Source: Actinomycetes bacterium
GTDB taxonomy: Bacteria > Actinomycetota > Acidimicrobiia > Acidimicrobiales > Aldehydirespiratoraceae
Direction: 5' to 3'
NCBI GenBank assembly: GCA_024276495.1
Contig: JAJRXC010000003.1
Span: 1 to 64,000 of the forward strand
DNA length: 64,000 bases
Both the position numbers and the translations under genes were made by a program. Shown here one piece after another: positions 1 to 64,000 of the stretch (position 1 is the first letter of the stretch; the number at the start of each line of letters is the position of its first letter). A model generated the notes under the pieces. That model worked only from the letters and a program-made list of their open reading frames with translations, did no database searches and was not told the origin of the DNA.

Positions 1-681
1 CCGGCCAAGGTGCAGTCGGCCCTCCTCGAGGTGATGGGCGAACACCAGGTCACGATCGGCGGTCAAACCCACCGGGTACCGTCGCCGTTCCTCGTCCTGG
101 CCACGCAGAACCCGATCGAGTCGGAAGGGGTCTACGCCCTGCCCGAGGCCCAGCGTGACCGCTTCTTGATGAAGGTCGTCATCGACTATCCGACGCCGAT
201 GGAGGAGCTGGAGATCGTGCGCCGGATGGGCGTCGATCCGCCGACGGCGGCCCAGGTCCTCGACCCGATGTCGATCCTTGCCCTGCAGAAGCAGGCCGAC
301 GAGGTCATCGTGGATCAGGGCACGCTCGACTATGCCGTCAACCTGGTCATCGCCACCCGCGACCCGGCGAACCACGGCCTGCCCGACCTCGCCGAGATGA
401 TCGATTACGGCGCCAGCCCCCGGGCCACCCTCGGCCTGGTCGCCGCCGGACGGGCGATGGCTCTCCTGCGCGGTCGCGACTACGCGGTACCCCAGGACAT
501 CTTCGACATCGCCCCCGACGTGTTGCGGCATCGCCTCGTCTTGTCCTACGAGGCGCTCGCCGCGGAGCTCGACGTCGAACAGGTGCTGATCCGCATCCTC
601 TCGACCATTCCCGCTCCGATGGTCTCGCCGACGACCCAGGACCCGGGCCGGCTCGCCGATGCCGCGTACCACCCCGGATGA
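1..681 (+). CDS. MoxR-family AAA ATPase, 3' part
   Basis: The reading frame is open from the first base, so this is the C-terminal ~226 residues of a gene starting upstream. It begins inside the Walker B/helix region (PAKVQSALLEVM), continues through sensor 1 (VLATQNPIE), the conserved YALPEAQRDRF segment with its arginines, and a helical lid domain. MoxR ATPases act as chaperones that mature or activate metalloenzymes or secreted complexes together with VWA proteins. The stop overlaps the next ATG by 4 bp (ATGA), and a DUF58 gene and a VWA gene follow, which is the standard MoxR operon order. The family is certain; the client protein is not visible. Confidence 0.93.
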   Translation, partial: PAKVQSALLEVMGEHQVTIGGQTHRVPSPFLVLATQNPIESEGVYALPEAQRDRFLMKVVIDYPTPMEELEIVRRMGVDPPTAAQVLDPMSILALQKQADEVIVDQGTLDYAVNLVIATRDPANHGLPDLAEMIDYGASPRATLGLVAAGRAMALLRGRDYAVPQDIFDIAPDVLRHRLVLSYEALAAELDVEQVLIRILSTIPAPMVSPTTQDPGRLADAAYHPG

Positions 682-1613
682 GCTCCGCGCCGTCCTCTCC
701 TCGCTCGGGGAACGAGCTCGCCGCGACCCGCACCCGTGAAGTGCTGCGCCGCCTCGAGCTCGACGTCACCCGTCGCCTCGATGGCCTGCTCCAGGGCGAC
801 TATCGCGGCCTGGTCCCCGGGCTCGGTTCCGAGCCGGGCGAGACCCGGGCGTACACCGCCGGCGACGACGTTCGGCGGATGGACTGGAACGTGACAGCGC
901 GGACCAACAGCCCCCACATCCGCGATTCGATCGCGGATCGCGAGCTGGAGACGACCGTCGTCGTCGACCTCGCGCCCAGCCTCGACTTCGGCACGTCGCA
1001 GCACACCAAGGCCGACCTCGCGATCGCCGCCGTCGCTGCCGTGGGCCTCCTGACCGACCGGGGCGGGAATCGACTGGGAGCGATCATCAACGACGGCGCC
1101 CGCCTGCGTGAGATCCGGCCCGGCTCCGGTCGCCGGCACCTGATGGCGATCCTCCACCGGCTGGCGACCACCGAACCGCAGCGGGGCGACGAGTCCCTCG
1201 GCGAGGCGCTGCACCGGCTCGCGGGCCCCGGCCACCGGGGCGGCCTCGCCGTCGTCGTCTCGGACCTGCTCGTCTCCGGCTGGGCCGATTCGCTGCGTTC
1301 GGTGACGCTGCGCCACGAGACCCTGGTGATCGAGGTGGTGGATCCCCGCGAGCTCGAGCTCCCCAGGGTCGGTCTGATCGAGCTCGCCGACCGTCGCACC
1401 GGCCGGGTCGTCGAGGTCGACACCCGCAAGAGGTCGGTGCGTGAGCGCTACGCGGAGGCCGGACGGCAACGCCTGGCCGAACACGCCCGCGCGGTGCGAG
1501 CGGCTCGGGCCGAGCACCTCGTGTTGCGCACCGATCGGGACTGGGTGCTCGATCTCGCGAAGTTCGTCGATCGGCGCCGTCGCCGCCGCACGATCGCGAC
1601 GGTGGTCTCGTGA
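678..1613 (+). CDS. DUF58 domain protein of MoxR operon
   Basis: A 311-residue soluble protein. The DUF58 signature lies around residues 55-75 (YTAGDDVRRMDWNVTAR), followed by a VWA-like core containing VVVDLAPSLDFGT, where a MIDAS-like DxSxS motif is degenerate. DUF58 proteins accompany MoxR ATPases and are thought to be part of the same chaperone or assembly machine. The start overlaps the MoxR stop by 4 bp and the stop overlaps the next GTG by 4 bp, so all three genes are translationally coupled. No membrane segment is seen. Confidence 0.88.
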   Translation: MSSAPSSPRSGNELAATRTREVLRRLELDVTRRLDGLLQGDYRGLVPGLGSEPGETRAYTAGDDVRRMDWNVTARTNSPHIRDSIADRELETTVVVDLAPSLDFGTSQHTKADLAIAAVAAVGLLTDRGGNRLGAIINDGARLREIRPGSGRRHLMAILHRLATTEPQRGDESLGEALHRLAGPGHRGGLAVVVSDLLVSGWADSLRSVTLRHETLVIEVVDPRELELPRVGLIELADRRTGRVVEVDTRKRSVRERYAEAGRQRLAEHARAVRAARAEHLVLRTDRDWVLDLAKFVDRRRRRRTIATVVS

Positions 1614-2584
1614 ATCTCGAGTTCGACGATCCCTACCGGCTCCTTCTCCTTCTCGTCATCGGTGTGCTGTTGGTGGCCTATGTCGCGGTGCAGAGCCGCC
1701 GGGGGGAGTACGCCCTTCGTTTCTCCGACACGTCGCTGCTCGACACCGTCGCGCCCAAGCGGCCGGGGTGGCGGCGCCACCTCGTCGCCGTGCTCTTCCT
1801 GTCCGCCGGCGGCTTCATGATCGTCTCCTTCGCCGGGCCCTATCGCAACGAGATCCCCAATCGGGCGACCGTCGTGCTCACGATCGACACGTCGCTCTCG
1901 ATGGGCGCCGAAGATGTCGCGCCGACCCGCCTCGACGCAGCGAAGGAGGCGGCCCGGGACTTCCTGGCCGATGTGCCGGAGTCGATCGACGTCGCACTCC
2001 TGTCGTTCGACGAGTTCCCGGTCGTCCAGGTCGCGCCGACCAACGACCGTTCCAAGGTGGCCGCCGCCGTCGACGCGCTTGAGCTGGGACCGTTCACCGC
2101 CACCGGCGACGCCCTCGCGGCCTCGGTGCAGACGGTCGTCGACACGGGCCGTCCGACCCGGGACGACAACGGCGACCCGACCGCCATCATCGTGCTGTTG
2201 TCCGATGGTGCCCCGACGATCGGGCGGCCGACCGAGGACGCCATCGCCGATGCGGTCGCCGCCGACATCGCGGTGACCACCGTCGCCCTCGGTACGCCGT
2301 TCGGCGAGGTCGAGCTCGAGGACCCCGACGCCCCCGGCAACTTCTTCACGGAGCCGGTGCCCGTCGACGAGGCCACCCTGGAGAACGTGGCGCTGGCCAC
2401 CGGTGGCGAGTTCTTCAGCACCGACTCGTTCACCGACCTCGCCGCTGTCTATCGCGACATCGGCACCACCCTCGGAGAGGAACCCGTCCGCCGCGACGTC
2501 GACGACTGGTTCATCGGGTTCGCCCTGCTCGCCGCCGGCGTAACCGCAACGCTCAGCCTCCTCTGGTTCCAACGACTCCCCTGA
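1610..2584 (+). CDS. Membrane-anchored VWA (BatA-like) protein
   Basis: 324 residues from a GTG start that overlaps the previous stop. A hydrophobic segment at residues ~8-22 and another near 62-80 precede a VWA domain with an intact MIDAS motif (TIDTSLSMG). A final hydrophobic segment near residue 300 suggests the domain sits between membrane anchors, as in BatA/BatB proteins. Third gene of the MoxR-DUF58-VWA unit. The role in metal-dependent protein assembly or envelope stress is inferred from the family; no substrate gene is adjacent, since the following genes are on the other strand. Confidence 0.88.
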   Translation: MNLEFDDPYRLLLLLVIGVLLVAYVAVQSRRGEYALRFSDTSLLDTVAPKRPGWRRHLVAVLFLSAGGFMIVSFAGPYRNEIPNRATVVLTIDTSLSMGAEDVAPTRLDAAKEAARDFLADVPESIDVALLSFDEFPVVQVAPTNDRSKVAAAVDALELGPFTATGDALAASVQTVVDTGRPTRDDNGDPTAIIVLLSDGAPTIGRPTEDAIADAVAADIAVTTVALGTPFGEVELEDPDAPGNFFTEPVPVDEATLENVALATGGEFFSTDSFTDLAAVYRDIGTTLGEEPVRRDVDDWFIGFALLAAGVTATLSLLWFQRLP

Positions 2585-2618
2585 GGGGACCAACGCGGCG
2601 CCGGGGCTTCTGTTCCGC

Positions 2619-3788
2619 CTACTTCTCCGACGCGACCACCCACATCGCGAAGTACTGGGCACCGCCGCCGTAGGCATGACCGAACGCGATGCGGGCACCG
2701 TCGACCTGGTGCTCGCCGGCCTCCCCCATCACCTGGAGGGCGGCTTCGGCGAAGCGGATCATGCCCGACGCGCCGATCGCGTTCGACGAGAGCACGCCGC
2801 CCGAACAGTTGACGGGGAGGTCGCCGCCGACGTGGTTGGTGGAGCCGTCTTCGACCATGCGCCAGCCCTTGCCCTTCTCGGCGAACCCGAGGGACTCGAG
2901 CCACATGGGTTCGTACCAGGAGAAGGGCACGTACATCTCCACGACGTCGATCTCCCTGCGCCGGTCGTGGATGCCGGCCTGGGCGAAGACGTCGTCGGCA
3001 CACTGCTCGCTGGCAGCAGGCGACACCATGTTGCGTCCGCCGTAGGAGTTGGACTCCGATCGCATCGCGGTGCCCTTGATCCAGGCAACGGGACCGTCGT
3101 GGGCGTCACCCCCGACCTCGTTGGTCATCACCATCGCGCACGCGCCGTCGGAGGACGGACAGGTCTCGGAGTAGCGGATCGGGTCCCACAGCATCGGCGA
3201 TTCCACGACCTGGTCGAAGGTCAGGTCGGGCTGGTGCAGATGAGCGTAGGGATTCTTCAGGGCGTGTTGTCGGTCCTTGAAGGCGACCATGCAACCGATG
3301 AGCTCCGGTGCGTCGGACATGGCCATGTACCGGCGCATGATCGGCGAGAAGTAGCCGCCGGCGCCGGCGTTCACGGAAGTCGTGAACGGCATCGGCAGCG
3401 ACAGAGCCCACATCGCGTTGGACTCGGACTGCTTTTCCCAGGCAATCGTCAGCACCGTCTCGTGCACGCGTCCCTGCACCATCGACGCCGCGACACACGC
3501 GGTGGACCCACCGACGGACCCTGCGGTGTGCACCCGCATGATCGGCTTGCCGACACAGCCCAGCGCCTCGGCCAGATACAACTCGGGCATCATCACACCC
3601 TCGAAGAAGTCGGGGGCCTTGCCCATCACGACCGCATCGATGTCGTCCCAGGTCTTCCCGGCCATCTCCAGTGCCCGATACGCGGCCTCGCGCAGGAGCC
3701 CGGCCATGGAGACGTCGCCCCGCGTCGAGGCGTACTTCGTCTGGCCGACCCCGATGACGGCGGTCCGCTCCTTGCCCGCGACCGTCAT
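2619..3788 (-). CDS. Thiolase-superfamily protein, Ltp2/SCP-x-like, module 1
   Basis: 389 residues with a full thiolase fold (N-terminal AVIGVGQTKY, C-terminal GHAYGGGAQYFAMWV). The thiolase catalytic residues are replaced. The nucleophile Cys region reads VHTAGSVGG (Gly where Cys is expected, ~90), the GHP histidine is Asn in NCSGGVLSSNAIGASG, and the C-terminal catalytic Cys is Tyr in HAYGGG. Lack of the Cys residues with conserved tyrosines resembles Ltp2-type retro-aldolases of steroid side-chain breakdown, which work with DUF35 partners. ATG at 3788 is chosen; a GTG at 3794 would overlap the upstream stop. Last gene of a four-gene operon; paralogue at 16337-17494. Claisen thiolase activity seems unlikely; aldolase is an inference. 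Confidence 0.85.
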   Translation of the reverse strand: MTVAGKERTAVIGVGQTKYASTRGDVSMAGLLREAAYRALEMAGKTWDDIDAVVMGKAPDFFEGVMMPELYLAEALGCVGKPIMRVHTAGSVGGSTACVAASMVQGRVHETVLTIAWEKQSESNAMWALSLPMPFTTSVNAGAGGYFSPIMRRYMAMSDAPELIGCMVAFKDRQHALKNPYAHLHQPDLTFDQVVESPMLWDPIRYSETCPSSDGACAMVMTNEVGGDAHDGPVAWIKGTAMRSESNSYGGRNMVSPAASEQCADDVFAQAGIHDRRREIDVVEMYVPFSWYEPMWLESLGFAEKGKGWRMVEDGSTNHVGGDLPVNCSGGVLSSNAIGASGMIRFAEAALQVMGEAGEHQVDGARIAFGHAYGGGAQYFAMWVVASEK

Positions 3789-3790
3789 GA

Positions 3791-4843
3791 TCACTCCCCC
3801 TCGAGTACGGCGACGAGGTTCTGTTGCAGGCACGGGCCGGCGGTGGCGTGCGCCACGGCCCGATCCCCGTCGCCACGGGCGATGCGCTCGAAGGCCTCGC
3901 CGAAGCGGATCAGCCCGGCCGCCATCATCGTGTGGGCCGCGAGCGCCCCGCCCGACGGGTTGACGACCACGCCGTCGTCCAACCCCAACGCCTCGATCAG
4001 CACCGCCTCCGACGTCGTGAACGGAGCATGCAGCTCGGCGAAATCGACCGTGTCGGCGCCGACACCGGCCTTCTCCCCCGCGATCCGTGCCGACATGGCG
4101 GCGGTCAGATCCCGCACACCGAGGGTGTGGGCATCGATGCGGTGATCGATGGCGCGGATCCACACCGGCCGATCGCAGAGCTCCCGCGCCCGATCGCCCG
4201 CGGCCAACACCATCGCGCAGCCGCCGTCGGCCGACGCCGGGATGTCCGAGGGCCGCAACGGATCGGCGAGGTACTCCTCGGCGAGGATCTCGTCGACGGA
4301 CTTCTCGGCGCGCCGCACCGCGTGGGGGTTGGATGCCGCGTGGGCCCGCGACCGCGAGGCGATCTCGGCCAGCCGACGCTCGGACACGGTGCCCGACTCC
4401 AGCAGGAGACGCGCGGCGAGGCCCTCGACGGCGAAGGCGTCGGGCCACAGCGGGGCCACGTAGTAGGGGTCCATCTGGGTGGCGAGCACGTCGCGCAACG
4501 ATCCCGGCGACGACTTGCCGTAGGAGTAGACGAACGCGGTGTCGACATCGCCGCACTGGAGCTTCACCCACGCCTCGTAGAGCGCCCACGCCCCGTCCTG
4601 TTCCACATGGCTCTCGCTGATCGGGGGGACCGGGCCGGTGCCGTCGATCGTCGAGACGAACGAGAACGCCTGACCGGCGAGGAAATCCGACGACCCCGAG
4701 CAGGTGAATCCCATGTCCTGCTGGGTCAGGCCCACCGCGTCTTTGGCCTGCACCATCAATGGCACCATGAACTCGACCTCGGACTCGTCGGGAATCGCCG
4801 CTTGCTGACGCTGGGCGAACGAACAGATCGCGATGTCTCTCAC
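3791..4843 (-). CDS. Thiolase-like partner protein, module 1
   Basis: 350 residues, a divergent thiolase-fold protein. The segment where the nucleophilic Cys should be reads ESHVEQDGAWAL, so that Cys is absent. The C-terminal half keeps NPSGGALAAH, with a His where the GHP His would lie, and ends with HATAGPCLQQN. It probably forms a hetero-oligomer with the product of the next gene (2619-3788), as seen for paired thiolase-like and DUF35 proteins. The start overlaps the DUF35 stop at 4840 by 4 bp. It has a paralogue at 17496-18575 in the same gene order. Catalytic competence is doubtful from sequence. Confidence 0.8.
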   Translation of the reverse strand: MRDIAICSFAQRQQAAIPDESEVEFMVPLMVQAKDAVGLTQQDMGFTCSGSSDFLAGQAFSFVSTIDGTGPVPPISESHVEQDGAWALYEAWVKLQCGDVDTAFVYSYGKSSPGSLRDVLATQMDPYYVAPLWPDAFAVEGLAARLLLESGTVSERRLAEIASRSRAHAASNPHAVRRAEKSVDEILAEEYLADPLRPSDIPASADGGCAMVLAAGDRARELCDRPVWIRAIDHRIDAHTLGVRDLTAAMSARIAGEKAGVGADTVDFAELHAPFTTSEAVLIEALGLDDGVVVNPSGGALAAHTMMAAGLIRFGEAFERIARGDGDRAVAHATAGPCLQQNLVAVLEGE

Positions 4844-5418
4844 TGGAGATCCCCCGGTCGGCCGATCGTCTCGATGTCGGAGATCTCCACATCGGGCTCA
4901 CCGCTCGGTTCCCAACCGAGGATGTTGGTGGCCGACTTCTCGAGCTCGTCGTCGGGCTTCCACACAGCCTTCACCCGCATACCCATCCGCACCGACTCCG
5001 GTTCGCAGTTGATGACGAGCCCCATGAATCCCACCGACGCGCCATCGAGCACGATCCACGCCGAGCAGTAGGGCGGCTCGAGATCGGGCCGGGTCGCGAT
5101 CGGCACCCGGGTGATGTTGAACGACTCGACATAGCCGACGTCGGGCAACTCGACCGGGCCCACGGTCGGAATCCCGGCCATGGGACTGACCCCCCGAGGG
5201 GGGACGAAGACCTGGCCCGTGCGCGGACAACGTTCGGCGACGATCCTCTTCTCCGCCATGCCCCGCAGGTAGGCCGACAGGGCGCGGCCCGGCGTGTACG
5301 TGTACTCGATCCGGATTGGCGTACGCACGCGCTGCACCATCTCGACGTCGGCGATCGACGCGGGCGCGGTCACCTCGACGCCGAGGCCGACCGGAGTGCT
5401 GTCGGGGTCCACCGGCAT
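4840..5418 (-). CDS. DUF35 OB-fold protein (C-terminal-type half), module 1
   Basis: 192 residues. It begins with a linker, then the DUF35 pattern of an N-terminal helix (GRALSAYLRGMAEKRIVAERC), a rubredoxin-like knuckle reduced to a single Cys, and an OB fold (SAWIVLDGASVGFMGLV through MRVKAVW). DUF35 proteins bind thiolase or aldolase partners and position acyl-CoA substrates. The zinc-ribbon CxxC pairs are missing, so zinc binding is unlikely. It matches the C-terminal half of the fused protein at 18575-19594. Start overlaps the upstream DUF35 stop by one base (TGATG), end overlaps the next gene. Confidence 0.83.
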   Translation of the reverse strand: MPVDPDSTPVGLGVEVTAPASIADVEMVQRVRTPIRIEYTYTPGRALSAYLRGMAEKRIVAERCPRTGQVFVPPRGVSPMAGIPTVGPVELPDVGYVESFNITRVPIATRPDLEPPYCSAWIVLDGASVGFMGLVINCEPESVRMGMRVKAVWKPDDELEKSATNILGWEPSGEPDVEISDIETIGRPGDLQ

Positions 5419-5879
5419 CAGAAGCCCTTCCCGTCCACTGAGCCGAGCGGCACGAAGCCTTCGATGTCGGCGATGTGGCCCTCTCGTTCGTCACGCCAGC
5501 GGATCTCGACCCGCATGCCCGTCGACATGGCGGCCGGCGAGTCGACCAGGACCGCGTGCAGCATGGGCGTGTCGGCACCGTCGAGGGTGATCAGCGCCCA
5601 GGCGAAGTTCCGCTCGAAGGGCTGTTGGGCTCGCGGCGCACCGTTCCAGCTCCACGAGGTGACCGTGCCGGTCGACGCGACCTCCACCATCTCACCGAGC
5701 GCCGTCGCGGTGATCGGGTCGTATTCGAGCGGCGGACACAGCACTGTCCCGTCGGGTCGCCTCACGCCGAGGACCACACCTTCTCGCAGACCGGTGAGGA
5801 ACGCGCCCACGACCGGACCCGTCGTGCGGGTGAAGGGATACTCGAGCACCAGCGGCGCCGTGAGCACGTCGTCGGCCAT
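5418..5879 (-). CDS. DUF35 OB-fold protein (N-terminal-type half), module 1
   Basis: 153 residues. Opens with LEYPFTRTTGPVVGAFLTGL, the DUF35 helix, followed by a degenerate zinc knuckle (single Cys in TVLCPPLEYD) and an OB fold (FAWALITLDGADTPMLH...MRVEIRW). It matches the N-terminal half of the fused DUF35 protein in module 2 nearly motif by motif (YPYTRTTGPIIGPFLTGL, LDGADTTMLHAV). First gene of the four-gene operon. It presumably forms a heterodimer with the next DUF35 protein and docks on the thiolase-like pair. Function is inferred from the family. Confidence 0.83.
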   Translation of the reverse strand: MADDVLTAPLVLEYPFTRTTGPVVGAFLTGLREGVVLGVRRPDGTVLCPPLEYDPITATALGEMVEVASTGTVTSWSWNGAPRAQQPFERNFAWALITLDGADTPMLHAVLVDSPAAMSTGMRVEIRWRDEREGHIADIEGFVPLGSVDGKGF

Positions 5880-5965
5880 GGGTTCTCCTGCCTCGATCGA
5901 ACGGCGGCGAACCTACTCGCACTCGTACCGGTCGAGCACGTCGCGAACGGGCGCGACCGTGCCGG

Positions 5966-7651
5966 TCAGCGATCGAAACGCCGGATGACCCTGCCCGATC
6001 GAGTACCGGTGTGCACGCCATCCTCGGCGATCACCCGGCCGTTGACGAGTGTCGCCGCGTACCCCTCCGACTCCACGATGAAACGCCCGGTCCCGCCCGG
6101 GAAGTCGTGGACATAGTCGGGATAGCACGAGGCGAGCCGCTCGATGTCGAACACGTTGATGTCGGCGTACCAGCCCTCGGCGAGCCGGCCCCGTTCGGGC
6201 AAACCGATCAGCTCGGCCGGCTTCGAGGTGAGTCGCCGGATCGCTTCGGGCAACGAGAACGCGCCGCGGTCGCGCGCCCAGTGCGACAAGAAGAAGGTGG
6301 ACGAGTCGGCGTCGCAGATCTGGCCGACATGGGCACCGGCGTCGCCGAGCCCGGGAGAGACGTGATCGAGTTGCAGATAGCCGGCCAGACTGTCGGCGGC
6401 CCGATTGAAGAACCAGACGTTGCAGAGCTCACGGCCGTCGCTCTCGAGCAGCCGATCGACGAGCAACTCCACCGGATGCACACCCGCGGTCTCGGCCAGC
6501 GCGGCCAGCGAGCGCTCCCGGTGGGTTTCGACCTGATAGTCGGGAAACTCGCCGAGCCCCAACGGATGGATGTGGATCGGGTCGTACCAGGTCCCGGCCG
6601 CGACGCCCTCCTCGATCAGTTCCGCCCTCGTCGCGTCGTCGCGCAACGCGGCGATGCGGGAGGCGAGGTCCGGGAGATCGCTGAGCCGTTTCCAAGCCGG
6701 CGAGGACACCGGCATCATCTGACGCAGCCCGACCAGCACGCCACCGGGACGGGTCTGACACAGCGCCGAGACCTGCCGACCCTTCGCCTCCTGTCCACGG
6801 AAATAAGCATCCTGGCGGTCGACCACCGCCGGCGCGGCATCACCGACACCGCCGCTGAAGATCACGTTCGTTCCCGTGTCGGCGACCGCATCGATGAGCC
6901 GGAACTCCTCTGCGGCGCGAGAACCCATGTCGAACACGCCCTGGAACAGGCCGCCCCCGGCGGCCTGCATCGCCTCGCCGATGGCGACGTACTCGTCGAT
7001 CGGCGCATGGGTCCCGGGCACATGACGACCGTCGGGTACCTTGTGCAGCAAGATCCGCGAGGTCGAGAAACCGACCGCGCCGTCGGCCACGGCCTGACCG
7101 GCGATCTCGGCCATCTCCGAACGCTCCGCGCCGGTCGGCGCCTCATCGGTCAGCGAGCGCTCACCCATGACGTGGTAGCGGACCGCACAGTGGCCCACCA
7201 GCCCCACGATGTTGAGGGCGGGCCGCATCTGCTCGACCGCGTCGAGATAGTCGCCGTAGGTCGACCAGTTCCAGGGCAACCCTCCGAGGATGGCGTCTTT
7301 GGGGATGTCCTCGACCGACTCCATCATCTCGGCCAGGTACTCGCGGTTGTCGGGAGACACGGGGGCAAACGTGACCCCGCAGTTCCCGATCATCGCGGTG
7401 GTGATGCCGTGCCAGCTGGCCGATGTCATCATCGGGTCCCAGCCGATCTGGGCGTCGAGATGGGTGTGGAGATCGACGAATCCGGGCGAGACGATCTTGC
7501 CGGAGGCGTCGATCTCCCGATCGGCGGCCGCGTTCGCGAGGTCGCCGATCCCGGTGATGCGATCACCATCCACGGCGACATCGGCTCGCTCGGGTTCGGT
7601 CCCGGTTCCGTCGATGACGGTGCCGCCGCGGATGATCAGATCGTGTGCCAT
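5966..7651 (-). CDS. D-aminoacylase-like amidohydrolase
   Basis: 561 residues, amidohydrolase superfamily, N-acyl-D-amino-acid deacylase branch. Visible are the N-terminal beta-sandwich start (MAHDLIIRGGTVIDGTG), the metal motif DLHTHLDAQIGWDP, the family signature GITTAMIGNCGVTFAPV and the late GDAGAHVGQICDAD. The family hydrolyses amide bonds using zinc. Its place 86 bp upstream of the thiolase/DUF35 operon, repeated in module 2 (20794-22530), suggests a shared pathway, for example deconjugation of an N-acyl compound. The substrate cannot be named from sequence. Confidence 0.85.
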   Translation of the reverse strand: MAHDLIIRGGTVIDGTGTEPERADVAVDGDRITGIGDLANAAADREIDASGKIVSPGFVDLHTHLDAQIGWDPMMTSASWHGITTAMIGNCGVTFAPVSPDNREYLAEMMESVEDIPKDAILGGLPWNWSTYGDYLDAVEQMRPALNIVGLVGHCAVRYHVMGERSLTDEAPTGAERSEMAEIAGQAVADGAVGFSTSRILLHKVPDGRHVPGTHAPIDEYVAIGEAMQAAGGGLFQGVFDMGSRAAEEFRLIDAVADTGTNVIFSGGVGDAAPAVVDRQDAYFRGQEAKGRQVSALCQTRPGGVLVGLRQMMPVSSPAWKRLSDLPDLASRIAALRDDATRAELIEEGVAAGTWYDPIHIHPLGLGEFPDYQVETHRERSLAALAETAGVHPVELLVDRLLESDGRELCNVWFFNRAADSLAGYLQLDHVSPGLGDAGAHVGQICDADSSTFFLSHWARDRGAFSLPEAIRRLTSKPAELIGLPERGRLAEGWYADINVFDIERLASCYPDYVHDFPGGTGRFIVESEGYAATLVNGRVIAEDGVHTGTRSGRVIRRFDR

Positions 7652-7701
7652 GTGGTCCCCCTCGGTTCGACGTTAGTCAGCCGGAGGGAGGCGACGGAAA
7701 A

Positions 7702-8226
7702 TCAACCGAAGGCGTCGAGCCCACAGCTCGACATCGCCTCGCCGATGACGGCGAAGAAGTCTGTCGGCTGCTCACCGATCAGACCGCCGACGAAGAAGTT
7801 CTTCAGGGTGTCCTCGTCGAAGGCACCGGCGAGACACGCTGTCTGTTCGTCGGTCATGCCGTCGACCGCCAGATCGTCGGCGAAGGACCCGGCAGGATCC
7901 ATGCAGTCGAACATCTTGTCGATGATGAGCCTCGCCTCGTCCTCGGTCCATGAGTACTCGTCGAGGTCACCGACGTTCTCGGCCGTCACACCGAGCTCGG
8001 CGAGCCGCGAGCCACCGATTCCTCCCACAACACCGCCGGCGAAGCACTCGGCCTCGCCCCGGTCGGCGGTCAAGCCGTCGCCCTCGGCGAGTATGTCGTC
8101 GACGACGGCCTGCACCAGCGGATCATCGGCCGGGGCCGTGCTGCCACCGCTGCTGTCGTTGCCGCACGCCGCGGCGATCAGCGCCATTCCGAGTCCGAGT
8201 GCCACCACTTTGATCAGTCGTTTCAT
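7702..8226 (-). CDS. Predicted lipoprotein, unknown
   Basis: 174 residues. A positively charged N-terminus and hydrophobic h-region lead into a lipobox (LIAAAC at ~16-21), then a Gly/Ser/Ala spacer. The mature part is acidic and helical with about five cysteines (ECFAG, FDCMD, TACLA, SSCGLDAF), suggesting disulfides outside the membrane. No family is recognised. It lies between the amidohydrolase and the TetR regulator on the same strand with short gaps, so it may be cotranscribed. Confidence 0.7.
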   Translation of the reverse strand: MKRLIKVVALGLGMALIAAACGNDSSGGSTAPADDPLVQAVVDDILAEGDGLTADRGEAECFAGGVVGGIGGSRLAELGVTAENVGDLDEYSWTEDEARLIIDKMFDCMDPAGSFADDLAVDGMTDEQTACLAGAFDEDTLKNFFVGGLIGEQPTDFFAVIGEAMSSCGLDAFG

Positions 8227-8316
8227 GCCATTCCCTCTCGCCGTTGCGATCGTTGAGGCCCAAGAATGCCCCGTCCGAGCGGCCGAGTGGGTGACCCACC
8301 CCGGCGCGCCGGGAAC

Positions 8317-8925
8317 TCAGTCGTCGTCGGCGAGAAACAGCGCCGCCGCGTCCTCGAGCTCGCGCACGCTCTTGTCGTAGGCGTTCCAACCGTTCTTCCA
8401 GCCGATCAATTCGGAGAACCAGATGTGTTCGAGCGACCGGATGATCTTCGTTCGCCGGTCGGCCGGATAGTCGGCGGGAAACGCGGTGCTGAGCATGCCG
8501 TCGAACGTCTTGTGCAGCGACTCCTGACAGGCGGCGACCTGGGCACCCTCGGCGACCAGACCGCCGATCAGGGCGGAGCTGACGTTGGGATTCTCCTGCA
8601 TGCCTCCGGTGGTCCGCCGCAGGAGATCGAGGACCCGCTCGAGGGTGGTCTCGCCGACGGCAGGTCGCCGTTCGACCGCGGCTTCGAGCTCGGAGATCCA
8701 TTCGTTGAGCGATTCGGCGAGAAGATGGTCCTTCGACGTGAAGTAGTGGTACACCGTGCCGAGCGCGACGCCAGCCCGGTCGGCCACGGCACGCATCTGC
8801 ACCCCTTCGTATCCGCCTTCCGCGGCCAGGTCGATCGCAGCTCGGAGCACACGACGTCGCCGCTCCGCCTGCTTCGCGGTCAACGGCTTCCCGTCGGTTC
8901 GGGTCGCACCGCGTTCGGTCGTCAT
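8317..8925 (-). CDS. TetR regulator, KstR-like
   Basis: 202 residues. The N-terminal HTH reads ERRRRVLRAAIDLAAEGGYE, then VQMRAVADRAGVALGTVYHYF, which closely resembles mycobacterial KstR, the repressor of cholesterol catabolism that responds to steroid CoA thioesters. The C-terminal ligand domain also keeps the KstR-like pattern (NPNVSSALI... HIWFSELIGW). It lies 8 kb upstream of one thiolase/DUF35 module and ~6 kb from the other. I could not find a convincing KstR box (AACnnGTT core) in the nearby promoters, so its targets are uncertain. Confidence 0.83.
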   Translation of the reverse strand: MTTERGATRTDGKPLTAKQAERRRRVLRAAIDLAAEGGYEGVQMRAVADRAGVALGTVYHYFTSKDHLLAESLNEWISELEAAVERRPAVGETTLERVLDLLRRTTGGMQENPNVSSALIGGLVAEGAQVAACQESLHKTFDGMLSTAFPADYPADRRTKIIRSLEHIWFSELIGWKNGWNAYDKSVRELEDAAALFLADDD

Positions 8926-9036
8926 TCGGCGATGCTAGTTGGAGCGCCCCGAGGGAGCTCGCGTGGGTGCAGCTCGTCCGGACGACGACGTCGCGGATGT
9001 CGCTTCCGGCGGCCCGAGAGGTATACGGTCGTTTTC

Positions 9037-9852
9037 ATGTGGAAGATCAAGATCGGTTCAGTCCTCTTCGCCTTCACCCTCATCGCCGCGGCCTGTGGCG
9101 ACGACGGCGGCGGAAGTCCGTTCATCCAGTCCGCGGCACAGTCCGACGGAGCGGGCGGGGACAACCCCGTCACCCCCGGCGACGTTCTCGAGCAACTCGG
9201 CGACGGCGACCTCGATCTCGAAGCCCTCGCCAACGGCAACCTCGACGGCCTCGACCTCGGCGATCTGAACCTCGAGGAGCTCGCCAACGGCAACCTCGAC
9301 GGCCTCGACCTCGGAGAGATCCTCCAGGGCGACTTCGGTGAGTCGTCGCTGGAGGACCTGATGGAGTCGGCCCAGAATCTCGCCGAGAGCTTTGCCAGTT
9401 CCGGGGCCGGTTCGATCCAGATCAATGGCGACACCATCAACTTCACCTCCGACCTCTGCACGAACTTCTCTGGGGATTTCTCCATCGAGGGCGCGGGCAC
9501 GACCGGCGACGGCACTCCCGTGTGGGTCTCGATCAGCTATTCCTCACAAGCCCGTCAGGAGCTCGTCGACCTCATGGGTGAGGACACGGTCCAGCTCGTG
9601 TACGGCGATGCCGACCCGATCATCAGCAACAATGTCGACGTCAACTACGGCCAGACCGACCTGTTCGGGAGCGGGCCCGACGACATGCCCTCGTTCTCCG
9701 CCTCGTCCGGCCAGGGCGAGGCCGGAAGCGAGCTCATCATCGAGGTGAACGGCAACAGCGCTCGGGGCAGCGGCGCCGCGATCGATTGGAACTTCGTGCT
9801 CGGCGACTTCGACACCACCTTCGACTTCACCTTCGAAGCCTCCTGCAGCTGA
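9037..9852 (+). CDS. Lipoprotein with Leu/Asp/Gly-rich repeats
   Basis: 271 residues from ATG 9037. Signal peptide with lipobox LIAAAC, then a low-complexity region of 18-residue repeats (LANGNLDGLDLGDLN type) at about residues 64-100, encoded by a 54-bp DNA repeat. The C-terminal ~140 residues look like a compact beta-rich domain with three cysteines (LCTNF near 144 and a terminal ASCS). The lipobox matches that of the lipoprotein at 7702-8226 in wording (FTLIAAACGDD against LIAAACGND). No known family is recognised. Probably anchored outside the membrane. Confidence 0.72.
   Translation: MWKIKIGSVLFAFTLIAAACGDDGGGSPFIQSAAQSDGAGGDNPVTPGDVLEQLGDGDLDLEALANGNLDGLDLGDLNLEELANGNLDGLDLGEILQGDFGESSLEDLMESAQNLAESFASSGAGSIQINGDTINFTSDLCTNFSGDFSIEGAGTTGDGTPVWVSISYSSQARQELVDLMGEDTVQLVYGDADPIISNNVDVNYGQTDLFGSGPDDMPSFSASSGQGEAGSELIIEVNGNSARGSGAAIDWNFVLGDFDTTFDFTFEASCS
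9226..9314 (+). repeat. 54-bp tandem coding repeat
   Basis: A 35-base stretch starting ctcgccaacggcaacc at 9226 recurs exactly at 9280, giving a 54-bp period and an 18-residue peptide repeat in the lipoprotein. A weaker earlier copy (gacggcgacctcgatctc, near 9201) precedes it. This suggests recent repeat expansion and possible length variation among strains. Confidence 0.8.
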
Positions 9853-10227
9853 TCAACCGAACAGCTCGGCCAGTCGCTCCTTCGCTTTGACCCCGTCGAG
9901 GGGTCGGCCGATGATCGCCTTGTCCGGGCCCACGACGACCGGCCGCTGGAACAGCCGGTGGTATCTCGTCAAGACCTCGACCACCGCGTCGGGGTCGCCG
10001 ACGTAGTGGTCCTCGTCGAGCTCGAGCTTCGCGAACTGGCTGTCCTTGCGAACCAGGGCCTCCACGGGATCCTCCAGCTTGTCGATGAGTGTGCGCAGCA
10101 TCGTCTCATCGGGGAATTCCTTCATGTACAGCACCGTGTCGAAATCGACGCCCATCTCCGTGGCGACCGCCACGGCATTGGTCGAAGAATTTCAATGAGG
10201 GTTGTGGTAGATCGTGAACCTGGCCAT
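9853..10227 (-). CDS. ArsC/Spx-family protein with in-frame UGA (probable selenocysteine)
   Basis: Read from ATG 10227 the frame gives MARFTIYHNPH, then TGA at 10194-10192, then NSSTNAVAVATEMGVDF and on to a stop at 9853; 124 residues if UGA is decoded. In ArsC-like thioredoxin-fold proteins the active site is HNPxC followed by SKS/STS, so the UGA sits exactly at the catalytic Cys (residue 12). The rest of the domain is intact and conserved on the far side (LVRKDSQFAKL, RPVVVGPDKAIIGRP). Starting later, at GTG 10173, would discard the active site and first strand. A perfect hairpin lies 16 nt after the UGA. The ATG overlaps the acyl-CoA ligase stop (TGATG), so it is translationally coupled. 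Alternatives: sequencing error or a Cys-to-stop mutation. Confidence 0.75.
10158..10175 (-). promoter_or_regulatory. Candidate bacterial SECIS hairpin
   Basis: On the minus strand ccgtggc-ggtc-gccacgg forms a perfect 7-bp stem with a 4-nt loop GGUC. The loop starts 23 nt after the UGA codon at 10192-10194. Known bacterial SECIS elements have the apical loop about 16-37 nt downstream with a G in the first loop positions, and both conditions are met. The hairpin is inside the coding sequence, as required in bacteria. Confidence 0.6.
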
Positions 10228-11762
10228 CAGACGTAGAGCTCCCGGAGTTCGTGTTTGAGTATCTTCATGGTTGCGTTGCGAGGCAGCGGACCGTCGTGGA
10301 TCTCGAGCCGTTCTGGTGTCTTCTGGCGCATGAGTCCCGCCGCTTCGCACGCGGCGACCATCTGCTCGAACGTGAGTGGCGCCTGCCCCTTGGCCATCTC
10401 GACAACCGCGCACACCATCTCACCCCGTTCGTCGTCGGGCAGCCCGATCACCGCCGCGTTCTCCACCTGGGGCAGGGTGTAGAGCACGTCCTCGATCTCC
10501 TTGGCCGAGATGTTCTCGCCCTTGCGGATGATGATGTCCTTCACCCGGCCGGTCAGGGTGACATGGCCATCGTCGCGCATGACCGCGAGATCACCGGTGC
10601 GGAAGCGCCCAGCTTCATCGAAGGCGTCCACATCCAACGACGGATCGGTGTAGCCCTTGAACAGCATCGGGCCGCTCACCCGTACCTCTCCTTCTTCGCC
10701 GGGCGCCGCCGGGGTGCCGTCGATCGCGACGATGTCGACCCGGCATCCGTGGATCGGCGCACCCTCGGTGTGCGCGAGTTGATCGTCGGTGTCGGATGGG
10801 GAGCCCTGACAGATCATCGGACATTCCGTCATGCCGTAACCGTGGGCGATCGGCACACCCATCTTCTCCTTGACCTCGAAGTAGATCTCGGGTGGTTTGG
10901 GGGCGCCACCGCCGGCCATCAGCCGCAGTCGGGGCAGCGCCGGCCCGTCGACCTTTTGATCCTCGGTCAAGAACATCTGGTAGAAGGCGGTCGACCCGCC
11001 GATGATCGTGGCGTCGTTGGCCGCGTAGGCCTCGACCGCGCCGGCCGGCGTGAACTTCTCGATCAGCACGGCGGGGAATCCGTTGACCAGCATCATGACG
11101 ATGTAATCGGGTCCGCCGATGTGGGCGTACGGAAACGCGATGGTGCCGACGTCGCGCTCGTCGGCCTCGAGGGCCATGGCCAGGCCGGTGCCGGCGGCGA
11201 GCAGCGTGTGGTCGCTGTGTTTGACGCCCTTCGGGTCCGAGGTGGTGCCGGAGGTGTAGTAGAGCCAGCGCACGGTGTCGCCGTCGGACGGAGGGGGTGG
11301 CAGTGTCGACGGGTCGCCGTGGGGAAGCTCGTGATAGCCGTCGATTACCCTCGGCGGGTCGGGCAGGTCGGCGCTGATCTCAGCCGCCATCGCCGCGTAG
11401 TCGAACCCTCCCCACTCTCCAGGTGTGAAGACGAACTGGGCGCCCGTCTGGGCGACACAGAATCCGACTTCGCGGTGGCGGTAGATGTGGATGATCGGAT
11501 TCTGGATGGCTTGGAGTCGGGAGAGGGCGAAGCTCAACACGACCGTCTCGATGCGGGTCGGAAGGACCCAGGTGACGGCGGTCCCTTCCCCGATCCCCAG
11601 GGCCTGGAGTCCGGCCGCGACCTCTTCGACCTCGTCTCTGACGTCGCGACACGACATCGTTCTGCCACGATCATCGATCAGGAGTGGAAGGTCCGGGGAG
11701 CAGGCGGCTCGCCGGTCGAGCAGCTCCCAAAATGTCGTTGCGTCGAGGATCCGGTCGGTCAC
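10227..11762 (-). CDS. AMP-binding acyl-CoA synthetase
   Basis: 511 residues, ANL superfamily. The P-loop motif is LYYTSGTTSDPKG (~167-179), A5 is GYGMTECP, A7-A8 is YTDPSLDVDAFDEAGRFRTGDL then GRVKDIIIRKGENIS, and the adenylation lysine is present in RNATMKILKHEL near the C-terminus. It activates a carboxylate as its adenylate and transfers it to CoA, so it probably feeds the acyl-CoA dehydrogenases and thiolases in this window. Its stop overlaps the ATG of the UGA-containing ArsC gene. Chain-length preference cannot be told. Confidence 0.9.
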   Translation of the reverse strand: MTDRILDATTFWELLDRRAACSPDLPLLIDDRGRTMSCRDVRDEVEEVAAGLQALGIGEGTAVTWVLPTRIETVVLSFALSRLQAIQNPIIHIYRHREVGFCVAQTGAQFVFTPGEWGGFDYAAMAAEISADLPDPPRVIDGYHELPHGDPSTLPPPPSDGDTVRWLYYTSGTTSDPKGVKHSDHTLLAAGTGLAMALEADERDVGTIAFPYAHIGGPDYIVMMLVNGFPAVLIEKFTPAGAVEAYAANDATIIGGSTAFYQMFLTEDQKVDGPALPRLRLMAGGGAPKPPEIYFEVKEKMGVPIAHGYGMTECPMICQGSPSDTDDQLAHTEGAPIHGCRVDIVAIDGTPAAPGEEGEVRVSGPMLFKGYTDPSLDVDAFDEAGRFRTGDLAVMRDDGHVTLTGRVKDIIIRKGENISAKEIEDVLYTLPQVENAAVIGLPDDERGEMVCAVVEMAKGQAPLTFEQMVAACEAAGLMRQKTPERLEIHDGPLPRNATMKILKHELRELYV

Positions 11763-11818
11763 CGCCGCACAATACCGAACGACGACGATGCGGCGAAGTT
11801 CGGCGCTACGGTCACGCC

Positions 11819-12433
11819 ATGGGCTTCTATCGCGAACAGATCCTCCCTCGCTTCATCGACAAGGCACTCGGCAACAAGGCGATTCTCGAGTTCCGCCGCG
11901 AGGCCGCCGAGGGGCTGTCCGGCGAGGTCGTCGAGATCGGCTTCGGGTCGGGCCTCAACATCGAGGCGTATCCATCCGAGGTCACCCGCGTCTACGCGGT
12001 GGACCCGGCGATGGTCGGACGCAAGTTGGCCGCCGAGCGGGTCGCGGCCTCGCCGATCCAGGTCGACTACATCGGGCTGGACGGGGAATCGCTCCCGCTC
12101 GACGACGACTCGTGCGACGGGGCGCTGTCCACCTTCACACTGTGCACGATTCCCGACGCTCCGGCGGCGCTCCGGGAGCTCCGGCGGGTCGTCAAACCCG
12201 GGGGGCGGGTTCACGTGCTCGAACACGGACAGGCTCGCGAGGAGAGCGTGCACCGGTGGCAGCAGCGGCTCAATCCGATCCAGCGCCGCATCGGCGACGG
12301 TTGCCATCTCGACCGCGACCATCTGGCCATGCTCGAAGCGGCCGGGTTCGAGGTCGACGAGCATCGGGAGTGGTACGCGCGGGGACCGAAGCCGATGTCG
12401 GCGTTCTATCTGATCACCGCGGTGAACCCGTAG
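11819..12433 (+). CDS. Class I SAM methyltransferase
   Basis: 204 residues from ATG 11819. Motif I is VVEIGFGSGLN, motif II acidic VYAVDPA, motif IV CDGALSTFTLCTI, and the post-I region LRRVVKPGGRVHVLEHG is typical of the UbiE/COQ5-like methyltransferase fold. It probably methylates a small molecule or lipid. Divergent from the acyl-CoA ligase with a 56-bp gap; its 3' end overlaps the convergent gene at 12414 by 20 bp. Confidence 0.85.
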   Translation: MGFYREQILPRFIDKALGNKAILEFRREAAEGLSGEVVEIGFGSGLNIEAYPSEVTRVYAVDPAMVGRKLAAERVAASPIQVDYIGLDGESLPLDDDSCDGALSTFTLCTIPDAPAALRELRRVVKPGGRVHVLEHGQAREESVHRWQQRLNPIQRRIGDGCHLDRDHLAMLEAAGFEVDEHREWYARGPKPMSAFYLITAVNP

Positions 12434-13193
12434 CCCGGTCGATCACCGGGCGCGGCACCAGTTGGCGCGTGCGGTCGGCCAGCCGGGCCAGGCCGGGCAT
12501 CAATGAGGGATCCAGTTGCTCGGTGTGCAACAGCACCCACCGCCCGAAGAACTCGAATGTGATCTTCCCATCGGTCGACACCATGAGGTCGATCATCTGG
12601 GCGTCGAGCAGCGACCGGGCGAAGCGGCGATCGTCACCGATGACGTGATAGCTCCGGTTGAAGGCTTCGGACTCGACATCGAGATCGATGCGCGTCGCGG
12701 CAACGAAAAGCTTCGAGGCGGCGTTCTCGCGGCCCACCACCAAGCGGGGTGCGTCGATCGGAAGCGGGGCCATCGCCGCGGTTCGCGTCGCTCCCCGATG
12801 TCGGCGGACCACACGCGGCGTCGAGTCGTCGGCCATGTCTCGCTGTGGAACGACGACATCGGCCCACGAGCGCACATCGAACGCGTGGACCCGGAGACCG
12901 TCTCGGGTGGTGAGGGTCACGATCTGCGATGCGGTCCATCCTCGCCCGTCGCCCCGCTCCATGTGCGCGAACGGCACTCGGGAGAGCCCGAATCCGTCCT
13001 GTTCGCGATATTCCATCCCGGCCGCGGTCGCGGCCCGTTCGATCCGGCCGGCCCGGCCCCGATGGATCAGCAGGGAACGCACCATCCAGAGTCCGACGAG
13101 GCTGAACGCGGCGAGCATCAACCACGGCGTCCACCATTGCTCACTGAGCCAGACGAGCAGATCGTCGTCCGACTCGGTGAAGCTGCTCTGCAT
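12414..13193 (-). CDS. Membrane-anchored protein, unknown
   Basis: 259 residues. One clear transmembrane helix (TPWLMLAAFSLVGLWMVRSLLI, ~22-43) near the N-terminus is followed by a large cytoplasmic mixed alpha/beta domain with several Arg-rich turns. No catalytic motif or family is recognised. The 3' end overlaps the convergent methyltransferase. Coding quality and homology-like conserved turns support a real gene. Confidence 0.7.
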   Translation of the reverse strand: MQSSFTESDDDLLVWLSEQWWTPWLMLAAFSLVGLWMVRSLLIHRGRAGRIERAATAAGMEYREQDGFGLSRVPFAHMERGDGRGWTASQIVTLTTRDGLRVHAFDVRSWADVVVPQRDMADDSTPRVVRRHRGATRTAAMAPLPIDAPRLVVGRENAASKLFVAATRIDLDVESEAFNRSYHVIGDDRRFARSLLDAQMIDLMVSTDGKITFEFFGRWVLLHTEQLDPSLMPGLARLADRTRQLVPRPVIDRATGSPR

Positions 13194-13246
13194 GGTTCCC
13201 CGATCGGCGGGAACCTGGTGGTGATTGAGCAGTCGGCCGAGCCGAC

Positions 13247-13684
<438 letters not shown>

Positions 13685-13688
13685 TCAG

Positions 13689-13726
13689 CCCTCTCGTCTA
13701 TTGTACTGATACAATAGACGTGAGGG
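13689..13726. promoter_or_regulatory. Large inverted-repeat operator, likely of the GntR gene
   Basis: The arm ccctctcgtctattgta, a 4-bp spacer ctga, then tacaatagacgtgaggg. The 17-bp arms are complementary with a single mismatch, the inner 11 bp perfectly. The AT-rich centre stands out and contains a TACAAT -10-like hexamer (13710-13715), so a bound regulator would block transcription. It lies 8 bp before the start of the YtrA-type gene and suggests autoregulation. Confidence 0.72.
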
Positions 13727-13733
13727 TTCGACC

Positions 13734-14237
13734 GTGGACGAGAACAGCATCAACGGAGGTGTCGTCGCGTACCACGACCACACCGGCCGCGAACGTCGCC
13801 TCATCCTGCGGCTCGAGCGGGGCACGGCGATCCCCCGTTTCGAACAGCTCAGAGCCCAACTCTCGGTGATGGTGGCCGTCGGACGCCTCGAGCCCGGCGC
13901 CCGGCTGCCGACCGTCCGCCACCTCGCCGCCGCCCTCGACCTCGCGCCCGGCACCGTCGCCCGCAGCTACCGGGAGCTCGAGCGCGACGGCATCGTCGAA
14001 GGACGCGGACGCACCGGAACCTTCGTCGTCGACGAGCCCCCCCATTCCGAACCGCTGCGCGAACGACGAGAACGCATCGCCGCGGCCGCGGACCGATTCG
14101 TCTTCGAGGTTCGCCAACTCGGTGCCGATGCCGACGCCGCGACAACCGCGGTGGCATCGGCGTTCGCCCGGCTCGACGACAGCAGTCAGACGGGGATGTC
14201 CTTGAAGGGAACGCCTTTGTCGGGCCTGGGCTCCTGA
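13734..14237 (+). CDS. GntR-family regulator, YtrA type
   Basis: 167 residues from GTG 13734. Winged helix: PRFEQLRAQLSVMVAVGRLEPGARLPTVRHLAAALDLAPGTVARSYRELERDGIVEGRGRTGTFV (cut here in pieces by position ~40-105), followed by a short helical tail without a FCD or UTRA ligand domain, the mark of the YtrA subfamily. These usually sit beside ABC transporter genes, but here there is none; the neighbours are glnB (divergent) and an acyl-CoA dehydrogenase (convergent, 52-bp overlap at the 3' ends). A 17-bp-arm inverted repeat lies just upstream. Confidence 0.85.
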   Translation: MDENSINGGVVAYHDHTGRERRLILRLERGTAIPRFEQLRAQLSVMVAVGRLEPGARLPTVRHLAAALDLAPGTVARSYRELERDGIVEGRGRTGTFVVDEPPHSEPLRERRERIAAAADRFVFEVRQLGADADAATTAVASAFARLDDSSQTGMSLKGTPLSGLGS

Positions 14238-15412
14238 GGAAGCCCGAGCACGTTCTCGCCGATGATGTTGCGCTGCACCTCATCGGTTCCGCCGCCGATC
14301 CGCGACATCCATTGACCGAGGAAGGCGTAGTTCTGCCAGAACCCGGACATCTCGGCGTCGTCGCCGTACAACGTGCCTCGAGCCCCCATGATCGACATCG
14401 TCACGTTGCCCGAGAGCTCCAACCTCCGACTGTTGGCCAGCTTCAGCACCGAGCTCTCGGGCCCGGGCGGAACACCACGCGACGCGGCAGTGCGCACGCG
14501 ATACCCCAGGAACCGAACGGTCGCCGCGATCGTGTGGAGACGAGCCAGGTCCTGGCGCACGACCGGGTCGGCGGCGACGCCGAACGTCCGGGCGAGCTCG
14601 ATCGCGTCGTCGACCATCGGTGACTGGCCACCGATGCCGGTCCGCTCGTTGGTCAGCGTCGTCAGGATCGGGCCCCAGCCGGCGTTGATCTCCCCGAGCA
14701 CGTTCTCGACCGGCACCCGGACGTCGTCGAGGAAGACCTCGTTGAACTCGGCGCGACCGGTCGGTTGGCGCAACGGCCGGATGTCGATCCCCGGCGTCGA
14801 CATGTCGAGCAACAGGTAGGTGATGCCCCGGTGCTTCGGCTGCTCCACGTCGCTGCGGACGAGCAACATCCCGTGGGCGGCTTCCGCCGCGTTCGACGTC
14901 CAAACCTTCTGGCCGTTGACGATGATCTCGTCTCCGTCGAGCACCGCCGACGTCCGCAGCCCGGCCAGATCGGATCCGGCTCCGGGTTCGGAGAACAACT
15001 GACACCAGGTCTCCTCACCGGTCAGCATCGGCGTCAGGTAGCGCTTCTTCTGCGCCTCCGTGCCGTGTGCGATGATCGTCGGTCCGGCCATGCCGATCGA
15101 CTGCGCGAACGGGCCCTGGGGGACGTCGAAACGCCCCTCCTCCTCCGCGAAGATCGCGGCGAAGTGGCTCGACAGCCCACGACCGCCGTACTCCTCGGGC
15201 CAGGTCAGACCGGCCCAGCCCTCGTCGAACTTGGCTCTCTGCCACGCACGACAACGAAGGTCGTACGCCGCCTCCTCCTCGACCGTTCGGGCCTTCGCCC
15301 AATAGCTCTCGCCCCAGTCGACCCGCTCGGGTTTCAAGGCGGCATGCGCCTCGAGGAAGGCCCGGCACCGATCCCGCCACACGGCCTCCTCCGGCGAATC
15401 GTCGAAGTCCAT
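14186..15412 (-). CDS. Acyl-CoA dehydrogenase
   Basis: 408 residues from ATG 15412. FAD/substrate motifs: WCQLFSEPGAGSDLAGL, VNGQKVWTSNA, the C-terminal RIGGGTDEVQRNIIGE. It catalyses alpha,beta-dehydrogenation of an acyl-CoA with electron transfer to ETF. Last gene of the minus-strand run SDR-thiolase module. A paralogue of the same length is at 43561-44787, with matching C-terminal wording (IGGGTDEV..N.IGE..L.LP.EP..DK). The chain or steroid preference is not readable. Confidence 0.92.
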   Translation of the reverse strand: MDFDDSPEEAVWRDRCRAFLEAHAALKPERVDWGESYWAKARTVEEEAAYDLRCRAWQRAKFDEGWAGLTWPEEYGGRGLSSHFAAIFAEEEGRFDVPQGPFAQSIGMAGPTIIAHGTEAQKKRYLTPMLTGEETWCQLFSEPGAGSDLAGLRTSAVLDGDEIIVNGQKVWTSNAAEAAHGMLLVRSDVEQPKHRGITYLLLDMSTPGIDIRPLRQPTGRAEFNEVFLDDVRVPVENVLGEINAGWGPILTTLTNERTGIGGQSPMVDDAIELARTFGVAADPVVRQDLARLHTIAATVRFLGYRVRTAASRGVPPGPESSVLKLANSRRLELSGNVTMSIMGARGTLYGDDAEMSGFWQNYAFLGQWMSRIGGGTDEVQRNIIGENVLGLPQEPRPDKGVPFKDIPV

Positions 15413-15419
15413 GCCCCGG

Positions 15420-16322
15420 TCAGGCCTCGCTTCCGTGGACCGGTTGCGGCGACTGTGTCCCGGCGATCGACCGGTGGGCCAGCTCACCGGCCTCGGCAAC
15501 CGTCATCCGCCGTCCCCCGACCGACTCGATCGGGCCCTTTTGCCAACCGTCGCAGACGTTGAGTTGATCGCCGGTGTTCTCGAATGTGCGGCCGGTCACG
15601 TCGCAGGCGGCGCTGCCCAACCACACGACCAACGGCGAGATGTTCTCCGGCGCCTTCTCGTCGAACCCCTCGGGGATCTCCGAGCTGTAGAACACACCTT
15701 CGGTCATCCGGGTTCGGGCGTCCGGGGCGATCGCGTTGACCCGCACCCCGTAGCGGCCCCACTCGGCAGCCTGCTGAATCGTGAGCAGGGCGATCCCGGC
15801 TTTGGCCGCCGCGTAGTTTCCCTGTCCGATCGAGCCGGCCAGACCCGCGCCCGATGAGGTGTTCACGACCCGGGCCTCGATCTCGTCCCCTGCCTTCGAC
15901 CGGGCCCGCCAGTACTCGATGGCGTGGCGGGCCGGCGCGAAGTGGCCTTTCAGATGCACGCGAGTGACGCTGTCCCACTCGTCCTCGGACATCCCGGCGA
16001 GCATCCGGTCGCGCAGGAACCCAGCGTTGCAGACGAGGGTGTCGAGCGACCCGAACGTGTCGATGGCTTGCTGCACCATCGCCGCGGCCTGGTCCCAGTC
16101 GGCCACGTCGGCCGCGTTCGCGACCGCCTCTCCACCGGCGGCGACGATCTCCGCGACGACGGCGTCGGCTGCCTGGCTCGTGCCCGCGGAACCGTCCCGT
16201 TCGACCCCGAGATCGTTGACCACCACCCGGGCTCCCTCTGCGGCGAACGCCAACGCGTGGGCGCGGCCGAGCCCGCGCGCCGCGCCGGTGACGATCACGA
16301 CCCGTCCGTCGCACGATCCCAT
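15420..16322 (-). CDS. Short-chain dehydrogenase/reductase
   Basis: 300 residues. NAD(P) motif TGAARGLGRAHA, structural NAG at CNAGFLRD, catalytic SS..Y..K in NTSSGAGLAGSIGQGNYAAAKAG, then a longer tail (~60 extra residues) typical of the peroxisomal MFE-2-like or 17-beta-HSD4-like hydroxyacyl-CoA dehydrogenase branch. Likely oxidises a 3-hydroxyacyl-CoA. It starts 14 bp after the thiolase stop and 7 bp before the acyl-CoA dehydrogenase, giving one operon with module 2. Confidence 0.88.
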   Translation of the reverse strand: MGSCDGRVVIVTGAARGLGRAHALAFAAEGARVVVNDLGVERDGSAGTSQAADAVVAEIVAAGGEAVANAADVADWDQAAAMVQQAIDTFGSLDTLVCNAGFLRDRMLAGMSEDEWDSVTRVHLKGHFAPARHAIEYWRARSKAGDEIEARVVNTSSGAGLAGSIGQGNYAAAKAGIALLTIQQAAEWGRYGVRVNAIAPDARTRMTEGVFYSSEIPEGFDEKAPENISPLVVWLGSAACDVTGRTFENTGDQLNVCDGWQKGPIESVGGRRMTVAEAGELAHRSIAGTQSPQPVHGSEA

Positions 16323-16336
16323 CAGTTCTCTCCCGA

Positions 16337-17494
16337 TCAGTTGAACTCGGGCTGCTGCTCCGACGACACGATCCACATCGCGAAGTACTGAGCGGCGCCA
16401 CCGTAGGCATGACCCAACGCGACCTTCGCGCCGTCGACTTGATAGTCGCCCGCCGTGCCCCGTACCTGATTGGCCGCCTCGAGACAGCGGATCATTCCCG
16501 ATGCACCGATCGGATTGGACGAGAGCACACCGCCGGAGCAGTTGACGGGGAAGTCGCCGGTCAGCGCGGTGGCGCCCTCGTCGGTCATCTTCCAGCCCTC
16601 GCCCTCCTCGGCGATGAGGTGACCCTCGAGCCACATCGGCTCGTACCAGCTGAACGGCACGTAGAGCTCGGCGACGTCGATCTGACGACGCGGGTCGGTG
16701 ATCCCGACCTCCCGATAGAGCGCCGCCGCGCAATCCACGCCGGCCTGGGGCTTCACCGTGTCGCGCCCAGGGAACGACGAGAACTCGGTGCGCTTCGCGT
16801 GCCCGAGAACCCAGGCGGGCGGGTGGGGCGAACGCGACACCTTGTCCTGCGCGCACATCACCATCGCCGCCGCCCCGTCGGAGGACGGACACGACTCCAG
16901 GAAATGCAGCGGGTCCCACAGCATCGGGGACTCCCGGACCGTCTCGATGCTGATGTCCTCCAGGTGGAGGTGGGCGTAGGGATTCTTCAGGGCGTTTCGG
17001 CGATCCTTGACCGCGACCATCCAGCCGATGTGTTCGGGGGCCTGCGATCGGCGGATGTACTCACGGATCCACGGCGCGAAGGTCCCTCCGGCACCCTGCC
17101 CGCCGGACTTGCCGCCGGAGAGGGCCCACGTGGCGTTTCCCTCCGACTGCTTTTCGTAGGTGACGGTCAGGACCGTGTCGTACCGGCCGCTCTCGACGAG
17201 CACGGCGGCGGAGATCGCGGTCGACGCGCCGACGGATCCCGCGGTGTGGACCCGATGGATCGGCTTGCCGACGGCACCGAGGGCGTCGGCCAGCGAGAGC
17301 TCGGGCATGATCACGCCTTCGAGGGCGTCCGGCGCCTTTCCGAGCACGATGGCGTCGATGTCGGCGAACGTGATTTGGGCGTCGTCGAGCGCTCGCAGCG
17401 CGGCTTCCCGGACGAGCCCGTCGAGCGAGAGGTCGTCGCGGCGTCTCTTGTACTGCGTCTGGCCGATTCCGACGACCGCACACGGGCGGGCCAT
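16337..17494 (-). CDS. Thiolase-superfamily protein, Ltp2/SCP-x-like, module 2
   Basis: 385 residues from ATG 17494 (one base after the previous stop). Paralogue of 2619-3788 with the same replacements: VHTAGSVGAST at the nucleophile region, NCSGGVLSSNPIGASG with Asn for the GHP His, and GHAYGGAAQYF with Tyr for the last catalytic Cys. So the two copies share the non-thiolytic active site, which argues it is functional and not decay. An aldolase role with DUF35 partners is inferred. Alternative start GTG 17506 is possible. Confidence 0.85.
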   Translation of the reverse strand: MARPCAVVGIGQTQYKRRRDDLSLDGLVREAALRALDDAQITFADIDAIVLGKAPDALEGVIMPELSLADALGAVGKPIHRVHTAGSVGASTAISAAVLVESGRYDTVLTVTYEKQSEGNATWALSGGKSGGQGAGGTFAPWIREYIRRSQAPEHIGWMVAVKDRRNALKNPYAHLHLEDISIETVRESPMLWDPLHFLESCPSSDGAAAMVMCAQDKVSRSPHPPAWVLGHAKRTEFSSFPGRDTVKPQAGVDCAAALYREVGITDPRRQIDVAELYVPFSWYEPMWLEGHLIAEEGEGWKMTDEGATALTGDFPVNCSGGVLSSNPIGASGMIRCLEAANQVRGTAGDYQVDGAKVALGHAYGGAAQYFAMWIVSSEQQPEFN

Positions 17495-17495
17495 G

Positions 17496-18575
17496 TCAGC
17501 CACCACCTTCCATCACGCAGAGCAGGTTCTGTTGGAGCGCCGCCCCCGATGCGGCATGACCCACTCCTCGGTCGGCGTCGCCGCCGGCGATCCGACGGGC
17601 GACCTCGATGATGCGGGTCAACCCCGTCGCCATCACCGGGTCACCGGCCAGCGGTCCACCCGACGGGTTGACGACGGTCGTCTCATCGAGCCCGAGCGCG
17701 TCGCGAAGGATGATCTCCTCGTGCGCATGGGTGACGTGGAGCTCGGCCACGTCGATCGGCCCGGCGGCAACTCCCGCGCCGGTCGCAGCCAGCCGGGTCG
17801 ACGCCGAGTCGGTGAGGTCGCGCAGTCCGGCGTGATGCGACTCGATGCGGTGGTCGAGGCCGGTGATCCACACGGGGGTGTCGGTGAGCTCGCGGGCGCG
17901 GTCCCGGCGGGCGAGGAGCACGCCGGCGGCGCCGTCGGCCTTGGGCGAGACGTCGTGGGCCCGCAACGGGGCCATGTCGTAGGGGGCGGCGAGGAGCGAA
18001 TCGACCGACACCTCGCCGGCCACCTGGGCGTTGGGGTTCGTCATCGCCGCGGCCCGACTGCGCACGACGACGTCGGCGATGTCGGCCTCCGTGGCCCGGC
18101 CGGCGTCGATCAGCGCTCGGGCCTGGATCCCGGCCATCGCGTCGGGGTCGAGACCGAGCGGTGCGACGACGTACGGGTCGGCCTGGAGGTGGAACACCTC
18201 GCGGGCGTTGCACGGAGACGACTTCCCCGACCCGACGACCATCGCCACATCGATGTCTCCCATCTGCAGCCGGAGCCAGGCCTCGAACAGCGCCCACGCC
18301 CCGTCCATCTCGAGGTGCGACTCGTAGACCGGAGGCCAGGCCCCCATGCCGTCGACATTCGAGACGAACGCGAAGGGCATGCCGCCGAGATAGTCGCAGC
18401 TGCCCGCGATCGTGAACCCGACATCGCCGCGTTCGAGGTCCGCTTCGGCGAGCAGCCGGTTGACGACCTCCATGATCAAGACGACCTCGGGACCGTCGTA
18501 GCGGGCGTGGGCCTCGGTCTGGGCCACAGCGACGATCGCGATGTCTTCGGGAGCACGGTCTTCGGGAGTGGCCAT
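17496..18575 (-). CDS. Thiolase-like partner protein, module 2
   Basis: 359 residues from ATG 18575, overlapping the DUF35 stop (TGATG). Paralogue of 3791-4843, sharing YESHLEMDGAWALFEAW at the missing-Cys region, ADPYVVAPL, GLRDLT and NPSGGPLAGDPVMATG, where the GHP His is also lost (it remains in module 1). It likely pairs with the next gene's product. Catalytic residues look incomplete, so a structural or substrate-binding role is possible. Confidence 0.8.
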   Translation of the reverse strand: MATPEDRAPEDIAIVAVAQTEAHARYDGPEVVLIMEVVNRLLAEADLERGDVGFTIAGSCDYLGGMPFAFVSNVDGMGAWPPVYESHLEMDGAWALFEAWLRLQMGDIDVAMVVGSGKSSPCNAREVFHLQADPYVVAPLGLDPDAMAGIQARALIDAGRATEADIADVVVRSRAAAMTNPNAQVAGEVSVDSLLAAPYDMAPLRAHDVSPKADGAAGVLLARRDRARELTDTPVWITGLDHRIESHHAGLRDLTDSASTRLAATGAGVAAGPIDVAELHVTHAHEEIILRDALGLDETTVVNPSGGPLAGDPVMATGLTRIIEVARRIAGGDADRGVGHAASGAALQQNLLCVMEGGG

Positions 18576-19594
18576 CAGAAGTTGTGCTCCTTCACGAGCT
18601 CGGGATCGACATCGGGTTCGCCGGTGGGTTCCCAACGTTCGTACACGGCCTCGGTGAGGCCATAGCTGCGGTTGTCGACATCGTCGAAGCGGACCTCACC
18701 TCGGCCCACCGCGTCGTTCCAGATCATCTGGAGACGCAGACCGACCCGGAACTCGTCGATCGGGATGTCACGGATGTCGATCCCCCCGATCGTGGTGTCG
18801 GCCCCGTCGAGCAGGATCGAGCAGCGTATGTAGGGCTCGGTCTCGGTCTGGCCGTGGTATTGCACGGGGGTGATCTCCGTGAAGGACGTGACCGTGCCGC
18901 GGTCGGCGACCTCGACATCGTCGGCCTCGGTCATCGGAACCCGGTTGATCGCGTCGTAGCCACGGCTCGGCACGTGGATCTTGCCGTCGGCCGGGCTTCG
19001 CTGCCCGAGAATCCTTCCAACGCTCAGCCCTTGCAGGAACCGGCGGCGGTGGGGTTGCAACGGCTCCCTGATCCGAACGCCGATGAGATGTTCGGTGATC
19101 GCAACCGGCTCCGGGTCGGCGTCACCGGCCGCAGCCGGCCGCGGCATCGCCGGCGGCACGTCTCCGGGCACGAAGTGCACGTCGGTGATCGTTCCGAGCC
19201 CGTCGTCGTGGTAGCGCACGACGACCCGCATCCCGGTGGTCATCTTCTCGATGGAGCCGGCGTCGACCGCGTGCAGCATCGTCGTGTCGGCACCGTCCAG
19301 TTTGATCTGGGCGAACGCGAACGGATGATCGAACGGATGCTTCGACGTCGGTTCCGCGACCCAGGTCCAGGCGTCGACGGTGCCGGCGGGGCCCACCTCG
19401 ACGAGATGTTCGGGGCCGATGGTGGCGCCGGTCGCCGGGTCGTACTCGACCGGTGGGCACACCACCCGGTCCCCCACCCTCGTCCCGAGGATCCGGCCGT
19501 CGCGCAACCCCGTCAGGAACGGACCGATGATCGGGCCGGTGGTTCGGGTATAGGGATACTCGAGAGTGAAATCGATCTCAGGAAGTTCGGCCAT
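18575..19594 (-). CDS. Fused double DUF35 OB-fold protein, module 2
   Basis: 339 residues from ATG 19594. Two DUF35 units in one chain: unit 1 at about residues 1-145 (LEYPYTRTTGPIIGPFLTGL ... LDGADTTMLHAV ... MRVVVRYHDDG) and unit 2 at about 165-330 (QPHRRRFLQGLSVGRILGQ ... ILLDGADTTIGG ... LRLQMIWNDAV). A Pro/Ala linker joins them. In module 1 the same two units are separate overlapping genes (5418-5879 and 4840-5418), so a fusion or fission happened between copies. Zinc CxxC motifs are absent in both units. Confidence 0.86.
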   Translation of the reverse strand: MAELPEIDFTLEYPYTRTTGPIIGPFLTGLRDGRILGTRVGDRVVCPPVEYDPATGATIGPEHLVEVGPAGTVDAWTWVAEPTSKHPFDHPFAFAQIKLDGADTTMLHAVDAGSIEKMTTGMRVVVRYHDDGLGTITDVHFVPGDVPPAMPRPAAAGDADPEPVAITEHLIGVRIREPLQPHRRRFLQGLSVGRILGQRSPADGKIHVPSRGYDAINRVPMTEADDVEVADRGTVTSFTEITPVQYHGQTETEPYIRCSILLDGADTTIGGIDIRDIPIDEFRVGLRLQMIWNDAVGRGEVRFDDVDNRSYGLTEAVYERWEPTGEPDVDPELVKEHNF

Positions 19595-19646
19595 ACGCGG
19601 CTGATTCCACCACAGCCGCACGATTCTGCCCAAAACGAGGTTCGGA

Positions 19647-20702
19647 TCAGTCGTCGGTGTCCCGGAACGCCGCGGCCCGCTCGGCGATCGCGGTTCCGTC
19701 GAGGGACACGGTGCCATCGACGGCTTCCGCCGGCCATGCCACATCGAGACGAATCTCGTCGCCGAGCGGAAGGGGCCACGCCCACCACTCGGTCGACTCG
19801 CGATGACGGACGGGACGGCGCCGGTCGTTGCGGTCCTCGACGCTCTTCTTCGTGCCGAGGCGGACCAGCGCGCCCGGGGTGGGCACATCAGCCCGCCAGC
19901 GTCGGCTGCTGTGCCGGTTCGAGATCGTCGTTCCGTCGGGGTAGGTCAGATCGACGGTGATGACCTCCGGCGCGAGCCGGTGTTCGGCCCCGATCCCGGG
20001 GCTGAGGAACTCGATCGCCTCCCACGTCGGCGGCAGCACCCAGTCCCCGAGGGACGCGACGGTGAGGGTCAGCCCGAACCCGTCGGGTCCGACGACCAGG
20101 GCGTCGAGGGTGATCTCCGCGGTCTGACTGCGGGCGACGAGGCGGGGCAGCGGGACCGATGATCCGACGCGGGTGACCACCGCGTCGGCCGCGGGCCCCC
20201 ACCACGAGTAGTGCGTGTCGGCGCGTCGATCGAGCGCGGCGATGAGTCCCTCCACCTCGGACCGGTCGAGTCGGGCCGCGCCGAGCTCCACCAGACGACG
20301 GATCTCCCCGAGCCGGACGCCGAGGTGGCGAAGAACCGTGGCTGCGCCCGAACGGGGATCACCGAGGCAGCCGAGCAGCAGATCGAACGACGAGCGGCGG
20401 TCGTCTCCCGACAACGACTTTCCGTGGAGCGAGAGCTCGGCGCGAGGGCTGAACGGAGGATCGACGGCTCCTTCGGCGACCGGCTCGAAGCGATGACCCC
20501 GGATCGCCACGATGGCCCGCTCGAGGCGGGCCGTGTCGAGCGCGAACAGCTCGCAGAGCTCGGCCATGTCACCGGACGCGGTCGCGACGACTCCGAAGAG
20601 CAGGTATTCGGTTCCGCATCGTTCGTCGCCCATGGCCCCCGCGGTCCCCAACGCAACATCGAGGGCCATGCGGGCACCAGCGTCCAGCTGGAGACTCGTC
20701 AT
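19647..20702 (-). CDS. Stand-alone Clp N-domain protein
   Basis: 351 residues from ATG 20702. Residues ~1-65 (LDAGARMALDVALGTA, GTEYLLFGVVA) and ~85-145 (SFDLLLGCLGD, ATVLRHLGVRLGEIRRLVEL) form the two repeats of a Clp N-terminal domain, the part of ClpC/ClpA that binds adaptors and substrates. No AAA ATPase module follows. Residues ~150-350 are a beta-rich domain with many tryptophans, unrecognised. It could compete for or recruit Clp adaptors. It sits between module 2 and its amidohydrolase, on the same strand. Confidence 0.68.
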   Translation of the reverse strand: MTSLQLDAGARMALDVALGTAGAMGDERCGTEYLLFGVVATASGDMAELCELFALDTARLERAIVAIRGHRFEPVAEGAVDPPFSPRAELSLHGKSLSGDDRRSSFDLLLGCLGDPRSGAATVLRHLGVRLGEIRRLVELGAARLDRSEVEGLIAALDRRADTHYSWWGPAADAVVTRVGSSVPLPRLVARSQTAEITLDALVVGPDGFGLTLTVASLGDWVLPPTWEAIEFLSPGIGAEHRLAPEVITVDLTYPDGTTISNRHSSRRWRADVPTPGALVRLGTKKSVEDRNDRRRPVRHRESTEWWAWPLPLGDEIRLDVAWPAEAVDGTVSLDGTAIAERAAAFRDTDD

Positions 20703-20793
20703 CACCAAAACCGTATGCGGGTGAGGGAAAGGCCAGCCTGAGTCGTTCGGATCAAACCGACCCGGGTCGACCTCGGTGGAGAGACGCGAGACG

Positions 20794-22530
20794 TCAGCGT
20801 CGTCCGCGAACCAGCCGGCCGGGCCGGGCGCCGGTGTCGACGCCGTCGCGGCGTGTGACCTCACCGGCGACGATCGTCGCGACATACCCGTCGGCTCCCT
20901 GGATCAGGCGTCGGCCGCCAGCGGGGAGGTCGTGGACCAGCTCGGGCATCCGGAGATCGAGCCGGTCGTGATCGATCACGTTGAGATCGGCCCGCTTGCC
21001 GACCTCGATGGTGCCGCGATCGGTCATGCCGAACAGGGCGGCGGTGTCCTTGGTCTGCTTCCGCACGACCCACTCGAGCGGTAGGCGCTCGCCACGGGTC
21101 CGGCCGCGGGTCCAATGGGAGATCATCGTGGTCGGCAGCGAGGCATCACAGATCAACCCGCAGTGGGCCCCGCCGTCGCCCAGTCCGACGACGGCTTGCG
21201 GATGGGTGAGCTGCTCACGGATCGCGTCGTGGTTGCCGTCGACATAGTTGTAGAGCGGCAGCATCAACAAGGCGGTGCCGTCGTCGGCGCACAACGCGTC
21301 GTAGGCGGCCTCCTCGGAAGTGACCGATGTCGCCTCGGCGATCCCGGCGACCGAACGATCGTGGGTCGGTTCGTAGTCGGGCGGGTCGCCCAGCACGTAG
21401 AGCGAGTCGAGCATCCCGGCGGCGAGCATCGCGATCCCCTCGTGGATCGATCCGGTACCGGCGTCGTTCTCCTCGGAGAGGATGGCCGCTTTGATCTCGG
21501 GCCGGCGAAGCTCGGCGATCCTCTCCTGCATCGGCAACTCGGCGAGCGCCAGATAGGTCGGCCGCAGCATGAACGGATGACCGGTCTGGAAGCCGATCAG
21601 CACCCCGAATGGTCGACCGGCGACCTGGGGGTGGAGCTGGGCGCCCTCGGCCGTCGCCGCGAGCGTTGCCGCCATCTGCTCCTTCCAGAGGTCCGGGGCC
21701 GCGGGGACCTGCAACATCGCGAACGTGACCGGTTGGCCGGTCTCGGCCGAGAGGCGACGCATCCAGTCGACTTCCTTCATGGGCGCCACGATGTCGAGCC
21801 CGGCCGCCCCCGCGGGTGCCAGCTCGAAGACGCCACCTCCGCCGTCACGTAGCGCACGACCCAACGCGAAGAGCTCGTCTTCGGCCGCGAAGGTGCCGGG
21901 GACCGGTTCGCCGTCCATCGCCCGGTGACCCAGCGTGCGCGACGTGGAGACTCCGAGCGCGCCGGCTTCGACCGCTTCCCGTACGATCTGCGCCATCTGG
22001 GCGATCTCCTCGGGACTGGCGGCCTCGTTCCTGGCGCCCCGCTCCCCCATGACGTAGGCGCGCACGGACCCGTGGGGAATCTGGGTGCCGACGTCGACGG
22101 ACCAGCGGAGCCGGTCGAGGGTATCGAGGTATTGCGGGAACGTCTCCCAGCCCCAGGCGATGCCCTCGCTGAGCGCGGCGCCGGGAATGTCCTCGACCCC
22201 TTCCATCAGCTGGATCAACCACTCCTCGGTTCCGGGCCGCACCGGCGCGAACCCGACACCGCAGTTGCCCATGACCAATGTCGTCACCCCGTGCAGAGAT
22301 GTCGGCTCGAGCGTCTCGTCCCAGGTGACCTGGCCGTCGTAGTGGGTGTGGATGTCGACGAAACCGGGGGTGACGATCATCCCGCTCGCGTCGATCACCT
22401 CACGGGCGTCGCCATCGAGGTCGGCGCCGACCGCGACGATCAGCCCGTCGCGGACGGCGACATTGGCAACCCGAAGATCGGCACCGGTGCCGTCCACCAC
22501 GGTGCCGTTGCGGATCAGGAGGTCAAACAT
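20794..22530 (-). CDS. D-aminoacylase-like amidohydrolase, second copy
   Basis: 578 residues. Motifs match the copy at 5966-7651: LIRNGTVVDGTGADLR, DIHTHYDGQVTWDE, GVTTLVMGNCGVGFAPV, GVSTSRTLGHRAMDG, GDGGAHCGLICDAS. A zinc-dependent amide hydrolase of the N-acyl-D-amino-acid deacylase branch. Like the first copy it lies 5' of a thiolase/DUF35 module (here with the Clp N-domain gene between). The duplicate pairing hints at a functional link to that pathway. The substrate is unknown. Confidence 0.86.
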   Translation of the reverse strand: MFDLLIRNGTVVDGTGADLRVANVAVRDGLIVAVGADLDGDAREVIDASGMIVTPGFVDIHTHYDGQVTWDETLEPTSLHGVTTLVMGNCGVGFAPVRPGTEEWLIQLMEGVEDIPGAALSEGIAWGWETFPQYLDTLDRLRWSVDVGTQIPHGSVRAYVMGERGARNEAASPEEIAQMAQIVREAVEAGALGVSTSRTLGHRAMDGEPVPGTFAAEDELFALGRALRDGGGGVFELAPAGAAGLDIVAPMKEVDWMRRLSAETGQPVTFAMLQVPAAPDLWKEQMAATLAATAEGAQLHPQVAGRPFGVLIGFQTGHPFMLRPTYLALAELPMQERIAELRRPEIKAAILSEENDAGTGSIHEGIAMLAAGMLDSLYVLGDPPDYEPTHDRSVAGIAEATSVTSEEAAYDALCADDGTALLMLPLYNYVDGNHDAIREQLTHPQAVVGLGDGGAHCGLICDASLPTTMISHWTRGRTRGERLPLEWVVRKQTKDTAALFGMTDRGTIEVGKRADLNVIDHDRLDLRMPELVHDLPAGGRRLIQGADGYVATIVAGEVTRRDGVDTGARPGRLVRGRR

Positions 22531-22619
22531 GTCGGAGTCCCATCGGCGGAGGCGGTGCCCGCGGCAACGTCACGCGAGCACGCCACCCTAGATCGCCGCC
22601 GAGCCGAGTTCGAACTCGT

Positions 22620-23576
22620 TCAGCGAGGCAGGATCTCCGTGGCGGCCACGGTCTCGTCGAAGGTGCCGTCGCACCGGGTCGGGTCGCCGGTGTCGAGTCC
22701 GAGCGTGAACCACGCTTCGCGCTGGTCGGCCGATCCGTGGGTCCAGCTCTCCTGGTTGACGACCTGGCCGGCCGACTCCTGGATGCGGTCGTCGCCGACC
22801 GCCGCGGCCGCCCGCAACCCCTCTCGCAGGTCACCGGCGTCGAGATACAGCAGATTGTCGTTGCCCTCGAACGTCTGCGGACGCCTCGAGGCCACGCTGG
22901 CCCACGACCCGGCGAGACAGTCGGATTGGAGCTCGAGGCGAATCGTGAGCCCGTTCGCCTCCGTCTGCGATCCCGCGCTCTGTTGACGGCCGCGCACGTC
23001 GGCCGACACCCCGGTCACCGTCTGGACATGGTGGGCGACCTCGTGCGCCACGACATAGGCCTGGGCGAAGTCTCCGCCCGCTTCGAACTGGGGGCCGGCC
23101 AGCACGTCGAAGAAGGCGGCGTCGAGATACACCTGTTCGTCGGCCGGGCAGTAGAAGGGCCCCGACGCAGACGTCGCGTCGCCACATCCACCGGTGACGA
23201 CGCGGTCGTTGAAGATCACCATCGTGGCCCGCCGGTAGTCGGTCAGGCTCGCCTCCCAGTAGTCCTGCACGTCGGTGAACACGACCTCGAGGAACTCGTC
23301 ACGTTCGGCCACCGGACCCGACGTGGCCCCACCCGTCGACGCCCCCTGGGTCATCTGATCGAGGATGTCACCGAGCCCGCCACCGTCGCCGCCGGATCCG
23401 AGCAGCGAGATCACGATGACGACGATCACCCCGGCGAGGCCGGCGCCACCCACTCCCGCGCCCGCCTTGCCGCCGCGGCTGGTCGGCATCGGAAACGGCA
23501 TCCGGGCCCGGCCGCCACCTGCGCGGGCGCGGTACTCGACGTCCCGGGTCCGTGCTCCTCGTCGTATCTTGACCAT
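22620..23576 (-). CDS. Neutral zinc metallopeptidase (YpfJ family)
   Basis: 318 residues. Single membrane anchor at about residues 46-60 (GVIVVIVISLLGS), low-complexity linker, then the YpfJ/PF04228 domain: FCPADEQVYLDAAFF-like PFYCPADEQVYLD, the zinc site AYVVAHEVAHHVQ (HExxH), and LELQSDCLAGSWA. The family is a putative secreted zinc protease with few characterised members. It follows the phosphatase gene by 3 bp, so they are cotranscribed. Confidence 0.88.
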   Translation of the reverse strand: MVKIRRGARTRDVEYRARAGGGRARMPFPMPTSRGGKAGAGVGGAGLAGVIVVIVISLLGSGGDGGGLGDILDQMTQGASTGGATSGPVAERDEFLEVVFTDVQDYWEASLTDYRRATMVIFNDRVVTGGCGDATSASGPFYCPADEQVYLDAAFFDVLAGPQFEAGGDFAQAYVVAHEVAHHVQTVTGVSADVRGRQQSAGSQTEANGLTIRLELQSDCLAGSWASVASRRPQTFEGNDNLLYLDAGDLREGLRAAAAVGDDRIQESAGQVVNQESWTHGSADQREAWFTLGLDTGDPTRCDGTFDETVAATEILPR

Positions 23577-23579
23577 CGA

Positions 23580-24146
23580 TCATCCTCCTCGGGGATCCCG
23601 ACCGTAGGCCACGAGCGCGGTCGCGATGATGCGCAACTCCCGGTCGAGACGTCGGCCCGTGCGTCGATACACGTCGATGGGCTCGCCGGCCGGATCGGCG
23701 ACCTCCTCGGCCGCCCGACCGATCAGCGACCCCTCGCGTTGTTCTCCGAGCATCCGTATCCTCACCGCTGCGCTCGTCGCCTCGTCCGGGCCGGCCCCGG
23801 CCAGCAATCGGGCCAGCTCCGACGGCAAGAAGACGCTCGAGCGCAGGGATTCGTCGCGTCCGATCACGGCCCCGGCGTGGTCGCGGGTCATCGCCAGGAC
23901 CAGGTCGACGTCGAGGTCGGCGGCGTCGATGCGCCGGCTGCGATGAGAGGAGAGGTCCAGCCCCATCTCTTCCATGACGGCCACCGCGTGCGCCGTCGCG
24001 GGCCGGCCACCCCATCCGAGGGTCCCGGCCGACGCCACGGTCGCCGCCACCCCGGCATCGGCCAGTCGGGACCCGAGGATCGCCGCGGCCATCGGAGATC
24101 GACACGTGTTGCCGGTGCACACGGCCAGGACCCGGAGAATCGCCAC
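23580..24146 (-). CDS. Low-molecular-weight protein tyrosine phosphatase
   Basis: 188 residues from GTG 24146 (GTG 24152 or 24155 also possible). The P-loop CTGNTCRS at residues 10-17 fits CX5R(S/T), and a late VADPAG motif holds the general-acid Asp. It dephosphorylates tyrosine-phosphate (some homologues work on arginine-phosphate). Divergent from the CoA transferase; the 78-bp gap holds both promoters. Upstream of and coupled to the YpfJ-type protease. Confidence 0.85.
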   Translation of the reverse strand: MAILRVLAVCTGNTCRSPMAAAILGSRLADAGVAATVASAGTLGWGGRPATAHAVAVMEEMGLDLSSHRSRRIDAADLDVDLVLAMTRDHAGAVIGRDESLRSSVFLPSELARLLAGAGPDEATSAAVRIRMLGEQREGSLIGRAAEEVADPAGEPIDVYRRTGRRLDRELRIIATALVAYGRDPRGG

Positions 24147-24224
24147 GGCCACCACGATCGCACGTTGAGCGATCCGTGCACGAGTGCTACACCACCGGGA
24201 CCACCCCAACCCAAGGAGACCACG

Positions 24225-25439
24225 ATGTCGGGACCACTCGCGGGAGTGAAGGTCGTCGAGTTGGGCGTGTGGGTGGCCGGCCCGGCCGCCGGAGGCATCC
24301 TCGCCGACTGGGGCGCCGACGTCGTCAAGATCGAGCCGCTCACCGGCGACCCGGCCCGGATCTTCCAGCGGATGCTCGGCTCCGACATGCCCACCAATCC
24401 GGTGTTCGAGATGGACAACCGATCGAAGAGGTCGATCGCCTTGGACCTGGCGACCGACGAGGGTCTGGACATCGCGAGCTCGCTGATCGCCGAAGCCGAC
24501 GTGTTCGTCACGAACGTCCGGTTGGCCGGCCTGGACCGGCTCGGCCTCGATCCCGACACGTTGACCGCAGCCCACCCCGGCCTGATCTATGCCGCGATCA
24601 CCGGTTTCGGCCTCGACGGCCCCGACAAGGACAAGGCCGCCTACGACATCGCCGCGTTCTGGGCCCGTTCCGGCATCGCCCACATGTTGACCACGGAGGG
24701 AAGCGACCCGCCGTTTCAGCGGGGAGGGATGGGCGATCACAACGCCGGCCTGGCCGGTGCGGCGGCCATCTCCGCCGCTCTCTACCACCGCGAGAAGACC
24801 GGAGAGGGTCAGCTCGTTTCGACCTCGTTGTTTCGAGAAGGGATCTACACGCTGAGCTTCGATCTCTCGATCACCGTCGGGTGGGGCCTGACCCTCGGTG
24901 TCGGCGACCGCGAGACGATGCACAATCCCAGCACCAACAACTATGTGACCGGCGACGGAAGACGCTTCTGGGTGGTCGGGCTCGAGGGGGACCGCCATTG
25001 GCCTCCGATGGCTCGGGTCGTCGGCCATCCCGAGTGGATCGACGACGAGCGGTGGGCGACCGCGATGGATCGGGCGATCAACGGGCGCGAGCTGATCGCC
25101 GAGCTCGATCGGATCTTCGTCACCCGCACGCTCGACGAGTGGGCCGGCATCTTCGCGGGCGAGCCGGACTTCTTCTGGGCGCCGGTGCAGTCCCCCGACG
25201 ACCTTCTCGCCGACCCCCAGTTCCACGCGGCCGGCGGACTCGTCGAGGTGCCGGACGGGACGAGCACGACGTCGATGATCGCGACGCCATGCGACTTCCA
25301 CGGCACACCGTGGGCACCGCGCGGGCTCGCGCCGAAGCTCGGTGAGCACACGGTGGAGATCCTCGAACAGCTTGGTCGAAGCGGCGAGCTGGCCGACTTG
25401 GTCGAGGCCGGCGCGGTCGGAGTCGTCGAGTCGGGATGA
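24225..25439 (+). CDS. CoA transferase, CaiB/BaiF family III
   Basis: 404 residues from ATG 24225 with AAGGAG 7 bp upstream. Starts LAGVKVVELGVWVAGPAAGGILADWGADVVKIE in the order typical of the family, then RSKRSIALDL, NVRLAGLDRLGLD, and GGMGDHNAGLAGA containing the catalytic Asp (~169). It moves CoA between acyl donors and carboxylate acceptors. It may activate a substrate or recycle CoA for the acyl-CoA catabolic genes nearby. Confidence 0.92.
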   Translation: MSGPLAGVKVVELGVWVAGPAAGGILADWGADVVKIEPLTGDPARIFQRMLGSDMPTNPVFEMDNRSKRSIALDLATDEGLDIASSLIAEADVFVTNVRLAGLDRLGLDPDTLTAAHPGLIYAAITGFGLDGPDKDKAAYDIAAFWARSGIAHMLTTEGSDPPFQRGGMGDHNAGLAGAAAISAALYHREKTGEGQLVSTSLFREGIYTLSFDLSITVGWGLTLGVGDRETMHNPSTNNYVTGDGRRFWVVGLEGDRHWPPMARVVGHPEWIDDERWATAMDRAINGRELIAELDRIFVTRTLDEWAGIFAGEPDFFWAPVQSPDDLLADPQFHAAGGLVEVPDGTSTTSMIATPCDFHGTPWAPRGLAPKLGEHTVEILEQLGRSGELADLVEAGAVGVVESG

Positions 25440-25475
25440 CGTCGCAGCACGACGTTCGCCCGCCAGACTGGGGCT

Positions 25476-26069
25476 GTGTGGTGGACCGAGCTCCGAGGCC
25501 TGATCGCTGTCGCCCTGGTCGCGGGAGGAATCGCGTACGCGTGGACCGAGATCGAGGGACGAGCGACCGTCGACGAAGAGGTCGCGACCGTCACGACGAC
25601 GACCACCACCACGACGACCGCTCCCCCCACCACCACGCTCGACAACGACGCACGAAACCTCTTGATCTGTGAACGAGCCCGGAGTTTCGCCGAGGAGGCC
25701 GAGCTGGTCGATCCGGCGGCGGGCCCGGGGCCGGTCGCCCGGCTCGCCCTCGACTTCTGGCGTGAGGTGAACGAGCTGGCCAGCCGCGAGGTGCAGGCGG
25801 AGATGTCGGCCGTCGTGACTTACTACGAGGACTATCTCGAGACGGCCGCCCCGTTCGACTTCGACCCGGCCCGGATCATCCTCGAAGGCGACAAGGAGAA
25901 GCTCCAACAGTTGCTGACCCGGCCCGCGCCCGGGCTCGCACCCTCACGGGCGTTGATCAGTTTCTGCGGCGTCACCGTTCCCGATCAGCCGTCGATGCGG
26001 GCCGACGACTTCGACAGGCTCGAACGTCGACTCCTCGGGATCGACGAGGAGGACGACGGCGACAGCTGA
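25476..26069 (+). CDS. Membrane-anchored protein with Thr linker, unknown
   Basis: 197 residues from GTG 25476. N-terminal transmembrane segment (LRGLIAVALVAGGIAYAW), then a run of nine threonines with Pro (a cell-envelope type spacer), then an extracellular helical domain of ~140 residues with two cysteines (LICERA, ISFCGV). No family recognised. Starts 36 bp after the CoA transferase, so it may be cotranscribed. Confidence 0.65.
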   Translation: MWWTELRGLIAVALVAGGIAYAWTEIEGRATVDEEVATVTTTTTTTTTAPPTTTLDNDARNLLICERARSFAEEAELVDPAAGPGPVARLALDFWREVNELASREVQAEMSAVVTYYEDYLETAAPFDFDPARIILEGDKEKLQQLLTRPAPGLAPSRALISFCGVTVPDQPSMRADDFDRLERRLLGIDEEDDGDS

Positions 26070-26085
26070 GGCACCCGCCGCGCGT

Positions 26086-27717
26086 TCAAGACAAGACGTG
26101 TTCGCCGAGGAGCCGCTCGTACTCGTCGGCCGGAACCGGATACTGGAAGAGAAATCCCTGCATGAGGTCGATGCCCAGGTCGACGACCAGCCGGCGCTGT
26201 TCCGCCGTCTCGACACCCTCGGCGATCACCTCGATGTCGAGGGCGTTCGCCATCGACACGGTGGCCTCGACGACGGCCCGGGCCACGTTGTCCTGGCCGA
26301 GGTCGCGGATGATCGAACGGTCGATCTTCACCGCACCGACGAGATCAAGGTCGCGGATCCGGGAGAAGGCGCCGTGGGCGATGCCGAAGTCGTCGATCAC
26401 GATGCGGCATCCGAGCTCGGCCAGGCGGTGAAGGACCCGGTTCGAGTCGTCGACACGCCGGAGGAGCAGTTCCTCGCCGACCTCCAGGTCGAGTTGCCTC
26501 GGCATCACTCCCGCCCAGGCGAGGATCTCGGCGACGCGATCGGCGAACGACGGATCGACGAGTTGGCGTTCGGCCAGATTCACCCCGACCTGGGTGTGGT
26601 TGGCCGGCCCGTAGAGATGATTCCAGACCGATGTCTGCGCGACCGCCTCCCGCATGACGACCTCGCCGAGCCGAGCGAGAAGCCCTGCCTCCTCGGCGAC
26701 GGCGAGGAACCGATCCGGGCCGAGGATCCCGTGAACCGGATGTTGCCACCGGACAAGCCCCTCGAGGCCCACGGTGCGACCCCGCGACTCCGAGACGATC
26801 GACTGATAGAAGACCTGGAACTGGCCGTCGGCGAGGGCCGGCACCAGGGCCCGCTCCACTTCGCGACGGTCCAGGACCTCGCGGCGCTGCCGATCGTCGA
26901 ACACCTCGACGCCGAGCCGGAGCTTCTTGGCCCGGTACATCGCCTGATCGGCGCTGGCCAGAAGATCGTCGGGGCCACCCGGGCTCACCCGGGAACCGAT
27001 CGACACGCCGATGCTCGGTGTCATCAGGATCTCGCCATCGATGATCTCCACCGGCCGCTCGAACTCCCGGCGGACGTTCTCGGCGACCTCGCGAACCGCG
27101 GACTCGCGTTCCAGACCGAGGGTGACCACGACGAACTCGTCGCCGCCGAAGCGGGCCACGAGGTCTTCGGAACGAACCGACGATCGAAGGCGGGCGCCGA
27201 ACGCCCGCAGCAGGGCATCGCCGGCCTCGTGGCCCATGCTGTCGTTGATCGCCTTGAACCCGTCGAGATCGAGGAACAACACGCCGACCACCCGATCGTG
27301 GCGATACGCGCTGCGCAACGCGACGTCCAGTCGGGCCCGGAGCTCGTCTCGGGCCAGGAGCCCGGTCAGCTCGTCGTGCGACGCCCGATGTTCCATCGCC
27401 CGGAGATGGGCGTGGGTCTGGCGACTGAAGAGCCGCTGCAACGCGACGGTGGCGGTCATCACCACCGTCACCGCGAACCCGACCACCAAGACGACGACAT
27501 CGACGTCGAGGAGCCCGGCACCGGCACGGCGAACCCAGCTCGAGAGCCCGACGGTGACCAGCAGACCCAGCGCGGCAGGAAGGATCACGGAGAGGGCCAG
27601 CTGATGTGTCAGTGATCGGTTTCGTGGTCGCCGTCGGAGTTTTCCCACGTGCCTGGCATCGGTACGTCGACCCGCCCAGGTGAAACGCGAACGGCCAGTT
27701 CGGGCCGATCGGCCCAT
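26086..27717 (-). CDS. GGDEF-EAL cyclic-di-GMP protein
   Basis: 543 residues from ATG 27717 (a GTG at 27768 is also possible). Two membrane helices (~40-60 and ~73-90), then a GGDEF domain with an intact RFGGDEF motif, and an EAL domain in which the signature reads EGL (GLEGLVRWQHP). The other EAL catalytic residues are present (VNLAERQL, IDDFG, AVKIDRS, VIAEGVE). It can make c-di-GMP and probably hydrolyses it. No sensor domain other than the membrane part. Confidence 0.88.
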   Translation of the reverse strand: MGRSARTGRSRFTWAGRRTDARHVGKLRRRPRNRSLTHQLALSVILPAALGLLVTVGLSSWVRRAGAGLLDVDVVVLVVGFAVTVVMTATVALQRLFSRQTHAHLRAMEHRASHDELTGLLARDELRARLDVALRSAYRHDRVVGVLFLDLDGFKAINDSMGHEAGDALLRAFGARLRSSVRSEDLVARFGGDEFVVVTLGLERESAVREVAENVRREFERPVEIIDGEILMTPSIGVSIGSRVSPGGPDDLLASADQAMYRAKKLRLGVEVFDDRQRREVLDRREVERALVPALADGQFQVFYQSIVSESRGRTVGLEGLVRWQHPVHGILGPDRFLAVAEEAGLLARLGEVVMREAVAQTSVWNHLYGPANHTQVGVNLAERQLVDPSFADRVAEILAWAGVMPRQLDLEVGEELLLRRVDDSNRVLHRLAELGCRIVIDDFGIAHGAFSRIRDLDLVGAVKIDRSIIRDLGQDNVARAVVEATVSMANALDIEVIAEGVETAEQRRLVVDLGIDLMQGFLFQYPVPADEYERLLGEHVLS

Positions 27718-27789
27718 GCGAAGAGCCGAAAACGAGACGACCGGCCCACTCGGTTCGACCCCGGCCACCGAAACTGAGAGATTCAGGGC

Positions 27790-28551
27790 ATGGATCCCGA
27801 CCCTTCCCCGCGATTCGCCGACCTCGTCGCGGTGGTGACCGGCGCCGCGTCCGGGATCGGCCGCGCCACCGCTTCACGCCTCGCCGCCGAGGGTGCGTTC
27901 GTCGTCGCGGCCGACATCGACCCGGCGATCGACGACGTCGTCGCGGAGATCGTCGACACCGGCGGGGTCGCCGTCGCGGTCCGGTCCGATGTGTCCGTGC
28001 GGTCCGGGGCGGAAGCGCCGATCGACACCGCGCTCGACCGGTTCGGGCGCGTCGACGTGCTGTGCAACATCGCCGGCATTCTCGCCGCGTCCCACTCCCA
28101 CGAGGTTCCCGATGAGCAGTGGGAGAGGGTCATCGCGGTCAATCTGACCGGTGTCTTCCACACGACTCGACGGGCCCTTCCCGCGCTCGTCGAGTCGCGC
28201 GGCAACATCGTGATGGCCGCGTCGACGTCGGCGCTTTCCGGTCACCCGTGGATGCTCGCCTACAGCGCGTCGAAGGGCGGGGTGCTCGCGATGACCCGCA
28301 CGCTCGCGATGGAGTACGCCCGCCGCGGGGTGCGGGTCAACGCCGTCGCGCCCGGTGGCATCACGACCCCGATGGTCGGAGGTCTCGAACTTCCCGACGA
28401 CGTGGACGTCAGCCTGTTCGAGCGGATCTCGCCGCTCGACGAGTTCCGCGGACCGGACACGGTCGCCGCGGCCATCACGTTCCTGGCTGCGCCCGAGGCC
28501 GCCCACATCAACGGCGAGGTCCTCCGGGTCGACGGCGGCACCCTCGCCTAG
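27790..28551 (+). CDS. Short-chain dehydrogenase/reductase
   Basis: 253 residues. TGAASGIGRATA, CNIAGIL, S..Y..K in STSALSGHPWMLAYSASKGG, and the C-terminal RVDGGTLA closing helix. A classical SDR using NAD(P). Substrate unknown; could be a 3-oxoacyl or hydroxysteroid reductase. Alone on the plus strand; ends on the CTAG that is also the stop of the small minus-strand gene. Confidence 0.86.
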   Translation: MDPDPSPRFADLVAVVTGAASGIGRATASRLAAEGAFVVAADIDPAIDDVVAEIVDTGGVAVAVRSDVSVRSGAEAPIDTALDRFGRVDVLCNIAGILAASHSHEVPDEQWERVIAVNLTGVFHTTRRALPALVESRGNIVMAASTSALSGHPWMLAYSASKGGVLAMTRTLAMEYARRGVRVNAVAPGGITTPMVGGLELPDDVDVSLFERISPLDEFRGPDTVAAAITFLAAPEAAHINGEVLRVDGGTLA

Positions 28552-28757
28552 TCGCGCCGAACCACCTCGACGAGTTGCACGGAGAGCATCGGGAGCACCG
28601 GTGTCATCGCCAACGCGAGGATCCCGAGCCACCAGACGACGAGGAATCCGACCACGACGGCGGCGATCGCCACCAGAAAACCGATCGCCGCCGCGATCCG
28701 TAGTCCGGTGAGGGATGCCGCCGTCGCGGCCGAGGGGGAATTCGTGGGGGAGTCCAC
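28548..28757 (-). CDS. Small two-helix membrane protein
   Basis: 69 residues from GTG 28757. Two hydrophobic stretches (RIAAAIGFLVAIAAVVVGFL and LGILALAMTPVLPML) with few charges between, ending VRRD. It faces the SDR gene tail to tail, sharing the CTAG stop bases. Small and with a non-ATG start, so support is only its clear membrane pattern. Confidence 0.45.
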   Translation of the reverse strand: MDSPTNSPSAATAASLTGLRIAAAIGFLVAIAAVVVGFLVVWWLGILALAMTPVLPMLSVQLVEVVRRD

Positions 28758-28833
28758 CCGTCTCCGTCGGCCCCGATCGAGAGATCTGAACCCTCGCCAC
28801 CCTTCGTGGTCGTCGAACTGCCAGCATGGCGAC

Positions 28834-29724
28834 GTGTCACTCCGGGTCGCCCTCGCCACCACCGTTCTCGGCGCGCTGATCGCCGGCGCCTGCAGCACCG
28901 ATCCGGTGGCCCCGCCCGGCGACGGCGTCGAGGCGCCCGCGGGCACCGCCGACGCGGCGACGTCGCCGAGTGAGACGTCGCCATGGCCGAGCGAGCCCGG
29001 GGTCGGTCTCCAACGGTGGACCGTGCGGGTGGTTCGCGAGCTCGACCATGACCCCGGAGCGTTCACGCAGGGCCTCGAACGGGTCCCCGCCGGCATCGTC
29101 GAGGGGACCGGGCGACGCGGCCAGTCGACGCTGCGGCTCGTCGACCCCACCAGCGGGGAGGTTCTCCGGTCACGTTCGCTCGCCGCTGACTACTTCGGCG
29201 AGGGCGTGACGGTCGTCGGCGACGAGATCGTGCAGCTCACATGGACCTCGGGGATCGCGTTTCGCTACGACGCCGTCACCTTCGAACCGATCGGCAGCTA
29301 CCGGTACGAGGGGGAGGGCTGGGGGCTGTGCTTCGACGGCGTCGACGTGTGGATGTCGGACGGTTCTTCTCGTCTCACCCGCCGGGATCCGGCTTCGTTC
29401 GCCGTACTCGGGGATGTCGAGGTTCGCCGGAACGGTGCGCCCGTCGAGGACCTCAACGAGTTGGAGTGCATCGGCGGGCTCGTGACCGCCAACGTCTGGA
29501 AGTCGAGCGAGATCGTCGTGATCGACCCGACGAGCGGCTCGGTCGTCGCATCCATCGACGCCTCGCCACTCGTGGAGGCGATCGAGCTCACCGACCCCGA
29601 TCCGGGTGATCCCGATGCCGTGCTCAACGGCATCGCCGATCTGGGCGACGGCACGCTGCTACTCGGCGGGAAGCTGTGGCCTCGCAGCTTCGTCGTCGAA
29701 CTCGTCCCGGTCGACGACGGCTGA
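28834..29724 (+). CDS. Glutaminyl-peptide cyclotransferase, lipoprotein
   Basis: 296 residues from GTG 28834. Signal sequence with lipobox (LGALIAGAC), Pro/Ala/Ser spacer, then a beta-propeller glutamine cyclotransferase domain: HDPGAFTQGLE, YFGEGVTVVGDEIVQLTW, YEGEGWGLCFDG, WMSDGSSRLTR, LNELECI and LNGIADLG. It converts N-terminal Gln to pyroglutamate on exported peptides. The GTG lies at an in-frame signal-peptide start; an ATG at 28826 is out of frame. Confidence 0.88.
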   Translation: MSLRVALATTVLGALIAGACSTDPVAPPGDGVEAPAGTADAATSPSETSPWPSEPGVGLQRWTVRVVRELDHDPGAFTQGLERVPAGIVEGTGRRGQSTLRLVDPTSGEVLRSRSLAADYFGEGVTVVGDEIVQLTWTSGIAFRYDAVTFEPIGSYRYEGEGWGLCFDGVDVWMSDGSSRLTRRDPASFAVLGDVEVRRNGAPVEDLNELECIGGLVTANVWKSSEIVVIDPTSGSVVASIDASPLVEAIELTDPDPGDPDAVLNGIADLGDGTLLLGGKLWPRSFVVELVPVDDG

Positions 29725-29767
29725 CCGGTCGGGCGCCTACGATTCGTCGATCAGTTCCCCCGACGAT

Positions 29768-30373
29768 CTGCCGCCCACCTACGGGCTCGACATCGAGACC
29801 GACACGACCGTCAACGGCCTCGATCCCGATGTCGCCGCGGTGGTGGCCGTTGCCCTCGCCGGCGACGGCCTCGAGGTCGTCCTCGACGGTGACGAAGAAC
29901 AGCTGCTCGACGAGCTCGACTCGGTTCTCCGGTCGTTGCCGGCCGGGGTGCTCGTCACCTGGAACGGTGGCGGGTTCGATCTCCCGTTCCTGTGCGACCG
30001 CGCCGCCCGCGTGGGGGTGTCACTCGGCCTCGAGCTGGTTGCCGACCCCACGATCGGTGGTCACCACGAACCACTCGCCGGTCACGCGGGCGGCTACCGG
30101 GCTCGTTGGCACGGCCACCGCCACGTCGACGGCTACCAGCTCTTTCGCGCCGACGTGGGCGCAACCCTTCGCTTGCCGTGTGGACTCAAGCCCTTGGCCC
30201 GACTCGTCGGCCTCCCGGTGGTCGAGGTCGACCGGGAACGCATCCATGACCTGTCCGAGCCGGAGCGGCGGGCCTATGTCGCCAGCGACGCCCGTTTGGC
30301 CCGCGCCCTCGTGCTGCGGCGGACCCGATGGGTCGCCGCCATCGATCAGCTTCCGGAGTCGATCGGCTCGTAG
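29768..30373 (+). CDS. DEDD-type 3'-5' exonuclease domain protein
   Basis: About 201 residues with exonuclease motifs: ExoI GLDIETD, ExoII TWNGGGFDLPFL, ExoIII YVASDARL. This is the DnaQ/PolB-like RNase H fold, acting on nucleic acid 3' ends. The start is unclear. The frame stays open back to a GTG at 29606, but that lies inside the cyclotransferase gene, and no ATG/GTG/TTG occurs between 29725 and the ExoI motif. CTG 29768 is a guess. The 3' end overlaps the convergent gene at 30346. Confidence 0.68.
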   Translation: MPPTYGLDIETDTTVNGLDPDVAAVVAVALAGDGLEVVLDGDEEQLLDELDSVLRSLPAGVLVTWNGGGFDLPFLCDRAARVGVSLGLELVADPTIGGHHEPLAGHAGGYRARWHGHRHVDGYQLFRADVGATLRLPCGLKPLARLVGLPVVEVDRERIHDLSEPERRAYVASDARLARALVLRRTRWVAAIDQLPESIGS

Positions 30374-31356
30374 CCGGCAACGTCGTGATGCGGCGTGTCG
30401 AGATACACCTTCGCCTCGGGGACACCGGCGAACTTGCCGTGGCTCCACCGCACCTCCACATGACCTTCCACGACGCGCTCGCCGAGCTCACGATCGACGA
30501 GATCGGCTCGCCATCTCACGGTGGGCTGCCCGGCCGGGTCTCCCCACATGTCGAAGCTCCTGAGGTCGAACCGATTGCGGAAGTCCCACGGGGTGCCGAC
30601 GCGGTACCGGAGGGGTTCGTCGTCGAGTCCGGCGCCGAGAACGAAGTAGGGCGCGGCCTGGAAGCGGAGCAGCCGCCACAGGAACTCCTCTCGTTCCCGT
30701 CGCCCGGACGCGACCGTGAGGAGGCGAGACGCGCTCGATCGGGCGACCTCGAAGGCGACGAGCTTCCAGTCGTCTCGCAGCGCGGCCGGCCAATGTCCCT
30801 TGAGGGCAGCCTTCAAGCGGGCACGATGCTCGGGTGCCAGTGCCGTCACCTCGACGGGAAGCGTCGGGTCGCCGACATGGTCGCGGACCTCGACGTAGAA
30901 GTCCTGGAAGGATTCGGGGGCGACGGCCGCGAACCAGTCGCCGCTGTGCTTCGTGCGTTCGCTCAGCGCCCGGTCGAACACATGCCACGGGGATGCGTTG
31001 TGCAAGATGTTGGATCCGTACTTGCAGCTGAGGAGGTAGACGTGGTCGACGCGCAGATCGGCGGGGATCTGCTCGTAGGCGGGAGGGCGATGCGGGCCCT
31101 TCCACTCGACGATCCAGGGTGGACGACCTCGCAGTCCGTCGTCGGCACGGGCGAACACCGCGCCGTTGTCGTATGCCGTCTCGAAGATGGGCCGGTGGGT
31201 GCCGGCGGCCCACACCGCATCGAGCCGATCGAACACGGCATCGTCGACCTTGACGATGAAGCGGGGCCGGGCGGCGAGGGCCCGCTCGATGTCGCGGAAA
31301 CCGAAGAGACCGAGGCCGGTCAGGATCTCGGAGATCTCGGTGCGGGTGTCGGGCAT
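30346..31356 (-). CDS. Methyltransferase-linked protein, possible restriction nuclease
   Basis: 336 residues, unknown family to me. Notable: VEWKGPHRPPAYEQIP, then DHVYLLSCKYGSNILHNASP near residue 105-125, where Asp and a Ser-Cys-Lys are spaced like a PD-(D/E)xK variant; the remainder is alpha/beta with aromatic-rich C-terminus. It is the third gene of a coupled operon behind a beta-class DNA methyltransferase and a 103-residue protein. That is the place a restriction endonuclease would occupy. A modification-only system is equally open. Confidence 0.6.
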   Translation of the reverse strand: MPDTRTEISEILTGLGLFGFRDIERALAARPRFIVKVDDAVFDRLDAVWAAGTHRPIFETAYDNGAVFARADDGLRGRPPWIVEWKGPHRPPAYEQIPADLRVDHVYLLSCKYGSNILHNASPWHVFDRALSERTKHSGDWFAAVAPESFQDFYVEVRDHVGDPTLPVEVTALAPEHRARLKAALKGHWPAALRDDWKLVAFEVARSSASRLLTVASGRREREEFLWRLLRFQAAPYFVLGAGLDDEPLRYRVGTPWDFRNRFDLRSFDMWGDPAGQPTVRWRADLVDRELGERVVEGHVEVRWSHGKFAGVPEAKVYLDTPHHDVAGYEPIDSGS

Positions 31357-31357
31357 C

Positions 31358-31669
31358 TCAGTGGAACAGGCGGGTGAACTGGAGTTGCACGCCGATCATG
31401 TCGGCGGGGAGGTCGTCGTCGGTGTAGACGTTCTTGCCGTCGTAGACGTCGATTCCGGTGCTGGTGGCCCGAATCCATTCGACGGTCGCGTCGCCCCAGC
31501 GCTCTTCGAGCAGCGCCTCGCGTATGGCGTCGACCCGGGGCCCGAGCAACGCCGGGTCGGTACGGGCGACGACCTCGAGCGCCAGGACCCGGTGGAGGAG
31601 GTCGATGTCGTCGGCCAGGAAGATCGACGGCGGCTCCGTGTGCACGACCGCGTACGCGACGGACGCCAT
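31358..31669 (-). CDS. Small protein of the methyltransferase operon
   Basis: 103 residues from ATG 31669, which overlaps the methyltransferase stop (TGATG); its stop is one base before the next ATG. Acidic, helical, VAYAVVHTEPPSIFLADDID at the N-terminus and a C-terminal LQFTRLFH. No family recognised. The tight overlaps on both sides mean it works with the methyltransferase and the 336-residue protein. Confidence 0.7.
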   Translation of the reverse strand: MASVAYAVVHTEPPSIFLADDIDLLHRVLALEVVARTDPALLGPRVDAIREALLEERWGDATVEWIRATSTGIDVYDGKNVYTDDDLPADMIGVQLQFTRLFH

Positions 31670-33183
31670 CACGAGGGCCGATGACGGGCCAGGTCCTCGA
31701 ATCGTTCGAGATCGGATTCGCTCCAGAATCCCGGGGCGGGCAGCACTGCCCCGCCCGCCGCGTAGGCCCGCAGCCGGGCCACGCCGGCCCGGTCGAACAT
31801 CTCGATGGCGTCGAACACCTGGTCGGGGCCGACCGCCCGGAGGGCCTTGTCGCCCTCGCTGCCGGCCTTCGGGAGGTTGGAGGTGAGCACCAGCACCCGA
31901 CTGGGGTTCTGCGGCTCGTCGGTGGCCCGCAGGACATGGATCCGCCCGAGGGTCTTCCACAAGGTGTCGGTGCGCATCAGGCCGGGTCGCACAGTGGTGA
32001 ACGCGCCGGACACGTCGACGTAGAACTGTCCGCCCTCGGCATCTTCGACCAGGAAGTTGAACTGGACCCCGACCTTGGGGACCTTCACCGGTGATCTCAC
32101 GACATCGAACCCGGCCTCGGTCAACACCCGTTCGGCGATGTCGGCGGCCTTCTTTCCCTCGCTGGTGGCTCGGGCCTGGAAGAACTCCTGGCGGTCGGCA
32201 TCGTCGTCGGGCGGTTCGAACAGTGGGTCCTCGCCGACGACCTCGACGGCTCGGAGCCGGGGCCGTTCTCGTTCGGCATCGACCCGGGCCCGGGCGATCT
32301 CGCAGTACTGCTCGTCGAGGTCGAACCCGAACCCGCGGCGCCCCGTGCGCTCGGCGGCGACGAGGGTCGACCCCGAACCCAGGAACGGGTCGAGAACCAC
32401 GTCGCCCTCATAGGTGTAGAGGTCGATCAGACGCCGGGGGAGCTCGACGGGGAATGGCGCGGGGTGCTGGACCCGTCGGGCCGACTCGGGGCTGATCTTC
32501 CACACATCGAGCGTCGCCTCCATGAAGTCATCGGCCGACATCGTGCTCTCCCGGCCCTTCGACTGGGCCCGGTCGAACCGTCCTTTGCTCGCGACGATCA
32601 CCCGCTCGGTGAGATCGCGCAGCACCGGATTCGTGGCCCGTCGGTACGAGCCCCATGCGACCGAGCCGGTGGCCCCCTCGGCCTTCTGCCAGATGATCTC
32701 CCCCCGCAGCAAGAGCCCGAGGTCGTCCTGCAGGATCGAGATCACGTCGGCGCTGAGGCTCCGGTAGGGCTTGCGGCCTAGGTTGGCGACATTGACGGCG
32801 ATCCTCCCGCCCGGTTCGAGCACTTCCACGCACGACGCGAAGACGTCTCGCAGCATCTGCAGGTAGTCGAAGTACGAGGTGGGAACTCTCGGGACCGAAT
32901 CCCGGGTGTCGGGGTCGCCGGTGATCGCCAGCTCGTACTCCTTGCCGACGAAGTAGGGCGGGGAGGTGACGACCAGTGCCACCGAGTTCGCCGGCAGCAC
33001 CCGGTCGATCTCACGACTGTCGCGATGATGGATCGCGACGAGATCGGCGGGAACCGGGTTGATCGTGTCGTCGGCGCTGATCTCGGGTGGCGTGAAACGG
33101 TCGTAGAACGACGTCGCGTCGTGGCTTTCACGCCGACCGACCCCGAAGGCGGTGGTGGCTGTTGATCTCTTGCGTTCCGACAC
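31669..33183 (-). CDS. DNA methyltransferase, beta class, with C-terminal extension
   Basis: 504 residues. Motif [10 protein letters not shown] (~73) precedes motif [13 protein letters not shown] (~265), the beta-class order used by N4-cytosine or N6-adenine methyltransferases, with GFDLDEQY after motif I. Residues ~335-504 are an extra domain ([30 protein letters not shown]) shaped like a restriction-endonuclease or Mrr-type core, though the catalytic Glu-x-Lys is replaced by DVS. It may read sequence or bind partners. Head of a three-gene operon with a small protein and a 336-residue protein. Confidence 0.85.
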
Positions 33184-33235
33184 GTTCGTCTCCCGAACTT
33201 CTGGGCGATCTTACGGCGACAGGTTGCCGAGGGGG

Positions 33236-33262
33236 TGTGACACTGCGGGCTGCGCTGTCACA
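33236..33262. promoter_or_regulatory. Inverted repeat upstream of methyltransferase
   Basis: TGTGACA, 13 bp, TGTCACA. It lies in the 177-bp divergent gap, 53 bp before the methyltransferase start. Candidate operator, possibly for control of the methyltransferase gene. The rest of the gap shows nothing else I can support. Confidence 0.35.
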
Positions 33263-33360
33263 GCCGCCTGCGAGGATCGAATCGCCTCCCCAGCCCATCG
33301 CGAACCGGGTCGGCTCGCCTCCTCGCCCTGTCGCACAGGGCATCCCCACCAGGAGAACCG

Positions 33361-34116
33361 ATGCGCCCGTCCCCCTCCCTGCACGCTCTCGGCACCCGCA
33401 GCCTCGCGCTCGACCGGGCCGTGATGGTGCTCGACGACCAACTCGTACCGCTCCCCCGACCCCACGAGCCGGTCCGTCACCCGTACGGCCCCGTGGTGGG
33501 GATCCGCTGCACGCCTCGCGCCGCGGCCGTCGCCTATCCGATCGCCGCCCGGCTCGTGCGCAGCGACGCGACCCGACGGAAGCTCGCGGTGGTGGTCCCC
33601 CGCGACGGCACCGCCCACATCGTCGACCCGTGCCGCGACGCGCCGCTCCCGGTGTCGGTCGAGTTCGGCCCCGTGGTCGATGTCGGCCGCCGGGCCCTCG
33701 GATTGGCCACCCCGGCCGAGCGGAGCCCGCCGGTCGTCCTGCTGGACGCCATCTGGGTCGAACGTGTCCTCGTGGCCACCCTCGACGCCGACATCGGACA
33801 TCGACCCACCTGGGCGACGATCAGCGCCCTTCATCCGTTGGCGGGGGCCGCCCTCACCCCCTCGATGCTGCGGGATCGCCGGCTGTCGCTCGGCGTCGAG
33901 TGGTCGCCCTTTCGCCGACGGGCGACCGGGTTCGACACGGCCTGGCCCGACCTCTCACCGAGCCTCGCCGAATGGCTCGACGACGGTTCGTTCGCCCGCT
34001 GGGTGCTCGGTGAGGCGCCCCCGACCCCGCTGCTCCTCGGAGATCTCGCGGAGCTGCTCGACGAAGCCGTCGTTGTCGACATCGACGAGGCGCTCTCCGG
34101 CGCGCCGCGTTGGTGA
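33361..34116 (+). CDS. Conserved-looking protein, unknown
   Basis: 251 residues with a good ribosome site (aggag, 33351-33355). Soluble, Pro/Arg-rich at the N-terminus, Leu-rich acidic helices at the C-terminus. No recognised motif. It diverges from the methyltransferase operon. The codon pattern (strong GC at third positions) supports a real gene. Confidence 0.68.
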   Translation: MRPSPSLHALGTRSLALDRAVMVLDDQLVPLPRPHEPVRHPYGPVVGIRCTPRAAAVAYPIAARLVRSDATRRKLAVVVPRDGTAHIVDPCRDAPLPVSVEFGPVVDVGRRALGLATPAERSPPVVLLDAIWVERVLVATLDADIGHRPTWATISALHPLAGAALTPSMLRDRRLSLGVEWSPFRRRATGFDTAWPDLSPSLAEWLDDGSFARWVLGEAPPTPLLLGDLAELLDEAVVVDIDEALSGAPRW

Positions 34117-34122
34117 ACCCGC

Positions 34123-35193
34123 TCAGCTCGGGGCGAACAACGCCGCGAGCCGCCGGCGAACCGCGGGCTCCAACGTGTCCCAGTCGTAGATCGAGCCGCC
34201 GATCGAGTCCGAGTCGTCGAGGGCGACGACGAACCGTTCGATCTCCTCGAGAGAGGCCAGCGGTTCGGGAGCCTCATCCGGGTCGTCGACACCGTCGAGG
34301 CCGCCGATCCCGCCAATGCCGTGCACGAGCGCGTCCGGATCGCCGACATTGTTCCGCAGTCGCCGCACCGACTCGACGTGGTAGGCGTAGCCGTCGCCGT
34401 AGCCCGACGAGTCCGAACGAAACGACCAGTAGCTCATCGGCAACCACACGTCGTAGCGGTCACCGAGCTCTCGCCATGGGAAACCGGGCCAGAACGACTC
34501 GTTGATCACCTCCATCTGCACCGGTGGCGGCACGATCGCGCCGAGCGGGTCGGCACCGACCGCGGCGCGGATTCCGTCGCTGAGCGACAACAGGCGGGTC
34601 GTGCGGGTCTCGTCGTCGATCCCGTCCCCGATCCACTCGATGTCCACCGCGACACCATCGAAGCGATGCCCGAGCACCTCGAACTCGGCGATGGCCCTCA
34701 GCCGGTCGAGGTCGGCGTCGTCGTCACCGAACCGGGGCAGATACCAGGCGACGACGTCGAGGTCGCGGGCATGGGCGGCGAGGAGGAAGTCCGTCAGCAG
34801 CCACGGGTCGACGAGACCATCGGGGGTGCGTTCATCGAGGCGGGCGGCTTGGAGGTAGACCGTTCTCACGCCGAGCTCGGCCATGTCGGCGAGATCCGCC
34901 ACCGAGACGCTCGGGGCGCCGTAGGCCGGGTCGTAGTCGAAGACGTCGACCCAGGTTCCGTAGCCGACGTACGGGTCGACCGTTCGTTCCCCGGCCGCGC
35001 CGACCTCGAGCGGGGCGACCACCATCGTCGTCGCGGCGGGGGCGATCACCGCGACCAGCGGCGCGGGGTCGACCACCCGACTGTTGGCGACATACACGAT
35101 GCCGCCGCCCACGAACCCCGCGACCATCACGACGGCGCCGAACCAGGCCACCCACGTCCCCCGGTCGATCGTCGAGTGGGCGTCGTCCGTCAT
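34123..35193 (-). CDS. Membrane-anchored glycoside-hydrolase-like protein
   Basis: 356 residues from ATG 35193. One transmembrane helix (~14-34), a linker, then a TIM-barrel-like domain with GYGTWVDVFDYDP, AELGVRTVYLQAARLDE, LDVVAWYLPRFG, DGVAVDIEWIGD and DVWLPMSYWSF, the pattern of family-18/DUF4015-like barrels in which an acidic strand-4 residue acts. Probably an extracytoplasmic carbohydrate-binding or -cleaving protein. Divergent from carD. Confidence 0.7.
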   Translation of the reverse strand: MTDDAHSTIDRGTWVAWFGAVVMVAGFVGGGIVYVANSRVVDPAPLVAVIAPAATTMVVAPLEVGAAGERTVDPYVGYGTWVDVFDYDPAYGAPSVSVADLADMAELGVRTVYLQAARLDERTPDGLVDPWLLTDFLLAAHARDLDVVAWYLPRFGDDDADLDRLRAIAEFEVLGHRFDGVAVDIEWIGDGIDDETRTTRLLSLSDGIRAAVGADPLGAIVPPPVQMEVINESFWPGFPWRELGDRYDVWLPMSYWSFRSDSSGYGDGYAYHVESVRRLRNNVGDPDALVHGIGGIGGLDGVDDPDEAPEPLASLEEIERFVVALDDSDSIGGSIYDWDTLEPAVRRRLAALFAPS

Positions 35194-35332
35194 GACCCGG
35201 CAATCGTACGAGAAAGCGCGATCGGAGGAGAAACAGCCCCCCGACCGCGTTTGCGAACACCTCGTCACCTGGCATCCTGTAGAAGGCGGATTCTTCTCGT
35301 GACTTCCCGCCTCTGAGCTCCAAGGACTTCTC

Positions 35333-35812
35333 TTGACGTACAAGCCTGGTGACCGTGTCGTGTATCCCCACCATGGCGCTGCGGTGATCGAGAAGAAGGA
35401 GAAGCGCACCGCGTTCGGTGAAGAGAAAGACTATCTCGTGCTGCGCATGGCGCACGGCGAGATGACACTCGCGGTGCCGGTCGACAAGGCCGAGGAGGTC
35501 GGCATGCGATGGCCGATCTCCACCGAAGACGTCGAGGATCTCTTCGAGGTGCTGGCCAAACGTGACGTGCGCGAACCGGCCAACTGGTCACGGCGGTTCA
35601 AAAACCATCAGGAGAAGCTGAAGTCGGGCGACGTCTACCAGGTCGCGGAGGTGGTGCGGAACCTCGCCCTTCGGGACCAGGCCAAGGGGCTGTCCGCCGG
35701 CGAGAAGTCGCTTTACACGAAAGCTCGCAACGTGTTGGTCTCCGAGCTCGCCTTCGCGCTCGATGTCGAAGAGGACGACGCGATGGCGAAGGTCGATTCG
35801 GCCCTCGTCTGA
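35333..35812 (+). CDS. carD: CarD-family transcription regulator
   Basis: 159 residues from a TTG start with AAGGA (35322-35326) 6 bp upstream. N-terminal RNA polymerase beta-binding Tudor-like domain (YKPGDRVVYPHHGAAVIE, LVLRMAHGEMTLAVPVD), then the helical DNA-binding domain (NWSRRFKNHQEKLKSGD, LSAGEKSLYTKARNVLVSELA). CarD binds RNA polymerase and stabilises open complexes at most promoters. Its stop abuts the stop of the convergent gene (TGATCA). Confidence 0.93.
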   Translation: MTYKPGDRVVYPHHGAAVIEKKEKRTAFGEEKDYLVLRMAHGEMTLAVPVDKAEEVGMRWPISTEDVEDLFEVLAKRDVREPANWSRRFKNHQEKLKSGDVYQVAEVVRNLALRDQAKGLSAGEKSLYTKARNVLVSELAFALDVEEDDAMAKVDSALV

Positions 35813-36265
35813 TCAGGTCGAGGCGACGCCGAGTCGTTTGCGGACGCCGTCGACCGCGTTCTCGCCGATGCCGGCGAACGCCACCTGAAGACCCCGGTCG
35901 AGAAGACGCGCCGCACCCTTCAACCGCACGGTCAGCTCCAGCGTGATCCGCGAACCGGTGTCGGTGGGCCGGATCTCCACCACGTCGCGCCCCGACACCT
36001 TGCCGTCGGTGGTGAACACGATGCGGGCCGGCTCGTCGTCGGTCGGGGGCCGCAGCTCGGTGATCTCGTAGGTCGCGGGGATCGCCTTTCCGTAGAAGCC
36101 GACCGTCACCTCGTAGCGGTCGCCGACCTTCACGTCGGCGCCGGAGAGGGGAACGACGGTTCGAACCGATGGATCCCACTGGGCCCGGTTGGCCGGATCC
36201 CGCAGAAAGGCGAACGCCTCGGAGGGTGACGCGGCCACGTCGATGGTGGAGGAGAACTGGGCCAT
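35813..36265 (-). CDS. SRPBCC/polyketide cyclase-like protein
   Basis: 150 residues from ATG 36265 (ATG 36280 possible). START-like fold: SSTIDVAASPSEAFAFLRDPANRAQWD at the start, GDRYEVTVGFYGK in the middle, C-terminal long helix RGLQVAFAGIGENAVDGVRK. The family binds hydrophobic ligands; catalysis is uncertain. Converges on carD with stops touching. Confidence 0.8.
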   Translation of the reverse strand: MAQFSSTIDVAASPSEAFAFLRDPANRAQWDPSVRTVVPLSGADVKVGDRYEVTVGFYGKAIPATYEITELRPPTDDEPARIVFTTDGKVSGRDVVEIRPTDTGSRITLELTVRLKGAARLLDRGLQVAFAGIGENAVDGVRKRLGVAST

Positions 36266-36313
36266 GACGAGATTCTTCATCGGTGCCCGGCGCGTGGACA
36301 AGGGTCGCAGGAC

Positions 36314-36829
36314 TCAATCTGCGGCGCGGCGGCGGTTCCCCTCGATCGCGGCGAAGAACCAGATCGTGCAGAACACGAGCACCGGCCCCCACAGCTCCCA
36401 CGAGAACGAGTCGTCGAGCTCGTGGCCGATCCCCCGGCCGAGAGCCGGTGCCAACAGCAGGGTCGTGAGGAACTGTCGACGAGCCGAGTACCGCACGATT
36501 CGCAGCTGATCGGTCACGAAGTCAACCGTCGCCGGGATGCAAGGAAGCCAGATGAACCACAAGTCGAGATCCTCGGGCCACAGGGACCATCCGGCCAGGG
36601 TCAGCCCGGCGAACAGGAACGCGACCGGGTAGAGGGTCAGGCAACGGCGACAACAACGCCTTCCGGCGATGACCGCGCAGCGCTCGTACTGGTCGGGATG
36701 GTGGTGGGTTCGCCACATCGCCCGGCGGCCGGCTTCTTCGGCCCGCCGCTCGAGCACCTCGGCGACCGCCGCGTCGAATCGCGTCTCGAAGTCGCCGTCG
36801 ACCGTCTCGGGGTGGGCCATGGATCTCAT
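36314..36829 (-). CDS. DUF2085 membrane protein
   Basis: 171 residues from ATG 36829, which overlaps the upstream stop (ATGA). Cys motif RCAVIAGRRCCRRCLTLYPV (~51-70), then three hydrophobic helices. DUF2085 proteins carry this Cys/Arg pattern before membrane segments; the function is unknown. Coupled to the LLM oxidoreductase upstream. Confidence 0.72.
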   Translation of the reverse strand: MRSMAHPETVDGDFETRFDAAVAEVLERRAEEAGRRAMWRTHHHPDQYERCAVIAGRRCCRRCLTLYPVAFLFAGLTLAGWSLWPEDLDLWFIWLPCIPATVDFVTDQLRIVRYSARRQFLTTLLLAPALGRGIGHELDDSFSWELWGPVLVFCTIWFFAAIEGNRRRAAD

Positions 36830-37785
36830 GTCGGCAGGTCGCGGGCGACGCTGAGCATCCGATCGCGCAGGTGCGGGAGGAAGTCGTCACGATGACGATC
36901 GAGTTGCTCGGAGACCCTGTCGGGTGACAACCCCTTCACGTGGACACGAACGTTCACGGTGTCGCAGCCGGCCGCGTCGAGGAAGTCGGCGAGTCGGTCG
37001 GCCGCCTCGGTCCCCGTCGGTGCCGAGATGAGTTGGTCGCCGTCCCAGTTCTTCATCGCCGCCTCGGGCGCGTAGCTGCGATAGTGCGCCATCTGGGCGG
37101 CCATCTCCTCCCCGGGCGGGTCGCCGACCCACACCCGACGAATCGCGACTTTGGGCCCGTCGCCACCGGCCTCGACATAGTCGGCGTTGAGCCGGGCCGT
37201 CACCTCGGTGGTCTGAAGGCTGTCGTAGAGGATCCCGAGCCCGAGGCGGGCGGCTCGGCGAACCGCCGCACGACTCTGGGCGGCCACGACCATGGGGAAG
37301 GGACGGGTCGCGGTCCGAGCGACGGCCCGGTCCGCGGCCAGCGGCGTGTCGTCGCGGCCGCGAAGGGCCGCCACGATCCTCGGTAGGGCATCCTTGAACC
37401 GGTCGGTGATCTCGTCGAAGGGCACCTTCGCCAGTTCGAAGTCGACCGGCAACGCGCCCGCCGCGAATCCCACACCGACCCGACCCGGATGGGCCGCGTC
37501 GAGCCAGGCCAGGTCCTCGGCGATGAGGGCGTAGGGCTTCATGGGCAACAGGAGCGGACACGGGGCCGCCCAGCCCCGCGGCATCGCGTCGAGGAGAAAC
37601 CCGGCCAGTTGGACCGGGTTGGGGAGATAGCCGGGGAAGTCGGCGTGGTGTTCGGCGACCATCACCCCGTCGTAGCCGATCTCGACGGCCCGGCCGGCCT
37701 GGGCCCTGAGGAGCGCCACCTGTTCGACCGCGGCGACATCGTGCGGGTACAGACGCAGCGAGATCGAGCCGACCGAGACGGGCAT
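36826..37785 (-). CDS. LLM-class flavin/F420 oxidoreductase
   Basis: 319 residues from ATG 37785. Bacterial luciferase-like TIM barrel: AEHHADFPGYLPNPVQLAGF, DLAWLDAAHPGRVGVGFAAG, FDEITDRFKDALPRI, PMVVAAQSRAAVRRAARLGLGIL. Uses FMNH2 or F420. Substrate unknown. Lies 13 bp after a thiolase and is coupled to the DUF2085 gene. Confidence 0.83.
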   Translation of the reverse strand: MPVSVGSISLRLYPHDVAAVEQVALLRAQAGRAVEIGYDGVMVAEHHADFPGYLPNPVQLAGFLLDAMPRGWAAPCPLLLPMKPYALIAEDLAWLDAAHPGRVGVGFAAGALPVDFELAKVPFDEITDRFKDALPRIVAALRGRDDTPLAADRAVARTATRPFPMVVAAQSRAAVRRAARLGLGILYDSLQTTEVTARLNADYVEAGGDGPKVAIRRVWVGDPPGEEMAAQMAHYRSYAPEAAMKNWDGDQLISAPTGTEAADRLADFLDAAGCDTVNVRVHVKGLSPDRVSEQLDRHRDDFLPHLRDRMLSVARDLPT

Positions 37786-37798
37786 GGCCACGGGGTCG

Positions 37799-38965
37799 TC
37801 AGAGCCGTTCGATGATGGTGACGTTCGCCTGGCCACCGCCCTCGCACATGGTCTGGAGACCGTAGCGACCGCCGGTGCGTTCGAGCTCGTGCAGGAGCGT
37901 GGTCATCAGCTTGGCGCCGGTCGCCCCGAGCGGGTGTCCGAGCGCGATGGCCCCTCCGTTGACGTTGACCCGTTCGTGGGGAATGTCGTGTTCGCTCATC
38001 CATGCGAGCGGCACGCACGCGAAGGCCTCGTTGCATTCGAACAGGTCGATGTCGGCGATCGACATCCCCGACTTCTCGAGCGCGTGGGCCGTGGCCGGGA
38101 TCGGCCCGGTCAACATGTAGATCGGGTCGTCGCCGCGGACCGACATGTGGTGGATCCGGGCCCGCGGCGTCAGGCCGTGGTCCTCGACCGCCTGTTCCGA
38201 TGCGAGCAGCAGCGCGGCCGAGGAGTCGCTGATCTGGCTCGCGCACGCGGCGGTCAGGCGACCCCCTTCGACCAGTGGCTTCAGCTGTTGCATCTTCTCG
38301 AGACTGCCGCCCCGACGTGGCCCTTCGTCCATCGCACACCCACCGACGGCGACGATCTCGGCGTCGAACCGGCCCTCGTCGATGGCTCGGATCGCCCGCT
38401 CGTGGCTCTCGAACGCGAACGTCTCCATCTCTTCGCGGCTGATCCCCCACTTCTCGGCGATCATCTCGGCGCCTCGGAACTGCGAGACCTCCTGTGTGCC
38501 GTAGCGCGCCACCCAACCGGTCGATCCGGAGAAGGGATCGTCGAATCCGAGCTCGACCGCCAGGGTCATCGCCGACGAGATCGGGATCTGTGACATCTGC
38601 TGGACACCGCCGGCGACGACGAGGTCCTGCACACCGGCCATGATCCCCATCGCCGCGAAGGACACCGCCTGCTGACCGGATCCGCATTGGCGATCGACCG
38701 TCGTTCCCGGCACCGCCTCGGGCAGGCCGGCGGCGAGCCACGAGGTCCGGGCGATGTCGCCGGCCTGCCCTCCGACGGAGTCGACGTTGCCGAGCACGAC
38801 ATCGTCGACCGCCGCGGGGTCGATGCCGCTGCGATCGATGAGGGCGGAGATCGCCGCGGCACCGAGATCGGCGGGATGCAGGTGCGACAGTCCTCCACCG
38901 CGCGTTCCGGTCGGGGTGCGGACGGCATCGACGATGTAGGCCTCGGGCCGGCGTTGCTCAGACAT
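37799..38965 (-). CDS. Acetyl-CoA acetyltransferase, FadA5/FadA6-like
   Basis: 388 residues. In contrast with the module thiolases, all catalytic residues are present: DRQCGSGQQ (nucleophile Cys), NVNGGAIALGHPLGATG (His), TMCEGGG (Cys). Wording is close to mycobacterial FadA5, which removes acetyl-CoA from the cholesterol side chain; LTGPIPATAHALEKSG and ECNEAFACV fit as well. It should perform true thiolysis. Grouped with two LLM oxidoreductases on the minus strand. Confidence 0.92.
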   Translation of the reverse strand: MSEQRRPEAYIVDAVRTPTGTRGGGLSHLHPADLGAAAISALIDRSGIDPAAVDDVVLGNVDSVGGQAGDIARTSWLAAGLPEAVPGTTVDRQCGSGQQAVSFAAMGIMAGVQDLVVAGGVQQMSQIPISSAMTLAVELGFDDPFSGSTGWVARYGTQEVSQFRGAEMIAEKWGISREEMETFAFESHERAIRAIDEGRFDAEIVAVGGCAMDEGPRRGGSLEKMQQLKPLVEGGRLTAACASQISDSSAALLLASEQAVEDHGLTPRARIHHMSVRGDDPIYMLTGPIPATAHALEKSGMSIADIDLFECNEAFACVPLAWMSEHDIPHERVNVNGGAIALGHPLGATGAKLMTTLLHELERTGGRYGLQTMCEGGGQANVTIIERL

Positions 38966-38975
38966 GTGGCCGACC

Positions 38976-39797
38976 CTAGCCAGCCACGATCTCCGTCAAC
39001 ATCTCCATGGACCGGAGCCAGTCGTCCACATTGTCCCGCCATGGCGCGGACACGACGTGCTCGACGCCGGCCGCGCCGTAGGCGGCCGCTTCCTCGGCGA
39101 TCAGCCCGGGGTCCATTCCCTGGGGATCCCAGCCCGTCCGATACGAGATCCGAAACTCCGGTTCGGGCCGGGCGGCCCGGATGCGGGCGATCCTGGGCGC
39201 CAGCTCATCGGGCGCGGTGCTGATCGAGTGGAACCCGTCACCTCGGGTGATCGCCCGTTCGATCGTCGGTTCGCTTCCACCGCCGATCCAGATCGGTATG
39301 GCGTGGGCCGGCTTCGGCAACGCCTTGAGCTCGGCGAAGGAGTAGTGCCGTCCGTCGAACGCCACCGGATCGTCGTTCCAGACGGCCCGCATGATGTCGA
39401 TCGCCTCGTCGAACCGACGCCCCCGGTCGGCGAAGTTCTGACCGAGGGCCGCGAACTCGGCTTCCGACCAGCCCACTCCGGCACCGAGGATCACCCGTCC
39501 CCGCGAGAGCTGGTCGAGCGTCGCGAGCGCGTTCGCCAGTTGGAGTGGGTGGTACTGCGGCACGACCATGACGCTGGTGCCGAGCCCCACTGTCGATGTG
39601 GCGGCTGCGGCCCACGCCAGGCTCAGCAGCGGTTCGAAGAGATACGCCGACGGGTAGTCCTGGCCGACGGGGCGGACGATGTGGTCGCTGACCCACACGT
39701 CGACGAATCCGAGCTCCTCGGCTCGCCGCGCGACCTGCTGGATGGCGTCGGGGCCCGCGGCCCGGCCGAACTGTGGCAGATGGATACCGAGTTGCAT
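38976..39797 (-). CDS. LLM-class F420-dependent oxidoreductase
   Basis: 273 residues from ATG 39797. LGIHLPQFG, DVWVSDHIV, LGTSVMVVPQYHPLQLAN, LDQLSRGRVILGAGVGW and PIWIGGGSEPTIERA match the F420-type TIGR03619-like branch of the luciferase family. Probably reduces or oxidises a catabolic intermediate. Upstream of the thiolase by 10 bp, so cotranscribed. Divergent from the MMPL transporter. Confidence 0.87.
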   Translation of the reverse strand: MQLGIHLPQFGRAAGPDAIQQVARRAEELGFVDVWVSDHIVRPVGQDYPSAYLFEPLLSLAWAAAATSTVGLGTSVMVVPQYHPLQLANALATLDQLSRGRVILGAGVGWSEAEFAALGQNFADRGRRFDEAIDIMRAVWNDDPVAFDGRHYSFAELKALPKPAHAIPIWIGGGSEPTIERAITRGDGFHSISTAPDELAPRIARIRAARPEPEFRISYRTGWDPQGMDPGLIAEEAAAYGAAGVEHVVSAPWRDNVDDWLRSMEMLTEIVAG

Positions 39798-39877
39798 GCC
39801 GACCATCATCGCTCGCCGACGCACCCACCTCACATCCGTGGAACAGTGGTGCGAACACTGGGGCATCGGAGGGCGAG

Positions 39878-42862
39878 ATGGAACGGATCTGGCGAGGACT
39901 CGGAACCGGACTGGGAAAGTACTGGTGGGCGGTGCTCGGCGGCGTCGTCGTCATCACCGCTGTCTTGAGCATCGGCGCGAGCCGGATCGAGTTCGCGACC
40001 GGCCAGGACAGCTACCTGAACCCCGAGAGTCAGGCCGCGATCGACAATGTCGCCTTTCAGAACCAGTTCGGCGGCGAAGCCATCATCTTGCTCTTCACCG
40101 CCGATGAGAACGGGGGCGAGCCGGCCATCGTCGCCGACTTGTTCTCCGACTCGAACCGGGCCGAGTTGGCCCGCCTCGAAGCCGAGCTGCGCGCCATTCC
40201 CGAGGCCTACGCGGTCATCACGCCGCTCACGTCGGTCACCTTCAGCTCCAACATCATCGACGGGGGCGTCGGCACCGCGGCGCTCACCCACGCCGCGGCC
40301 GACGACTCCGATCCCGCCGCCCAGAGCCTGCGCAACGACGATCTCCAGACCACATTGTTCCGGCTGAGGGGGGCGGGTGACGCCGATCTCGGCAATCGAG
40401 ACTGGATCGAGTTCCTCCTCTACGACAACACGGGTTTCGTGCGCGACGGCACCGATGTCACCGGTCCCGCGGCGCGAGATCGCACCCTCCGGGAGTCGCT
40501 GCTGAGCACCTTTCCCGACCAGCAGACCGCGGTCGGTGCCGTGATCGTCGAAGGCAACGCGGATCTCGACGCCCTCTCGTCGGCCACCGAGCAGGTTCTC
40601 GCCATCATGGCGGGCGCGAATCTCGACGGGTGGAGCGTGATCACCACCGGGTCGCCGGTTTTCCTGAAGGACATCAACGACTACCTCCAGGGGGGAATGT
40701 TGACCCTCGGTGCGGCGGCCCTGGGCCTGATGGCGCTCGTCCTCCTCATCGCCTTCCCGGTTCGCTGGCGGCTCATCCCGCTGCTCTCCGTCATCATCGC
40801 CGTCGGGTGGACGTTCTCCCTTCTCGGTTTCCTCGGCATCGACTTGTCGCTCGTGACGATCTCCGGCCTGCCGATCCTGATCGGCATCGGTGTGGATTTC
40901 GCGATCCAGGTCCAGAACCGGGTCGAGGAGGAGGTCGTGCTCGACCGCGAGGATCATCCGATGCGCGAGACGTTGGCCAATCTCGGCCCGCCTCTGGCCG
41001 CGGCGACGATCGCCGCCGCGGTGGCGTTCCTCGTGTTGCAGATCTCCCTCGTCCCGATGATCCGTGACTTCGGCATCATGTTGGCCGTCGGCATCGTGGT
41101 CATCCTCATCGTCGGCATCGTCGTTCCCACGGCGATCCTCGGCATTCGCGAGTACAAGGCTCGCACGACGTCGCTGACCGAGCCGACCCGGATCGAGCGG
41201 GCGATCGTTCGTCTCGGCGGTCTCCCCCAGAAGGCCGTGATCCCCATCATCGTGCTCTCCGTCGGCGTCCTCGTCGCCGGCATCGCCCTCGAGGACCAGT
41301 TCAAGATCGAGAGCGATCCGGTCAAGTGGGTGAACCAGGACACCCAGACGGTGCGCGACATCAACACCCTCCAGGAGGAGACCGGTTTCGAGAGCACCCT
41401 TGGTGTGTTGATCCAGGCCAACAACGTCAACGCCCAGCCCGTCGCCGACCTGATCTTCGAGTTCATCCGGCAGGCCGAGGGGCGGGCCGACGGCGCCGTC
41501 GCCAACAGCTCCAGCATGGTCTCGACGTTGTCGAAGATCATCAACATCCCCGGTGCGACACCGGTGGCACCGCGAGCCGAGGACCTCGAGGCGCTGATCG
41601 AGGTCATGCCGCCCGACATCCGGCTCGCGTTGGTGACCCCCGACCGCACGGCGACCCAGATCAACCTCCGCCTGTCGGCCGCCCCCCTGGATCAGGACGC
41701 CATCCTCGTCGAGGAGTTGGCTGCCGACCTCGACGCCCGCATCGCGGCGCTCGACCTGCCCTCCGATTCGATCCTCATGGTCGACCTCGGGCCGGACGAG
41801 CCGGCGGTTCGGGCCGTGCCGGCCGGACTCGCCGTCGTCGGCGTCGGTCTGCTGAAGAATCTGTCCGCCAATCGGGCGGTGCTCACCTATCTGGCCCTGG
41901 CCATGGCCGGCCTGTGGCTGCTCCTGCGTCACCGCAGCCTGACGCGGGCGGTGTTGGCGATGGTGCCGGTGTTGTTGGCGGTCGGCTTGTCGTCGGTCAT
42001 CGTCGCGGTCGCGGGGCTGACGTTGAGCCCGCTCACGACGGTCAGTGGTCCGCTGGTCATCGCGACCTGTACCGAGTTCAGTGTGCTGATCCTCGGCAGA
42101 TACCTCGAGGAACGACAACGCGGCCTGACGCCGCAGGAGGCGACCGACCGTGCCTCCGCCCGCACCGGACGGGCGTTCTTCACGTCGGCGCTCACCACGG
42201 TCTTCGGGTTCGGGGTTCTCGTCTTCTCGGCGCTTCCGTTGCTGTCCGATTTCGGACTGATCGTCACGATGAACGTCGCGGTCGCCCTCCTGTCGGCGCT
42301 GATCGTGATGCCGCCCCTGCTCGTGTGGGCCGACACCCGCGCCCTCGTCGGGGCCACGGCGACCGCCACGGAGAGCACCGCCCACGGGGTGGTGCTCGCC
42401 GATCGTCCGCGCCCGGGGATGCTGGTCGGTGTGGTCGGTCTCGCCGCGCTCGCCTTGGTGCTGTTCCTCGGAGCCGACACCGAGGAGGGCAACGCGAGCA
42501 TCGGCGAGTTCACCGCGGTGGCGATTCCCACGACCACGACCGAGCCACCGCCGCCGACGACCACCGCCGACCCCACCGCCCCGCCGGAGGTCATCGACGC
42601 GTCCACGTTCAGCGCCGACCGCCCGGAGGGGCTCATCGACGGCGTGCTGTGGGACTATCTGACCGAGGCGGGGGCCGACCCGCAGGCCGCCACCTGCACC
42701 GGGACGATCCTCCTCGAACGGTTCACCCAGGACGAGTTGATCGCGAACGACCTGACCTCGTTCTCCGACGAGGCGTTGGTTCCCGTGGTCGACGCGGCGC
42801 GAGACTGCGGGGTTCCCGACGAGCAGATCGACGGTGCGATCGAGATCGCCCGGAACGGGTAG
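39878..42862 (+). CDS. MMPL/RND transporter (HAE3-like)
   Basis: 994 residues from ATG 39878. One N-terminal helix, a periplasmic domain, five helices with GLPILIGIGVDFAIQVQNRVEE, a second periplasmic domain, five helices with VIATCTEFSVLILGRYLEE, then an odd C-terminal extension with a Thr/Pro linker (TTTEPPPPTTTADP) and a small acidic domain with two cysteines. Proton-driven export of lipids or hydrophobic compounds is the family role. The second half has lost the usual GVDY motif. The next TetR gene, 2 bp downstream, likely controls it. Confidence 0.88.
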   Translation: MERIWRGLGTGLGKYWWAVLGGVVVITAVLSIGASRIEFATGQDSYLNPESQAAIDNVAFQNQFGGEAIILLFTADENGGEPAIVADLFSDSNRAELARLEAELRAIPEAYAVITPLTSVTFSSNIIDGGVGTAALTHAAADDSDPAAQSLRNDDLQTTLFRLRGAGDADLGNRDWIEFLLYDNTGFVRDGTDVTGPAARDRTLRESLLSTFPDQQTAVGAVIVEGNADLDALSSATEQVLAIMAGANLDGWSVITTGSPVFLKDINDYLQGGMLTLGAAALGLMALVLLIAFPVRWRLIPLLSVIIAVGWTFSLLGFLGIDLSLVTISGLPILIGIGVDFAIQVQNRVEEEVVLDREDHPMRETLANLGPPLAAATIAAAVAFLVLQISLVPMIRDFGIMLAVGIVVILIVGIVVPTAILGIREYKARTTSLTEPTRIERAIVRLGGLPQKAVIPIIVLSVGVLVAGIALEDQFKIESDPVKWVNQDTQTVRDINTLQEETGFESTLGVLIQANNVNAQPVADLIFEFIRQAEGRADGAVANSSSMVSTLSKIINIPGATPVAPRAEDLEALIEVMPPDIRLALVTPDRTATQINLRLSAAPLDQDAILVEELAADLDARIAALDLPSDSILMVDLGPDEPAVRAVPAGLAVVGVGLLKNLSANRAVLTYLALAMAGLWLLLRHRSLTRAVLAMVPVLLAVGLSSVIVAVAGLTLSPLTTVSGPLVIATCTEFSVLILGRYLEERQRGLTPQEATDRASARTGRAFFTSALTTVFGFGVLVFSALPLLSDFGLIVTMNVAVALLSALIVMPPLLVWADTRALVGATATATESTAHGVVLADRPRPGMLVGVVGLAALALVLFLGADTEEGNASIGEFTAVAIPTTTTEPPPPTTTADPTAPPEVIDASTFSADRPEGLIDGVLWDYLTEAGADPQAATCTGTILLERFTQDELIANDLTSFSDEALVPVVDAARDCGVPDEQIDGAIEIARNG

Positions 42863-42864
42863 CG

Positions 42865-43467
42865 GTGTCCGACACCCCGACCGCGCGCGGGGATCGTGCC
42901 GGTCGGCGACGAGACGTGTTGCGCGCGGCAACCGAGATCGTCGAGGAATCGGGCTGGACCGGGTTCTCGATTCGCGCCGTCGCCGCGCGGGCCGGGGTCA
43001 GCACCGGCGCCGTCTATCAGTGGTTCGCCGGGAAGCACGAGATCTTCGGCGAGCTCTACGACGGAGAGTTCCGCGCCGGCCTCGAAGAGCTCGACACGAT
43101 TCCCGAGGGCGTCTCGTTGGAGGCGATGGTCCGGTCGATGCTCGACTGGGCGGTCGCGCGGTACGAGCGGCTCGGCCGCTACGCGGTCGAGTTCTCGGGG
43201 CCCGGCCGCGACGTCGCCCCGGACATGGCGCCGATTCGTGCCCGCATCGACGAACGGGGCTCCGAGTTGCTCGAACGGTGCGCGGCGGCCGAGGGAGTCG
43301 TGCTCGTCGCCGACGAGCACCGGCTCACGTGGTTCTGGGCGGCCTGCCACGGCGTCGCCGAACGACTGACCCTCTTTCCGCCCTGCGGTGCTGATGATCG
43401 ACGAGAGGGGCTCCTCCGGTTCGCGGCGGAATCACTCACCCGGAGCCTGACCGCCCCGCAGGGTTGA
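42865..43467 (+). CDS. TetR-family regulator
   Basis: 200 residues from GTG 42865, 2 bp after the transporter stop. HTH: RDVLRAATEIVEESGWTGFSIRAVAARAGVSTGAVYQWFAGKHEIF in segments, then a helical ligand domain. Cotranscription with the MMPL gene suggests feedback control of the transporter. Ligand unknown. Confidence 0.83.
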   Translation: MSDTPTARGDRAGRRRDVLRAATEIVEESGWTGFSIRAVAARAGVSTGAVYQWFAGKHEIFGELYDGEFRAGLEELDTIPEGVSLEAMVRSMLDWAVARYERLGRYAVEFSGPGRDVAPDMAPIRARIDERGSELLERCAAAEGVVLVADEHRLTWFWAACHGVAERLTLFPPCGADDRREGLLRFAAESLTRSLTAPQG

Positions 43468-43560
43468 CGCCGGCACGTGTCGGGGTCACGGACGTCGGCC
43501 GGCCGAGCGTAGGGCGCGGCCCGGTTGGCGTCGACGCGATCGCCCGGGGAGACTCCCGGG

Positions 43561-44787
43561 ATGAACGCCGCGACCGACGCGACCAGCGAGCCGTCGGACC
43601 ACGCCGCATACCGGGCCGAGGTTCGGGCCTGGTACGAGGACAACGCGACCCGCAAACGCCCCGACGATCCGTGGGCGACCAACATCCACATCGATCCGGA
43701 CGAGGCCGCAGCACACTTCCGCGACTCCAAGGAGTGGGTGGGGCGCCTTTACGCGGCCGGCTATTCCGGTATCGCCTGGCCGGCCGAGTACGGCGGCGGT
43801 GGGGGCGAACCATGGATGACCCGCATCGAGCGTGAGGTCGCCCGCGACTACGAGGAGTGGACGGGGTTCCCGGGGGCCACGATCGCCATGCTCGGACCCA
43901 CTCTCCTTCGCCACGGGAGCGAGGAGCAGAAGCGGGAGCTCATCCCGAAGCTGCTTTCGGCCGAGCTGACGTTTTGTCAGTTGTTCAGCGAGCCGAACGC
44001 GGGTAGCGACCTGGCGTCGCTCGGGGCGAGGGCGGTTCTCGACGGCGACGAGCTCGTGGTCAACGGTCAGAAGGTCTGGAACAGTTCGGCCCAGTACACC
44101 GACTGGGGGTTCTTGTTGGTCCGCACCGACCCCGAGGCCCCCAAGCACAAGGGCATCACGTTTCTGCTCGTGGACATGGCGACGCCGGGCATCGAGGTTC
44201 GTCCGCTTGTCCAGATCAACCGCTCGGCTCACTTCAACGAGGTGTTCCTCGACAACGTGCGGATTCCGATCGCCAATGTCGTCGGGGAGATGAACGACGG
44301 GTGGGCGGTGGCCCGCACGGTGCTGTCCAACGAGTCGGCGTTCATCGCCGGGAACCGGATCCCGACGGGCGACAAGCTTCGTGAGCTCGCCGCCCGCAAT
44401 GCCCGCAGCGATGACCCTGTGATCCGGCAGCGCCTGGCCGACTACATCGCTCGGGAACGCATCTCCGGTTGGATGGGAGAGCAGGTGCAGCAGGCCATTC
44501 GTCGGGGGGAGAGGCCGCCGATGGACCCGGGCCTGTTGAAGCTCATGGCGTCGAACAACAAACGCCGGGCCGGTGACCTGGCGATGGAGATCCTGGGGGT
44601 CGCGGCGCAGGTCGATCTCGGCCCGGAGATGTTCTGGGCCCAGGCCGAGCTCATGGGCAGATTCTCGATCTCGATCGGTGGGGGTACCGACGAGGTGTTG
44701 CGAAACAACATCGGCGAACGGTCGCTGCGGCTGCCGCGCGAGCCGGGCTACGACAAGTCGCAGGCCTGGCGCGACATCCCGAAGTAG
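43561..44787 (+). CDS. Acyl-CoA dehydrogenase
   Basis: 408 residues from ATG 43561. CQLFSEPNAGSDLASLG, VNGQKVWNSSAQYTDWG, LLVDMATPGIEVRPL, SIGGGTDEVLRNNIGE. Same length and the same C-terminal pattern as the gene at 14186-15412, so a paralogue. FAD-dependent dehydrogenation of an acyl-CoA. Convergent with ArsI, 4 bp apart. Confidence 0.92.
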   Translation: MNAATDATSEPSDHAAYRAEVRAWYEDNATRKRPDDPWATNIHIDPDEAAAHFRDSKEWVGRLYAAGYSGIAWPAEYGGGGGEPWMTRIEREVARDYEEWTGFPGATIAMLGPTLLRHGSEEQKRELIPKLLSAELTFCQLFSEPNAGSDLASLGARAVLDGDELVVNGQKVWNSSAQYTDWGFLLVRTDPEAPKHKGITFLLVDMATPGIEVRPLVQINRSAHFNEVFLDNVRIPIANVVGEMNDGWAVARTVLSNESAFIAGNRIPTGDKLRELAARNARSDDPVIRQRLADYIARERISGWMGEQVQQAIRRGERPPMDPGLLKLMASNNKRRAGDLAMEILGVAAQVDLGPEMFWAQAELMGRFSISIGGGTDEVLRNNIGERSLRLPREPGYDKSQAWRDIPK

Positions 44788-44791
44788 TCGC

Positions 44792-45205
44792 TCAGCTGCA
44801 GCAGGTGCCACCGCTCGACGATGCCGACGCGGCGGCCATCACCTCGGCATCGGCCGTCTTCACGTACCACTCCCAGCGGGCGCCATCGGGGTCGGTCACC
44901 CAGGTCTCGATCTTGTCGGCGTAGCAGCAGGTGGTGTCGTCGACTCCGCTGGTCTCGACGCCGTCGCCTCGTAGGCGTTGTTCGGCGGCGGTCACCTCGG
45001 CCGCGGTCTCGACCTCGACGCCGAGATGGTTGAGGGTGCCGCCACCCTTCGGGTTCTCGAAAAGCACCAGCTTCAGCGGTGGCTCGGCGATCGCGAAGTT
45101 GGCGTAGCCCGGCTTGCGCTTGGCCGGCTCCGTGGCGAAGAGCTTCGAGTAGAAGTCGACGGCCTCGTCGATGTCGCTGACGTCGATGGCGAGTTGGAGA
45201 CGCAT
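44792..45205 (-). CDS. arsI: ArsI/CadI-type VOC protein, C-As lyase
   Basis: 137 residues from ATG 45205. VOC/glyoxalase fold with Gln4, His60 and Glu112 as likely iron ligands and the vicinal Cys93-Cys94 (TTCCYA) needed to bind trivalent organoarsenicals in ArsI. A second terminal GTCCS adds two cysteines. ArsI cleaves the carbon-arsenic bond of methylarsenite. Mycobacterial CadI is the same fold. Divergent from arsR with operator-like repeats between. Confidence 0.82.
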   Translation of the reverse strand: MRLQLAIDVSDIDEAVDFYSKLFATEPAKRKPGYANFAIAEPPLKLVLFENPKGGGTLNHLGVEVETAAEVTAAEQRLRGDGVETSGVDDTTCCYADKIETWVTDPDGARWEWYVKTADAEVMAAASASSSGGTCCS

Positions 45206-45217
45206 GGAGGGTTCCTC

Positions 45218-45237
45218 ATTTCGATGAATGTCGATAT
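45218..45237. promoter_or_regulatory. Operator-like repeat 1, arsI side
   Basis: ATTTCGA-N6-TCGATAT, an imperfect palindrome, 13 bp before arsI. A related 20-bp sequence recurs at 45266-45285 (16 of 20 bases equal), as two direct copies 45 bp apart. Fits one ArsR dimer site per gene. Confidence 0.5.
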
Positions 45238-45265
45238 GTACGGTACCGCCACCTTGCCGGATGTA

Positions 45266-45285
45266 TCGATGTCTGTCAATATGAA
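45266..45285. promoter_or_regulatory. Operator-like repeat 2, over arsR start
   Basis: tcgatgtctgtcaatatgaa repeats tcgatgaatgtcgatatgta of the first site with four changes. It covers the ATG of arsR, so binding would shut off its own translation region. Confidence 0.48.
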
Positions 45286-45631
45286 ATCTGTGAGAATCTC
45301 GCTGACCGCACCGTGCTGCACCCCGCTCCAAGCCGCGCCGCTCTCGGAGGACGACGCCGAGGAGCTCGCGATCATGCTGAAGGCACTGGCCGATCCGGTC
45401 CGGCTGCGGCTCTTGAGCCTCATCGCCGCGACCGACGAGGGCGAGGCCTGCGCCTGCGATCTCACGGAGCCGGCGGGACGGTCCCAGGCGACGGTGAGCC
45501 ACCATCTGAGCCAGCTCACGCAGGTCGGCATCCTCGAACGGGAGCAGCGAGGCAAGTGGGCCTGGTTCCGGCTCGACCGCGACCGACTCAGCGGAATCTG
45601 CGCCGCCGTGTGTGCCACTTCGACGGATTGA
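45281..45631 (+). CDS. arsR: ArsR-family arsenic repressor
   Basis: 116 residues from ATG 45281 (in-frame ATGs at 45269 and 45224 are possible). Winged helix: ALADPVRLRLLSLIAA, then QATVSHHLSQLTQVGILEREQRGKWAWFRL. Cys12-Cys13 near the N-terminus and Cys57/Cys59 (EACACDLT) give the As(III) site of the Corynebacterium-type ArsR rather than the E. coli type. It should release DNA on trivalent arsenic and induce arsI. Confidence 0.85.
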   Translation: MKSVRISLTAPCCTPLQAAPLSEDDAEELAIMLKALADPVRLRLLSLIAATDEGEACACDLTEPAGRSQATVSHHLSQLTQVGILEREQRGKWAWFRLDRDRLSGICAAVCATSTD

Positions 45632-45656
45632 CGGCGACTACGCCACCATTGGCGCC

Positions 45657-46670
45657 ATGCGCACACGGCTGACTGACGACGAGGAGGCGGTCCGGGACGT
45701 CTTCGCGGGCTTCTTCGGCAACGAGAGCGCGATCGAGGTCGTTCGAGGCGCCGAACCCGGCGGCCACGACCACGACCTCTGGACGAAACTGGTCGCCACC
45801 GGCGCGCCGGGCATGGCGGTCCCGGCCGGCGCGGGCGGAGGCGGCGCGACGCTCCGGGACCTGGCGGTGGTCGTCGACGTCTGGGGATCGCATCTCGCTC
45901 CCGTGCCGCTCGTGGAACACGCGGTGGCCGCCCGTCTGCTGCACACGCTCGATGCCCCGGCGAACCTGCTCGATCCGGTGATCGCCGGCGATCGGATCGC
46001 GACCGTGGCCCTCCGTGATCCGGTCGACGGGTCGGCCCGGCTCGTCCCGGCCGGTGCGGTTGCCGAAGTCGTGCTCGCCCGGGTCGGCGACGACATCGTG
46101 GCCCGGGAGTCGGCCCCACCCGGAACCGGACCCCGCAACACCGGCGACCTTCCGTTGGCCGATCGAGACCTTCGCGGGGCCGAGGTGATCGGCCCGGCCC
46201 GGAAATGGACCCGGGCCCTCGACGAGTGGAGGGCGTTGATGGCTGTCGCGCATGTGGGCCTAGCCCGGGCGGCCCTTCGACTCGGCGTGGACTACGTGTC
46301 GACACGCATCCAATTCGACGTGCCGATCGGCACGTTCCAGGCGGTGAAGCACGGCTTGGCCGACGCGTCGACGAGGCTCGAAGGCGCCCATCTGCTCGCC
46401 CACCGGGCGGTGTGGGCCCTCGACACCGGCCGGCCCGACGCGACCCGGCTCGCGGGAATGGCCCTGCTGTTCTCGGCGGAGACGGCCCGTTTCGTCACCG
46501 ACCGGTCGCTGCAGTACCACGGCGGCTACGGCTTCGCCGAGGAGTACGACATCCAGCTGTATCACCGCCGGGCCTCGTCGTGGCTGCTGCAGTTGGGCGA
46601 ACCGGGCCTCGAGTACGCCCGGTTGGCCGACGCCGAGTTCGGCCCGACCGACGGTCGGCGGATCGCCTGA
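45657..46670 (+). CDS. Acyl-CoA dehydrogenase, short subunit
   Basis: 337 residues from ATG 45657. Shorter than usual: the N-terminal helical domain and a cut-down beta domain are followed by the C-terminal helices with RIQFDVPIGTFQAVKH and LQYHGGYGFAEEYDIQLYHR. Short acyl-CoA dehydrogenases next to a full one form alpha2beta2 heteromers in steroid side-chain catabolism (as FadE28-FadE29). The stop overlaps the next ATG (TGATG), which supports a complex. Confidence 0.86.
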   Translation: MRTRLTDDEEAVRDVFAGFFGNESAIEVVRGAEPGGHDHDLWTKLVATGAPGMAVPAGAGGGGATLRDLAVVVDVWGSHLAPVPLVEHAVAARLLHTLDAPANLLDPVIAGDRIATVALRDPVDGSARLVPAGAVAEVVLARVGDDIVARESAPPGTGPRNTGDLPLADRDLRGAEVIGPARKWTRALDEWRALMAVAHVGLARAALRLGVDYVSTRIQFDVPIGTFQAVKHGLADASTRLEGAHLLAHRAVWALDTGRPDATRLAGMALLFSAETARFVTDRSLQYHGGYGFAEEYDIQLYHRRASSWLLQLGEPGLEYARLADAEFGPTDGRRIA

Positions 46671-47836
46671 TGGACTTCTCGTTTCCGCCCGAGGTCGAGG
46701 AGTTCCGCGCCGAGGTTCGCGAGTTCCTCGCCGAGCACCTCACCGACGAGATGATCGACGCCACCCACGACGGGACGATCCACGCCCCGGCCCTTCATGC
46801 GGCGATGGCCGAACGGGGATGGCTGGCCGGCCCGGTGCCCGAGGAGCTCGGGGGCGGAGGCCGAGGCGCGCTGGCCTCCGTCGTGCTCAACGAGGAGCTC
46901 CAACTCGCCCGGGCCCCGATCGATGCGATGGCCGTGTCGATCGTTGTCGCCTCGATCCTGCTCGAACACGGCAGCGAGCATCTCAAGACCACGGTGGTCC
47001 CCCGATTGCTCGACGGCACCGCCCTGGGTTGCTTCGGCTACACCGAACCCGAGTCGGGATCCGATGTCGCCGCGGCGAGGACGCGGGCCGTGCGCGACGG
47101 CGACGAGTGGGTCATCAACGGCGCCAAGATGTGGACGACCCTCGCCCACATCGCCGACTACGTGATCCTGTTGACCCGCACCGATCCCGACGTGGCCAAG
47201 CACGAGGGGCTCACCTTCTTTCTCGTGCCGCTCGACACGCCCGGCATCGAGATCCGGCCGGTGCCGACGATGGCCGTCGAACGTTCGAACGCGACCTTCT
47301 ACGACGATGTCCGGATCACGGACGAGTGGCGCGTCGGCGAGGTCGACGGCGGCTGGACAGTGATGAAGACGGCCCTCAAGTACGAGCGCGGCATCGCCGG
47401 TGGCCAGTTTCCGTCGCCGCCGGTGATCGATGCCGCGGTGGACTGGGCCCGCACCCACCAACGGGCCGACGGCTCCCGACCGATCGACGATCCGACCGTG
47501 CGGGAGAAGCTCATGAGAGCGCTCATCGATGTGGAGGTGTGCCGCGGTTTCGCCTACCACACCGCCGCGCTCGCCGAGGACGGCGTGATGTTCGGGGTCG
47601 AGGGGTCGATGACCAAACTCTTCGCGTCGGAGCGCTACAAGCAGCATTGCCGGTGGTTCCAGGATCTGATGGGGGTGGAGGGCCTGCTCACCCACCACAA
47701 CCCCGACGCCCATCTCGGTGGACGAATCGAGGAGCACCTGCGCCACTCCCCTGTCACGACCATCTACGGCGGGACGAGCGAGATCAGCCGCAACCTGATC
47801 GCGGAGGGACACCTCGGGTTGCCGCGAGCGCGCTGA
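46670..47836 (+). CDS. Acyl-CoA dehydrogenase, partner subunit
   Basis: 388 residues from ATG 46670. CFGYTEPESGSDVAAAR, INGAKMWTTLAHIADYV, LEGS-type region and IYGGTSEISRNLIAEGHLGLPR at the end. Together with the 337-residue protein it probably makes a heteromeric enzyme sharing FAD sites. No other gene follows on this strand; convergent with the DUF222-HNH gene 2 bp away. Confidence 0.9.
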   Translation: MDFSFPPEVEEFRAEVREFLAEHLTDEMIDATHDGTIHAPALHAAMAERGWLAGPVPEELGGGGRGALASVVLNEELQLARAPIDAMAVSIVVASILLEHGSEHLKTTVVPRLLDGTALGCFGYTEPESGSDVAAARTRAVRDGDEWVINGAKMWTTLAHIADYVILLTRTDPDVAKHEGLTFFLVPLDTPGIEIRPVPTMAVERSNATFYDDVRITDEWRVGEVDGGWTVMKTALKYERGIAGGQFPSPPVIDAAVDWARTHQRADGSRPIDDPTVREKLMRALIDVEVCRGFAYHTAALAEDGVMFGVEGSMTKLFASERYKQHCRWFQDLMGVEGLLTHHNPDAHLGGRIEEHLRHSPVTTIYGGTSEISRNLIAEGHLGLPRAR

Positions 47837-47838
47837 GC

Positions 47839-49110
47839 TCATTCGATCTCGGTGCCGTCGGGGCGGTACACATGCCATCCACCGGCAGCGTCTCGCCAGA
47901 CCGAGAACCCTTTCTGTTTCCATCGGTTGTGACGGCCGCAGAACGGTGCCCCGTTGCCGGGGTTGGTTCTCCCGCCCTTCGCGTGCTCGTGGGGGTGATC
48001 GATCTCGCATCTTGTGGAGGGGACCGCACAGCCGGGCCACGGACAGTGGCGGGCGGAGAGTTGAGCCGCCAACCGGGCCCCACCGGTGAAGGTGCGGGAC
48101 CTTCCCAGATCGATCACCACCCCGGCGGCGTCGACCACGACCCGACGGAACTTCCCGAGCAAGGCGTGGGCGGCCGCCTCCGTCGGCTCGAGCGGAACAC
48201 CATCGATCGTCTCACACCGGTACGTGTCGGCATCGATGGCCCGCGGGACCGCGCCGTCGAGCCGACGCACCATCTCCTCGAAGGTCTCCTCGCCCCACAC
48301 GATGTTGTGCACGAAGTCGACGGGCACCGTGCCGGCACCCGACCCGGCCGCGTCCTGAAAGACTTTCCAGAGCGCGTCGGCCCGGCGTTGTGATTCTCGC
48401 CGGGGCAGCTGGGCCTCCGTGGCGTCGTCGCCGTGCTCGGCCCGGGCCTTCTCCCAGTCGGCGAGCCGTTCGGCATCGACGTAGTAGCGAAAGATCTCGT
48501 CGATCGCCGCGCCCTGGAACGCACCGACCCCACCATCGAAGCTCCAGCCAAGGTCGTAGTTCTGCCGAAGGGCGAAGTCGCGGGATTCGTGGTTCCTCGA
48601 GTTGGCCGGTTCGGGGCCATCGGCGTCGGCGAGCCGCTCCCATTGGCGAACCTCGAGCTCGAAGTCGGCATACGACAGCCTCGAAGCGATGCGCAGGAAC
48701 CACGGCTGGACCTCGGCCATCGCGGCACGGACCCGCGGGTTGGCGTGGACCCGGCTCAGCAGGTCGAACTGGTCGAGCCCGAGCGTGCCGGCCGCCAACG
48801 CCGCGCCGATCTCGCCGAGATCGCCGATCAGGCGCGCGCCGCGTTGACGCGCCGCCGCTTCGCGGTTGGACACCTTCGCGACATGGCGGACCATCACCTT
48901 GGCCGAGGCGTGTCCGTCGTCGTGGAACGTGCCGGTGCGTTCGACCTCGGCCAGCAGCCGGATCTGTACCGCTCCGAGCCTCCGCCGCGCCGTCTCGGCC
49001 GCAGCAACCAACTCCCTCGCGTCGGCCGCATCGCCGAGCTCGAAGTCGTTGTCGAGCAGCGACTCGAGCACGTCGTTCAACCGGTGGAGATCCGCAGCTC
49101 CATCGAACAT
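47839..49110 (-). CDS. DUF222 HNH endonuclease-like protein
   Basis: 423 residues from ATG 49110. Long N-terminal DUF222 helical region, then HNH domain with CPWPGCAVPSTRCEIDHPHEHAKGG, NGAPFCGRHNRWK (zinc Cys pairs and the HNH His/Asn). Abundant in actinobacteria; often linked to mobile DNA but without defined function. No transposase or intron is adjacent, so it could be a free-standing nuclease. Confidence 0.88.
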   Translation of the reverse strand: MFDGAADLHRLNDVLESLLDNDFELGDAADARELVAAAETARRRLGAVQIRLLAEVERTGTFHDDGHASAKVMVRHVAKVSNREAAARQRGARLIGDLGEIGAALAAGTLGLDQFDLLSRVHANPRVRAAMAEVQPWFLRIASRLSYADFELEVRQWERLADADGPEPANSRNHESRDFALRQNYDLGWSFDGGVGAFQGAAIDEIFRYYVDAERLADWEKARAEHGDDATEAQLPRRESQRRADALWKVFQDAAGSGAGTVPVDFVHNIVWGEETFEEMVRRLDGAVPRAIDADTYRCETIDGVPLEPTEAAAHALLGKFRRVVVDAAGVVIDLGRSRTFTGGARLAAQLSARHCPWPGCAVPSTRCEIDHPHEHAKGGRTNPGNGAPFCGRHNRWKQKGFSVWRDAAGGWHVYRPDGTEIE

Positions 49111-49202
49111 GTGTTCGACACTACGCGCCCCCTGTGACACTCCCCGGCCGACGTCGAGGCCACGGCGGCGTCCGACCGAGTCGCCGCGTAGAGTCGGCCC
49201 CG

Positions 49203-50348
49203 ATGATCGCGATGCCCACCTACGAACGGCTTCGGGCCCGCCGGGGAGTGAAGTGGTCGAAGTACGGCCCCGATGTCCTCGCGGCCTGGGTCGCCGACAT
49301 GGACTTCGATCCGCCGGCGGCGATCACCGAGGAGATGGCCCGGTTCATCGAACGGGCCGATCTCGGTTACAACCTGGGCCTCGCCAAGGAACTCCCCGCC
49401 GCCTATTCGGGCTGGCAGGAGCGCCACCACGGCTGGCGGCCCGACGAGGAGCGCATCCGTCCGTTCACCGGCACGCTCCAGGCGCTCGAGACGGCGCTGT
49501 GGTACCGCACGAAGCCGGGCGACGGCGTGGTCGTGTTCACCCCGATCTACTACCCATTCCTCGACGCGATCACCGACAGTGGCCGCCGGATCGTCGACGT
49601 CCCGCTCGATCCCGACGGCTGGAGGATCGACGCCGACCTCCTCGCCGCCGCCGTGAACGACACAACCTCGATGATGCTGTTCTGCCAGCCCCACAATCCG
49701 GTCGGCCGGGTGTTCGACGACGATGAGATCGCCTCAGTGGCCGCGGTCGCCGAGCATCACGATCTGCTCGTCGTCACCGATGAGATCTGGGGCGACCTGA
49801 CCCTGACCACACCGCACCGCCCCCTTGCCACGATGGACGAACGCCTCCGAGGACGGCTGGTCACCCTTGGCTCTCCCAGCAAGACGTTCACCCTGGCCGG
49901 GCTGCGCTGCGCGGTCGCCCACATCGACGACGACCGGCTCGGCACCACCTTGGCGACGATGCCGGGCCACCTGCTCGGTGCGTCGAGCACGACGAGCATC
50001 GCCGGCGCCCTCATCGCCTGGACGGAATGCGACGAGTGGCCGGCCGAGCTCCGACTCGAACTCCGGGCCCGCTACGACCAACTCGCCGCCAGGCTCCGCG
50101 CCGAACTCCCGGAGGTCACCATGACCGCCCCGGAGGCCACCTATTTCGGCTGGCTCGACTTCCGGACGACCGGCCTGGGCGACGATCCCGCGAAGCGACT
50201 TCTCGACGAGGCCAAGGTCGCCCTGAGCTCCGGGCTACCGTTCGGCGAGCAGGGCACGGGATTCGCCCGCATCAACTTCGCCACATCCGCCGAGATCCTC
50301 GACGACGTCATCGACCGGATCGTCACCCTGGTGAGGAGCACCCCATGA
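49203..50348 (+). CDS. MalY/PatB-type PLP aminotransferase or C-S lyase
   Basis: 381 residues from ATG 49203. RRGVKWSKYGPDVLAAWVADMDF at the start, NPVGRVF, VVTDEIWGDL, and the PLP lysine in LGSPSKTF. MalY/PatB proteins cleave cystathionine or act as class I aminotransferases. Stop overlaps the next ATG (ATGA), coupling it to the DUF169 gene. Confidence 0.86.
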   Translation: MIAMPTYERLRARRGVKWSKYGPDVLAAWVADMDFDPPAAITEEMARFIERADLGYNLGLAKELPAAYSGWQERHHGWRPDEERIRPFTGTLQALETALWYRTKPGDGVVVFTPIYYPFLDAITDSGRRIVDVPLDPDGWRIDADLLAAAVNDTTSMMLFCQPHNPVGRVFDDDEIASVAAVAEHHDLLVVTDEIWGDLTLTTPHRPLATMDERLRGRLVTLGSPSKTFTLAGLRCAVAHIDDDRLGTTLATMPGHLLGASSTTSIAGALIAWTECDEWPAELRLELRARYDQLAARLRAELPEVTMTAPEATYFGWLDFRTTGLGDDPAKRLLDEAKVALSSGLPFGEQGTGFARINFATSAEILDDVIDRIVTLVRSTP

Positions 50349-51136
50349 CCGACCAACCGGTGAGCATCCGCGTCGACGACGCCGACATCGACTGGCCCCA
50401 GACCCTTTCCCGCCTCGACCGGGTCCTGCGAATCCGCACCACACCGATCGGCATGAAGCTCTTCGAGACGGTCGAGGAGATGGAGGCGATCGAACGAATC
50501 CGCCGGCCGACCGATGTCCACACCGCTGACCAGATCGTGTCGATGGCGTCGCGGCTCGACTGGACCGTCGGCATCACCGGCGCCGACCTCGTCGGTGCCC
50601 AATGCGCGTCGGTGCTCGGTCTCGGCGGCCAGGACGACGAGTGGTTCTCGGGGCGACACATGGCCGGGGTGTGGTTCGAGACCGTCGAGGAGGCGTCGGC
50701 GCACCAGCATGCGATGGACATCGTCCCCGTCGGCACCTACCAGGCGATGGCCGCGTCACCCCTGCGGACCGGGCGGCTCGACCCGCCCGACATCTGCCTC
50801 GTCTACGCGACACCCGGCCAGATGATCATCCTCATCAACGGACTGCAGTGGTCGGGCTATCGCAAGCTCGACTGGAGTTGCGTCGGCGAGTCCTCGTGCG
50901 CGGATTCCTGGGGGCGGGCGCTGTCCACCGGTGAACCGAGCGTGTCGATCCCGTGTTACGCCGAGCGGCGCTACGGCGGCGTGGCCGACGACGAGATGCT
51001 GATCGCGTTGCGTCCGGGCCATCTCGTGCAGGCGATCGACGGGATGGAAGCGCTGGCCCGCAACGGTCTGCGCTACCCGATCCCGCCCTACGGCATCCAG
51101 ACCGATGCCCGGGCCGGGCTCGGCGCCAGCTACTGA
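50345..51136 (+). CDS. DUF169 protein
   Basis: 263 residues. DUF169 pattern with TTPIGMKLFE, TADQIVSMASRL, and the Cys-containing WSCVGESSCADSW. Function unknown; several cysteines could bind a metal or cluster. Overlaps the PLP gene by 4 bp, so a linked role in sulfur or amino-acid metabolism is an inference. Confidence 0.8.
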   Translation: MTDQPVSIRVDDADIDWPQTLSRLDRVLRIRTTPIGMKLFETVEEMEAIERIRRPTDVHTADQIVSMASRLDWTVGITGADLVGAQCASVLGLGGQDDEWFSGRHMAGVWFETVEEASAHQHAMDIVPVGTYQAMAASPLRTGRLDPPDICLVYATPGQMIILINGLQWSGYRKLDWSCVGESSCADSWGRALSTGEPSVSIPCYAERRYGGVADDEMLIALRPGHLVQAIDGMEALARNGLRYPIPPYGIQTDARAGLGASY

Positions 51137-51150
51137 GCCTCGGGGGTCGT

Positions 51151-52257
51151 CTATCCGGCGGTGCGCCGCATCAGGGCTTCGAGGGGGCCGCGGGAGAATC
51201 GCCGTCGCCAGGCCCACGCGGCCACGACCGCGACGATCGAGAAGACGAGGCTGGTGGTGACTGCCCACGCGAGCGACTGATCCTCCAGGCGCCCGATCCC
51301 GTCGAGGATGCCCATGCCGACGAGCACGTGGGCGAGGTAGATCGTGAGGGCGAGCTGGCCGGTGGCGACCAGCGGCCCGGCCCAGCGCGACGAGAGACGA
51401 TGGCCGAGCCAGATCGAACCGAGGATCACCAGCACCGCGGTGGCCGCGCCGGCGACGAGATACATGGGCAGGGGCGGGATCGGTTCGACGGAGAACAACC
51501 ATCGCCAGCTCTCGTCGTCCAGCTCGTCGAGGTCGGACCCCTTCGGCCCGATCACGATCCAGGCGGCGAGTTCGGTGACGATGACGATCATGCCGGCCCG
51601 GATGGCGAGGGTTCGACGCCAGGTGGTATCGCGCAGGTCGGTGCGTCCGAGCCACGTCCCGAACAGGTAGAAGGCGATCCACGGCAGCACCGGATGGAAG
51701 CCGTCGACGAAGAGGTTGCGCAGGAATCCGGAGGGGGTGGCGATGCCGGCGTAGGAGATGTCGTCGAGGTCCCAGTTGGCGAAGTAGTCGAAGGAGACGA
51801 TGAACGCGAAGGACGCGACGATCGCGGTCGACCCGAGCCGGAGGAGGGTCCGGGCGGGGGCAAAGAGGACCACGGCGCCGATGCCGAGGTAGATGCCGTA
51901 GAAGTGCAGGATGTCGGCCGGCCAGATCGGGAAGAACGCCCAGCCGAGCACGAAGAGGAACGCGGCACGGCGGGCGAGCGTGACACGGGCCTGGCGTCGG
52001 GCCTGTGGGTCGCCGGACTCGCGGGCCCGCCGTGATCCGAGACTGGCGCCGATGCCGGCGAGGATGACGAAGGTCGCGGCTGCCCGCCCGTCGAGCGATG
52101 CCGCCATGGCCCGTAGCCATCCGGGACCGCCGTCGCTCGCGTTCATCGTGACCTTGTAGTTGACGATCACCATGCCGACGATGGCGAAGGCCCGGGCGAT
52201 GTCGAGGCCGACGATGCGGGTCGTTTTCGAGGTTGTCGTTGCGGCGAAGGGGGGCAC
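51151..52257 (-). CDS. DUF418/YeiB-type membrane protein
   Basis: 368 residues, about ten transmembrane segments. RIVGLDIARAFAIVGMV at the start, FVILAGIGASLG, DILHFYGIYLGIGAVVL, and the C-terminal DUF418 part ATGQLALTIYLAHVLVGMG. Related to acyltransferase-like membrane proteins; function unclear. Divergent from a TetR gene with an AT-rich gap of 72 bp. Confidence 0.83.
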   Translation of the reverse strand: MPPFAATTTSKTTRIVGLDIARAFAIVGMVIVNYKVTMNASDGGPGWLRAMAASLDGRAAATFVILAGIGASLGSRRARESGDPQARRQARVTLARRAAFLFVLGWAFFPIWPADILHFYGIYLGIGAVVLFAPARTLLRLGSTAIVASFAFIVSFDYFANWDLDDISYAGIATPSGFLRNLFVDGFHPVLPWIAFYLFGTWLGRTDLRDTTWRRTLAIRAGMIVIVTELAAWIVIGPKGSDLDELDDESWRWLFSVEPIPPLPMYLVAGAATAVLVILGSIWLGHRLSSRWAGPLVATGQLALTIYLAHVLVGMGILDGIGRLEDQSLAWAVTTSLVFSIVAVVAAWAWRRRFSRGPLEALMRRTAG

Positions 52258-52279
52258 CAGGTCAGATTATCGAAGTCAC

Positions 52280-52308
52280 TTGCTATATGCGAGTCACTCT
52301 TATATTTT
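52280..52308 (+). promoter_or_regulatory. Promoter with operator-like repeats for TetR gene
   Basis: TTGCTA (52280-52285), 17 bp, TATTTT (52303-52308) in an AT-rich gap. AGTCACT occurs twice 18 bp apart (52274-52280 and 52292-52298), and CACTCT/AGAGTG form an inverted repeat with 11 bp between. These may be the TetR binding site. Confidence 0.5.
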
Positions 52309-52329
52309 GGGAGAGTGTAGGCTTGAAGC

Positions 52330-52902
52330 GTGCCTTCGAAGCTCAATCTGCGGGAACGAAACCGGCTCGCGACGATGCGTCTCGCCCAGCAAACCGCGGT
52401 CGAGATGTTCGAAGCCGACGGATTCGACGCCACCCCGGTCGAAGCGGTCGCCGCGGAGACCGGCGTCTCCCCCTCGACGATCTATCGACTGTTCGGCACC
52501 AAGGAGGCGCTCGTCACCTGGGACGAGCAGGATCGGGTGGTCGACGCCGAACTGGGCCGCCGGCTCGGACGCCGGCCGCCGATCGACGCGTTCAAAGACG
52601 CGGTACGGATCGGGCTCGCCGAGCGGCCCGATGTCGACCTCTTCCTGCGCCGCCTCCGGCTGATGTACCGAGAAGACGCCATCGGTGCGGCCGCGGTCGA
52701 ACAGGACCTCCACGACCGGGCCGACCTCGCCGCCGCCTTCGCCGAAGCCGACGCACGCACGACACCCACATTGGCCGACGACGTGCTCGCCGGCGTGTGC
52801 CTCGCCGCCCTCGACGCCGCCCTCGACCACTGGCAACGCGACCCCCACGCCGTCTCGCTGAGCCGACTACTTGACAAGGCCTTCGCCGCGCTCGAAAAGT
52901 AG
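52330..52902 (+). CDS. TetR-family regulator
   Basis: 190 residues from GTG 52330. HTH LAQQTAVEMFEADGFDATPVEAVAAETGVSPSTIYRLFGTKEALV in pieces, C-terminal helices with a cluster of Ala/Asp. Divergent from the DUF418 protein and 60 bp before the epimerase. Likely controls one or both neighbours. Confidence 0.85.
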   Translation: MPSKLNLRERNRLATMRLAQQTAVEMFEADGFDATPVEAVAAETGVSPSTIYRLFGTKEALVTWDEQDRVVDAELGRRLGRRPPIDAFKDAVRIGLAERPDVDLFLRRLRLMYREDAIGAAAVEQDLHDRADLAAAFAEADARTTPTLADDVLAGVCLAALDAALDHWQRDPHAVSLSRLLDKAFAALEK

Positions 52903-52962
52903 CGTCCGGACGATCCCCGACGACCCTTCCGTGGTCCACAGGTCTGGGGAAGGAGATCGCAG

Positions 52963-53868
52963 ATGGGGTTGACCAATCGGGTCATCGTGATTGCCGGCTG
53001 CACGGGCCAGGTCGGCACCGCGATCACCGCCGCGCTCGCCGCCCAGGGTCACGAGGTCCACGGCCTCGCCCGGTTCAAGGACCCGACCGTGCGCTACCGC
53101 ATGGAAGCCGCCGGGGTGACCTGTCACACCGTCGACCTGGTCGACCCCGATCTGACCGGTGTACCGCGCGACGTCGATCACCTCCTCAACTTCGCGGTCA
53201 CGAAGACCGGGCGTTGGGACAAGGACCTCGCCGCCAACGCCGACGCCGCGGGCCTGCTCATGAGCCACTGTCGATCCGCCCGCAGCGTGCTGCACTGCTC
53301 ATCGACCGCGGTCTACGCGCCGACCGGCGGTGAGCCGATGCGGGAAGATTCGCCCCTCGGGCGCGACCACCACCAACATCTGATGCCGACCTACTCGACG
53401 GCCAAGACCGCGGCAGAGTCGGTCGTGAGCTTCGCTGCCCGGGAGTTCGAACTGCCCACCACGATCGCCCGTCTGTGTGTGCCCTACGGCGACGACGCGG
53501 GCTGGCCCGTGTTCCATCTGCTGATGGCCCAGAACGGTCAGCAGATTCCGGTCCACGTCGACGGCAGCCGCTACAACCCGATCCACCACGACGACATCGT
53601 GGCCCAGATCCCCAGGCTGCTCGACGCTGCGTCGATCCCGGCCACCATTCTCAACTGGGGTGGCGACGAGGTGGTCTCCGTCAAGGAATGGACCCGCTAC
53701 ATGTGCGGGATCGCCGGTGCGCCCGCTCCCCGGTTCGAGCCGACGGAGCTCACTATCCCGAGCGCGGTCATCGACACGACCCGCTCCCGCACGATCCTCG
53801 GACCATGCCGGGTGGGTTGGCGCGACGGGTTCCGGCGGCTGACCGAGACGATCGTCGGACACGGCTGA
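52963..53868 (+). CDS. NAD(P)-dependent epimerase/dehydratase
   Basis: 301 residues from ATG 52963 with AAGGAG upstream. Extended SDR: GCTGQVGTAI, DVDHLLNFAV, CSSTAVYAPTGG, catalytic YSTAK, ARLCVPYG, NPIHHDDIV. Probably acts on a nucleotide sugar or a similar small substrate. Last chromosomal gene before the tRNA. Confidence 0.85.
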   Translation: MGLTNRVIVIAGCTGQVGTAITAALAAQGHEVHGLARFKDPTVRYRMEAAGVTCHTVDLVDPDLTGVPRDVDHLLNFAVTKTGRWDKDLAANADAAGLLMSHCRSARSVLHCSSTAVYAPTGGEPMREDSPLGRDHHQHLMPTYSTAKTAAESVVSFAAREFELPTTIARLCVPYGDDAGWPVFHLLMAQNGQQIPVHVDGSRYNPIHHDDIVAQIPRLLDAASIPATILNWGGDEVVSVKEWTRYMCGIAGAPAPRFEPTELTIPSAVIDTTRSRTILGPCRVGWRDGFRRLTETIVGHG

Positions 53869-53938
53869 TCCACGCCGACGGCGACCCGACCGAGACACGG
53901 AAGGGAGCGGGGCCGCACGGGGTTACCCTGCATCCGAA

Positions 53939-54015
53939 CGGGACGTGGCGCAGCTCGGTAGCGCACCTGCTTTGGGAGCAGGGGGTCGGGAGTTCAAATC
54001 TCCCCGTCCCGACCA
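53939..54015 (+). tRNA. tRNA-Pro(UGG)
   Basis: Acceptor CGGGACG/CGTCCCG closes perfectly, with CCA encoded at 54013-54015. D-arm GCGCAGCTCGGTAGCGC, anticodon stem CCTGC/GCAGG with loop TTTGGGA (anticodon TGG), T-arm GGGAGTTCAAATCTCCC. Its 3' end lies ~100 bp before a tyrosine integrase, so it is the probable attachment site. Confidence 0.95.
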
Positions 54016-54056
54016 AGAAAGACCTGGTGAGAGGCCTGGGCGAGTGGACTGGGTTC

Positions 54057-54103
54057 TTGTGCAACCGCCTCCGTGCAACTAACGTGCAACTAGCAGCGCA
54101 CAA
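54057..54103. repeat. Arm-type-like repeats upstream of integrase
   Basis: GTGCAAC occurs at 54059-54065, 54073-54079 and 54084-54090; the last two are part of a 10-bp direct repeat cgtgcaacta with 11-bp period. TTGTGC (54057-54062) and GCACAA (54098-54103) form flanking inverted copies. The block lies between the tRNA 3' end and the integrase start, where integrase arm sites or excisionase sites are expected. Confidence 0.6.
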
Positions 54104-54117
54104 CAGGGAGCAGGGAC

Positions 54118-55254
54118 GTGGCCAACCGGCGGACGTTTGGCGGTATCCGAAGGTTGACCTCCGGGCGATGGCAAGCGAGCTATCTCGATCCCATCACACG
54201 AAAACGAGTCCCGGGAGAGTCAACGTTCGCCAGCAAAGCTGACGCGAACCGATGGCTGTCCTCAGTCGAGTTGGCCCTGCAGCGTGGTGACGTTCTCGAT
54301 CGCGCCGGGCGAAAGAAGACTCTCCGCGAGTACTCCGACTCTTTCATGGCCACAAAGACAGCCCTACGGCCAAAAACGCGCGAGCTCTATGGCTATCTCC
54401 TCGAACGACACATCCTTCCGCCACTCGGCGAAGCACCCCTGACCGCCATCACTGCCGGGGCGATCCGCGACTGGAACGCTGGCCTACGCTCCGGACGTAT
54501 CGGAAGCACGACCGCAGCGAAGGCGTACCGACTACTGCGACAGATACTGCAGGGCGCGGTGGATGACCGGTTGATCGCGAAGAACCCTTGCCAAATCAAG
54601 GGGGCGTCGGTCGAGCGGTCCAAGCCTCGAACAATCCCCTCCATTGAGGACGTCTTCGCACTGGCCGATGCAATCGATGCGAGGTTTCGAGCGATGGTGC
54701 TACTCGCCGCCTTCGGAGGACTGCGCAGAGGTGAGTGCCTCGGCCTAACTCGACGACACCTCAATCTTTCGGCCACGCCGCCGACGGTCACCGTCGAGCA
54801 GTCCCTCGTCCACACCGACTCCTCGGGTTTCATTCTCCAACCGCCGAAGACCGATGCCGGCGCTCGCACTGTCGCCATCTCACAGCATCTCACCAAGGAA
54901 CTCGAGAGCCATCTCACAACTCACGGACGCAGTGACCCGTCTGCATTCCTATTCGAAGCCGAGACACGCGGGGAACGCAGCTTTCGGCGCTCATGGGAAC
55001 TCGCCGTCGCCGCTACGCGGATCGAATGCACGTTCCACGACTTGCGACACCTTGCCGGCACTCTCAACGCCGCAGCCGGAGCGACGCTCAAAGAATCGAT
55101 GTCCCGTATGGGCCATACCTCACCTGACGCCGCGCTCCGGTACCAGCACGCGGTCGCCGAAAGAGACAGTGCAATCGCTGGAGCGATCGACCTCATCATC
55201 GAAGCCTCAGCGCCGCCCCTTCCCTCCGACGAGGACCTACATCGACAAGCATGA
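54118..55254 (+). CDS. Tyrosine recombinase (integrase)
   Basis: 378 residues from GTG 54118. N-terminal arm-binding AP2-like part (SGRWQASYLDPITRKRV), SAM-like core-binding domain (KTALRPKTRELYGYLLERHILP), then the catalytic domain with GGLRRGE (Arg), HDLRHLAGT (His-x-x-Arg), MGHTSPDAALRYQH (His and nucleophile Tyr). All catalytic residues are intact. It probably inserted the island at the tRNA-Pro. Actinobacterial plasmid/phage-type. Confidence 0.94.
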   Translation: MANRRTFGGIRRLTSGRWQASYLDPITRKRVPGESTFASKADANRWLSSVELALQRGDVLDRAGRKKTLREYSDSFMATKTALRPKTRELYGYLLERHILPPLGEAPLTAITAGAIRDWNAGLRSGRIGSTTAAKAYRLLRQILQGAVDDRLIAKNPCQIKGASVERSKPRTIPSIEDVFALADAIDARFRAMVLLAAFGGLRRGECLGLTRRHLNLSATPPTVTVEQSLVHTDSSGFILQPPKTDAGARTVAISQHLTKELESHLTTHGRSDPSAFLFEAETRGERSFRRSWELAVAATRIECTFHDLRHLAGTLNAAAGATLKESMSRMGHTSPDAALRYQHAVAERDSAIAGAIDLIIEASAPPLPSDEDLHRQA

Positions 55255-55394
55255 CCGGCGCTTCCCCCGGCGCGACCTTCGGGTTATGAGTTCGAGAAAG
55301 CCCATATCGGCAAGTGTCGATTCGTGTCGAAAAGTGCCGTTGACCTGGGGTTTTACAGAGTTGCCGTGATGACTGGTGCCTGTGGATAACAGCC

Positions 55395-55484
55395 TCTGAC
55401 GGACCGTCCGTTAGAAGATCCGTTAGAAGAGTCCCAGAAGTTTGCTTGTTTCACTTCTGCTGAAACAGTACTATTTCTGAAACA
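55395..55484. promoter_or_regulatory. Operator cluster upstream of the TA-like pair
   Basis: In the 271-bp gap between integrase and the pair: TCTGACGGAC-c-GTCCGTTAGA (55395-55415, one mismatch), a direct repeat CCGTTAGAAGA at 55408 and 55420, then TGTTTCA (55447), TGAAACA (55461) and TGAAACA (55478) as inverted then direct copies. AbiEi-type antitoxins bind such repeats to repress their own operon. The rest of the gap shows nothing else. Confidence 0.55.
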
Positions 55485-55525
55485 CACGCGGAACCAACCG
55501 ACTTGCTTGGAAGGAGGACTTGTCT

Positions 55526-56602
55526 GTGGCAAACAAACGGCTCCCAACTGAAACGCGGATCTGCCGCGACGTCGAACGAGTTCTCGCCCAGAGCGTCCCT
55601 CCGGGCTGGTCGCTGAAGGCGAAGCCCGACGTGGCGGCCGGCAGCAAGCGGATCGACCTCCTGGTCGAGGTGGCCTCGCCGGGTGGCGAGACGGCCCGGT
55701 TCGCGGTCGAGGTGACCCGTGCGATCGAACCGCGATCGGTCCCGATGGCCGCGGAACAGATCTCGACGCTCACCGCCTCCGCTATGCCTGATGCGATCCC
55801 GGTCGTCGCGGCCGGCTACCTGTCGCCGCGAACCCGCGAGCTGCTCGATGACTTCGAGGTGGGCTACATCGACACCACCGGGAACGTCCGCTTGGTCTCA
55901 ACGACACCGGGGCTTGCCATCCTCACCCAGGGGGCTGACACCGACCCGTGGCCACAGGCCGTCGATCTGCGGTCGCTTCGCGGTCGTGGCGCGGCCCGGG
56001 CGATCCGGGCGATCGTCGACACCGCGCCCCCGTTCGGTACGCGAGAGCTCGCCGACTCGACCAACGCCTCGGCCGCCACGGTGTCACGGGTGCTCGAGCT
56101 GCTCGAACGCGAGGCCATCGTGACCCGTCAACCTCGGGGTCCCGTGCTCGCGGTCGACTGGCAGGCGGCGATCCGGCGCTGGGCGCTGGATTACGACCAG
56201 ACCACCTCCAATACGCCCAGCACATTCCTCGACCCGAGAGGCCTCCCTTCGATCGAGAAGAAGCTCAGGGCCGCGAAGCTGACCTACGCCGCAACCGGTG
56301 CCTTCGCAGCGCAGGGGTTCAATCCCGTCGCTCCGGCGAGGACCGCCACCCTCTACGTCGACGACGCGATCAAGATCGCTGATCGCCTCGGGCTTCGGGA
56401 GGCCGAGGCAGGTGCCAACGTGGTGCTCCTTGAACCCTTCGATCCGGTGGTCTTCGAACGTGTGACCATTCGCGACGGCCTACGGTGCGTCGCGGCCAGC
56501 CAGCTTGCTGTCGACCTGCTCACTGGTCCCGGACGGGAGCCGTCACAGGGCGAAGAGATACTTGAGTGGATGAAGGAGAACGAAGATGCCTGGCGAACCT
56601 GA
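55526..56602 (+). CDS. AbiEi-like regulator/antitoxin with winged helix
   Basis: 358 residues from GTG 55526, 8 bp after AAGGAGG; a TTG at 55520 is too near that site. An N-terminal alpha/beta part with KRIDLLVEVA and RFAVEVTRA (a nuclease-like core) is followed by a winged helix (GTRELADSTNASAATVSRVLELL, ~180-200) and a C-terminal domain with no known family. The nucleotidyltransferase gene overlaps its end by 17 bp. In AbiE-type (type IV) pairs the HTH protein represses the operon and opposes the transferase toxin. Confidence 0.65.
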   Translation: MANKRLPTETRICRDVERVLAQSVPPGWSLKAKPDVAAGSKRIDLLVEVASPGGETARFAVEVTRAIEPRSVPMAAEQISTLTASAMPDAIPVVAAGYLSPRTRELLDDFEVGYIDTTGNVRLVSTTPGLAILTQGADTDPWPQAVDLRSLRGRGAARAIRAIVDTAPPFGTRELADSTNASAATVSRVLELLEREAIVTRQPRGPVLAVDWQAAIRRWALDYDQTTSNTPSTFLDPRGLPSIEKKLRAAKLTYAATGAFAAQGFNPVAPARTATLYVDDAIKIADRLGLREAEAGANVVLLEPFDPVVFERVTIRDGLRCVAASQLAVDLLTGPGREPSQGEEILEWMKENEDAWRT

Positions 56603-57389
56603 CCCCCTCTACGTCCGCGCCCGCGCCGCGCTCCTCGACGCGACCGACGCGCTGGCCGACCAACTCGACGCGCTCGTGCTTGTCGGCGCGCAGGCCATCT
56701 ACCTGCACACCGGCGATGCCGACCTCGCGGTGGCCGAGTACACCACCGATGCCGACTTCACGATCGGCCCAGCCCAGCTCGACGACTCCCCCCTTCTTAC
56801 CGAGTTGCTCGCGGCGAGCGGCTTCACCACTCGCGAACACCCCGGGGGCTGGCTCAGCCCCGATGGCATCTATGTCGACCTGATGGTTCCCGAGGCGCTG
56901 GCCGGGCCGGGCACGCGCGGCGCCCGGCTCGGCGTGCACGGCAAACGGGTTGCCCGTCGAGCGAAGGGCCTCGAGGCCACGCTCGTCGATCGGGAACCGA
57001 TGACGATCACGGCGCTTGATCCGACCGACACCCGAAGCGCCACCATGCTGGTCGCCGGTACCGGGGCGCTACTGATCGCGAAACTCCACAAGATCGCCGA
57101 ACGGACCACCGACGGCGACCGCGTACGTGACAAGGACGCACTCGACGTTCTCAGGATCCTGCAGGCAACCGAGACCGGCGACCTCGCGGAGCGACTCGGT
57201 CGCCTCCGCGCACACGATCTCAGCGAGGCCGTCACCGAGGAAGGCATCGCGCAGCTGGACCCGCTGTTCGGCCAGATCGAGTCAGTCGGTGTCGAGATGG
57301 CAGTTCGGGCCGCCGGCCTCGACGCCGATCCCGACACGATCGCCGCATCCATGACAGCGCTCGTCTCGGATCTCGTCGCGGAGCTGTAG
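56586..57389 (+). CDS. Nucleotidyltransferase, AbiEii-like toxin candidate
   Basis: 267 residues from ATG 56586. NTase fold: VLVGAQAIYLHTG (GxxA helix) and TTDADFTI (metal-binding Asp-x-Asp) near residues 30-58, then a middle lysine-rich LLIAKLHKIAERT part as in AbiEii/MenT proteins. Such toxins add nucleotides to tRNA ends and slow growth. The helper regulator overlaps upstream. Family is secure; toxicity is inference. Confidence 0.68.
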   Translation: MPGEPDPLYVRARAALLDATDALADQLDALVLVGAQAIYLHTGDADLAVAEYTTDADFTIGPAQLDDSPLLTELLAASGFTTREHPGGWLSPDGIYVDLMVPEALAGPGTRGARLGVHGKRVARRAKGLEATLVDREPMTITALDPTDTRSATMLVAGTGALLIAKLHKIAERTTDGDRVRDKDALDVLRILQATETGDLAERLGRLRAHDLSEAVTEEGIAQLDPLFGQIESVGVEMAVRAAGLDADPDTIAASMTALVSDLVAEL

Positions 57390-57439
57390 CGCCGGAAACA
57401 CCAGCGCACTCCCCTCCCGAGGTGAGATCCTGGACAGCT

Positions 57440-58057
57440 ATGGCGACCTGGTTCACCGCCGACCTCCACCTCGGCCACGGCAACATCATCGACTACTGCG
57501 ACCGGCCCTTCGCCGACGTCGATGCGATGAACCGCGCCCTGATCGACGGCTGGAACGAGGCGGTTGCTGAGGACGACTCCGCGTGGGTACTCGGCGATTT
57601 CGCCTTGGGCAAGATCGCGGAGACGCTCCGAATCGCCGGCGAGCTGAACGGTCACAAGGTGCTCCTCGCCGGCAACCACGATCGCTGCTGGGCCGGCAAC
57701 GGACGGCGGTCCGAAGGCTGGACCGAGCGCTACCTCGATGCCGGTTTCGCCGAAGTCGTCCACGGGTCGGCCAAGGTGGCCATCAACGATCGCACGGTTC
57801 TGGTGTGTCACTTCCCGTACCGCGGTGACAGTCACGACCATGACCGGTTCATCGAACATCGACCGACCGACAAGGGGTCATGGCTGCTGCACGGGCACGT
57901 CCACGAACGATGGGCCCAGCGGGGCCGAATGATCAACGTCGGCGTCGATGCCACTGGATTCCGTCCGATCAGCGACACCGAAGTTGCAGCGCTCATCGAC
58001 GCCGGTCCCGAGAACCGGCCCACGGCATGCCAACGGGTTCCGGGGCAGGTCGCGTAG
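57440..58057 (+). CDS. Calcineurin-like metallophosphoesterase
   Basis: 205 residues from ATG 57440. All five motifs: FTADLHLGHGN, VLGDFALG, LLAGNHDRCW, LVCHFPYRG, LLHGHVHERW. A small phosphoesterase like those found with phage and TA genes; may act on nucleotides or RNA ends. It lies 50 bp after the NTase gene and is convergent with the XRE gene. Confidence 0.88.
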   Translation: MATWFTADLHLGHGNIIDYCDRPFADVDAMNRALIDGWNEAVAEDDSAWVLGDFALGKIAETLRIAGELNGHKVLLAGNHDRCWAGNGRRSEGWTERYLDAGFAEVVHGSAKVAINDRTVLVCHFPYRGDSHDHDRFIEHRPTDKGSWLLHGHVHERWAQRGRMINVGVDATGFRPISDTEVAALIDAGPENRPTACQRVPGQVA

Positions 58058-58080
58058 CCGAGCGGCCGGCTTCGGCGATG

Positions 58081-58587
58081 TCAGCGGGTGCGCTTCGGTA
58101 CCGCGGTCTTCTCGTACATCCCGCTCTCTTCTGCGATCTCGACCATCCGATCCAGTGACTCTCGAGCCCGACGCCGGAGGGTGGCGTGGAGATCGAAGTC
58201 GAGGGCTTGGGCGATCTCGTTGAGGCGGGCGAGGTTCGCACTCTGGTAGTCGTTGGCCTCGTACCGGTTGATCGCGGCGGTCTTCAGCCCAAGGCGCTCC
58301 GCCAGCTGGGCCTGGGTGAGCCCCGACGCGATGCGGGCTTGGATGAGAGCGCGGCCGAGGTCGACGATGTCCACGATCGCGATCTCGTCCGCCGTCGCCA
58401 ACGCGTCGAACTCCGCAAGGTCGTCATCGAACTCGGCGATGTATGACCGTAGGTGCGCGACGGCGAGCTTGTTCGCCGTCGGATCCGTCTCCTCGTTGGC
58501 GACCGGGCTCTCGAGGTCGCCGAGCTGTCGGGCGAACTCGTCGCGGCGAGCGGCGGTGATCTTGCGCTGGTGAAGGTTCTTGATCAT
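58081..58587 (-). CDS. XRE-family regulator, possible antitoxin
   Basis: 168 residues from ATG 58587. Helical N-terminal half with DDDLAEFDALATADE, then a Cro/C1 HTH (ARIASGLTQAQLAERLGLKTAAINRYEANDYQSANLARLNEIAQALDF in pieces). Like MqsA/HigA antitoxins, the HTH is C-terminal. TACA-N7-TGTA at 58641-58655, 54 bp upstream, may be its own site. Divergent from the Fic gene. Confidence 0.78.
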   Translation of the reverse strand: MIKNLHQRKITAARRDEFARQLGDLESPVANEETDPTANKLAVAHLRSYIAEFDDDLAEFDALATADEIAIVDIVDLGRALIQARIASGLTQAQLAERLGLKTAAINRYEANDYQSANLARLNEIAQALDFDLHATLRRRARESLDRMVEIAEESGMYEKTAVPKRTR

Positions 58588-58688
58588 CTCGGAGGGCTGA
58601 GGGAGAGGCGTGGAACTCGGACTACAGCCATACTCATTACTACACATTCGTTGTACTGATCTCGCATTATCCGTTGACCTTCGCCTAT

Positions 58689-58723
58689 TTTAAGTTACGG
58701 TTATGAAGTAACCGATACTTAAA
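58689..58723. promoter_or_regulatory. 15-bp-arm inverted repeat before the Fic gene
   Basis: TTTAAGTTACGGTTA-tgaag-TAACCGATACTTAAA; 13 of 15 positions pair. It ends 6 bp before the Fic ATG and covers its AAAGG ribosome site, in a very AT-rich patch. A strong operator candidate for the divergent XRE protein, silencing Fic until release. Confidence 0.7.
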
Positions 58724-58729
58724 GGACCC

Positions 58730-60010
58730 ATGGCATCACACTTGCAGAAGCACTGGGACGCACAGTTCCAGGGGATGAGTCGACGCGATCGACAGGGGTG
58801 CCTCTACGACGCGTACCTTCCCGACCCGCTCGCGGGCTGGAGGCTGTCGATCCCGGCCGACGTCGCCGCCGACGTCGCCGATGCGGAGTCAGCCGTCCGC
58901 AGATTGAATGACGCGGGCACCGCTCACGTGAGTCTCGAAGGCCTGGCGCGCTTCTTGCTGCGAGCGGAGTCGGTCGGGTCTTCCAAGATCGAGGGCCTCG
59001 AGGCTGCGGCTCGTCGCCTCGCTCAAGCCGAGGCCGCGATCGCGCTCGGTGGTGACGCGAACGACCGCGTCGCGATCGAGGTCATCGGCAACATCGCCGC
59101 GATGGAATCCGCGGTCCAGCTCGCCACCAGCGCCGAGCCCTTCGAGCTCGACGATCTGCTCTCGATTCACCGCACCCTGATGGACAACTCCCCAACCCCC
59201 GAGCTTGGTGGTGTCGTTCGGGAGGAGCAGAACTGGATCGGCGGGAGCTCGTTCAACCCCTGCAGCGCCGCCTTCGTACCGCCACCACCCGAGCACCTCC
59301 CGGACCAGTTGGCCGACCTGCTCCGCTACGTCAACGGCGACGACCACTCCCCGCTCGTCCAGGCCGCTATCGCTCACGCCCAGTTCGAGACCCTCCACCC
59401 CTTCGCCGACGGAAACGGTCGCACCGGCCGAGCACTGATCCACGTCGTACTGCGACGACGGGGACTCGCCCCAACGTTCGTGCCACCGATCAGCCTCGTC
59501 CTCGCCACGTGGTCCGACGACTACGTCAACGGACTGATGACCTACCGACACCTCAGCGACCCCGACAGCGCCGAGCGGTCCACGGCTGCGGTCGAGTGGC
59601 TGCGCATGTTTGCCACCGCCACCAGCCGAGCCTGCCGAGACGCCGAGGCCTACAGCGAAGACATCGACGAGATCACCGCGACCTGGCGATCGAAACTCGG
59701 CCGCGTCCGCGCCAACTCCAGCACCGATCTGCTACTGCGGGTCCTGCCAGGCGCGCCAATCATCACGGTCGAGTCGGCCAGCAAACTGATCGGACGATCC
59801 AAGGCACGCACGACCGACGCAGTCAATGCGCTCGCTGAGGCAGACGTGCTCCGTCAGCGAAACGTCGGCCGGCAGCGCTATCGAGTCTTCGAGGCGACCG
59901 AGGTGCTCGACCTTTTCACCGGCCTCGAACGAGCGCTCGCCAGCCCCACGGGCGACACCCGAAGTGCACGACCGGTCCGCACCGTCCCTCAGCGGCCCGA
60001 AGGACACTGA
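58730..60010 (+). CDS. Fic-family AMPylating protein
   Basis: 426 residues from ATG 58730. Fic motif HPFADGNGRTGR starting at residue 223, inhibitory SSKIEG at residues 84-89 (S/TxxxEG), so class II with an N-terminal self-inhibiting helix. A C-terminal winged helix (~345-405, SASKLIGRSKARTTDAVNALAEADVL) is also present. Fic proteins add AMP (or other groups) to target proteins. Divergent XRE and the overlapping operator suggest tight control. No separate FicA antitoxin, consistent with class II. Confidence 0.9.
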   Translation: MASHLQKHWDAQFQGMSRRDRQGCLYDAYLPDPLAGWRLSIPADVAADVADAESAVRRLNDAGTAHVSLEGLARFLLRAESVGSSKIEGLEAAARRLAQAEAAIALGGDANDRVAIEVIGNIAAMESAVQLATSAEPFELDDLLSIHRTLMDNSPTPELGGVVREEQNWIGGSSFNPCSAAFVPPPPEHLPDQLADLLRYVNGDDHSPLVQAAIAHAQFETLHPFADGNGRTGRALIHVVLRRRGLAPTFVPPISLVLATWSDDYVNGLMTYRHLSDPDSAERSTAAVEWLRMFATATSRACRDAEAYSEDIDEITATWRSKLGRVRANSSTDLLLRVLPGAPIITVESASKLIGRSKARTTDAVNALAEADVLRQRNVGRQRYRVFEATEVLDLFTGLERALASPTGDTRSARPVRTVPQRPEGH

Positions 60011-60486
60011 GGCAAGCCGCCGGCGGGCCCGCTTCGGCTATTTCCGACGTCAGTCACGTCCACGATTCAACACGGATGCCACAAGCGACCCCGACCTGGC
60101 GGAGTCCTCTCACGGCACATCCGGCGCAGTGCTTCGCACAAGTCGCAAGGGCTGGGACGACCACTCAGCGAAGCAGGAACCAGCCTTCGTGCTCGACCAG
60201 GAACGAGGCGGCCGGGTGCGCCGCCCCTCAGGGCACGCTTGCCCCAATCGAGATGACGGATAGAGGACGTCGTCGACGCATCGTGCCGGTAGCCCGGATG
60301 CGGTGCAGAAGATTCGGAGGTGGTCGAGGGACGGCGCGAATCCGACTCGCCATCATCGGGGTAGCGCACCGGCTCACCGGTTCGGACCGCGGTGATGGCA
60401 CCGCCGATCACCTTCATCCAGTCACCGCACCAGAACTTCCGGCCGTCGTCGAGATCGAGCGGAGGGATCTCGGCCATGATGAGGCC
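60011..60486. other. Gap with no supported gene; possible gene remnant
   Basis: 476 bp between Fic and the next gene. A minus-strand open frame (60067-60477) starts plausibly (MAEIPPLDLDDGRKFWCGDW) but turns into Arg/Pro/Ser-rich sequence of the kind that a GC-rich antisense frame gives, and its start is only 9 bp from the next plus-strand gene. I take it as a remnant or chance frame. Confidence 0.4.
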
Positions 60487-61026
60487 ATGGCACGAACCTG
60501 GTTGTCGATCACCGTGGAACTCGTCTCGGGACGAGGCGAGGACTTCTGGCCACGCCCCGGCCGCGTTATCGTCGCCGCCCGATCACAGACCTTCGCCGCG
60601 CTCGCCGATGCCATCAACGCCGGCTTCGCTCGGTGGGACCTCAATCACCTCAGCCAGTTCGACCTCGCCGACGGCACGACGATCGCCAACACCGACCCGT
60701 TCTTCGATGCACCCGAGGAGACGGTGGAGATCCGTACGGCCAAGCTGTCGACGCTGAAGCTTGGCGATCAGTTCGTCTACACCTTCGACTTCGGCGACGA
60801 CTGGCACCACCTCTGCACCGTCGGACCCGAACGGGTCGATCCCGAGGAGGTCTACGGGATCACGCCGAATCGGCCGGTGCCGTACTGGGGCTGGGGCAGC
60901 CTGCCCGACCAATACGGCCGCCGCTGGGCAGACGACCACGACGAGGGCCCTGTCCCGCCCGATCCCGAGGGGCGAGACCTCCCGGCGTTCTTTCCGCCCT
61001 GGCGCTGGAGGGCCGAACAACCGTGA
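60487..61026 (+). CDS. pRiA4b ORF-3-like protein
   Basis: 179 residues from ATG 60487. LSITVELVSGRGEDFWPRPGRVI at the start and VYTFDFGDDWHHLCTVGP with the typical Trp/Asp/His core of the pRiA4b ORF-3 family, found on plasmids, IS elements and defence islands. Function unknown; often near nucleases or transposases. It follows the Fic gene by 476 bp. Confidence 0.82.
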   Translation: MARTWLSITVELVSGRGEDFWPRPGRVIVAARSQTFAALADAINAGFARWDLNHLSQFDLADGTTIANTDPFFDAPEETVEIRTAKLSTLKLGDQFVYTFDFGDDWHHLCTVGPERVDPEEVYGITPNRPVPYWGWGSLPDQYGRRWADDHDEGPVPPDPEGRDLPAFFPPWRWRAEQP

Positions 61027-61084
61027 CGCCAGCCTGAGCGATCTTCGGAGAGTCTCCCCTTCACAACTTCCGAGACGAGCAAGA

Positions 61085-61098
61085 TTCTTTTAAAAGAA
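61085..61098. promoter_or_regulatory. AT-only palindrome before wHTH gene
   Basis: TTCTTTTAAAAGAA, a perfect 14-bp palindrome, 8 bp before the ATG and just ahead of the AGAAGG ribosome site. Only A/T bases plus two C/G in a high-GC genome, so it stands out. It could be a regulator site or part of the promoter. Confidence 0.5.
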
Positions 61099-61105
61099 GG
61101 TTGCA

Positions 61106-61708
61106 ATGTTTGTTGTACGCGGCCATGATGGCGACATGGAATCCCTTTCCGATCACAAGGACTGTCGAACGATCGTCGTGGACGAGGACGTCTTTCGCGA
61201 GTTGCAGCACCAAGCGGAGCCCCTGGTCGACGATGCGAATGCAGTGCTCCGCCGCGTGCTGGGACTCGACGTGGCATCTTCGGGGACTTCCCTCCCACCG
61301 GTTGCCAGCCCATCCAACGGCAGCTCTACACGGAGTGCGACCAAGCCGAAGCCGGGGACGAGGAAGAGAACTTCCGGCAAGTCCCAGCGCAAGCGGGCAC
61401 CGAAGGGTTCTCTCCTTCCGGAGGCGGACTACGAGCTGCCGCTTCTCGAAGCACTTGATGAACTCGGAGGCTCCGGACCGGCGTCAGTCGTGGTCAATCG
61501 TGTCGGAGAGAAGCTGCACGACAAGCTGACGGCGGTCGACCTCGAACAAGTCAGCTCTGGTGAGGTGCGTTGGAAGAATCGGGTTCAGTTCGTCCGACTC
61601 GGACTCATCAAGGCCGGCCTGATGAAGGACGACTCGCCGAGAGGAACATGGGAGATCGCCGAGCCAGGACGGATACGTCTGGGCCAGACCACGGGAACAG
61701 CCGCGTGA
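61106..61708 (+). CDS. Winged-helix protein, Mrr_N-like C-terminus
   Basis: 200 residues from ATG 61106 (agaagg at 61095; ATG 61136 also possible). N-terminal ribbon-helix-like part (TIVVDEDVFRELQHQAEPLVDDANAVLRR, in pieces), a basic linker with Lys/Arg/Ser, then a winged-helix like the N-terminal DNA-binding domain of Mrr restriction enzymes (SSGEVRWKNRVQFVRLGLIKAGLM, RGTWEIAEPGR). No nuclease domain follows in this chain. Overlaps the GTG of the ATPase by 4 bp, so the two work together. Confidence 0.7.
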   Translation: MFVVRGHDGDMESLSDHKDCRTIVVDEDVFRELQHQAEPLVDDANAVLRRVLGLDVASSGTSLPPVASPSNGSSTRSATKPKPGTRKRTSGKSQRKRAPKGSLLPEADYELPLLEALDELGGSGPASVVVNRVGEKLHDKLTAVDLEQVSSGEVRWKNRVQFVRLGLIKAGLMKDDSPRGTWEIAEPGRIRLGQTTGTAA

Positions 61709-64000
61709 CTCCGAGCGAGCTTTGTATGGCGCTGATGCGCGCCGACTCGGAGGATCAGGTCGTCGAGCTCCTCTCCGAGAGCGGGTACTGGAGCGACCCG
61801 GCACTGTGGCGATACCTCGGCGACAACGAGAACAACTACGGCGCCATCGGTAACCAACAGAGCGAGTCGGTCGCCGCGCTGACCGAGAAGCTCATCAATG
61901 GCGTGGATGCAAGGCTGATGAATGAGTGCCTTGAGTCAGGCGTTGCGCCAACGGCATCCGGTGCGCCGCAGGACATGCGGACCGCAGTCGCTCAGTTCTT
62001 CGAGCAGCACTCTGCGCGCCTGCCAGACGACGCCGGTGTAATCGCGCTCTGGCCGGACGCCAAGATGACCGAAGAGGCTGATCGGCTGACGCTGGCCGCG
62101 ACGGGGTTCGGTCCGAAGTCGGGTTCAGGGCGAATGTGTCTGACGATTGCTGACGCTGGCGAGGGGCAGACCCCAGACGACTTCCCCACAACATTCCTCT
62201 CGCTGCAGAAGAGCAACAAGCTGCGAGTGCCCTTCGTGCAGGGAAAGTTCAACATGGGTGCTACTGGCGCACTCCAGTTCTGCAGCCCAGCCCACCGGCT
62301 GCAGCTCATCGTCTCCCGGCGCAACCCAGCTCTCGTCTCGAACGGAGGAAGGGACCAGGAGTGGGGGTTCACTGTTGTGCGGCGAGAAGCACCATCTCAC
62401 GGCGCACGGAGCTCGGTATTCACCTACCTGGCTCCAGCTGATCCGAAGTCGGGGCGAGACGGCCAGGTGCTCTCCTTTCCAGCAGACTCGTGGCCCATCT
62501 TCCCCACGGCTGACAAGAATGGACGCGACGCGTATGCACGCAACGCTTCGTATGGGAGCCTTGTGAAGCTCTACGAGTACAACCTGGATGGCAGCCGATC
62601 GAGGGTCGTCGGCTCAGGAGGAGGCCTCCTCCAACGGGTCGATTTCGCTCTTCCCGAGCTCGCACTCCCGATACGCCTCTACGAGTGCAGGCCTACCTAC
62701 CGAGGCCACTCTGGGAGTTTCGCGACGAACGTCCTCGGCGTTGTGGCCAGGCTCGAGCGCGACAAGGCAGACAAGCTCGAAGACGGGTTCCCGATCGGCC
62801 ACGTTCTTCGCCTCGAGGGACGAGAAGTGAGAGTTCGCGCCTACGCGTTGAAGGGCTCCGCTCGTGAGTATCGTTCGGGCACCAGCGCCATCGTGTTCTC
62901 GATCAACGGACAGACTCATGCGACGAAGGGAACGGATTTCTTTCGGCGCGGCAAGACCGTGGGTCTGAGTCAACTCGCCGACTCGCTAATCGTCGTCGTG
63001 GACTGTTCAGACATTGACGGTCAGCTCCGAGAGGACATGTTCATGAACAGCCGAGACCGGCTGTACAGCACCCCCATGACCCGCCAACTCGAGGCCGGCC
63101 TCGAGAGATTCCTCAAAAACGATCCCAGCCTGCGAGATCTCAAGAACAGGCGTCGCGAAGAGGAGATCAGAGACCGGCTCGATGAGGCACGCCCACTGGC
63201 CGACGCACTTTCGGATCTGGTCCAGCACACGCCAGGTCTGTCCAGGTTGCTGGGGGGTGGACCTACGATTCCTTCTCCCTTCCCGAAGTCGGGGACTGGA
63301 CGGGGAGACGGGAAGGCCACGTTCGAGGGGAAACGGTTCCCCACCTTCTTCCGATTCCGCAACAAGGCCAGCGGCGAGAACCTCGAACGGGTCGCGCACC
63401 TTGAATCGACAGTCCGTCTCAAGTTCGAGACAGATGCGCAGGACGACTACTTCCACCGCGATTCTGAACGCGGCGCGTTTGAGGTGGACCTGTTCGAGGA
63501 GATCGAGGGGCATTGGAAACCGCTAAGCGATCTGTCCTTCACGGGTCCGACATCCGGCGTTGCTGGCCTCTCCTTCGAGCTTCCCCCGACTGCGGTCATC
63601 GGTGAGCGCCTACGGGTCCGTATACGAATCACCGACCCCTCACGAGTTGACGCATTCGAGCTGGAGGCGGTCCTGACCGTGGCTTCACCGGCACGTCGGT
63701 CGACAGGTACTACCGGAAAGGACCGAGCGGCCAATTCGGGAGCAGGCCAGAACGACGAAGCGAGCAAGCTTGCGTTGCCCAACATCATTCCTGTGCGCGA
63801 GGACGATTGGGAAGACCATGGGTTCGATGAGCTATCCGCTCTGAAGGTCGTCGGACAGGGCGAGAGCGAGTCGGGCCAGGAGGTCTACGACTTCTACGTC
63901 AACTACGACAACAAGCACCTACTCAGCGCCCAGAAGGACCCGAGCCGCGACAGCGAGGCGCTCAGGGCTCAGTTCGTCTACACCCTGGTCCTCTACTCGA
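61705..64000 (+). CDS. Large GHKL ATPase, partial (runs off window)
   Basis: GTG 61705 opens a frame with no stop to the window edge, at least 765 residues. GHKL ATP site: N box LTEKLINGVDA with Glu61, Asn65 and Asp68, G1 box ADAGEG at 149-154, G2 region QGKFNMGATGAL at 179-190. This is the Hsp90/MutL/MORC/histidine-kinase type ATP pocket. The region ~200-430 looks like a MutL-type transducer or S5 fold, and a long charged tail follows. No histidine kinase phospho-site or HSP90 C-terminus is visible. Coupled to the winged-helix gene; function unknown, a defence role is a hypothesis. Confidence 0.8.
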   Translation, partial: MTPSELCMALMRADSEDQVVELLSESGYWSDPALWRYLGDNENNYGAIGNQQSESVAALTEKLINGVDARLMNECLESGVAPTASGAPQDMRTAVAQFFEQHSARLPDDAGVIALWPDAKMTEEADRLTLAATGFGPKSGSGRMCLTIADAGEGQTPDDFPTTFLSLQKSNKLRVPFVQGKFNMGATGALQFCSPAHRLQLIVSRRNPALVSNGGRDQEWGFTVVRREAPSHGARSSVFTYLAPADPKSGRDGQVLSFPADSWPIFPTADKNGRDAYARNASYGSLVKLYEYNLDGSRSRVVGSGGGLLQRVDFALPELALPIRLYECRPTYRGHSGSFATNVLGVVARLERDKADKLEDGFPIGHVLRLEGREVRVRAYALKGSAREYRSGTSAIVFSINGQTHATKGTDFFRRGKTVGLSQLADSLIVVVDCSDIDGQLREDMFMNSRDRLYSTPMTRQLEAGLERFLKNDPSLRDLKNRRREEEIRDRLDEARPLADALSDLVQHTPGLSRLLGGGPTIPSPFPKSGTGRGDGKATFEGKRFPTFFRFRNKASGENLERVAHLESTVRLKFETDAQDDYFHRDSERGAFEVDLFEEIEGHWKPLSDLSFTGPTSGVAGLSFELPPTAVIGERLRVRIRITDPSRVDAFELEAVLTVASPARRSTGTTGKDRAANSGAGQNDEASKLALPNIIPVREDDWEDHGFDELSALKVVGQGESESGQEVYDFYVNYDNKHLLSAQKDPSRDSEALRAQFVYTLVLYS

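Follow-up and report, generated by a model that had tools for sequence, protein, structure and literature searches.

GHKL ATPases of the MORC and paraMORC groups were described in restriction-modification loci in 2008 (PMC2292703). In the accessible part of that study, an SF2 helicase is reported as a neighbour in about 70% of MORC loci, a minority of the loci have a methylase or an endonuclease and no helicase, and the S5 motif GhXhhpXXRhl unites the MORCs. According to the available excerpts of other reports, a system related to MzaABCDE is strongly associated with MORC-family proteins, and both MzaABCDE and this related predicted system have gene sets like those of restriction-modification (PMC9523054). 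VcSduA (GHKL-Shedu/paraMORC3) is a GHKL ATPase with demonstrated anti-phage function that bears a C-terminal DUF4263 nuclease, and no methyltransferase is mentioned for it in the excerpts of PMC12137116. In this study, we analysed a cassette of three genes around a GHKL ATPase. No description of it was found in the literature searched (mostly open-access); thus, the exact cassette is undescribed within the searches made, and GHKL ATPases of restriction-modification loci were already known.

The cassette lies at the end of the window, the whole stretch of 64,000 nucleotides that was analysed, and its source contig ends at 69509. P0002 (61106..61708, plus strand, 200 aa), an adaptor or DNA reader candidate and upstream gene of type a, is followed by the ATPase P0001 (61705..64152, plus strand, L002:1705-4152, 815 aa), which crosses the window edge at 64000. 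At 61705, the GTG start of P0001 and the stop of P0002 overlap in the sequence GTGA. The earlier note had described two coupled genes, and this agreed with our results, as relatives keep the neighbourhood across phyla, which suggested that the pairing is more than chance. The note had also proposed to look past 64000, and the remaining 5.5 kb of the contig was found to carry the third gene of the cassette, the putative methyltransferase P0003 (64154-65434, minus strand, L002:4154-5434), convergent with the ATPase gene and 1 bp after it, and then P0004 (65799-69086, minus strand, L002:5799-9086), the TrwC/MobF relaxase of the carrier element (TrwC, E 1.1e-78), which includes its own RecD-like helicase part. 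These two proteins, scanned from the remaining sequence, showed no match to a Z1, AIPR or nuclease family. The idea of a two-gene unit was therefore abandoned, since the methyltransferase is usually part of the set, and this composition suggests a logic like that of restriction-modification.

Upstream of the cassette, a tRNA-Pro(TGG) gene (53939..54015, plus strand) is adjoined by a tyrosine integrase gene (54118..55254, plus strand; Phage_integrase, E 5.5e-11), and a Fic-family gene (58730..60010, plus strand; Fic, E 1.2e-22; PADLOC SoFic, E 4.1e-70) is located on the same island as context outside the cassette. The tRNA gene is probably the integration site of the carrier element; no attachment-site repeat of its 3' end of at least 15 bases was found on the contig. 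The GC content of the ATPase gene is 61.7%, compared with 68.4% for positions 1-53900 of the window. With its integrase and relaxase, the island that had been called defence-like looks mobile. A search of the six other genomes of the same genus, of which three are less than 90% complete, did not find the ATPase; thus, not all relatives have the locus in their chromosome, an outcome which had been named as one that would speak against a defence unit.

P0001 matched no profile of Pfam, PADLOC or PHROGs at E<=1, and the one NCBIfam match (E 0.2) was far under its cutoff, so membership of a known system was ruled out by these profiles, in agreement with the proposal of an unusual GHKL ATPase of more than 765 residues. 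Judged by motifs and model, P0001 is certainly a member of the GHKL ATPase superfamily, because the motifs are identical in 77/77 relatives and the model matches Hsp90, MORC3 and MutL. The residues E61, N65, D68, D153, G155, G157, G183 and G188 (L019 numbering), which make up the N-box E/N/D, the DxGxG of G1 and the glycines of G2, are invariant in all aligned rows, the window protein included. The fold was modelled on L019, a relative 62% identical to P0001 (pLDDT 86.9), and residues 39-493 of the model matched Hsp90 with a Z of 19.6, MORC3 with 17.7 and MutL (1b63) with 15.1. The model shows a predicted GHKL domain followed by an S5 domain of the Hsp90/MORC/MutL kind, and the conserved basic residues of the S5 criterion, K292 and R453, are present in 77/77 rows. 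Beyond these domains, the model has an Ig-like domain and then a C-terminal alpha/beta domain to which no family was assigned.

As far as the accessible part of PMC2292703 describes them, the MORC and paraMORC proteins resemble this ATPase in the N-terminal GHKL and S5 domains, often with a C-terminal extension, in the nearby DNA methylases and in the sporadic spread across phyla. Unlike in MORCs, the uniting S5 motif was found in 0/77 ATPase relatives (residues 256-500), an SF2 helicase pattern was found within 5 kb of 1/43 methyltransferase-bearing loci (regular expressions on script-called genes), and upstream gene exchange is absent from the accessible part of that account. The ExxxH of the C-terminal S5 part of paraMORC2 was present in at most 2/77 rows at any one column, the Hx[ST]xD of paraMORC4 in at most 1/77 rows at one column with no Pfam TIR match, and the C-terminal HxH of paraMORC5 also in at most 1/77 rows at one column. 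The PD-(D/E)xK nuclease (DUF4263) of paraMORC3/GHKL-Shedu has no counterpart in P0001, which matched no Pfam family at E<=1. It follows from these absent motifs or domains that P0001 is ruled out as a MORC or paraMORC2-5. The paraMORC1 proteins, compared by description, have their own C-terminal extension and MORC or HNH neighbours; our ATPase has a C-terminal extension, and an HNH gene follows it in L089, the sole case among 10 neighbour proteins scanned. The neighbour scans ruled out a helicase or nuclease neighbour as a constant part of the cassette.

Of the Z1 and AIPR genes that belong to a MzaABCDE locus, none was found among 10 proteins scanned on the available contig up to its end at 69509. 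The excerpted descriptions of BREX give host DNA methylated at sites, an ATPase and unmethylated phage DNA barred from replicating, which resembles the proposed logic, but the cassette has a GHKL ATPase and three genes compared with four to eight, and the PADLOC matches listed for its proteins, which for P0003 are the best 25 of 54, include no BREX model. The loci L015, L016 and L128 harbor a homologous ATPase at 24–25% identity and a nearby cytosine methyltransferase (annotated; in L128 by eye), whereas L015 has helicase-related and phospholipase-D-like genes after the ATPase, and the cassette family has neither. By its motifs the methyltransferase resembles those of type II systems; neither Pfam nor a PDB sequence profile nor the fold lists examined revealed a candidate for the cognate endonuclease.

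P0003 showed the N6_N4_Mtase family (E 5.9e-11) with conserved motif I and TSPPY, and is putatively an intact site-specific DNA methyltransferase. Our genome scan gave 444 ATPase relatives, and the locus counts rest on the loci of the best 80. The P0003 family is present in 43/80 ATPase loci, in 39 of them tail-to-tail with a median gap of 8 bp, and these 39 loci belong to 11 phyla by genome names. Among 149 related genomes, that of the window included, P0003 homologues (E<=1e-15) were found in two, both beside the ATPase, and the family was not found without it. The family is missing in 25/80 loci despite at least 1.3 kb of downstream sequence, and an ATPase clade of 27 rows (support 100) had no methyltransferase in its 21 judged loci, which suggested that the ATPase can do without the P0003 family. 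Eleven of these 25 loci retain an upstream family beside the ATPase (8 of type b, 3 of type d), and a regular expression gave a candidate for another methyltransferase within 6 kb in L020 alone. In the genome G010 (L127), a different methyltransferase candidate of 944 aa is located one gene further on.

The reading of P0002 as an Mrr_N-type DNA reader was confirmed, with Mrr_N (PF14338) at residues 110-190 (E 6.4e-12, 45.9 bits against a Pfam cutoff of 29.5), which suggests a winged helix. The proposed ribbon-helix part at its N-terminus was upheld in its pattern, kept in 5/6 other aligned proteins having this part, while the likeness of residues 21-75 to the SeqA N-terminus is weak (NCBIfam E 0.011, far under cutoff). 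A type a gene also precedes the ATPase in L004, L006, L017, L018 and L019. In 51/80 loci, the gene directly before the ATPase belongs to one of four mutually unrelated families, and in 29/80 to none of them; the scanned members of three of the four reached no curated Pfam or NCBIfam cutoff. The cassette with its methyltransferase thus recurs in distant bacteria with the upstream gene exchanged. In the sister pair L024/L026, the ATPases are 81% identical and the DNA can be aligned along nearly the whole ATPase gene, but the methyltransferases are 48% identical and the upstream genes unrelated. The pair L033/L037 showed the opposite pattern, with the methyltransferase at 89% and the ATPase at 71%. 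With the ATPase controlled, the divergence of the type b upstream gene tracks that of the methyltransferase (partial r 0.53, permutation p 0.001, 14 loci); the same relation is weak for the upstream genes of type c (0.22, p 0.058, 12 loci) and is not seen for those of type d (−0.15, p 0.64, 6 loci), which track the ATPase (0.77, p 0.008). Four loci of type a entered this analysis. Within the ATPase, the C-terminal alpha/beta domain was rejected as the part co-varying with the methyltransferase (partial r 0.10, p 0.109), and the Ig-like domain co-varies with it by a small effect (0.27, p 0.001; 42 loci).

Taken together, we lean slightly towards a mobile three-gene cassette that is restriction-modification-like and built around a MutL/MORC-type ATPase with an exchangeable adaptor. 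The methyltransferase would mark host DNA at its site, and the small upstream DNA-binding protein, being exchangeable, would bring the GHKL ATPase to DNA. ATP binding would close the ATPase dimer on that DNA, and unmethylated incoming DNA would be restrained or processed; methylation would then protect, the ATPase would be the effector and the outcome would be defence. We count in favour the methyltransferase in 43/80 loci, the P0003 homologues beside the ATPase in both of the related genomes that have them, the four upstream families in 51/80 loci, L024/L026, the type b co-divergence, the fold, the contigs with phage genes and the lower GC of the ATPase gene. Against it, we count the methyltransferase-free loci, the 29/80 loci without the upstream families, the P0002-like genes without the ATPase, the lack of PADLOC enrichment, the weak co-divergence of type c and its absence from type d, L033/L037 and the lack of a recognised nuclease. 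P0002-like genes (E<=1e-4) were found in 6/149 related genomes, and three of these (G018, G044, G131) had no ATPase match, which lowered our confidence in this reading and raised that in a hidden nuclease.

We regard it as possible, if doubtful, that the cassette is a conventional restriction-modification system, in which the C-terminal alpha/beta domain would be a metal-dependent nuclease of a new kind, while the upstream gene would encode a transcriptional controller delaying restriction until methylation. Transcriptional controllers are known from type II systems, and types c and d, at about 200 and 340–430 aa, are large for such a controller. The position of the upstream gene directly before the ATPase, overlapping it in places, is consistent with this explanation, as are the Mrr_N domain of the type a proteins and an HTH_17 match just under cutoff in L034 (E 1.1e-5). 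DndB, claimed as a transcriptional regulator in the accessible part of PMC10853773, occupies the upstream position in L084 (E 1.3e-97), and the protein at this position in L058 matches DndB partially (E 8.7e-11). The occurrence of P0002-like genes without the ATPase points the same way, and conserved polar residues (W707, D734, N738, D740, N741, K749) cluster in the C-terminal domain. On the other hand, the Pfam, PDB sequence profile and fold lists examined contained neither a nuclease family nor a nuclease fold; for the C-terminal part, the fold lists are dominated by the Ig-like domain and barely probe the last ~125 residues. Also, [DE]xK is present at column 747 in 58/77 rows, but the window protein has AxK, with alanine in place of the E of the ExK pattern.

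A second explanation, which we consider improbable, is that the genes serve the element and not defence: the methyltransferase and ATPase would silence or organise the carrier DNA, or act as an addiction pair through which integrated elements and prophages are kept in the genome. The integrase and relaxase of the carrier agree with it, and so do the phage genes that share contigs with the cassette in L102, L103 and L104. Phage records gave no P0001 match, and plasmid records gave seven matches to P0001, all distant, and none to P0003 at E<=1e-20. The PADLOC families were not enriched near 53 sampled cassettes relative to a control that was not phylum-matched, which also fits element biology and weakens the defence part of the "undescribed defence unit" proposed in the earlier note, of which "undescribed" stands for the exact cassette. 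The sample had 98 of 287 eligible neighbour proteins and took no more than two from each of 53 loci (the upstream genes of L034 and L084 were excluded by hand). At E<=1e-25, it matched 8 PADLOC families, each with one or two members; the control of 91 proteins from 17 stretches of window-phylum genomes gave 31, of which the 25 listed are largely kinase- or cysteine-desulfurase-like, judged by name. However, the same neighbours included 3 integrases, and the first 25 of their 96 families are largely housekeeping, which suggested that a large share of the copies has no visible element around it. In their scatter and their exchange of modules, the loci also resemble restriction-modification systems. 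Among 396 genomes drawn from the phylum, three weaker ATPase matches were found besides the genome of the window, and the ATPase without methyltransferase reaches further phyla beyond the 11, archaea included. That the upstream gene and ATPase form a system of their own, with the methyltransferase as an unrelated, often co-inherited neighbour, would suit the 11 loci having the pair alone, but the short-gapped tail-to-tail order across 11 phyla and the failure to find the family by itself in 149 genomes make this most unlikely.

Within the restriction-modification-like cassette reading, a restriction free of any nuclease is a tentative and rather unlikely form, in which the adaptor would load a MORC-like GHKL clamp on unmethylated DNA, and topological trapping or compaction would take the place of cutting. 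If true, MORC-based silencing would have a minimal counterpart in bacteria, in which methylation marks self and the exchangeable adaptors do the targeting. The cassette has the appearance of a restriction-modification relative that has escaped annotation. With so few and well-delimited genes, it lends itself to the question of whether an ATPase of the MutL/MORC type can police unmethylated DNA when no helicase is linked to it and perhaps no nuclease either, and the upstream genes exchanged around a constant ATPase are a natural experiment on the targeting of such a machine. This question bears on the origin of eukaryotic MORC silencing from bacterial conflict systems.

The window (G000:C37:1-64000) is part of a 69,509-bp contig, and the cassette at its end consists of an upstream gene, a GHKL ATPase gene and a DNA methyltransferase gene. 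The upstream gene (61106-61708, forward strand) encodes P0002, a protein of 200 aa that the earlier note had described as an Mrr_N-type DNA reader with an N-terminal ribbon-helix part. The Mrr_N winged helix was borne out (E 6.4e-12), and the N-terminus showed a likeness, present but weak (E 0.011), to SeqA, the N-terminus of which is a ribbon-helix-helix. The ATPase gene P0001 (61705-64152, forward strand, 815 aa) begins with a GTG codon and overlaps the P0002 stop. The genes past 64000, which the earlier note had expected to be decisive, were found to encode the methyltransferase P0003 (64154-65434, reverse strand, 426 aa, N6_N4_Mtase E 5.9e-11) and then P0004, a TrwC/MobF relaxase with a RecD-like helicase part (65799-69086, reverse strand, TrwC E 1.1e-78). 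The 3' end of P0003 lies tail-to-tail with the ATPase gene, 1 base past its end on the opposite strand. As read from its sequence, P0003 carries motif I as DPFGGGGTT together with TSPPY; SPPY is commoner among m4C enzymes. The GC content is 61.7% in the ATPase gene and 62.5% in the methyltransferase gene, against 68.4% in positions 1-53900 of the window. Upstream of the cassette are a tRNA-Pro gene (53939-54015) and a tyrosine integrase gene (54118-55254). Accessory genes fill positions 55520-61026 between the integrase and the cassette, namely a possible AbiEi-like regulator (55520-56602, weak at E 0.037), a 267-aa protein with no match, a metallophosphoesterase-like protein, an XRE-type regulator, a Fic gene (PADLOC SoFic, E 4.1e-70) and a PRiA4_ORF3 protein.

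The profile search of P0001 gave no family at E<=1 in Pfam, PADLOC or PHROGs and a single NCBIfam family at E 0.2; four ATPase relatives and four upstream proteins matched no NCBIfam model at E<=0.001. The GHKL identity claimed earlier was upheld by the ATP-binding motifs, identical in 77/77 alignment rows, and by the predicted structure of the relative L019 (821 aa, 62% identical to P0001; 77-row alignment A2 as input; pLDDT 86.9, pTM 0.85). Residues 39-493 of this model resemble Hsp90 6xlg (Z 19.6, rmsd 4.6, 301 aligned), MORC3 5ix2 (Z 17.7, rmsd 4.1, 301 aligned) and MutL 1b63 (Z 15.1, rmsd 4.6, 290 aligned). The C-terminal 276 residues, modelled separately (pLDDT 90.5, pTM 0.55), contain a predicted Ig-like sandwich (Z 9.2 in the best match, with rmsd 3.8 and 113 aligned), and an alpha/beta part with conserved W707, N738, D740 and N741 (L019 numbering) lies at the C-terminal end. 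No nuclease was recognised among the matches listed, the alpha/beta part having been searched only together with other domains. In a viral fold search, the GHKL-S5 part also resembled phage RIIA, e.g., that of KVP40 (E 2.0e-6).

An alignment-based scan of genome contigs gave 444 ATPase relatives. The 80 best loci (L017-L096) were retrieved, and a profile built on them was used for the methyltransferase counts. The P0003 family is present at 43 of these best 80 loci, tail-to-tail after the ATPase at 39 (median gap 8 bp, range -56 to 453 bp) and elsewhere within 3.1 kb at 4; it is absent from 25, and 12 with less than 1.3 kb downstream were not judged. The methyltransferase-bearing rows span 11 phyla by their printed names. 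The ATPase was found in 0/6 other genomes of the genus (three below 90% complete) and in 4/148 other related genomes. Among 149 related genomes, counting that of the window, 2 have a P0003 homologue (E<=1e-15), and in each it lies tail-to-tail with the ATPase.

The gene directly before the ATPase varies among the 80 loci. Type a (Mrr_N) was found at 3, type b (about 60-120 aa) at 24, type c (mostly about 200 aa) at 13 and type d (about 340-430 aa, with a start that is ribbon-helix-helix-like by eye) at 11, while 29 have none of these. Pairwise profile comparison gave the four types a relationship probability of at most 7.2%, reached by a versus d. DndB occupies the upstream place in L084 (E 1.3e-97), and L058 has a partial DndB match there (E 8.7e-11). 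Type a with the methyltransferase forms one clade (support 97) in a quick tree of 77 ATPases. The sister ATPases of L024 and L026 are 81% identical, their methyltransferases 48% identical and their upstream genes unrelated; their DNA aligns along almost all of the ATPase gene (77%, 2.5 kb) and elsewhere over just 191 bp. L033 and L037 show the opposite pattern (methyltransferase 89%, upstream gene 91%, ATPase 71%). With the ATPase controlled, upstream divergence tracks that of the methyltransferase in type b (partial r 0.53, p 0.001, 14 loci); the values were 0.22 in type c (p 0.058, 12 loci) and -0.15 in type d (p 0.64, 6 loci), in which upstream divergence tracks that of the ATPase (0.77, p 0.008). 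The set of type a loci (4) was too small for this analysis.

We read the cassette as a putative R-M-like system, a reading that we place barely on the probable side. The methyltransferase would mark self DNA, the upstream protein would target or load the ATPase, and the GHKL dimer would close on DNA with ATP, a step drawn from general knowledge of MutL, Hsp90 and MORC. The DNA might then only be held, or it might be cut, whether at a hidden active site or by a nuclease of the host. According to the abstract of PMC8277788, MORC-1 of C. elegans entraps DNA topologically and condenses it. A strong rival, for the role of the upstream gene alone, is that this gene is a controller.

The R-M-like reading is opposed by the 27-row ATPase clade (support 100 in the same tree), in which no locus has the methyltransferase (21 loci judgeable). 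It is also opposed by the P0002-like genes (E<=1e-4): they occur in 6/149 genomes, and in half of these (G018, G131 and G044, the last a weak match) the ATPase was not found. Moreover, genome G034 pairs a type a gene and the ATPase with no P0003 homologue at E<=1e-15; its contig stops a short way past the ATPase, and another methyltransferase could therefore lie beyond. In G018, the P0002-like ribbon-helix-helix and Mrr_N-like protein without ATPase (L130 9410-10063, G018:C66) is followed by a gene for a 134-aa protein. At L127 8593-15708 (G010:C52), an ATPase relative and one other gene are followed by a convergent gene for a 944-aa protein; this protein matches the P0003 profile (30% BLAST identity) and may be an alternative methyltransferase. 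Two methyltransferase-less loci carry a possible effector directly after the ATPase, a SIR2-like gene (L068 4769-5806, E 1e-12) and an HNH endonuclease gene (L089 12365-13354, E 5.1e-6).

Regular expressions found SF2-helicase patterns near 1/43 methyltransferase-bearing loci. PADLOC families were not enriched among cassette neighbours (98 neighbour versus 91 control proteins); integrases made up 3/98 neighbour proteins, and the first 25 control families, out of 71, included none. The ATPase was found on 7 IMG/VR contigs, four of which (L100, L102, L103 and L104) also carry the methyltransferase. Phage genes on these are tail and head genes (L103), an endolysin (L102) and an integrase (L104); the 4 proteins scanned on L100 had no PHROGs match. 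L105, an IMG/VR contig of 597 kb, encodes an ATPase that is a distant relative (26% identity to P0001) and is accompanied neither by a P0003-type methyltransferase nor by any of the four upstream families. Distant plasmid homologues of the ATPase (L010, L011 and L013) lie near phosphoadenosine-phosphosulfate-reductase-family genes, with DUF4007 genes also at L011 and L013, surroundings that are reminiscent of sulfur-based DNA modification. At L128 7314-16237 (G024:C32), a 25%-identical ATPase adjoins a protein that by eye is C5-cytosine methyltransferase-like, followed by large genes; it is perhaps a classical MORC-type R-M locus.

In passages of PMC2292703, MORC and paraMORC1-5 ATPases are described in R-M loci and DNA looping is proposed for them. 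In contrast to MORC, its S5 motif is found in 0/77 rows of the P0001 family. Membership in MORC and in paraMORC2, 4 and 5 was rejected on the defining motifs, which are not conserved across the 77 rows, and the nuclease domain type of paraMORC3 was not matched in P0001 by Pfam. The family may belong to paraMORC1. VcSduA is, according to parts of PMC12137116, a GHKL ATPase able to act in defence. Since MORC and paraMORC R-M loci and VcSduA have already been described, as far as these parts of the sources go, the cassette appears to be a variation on a known theme.
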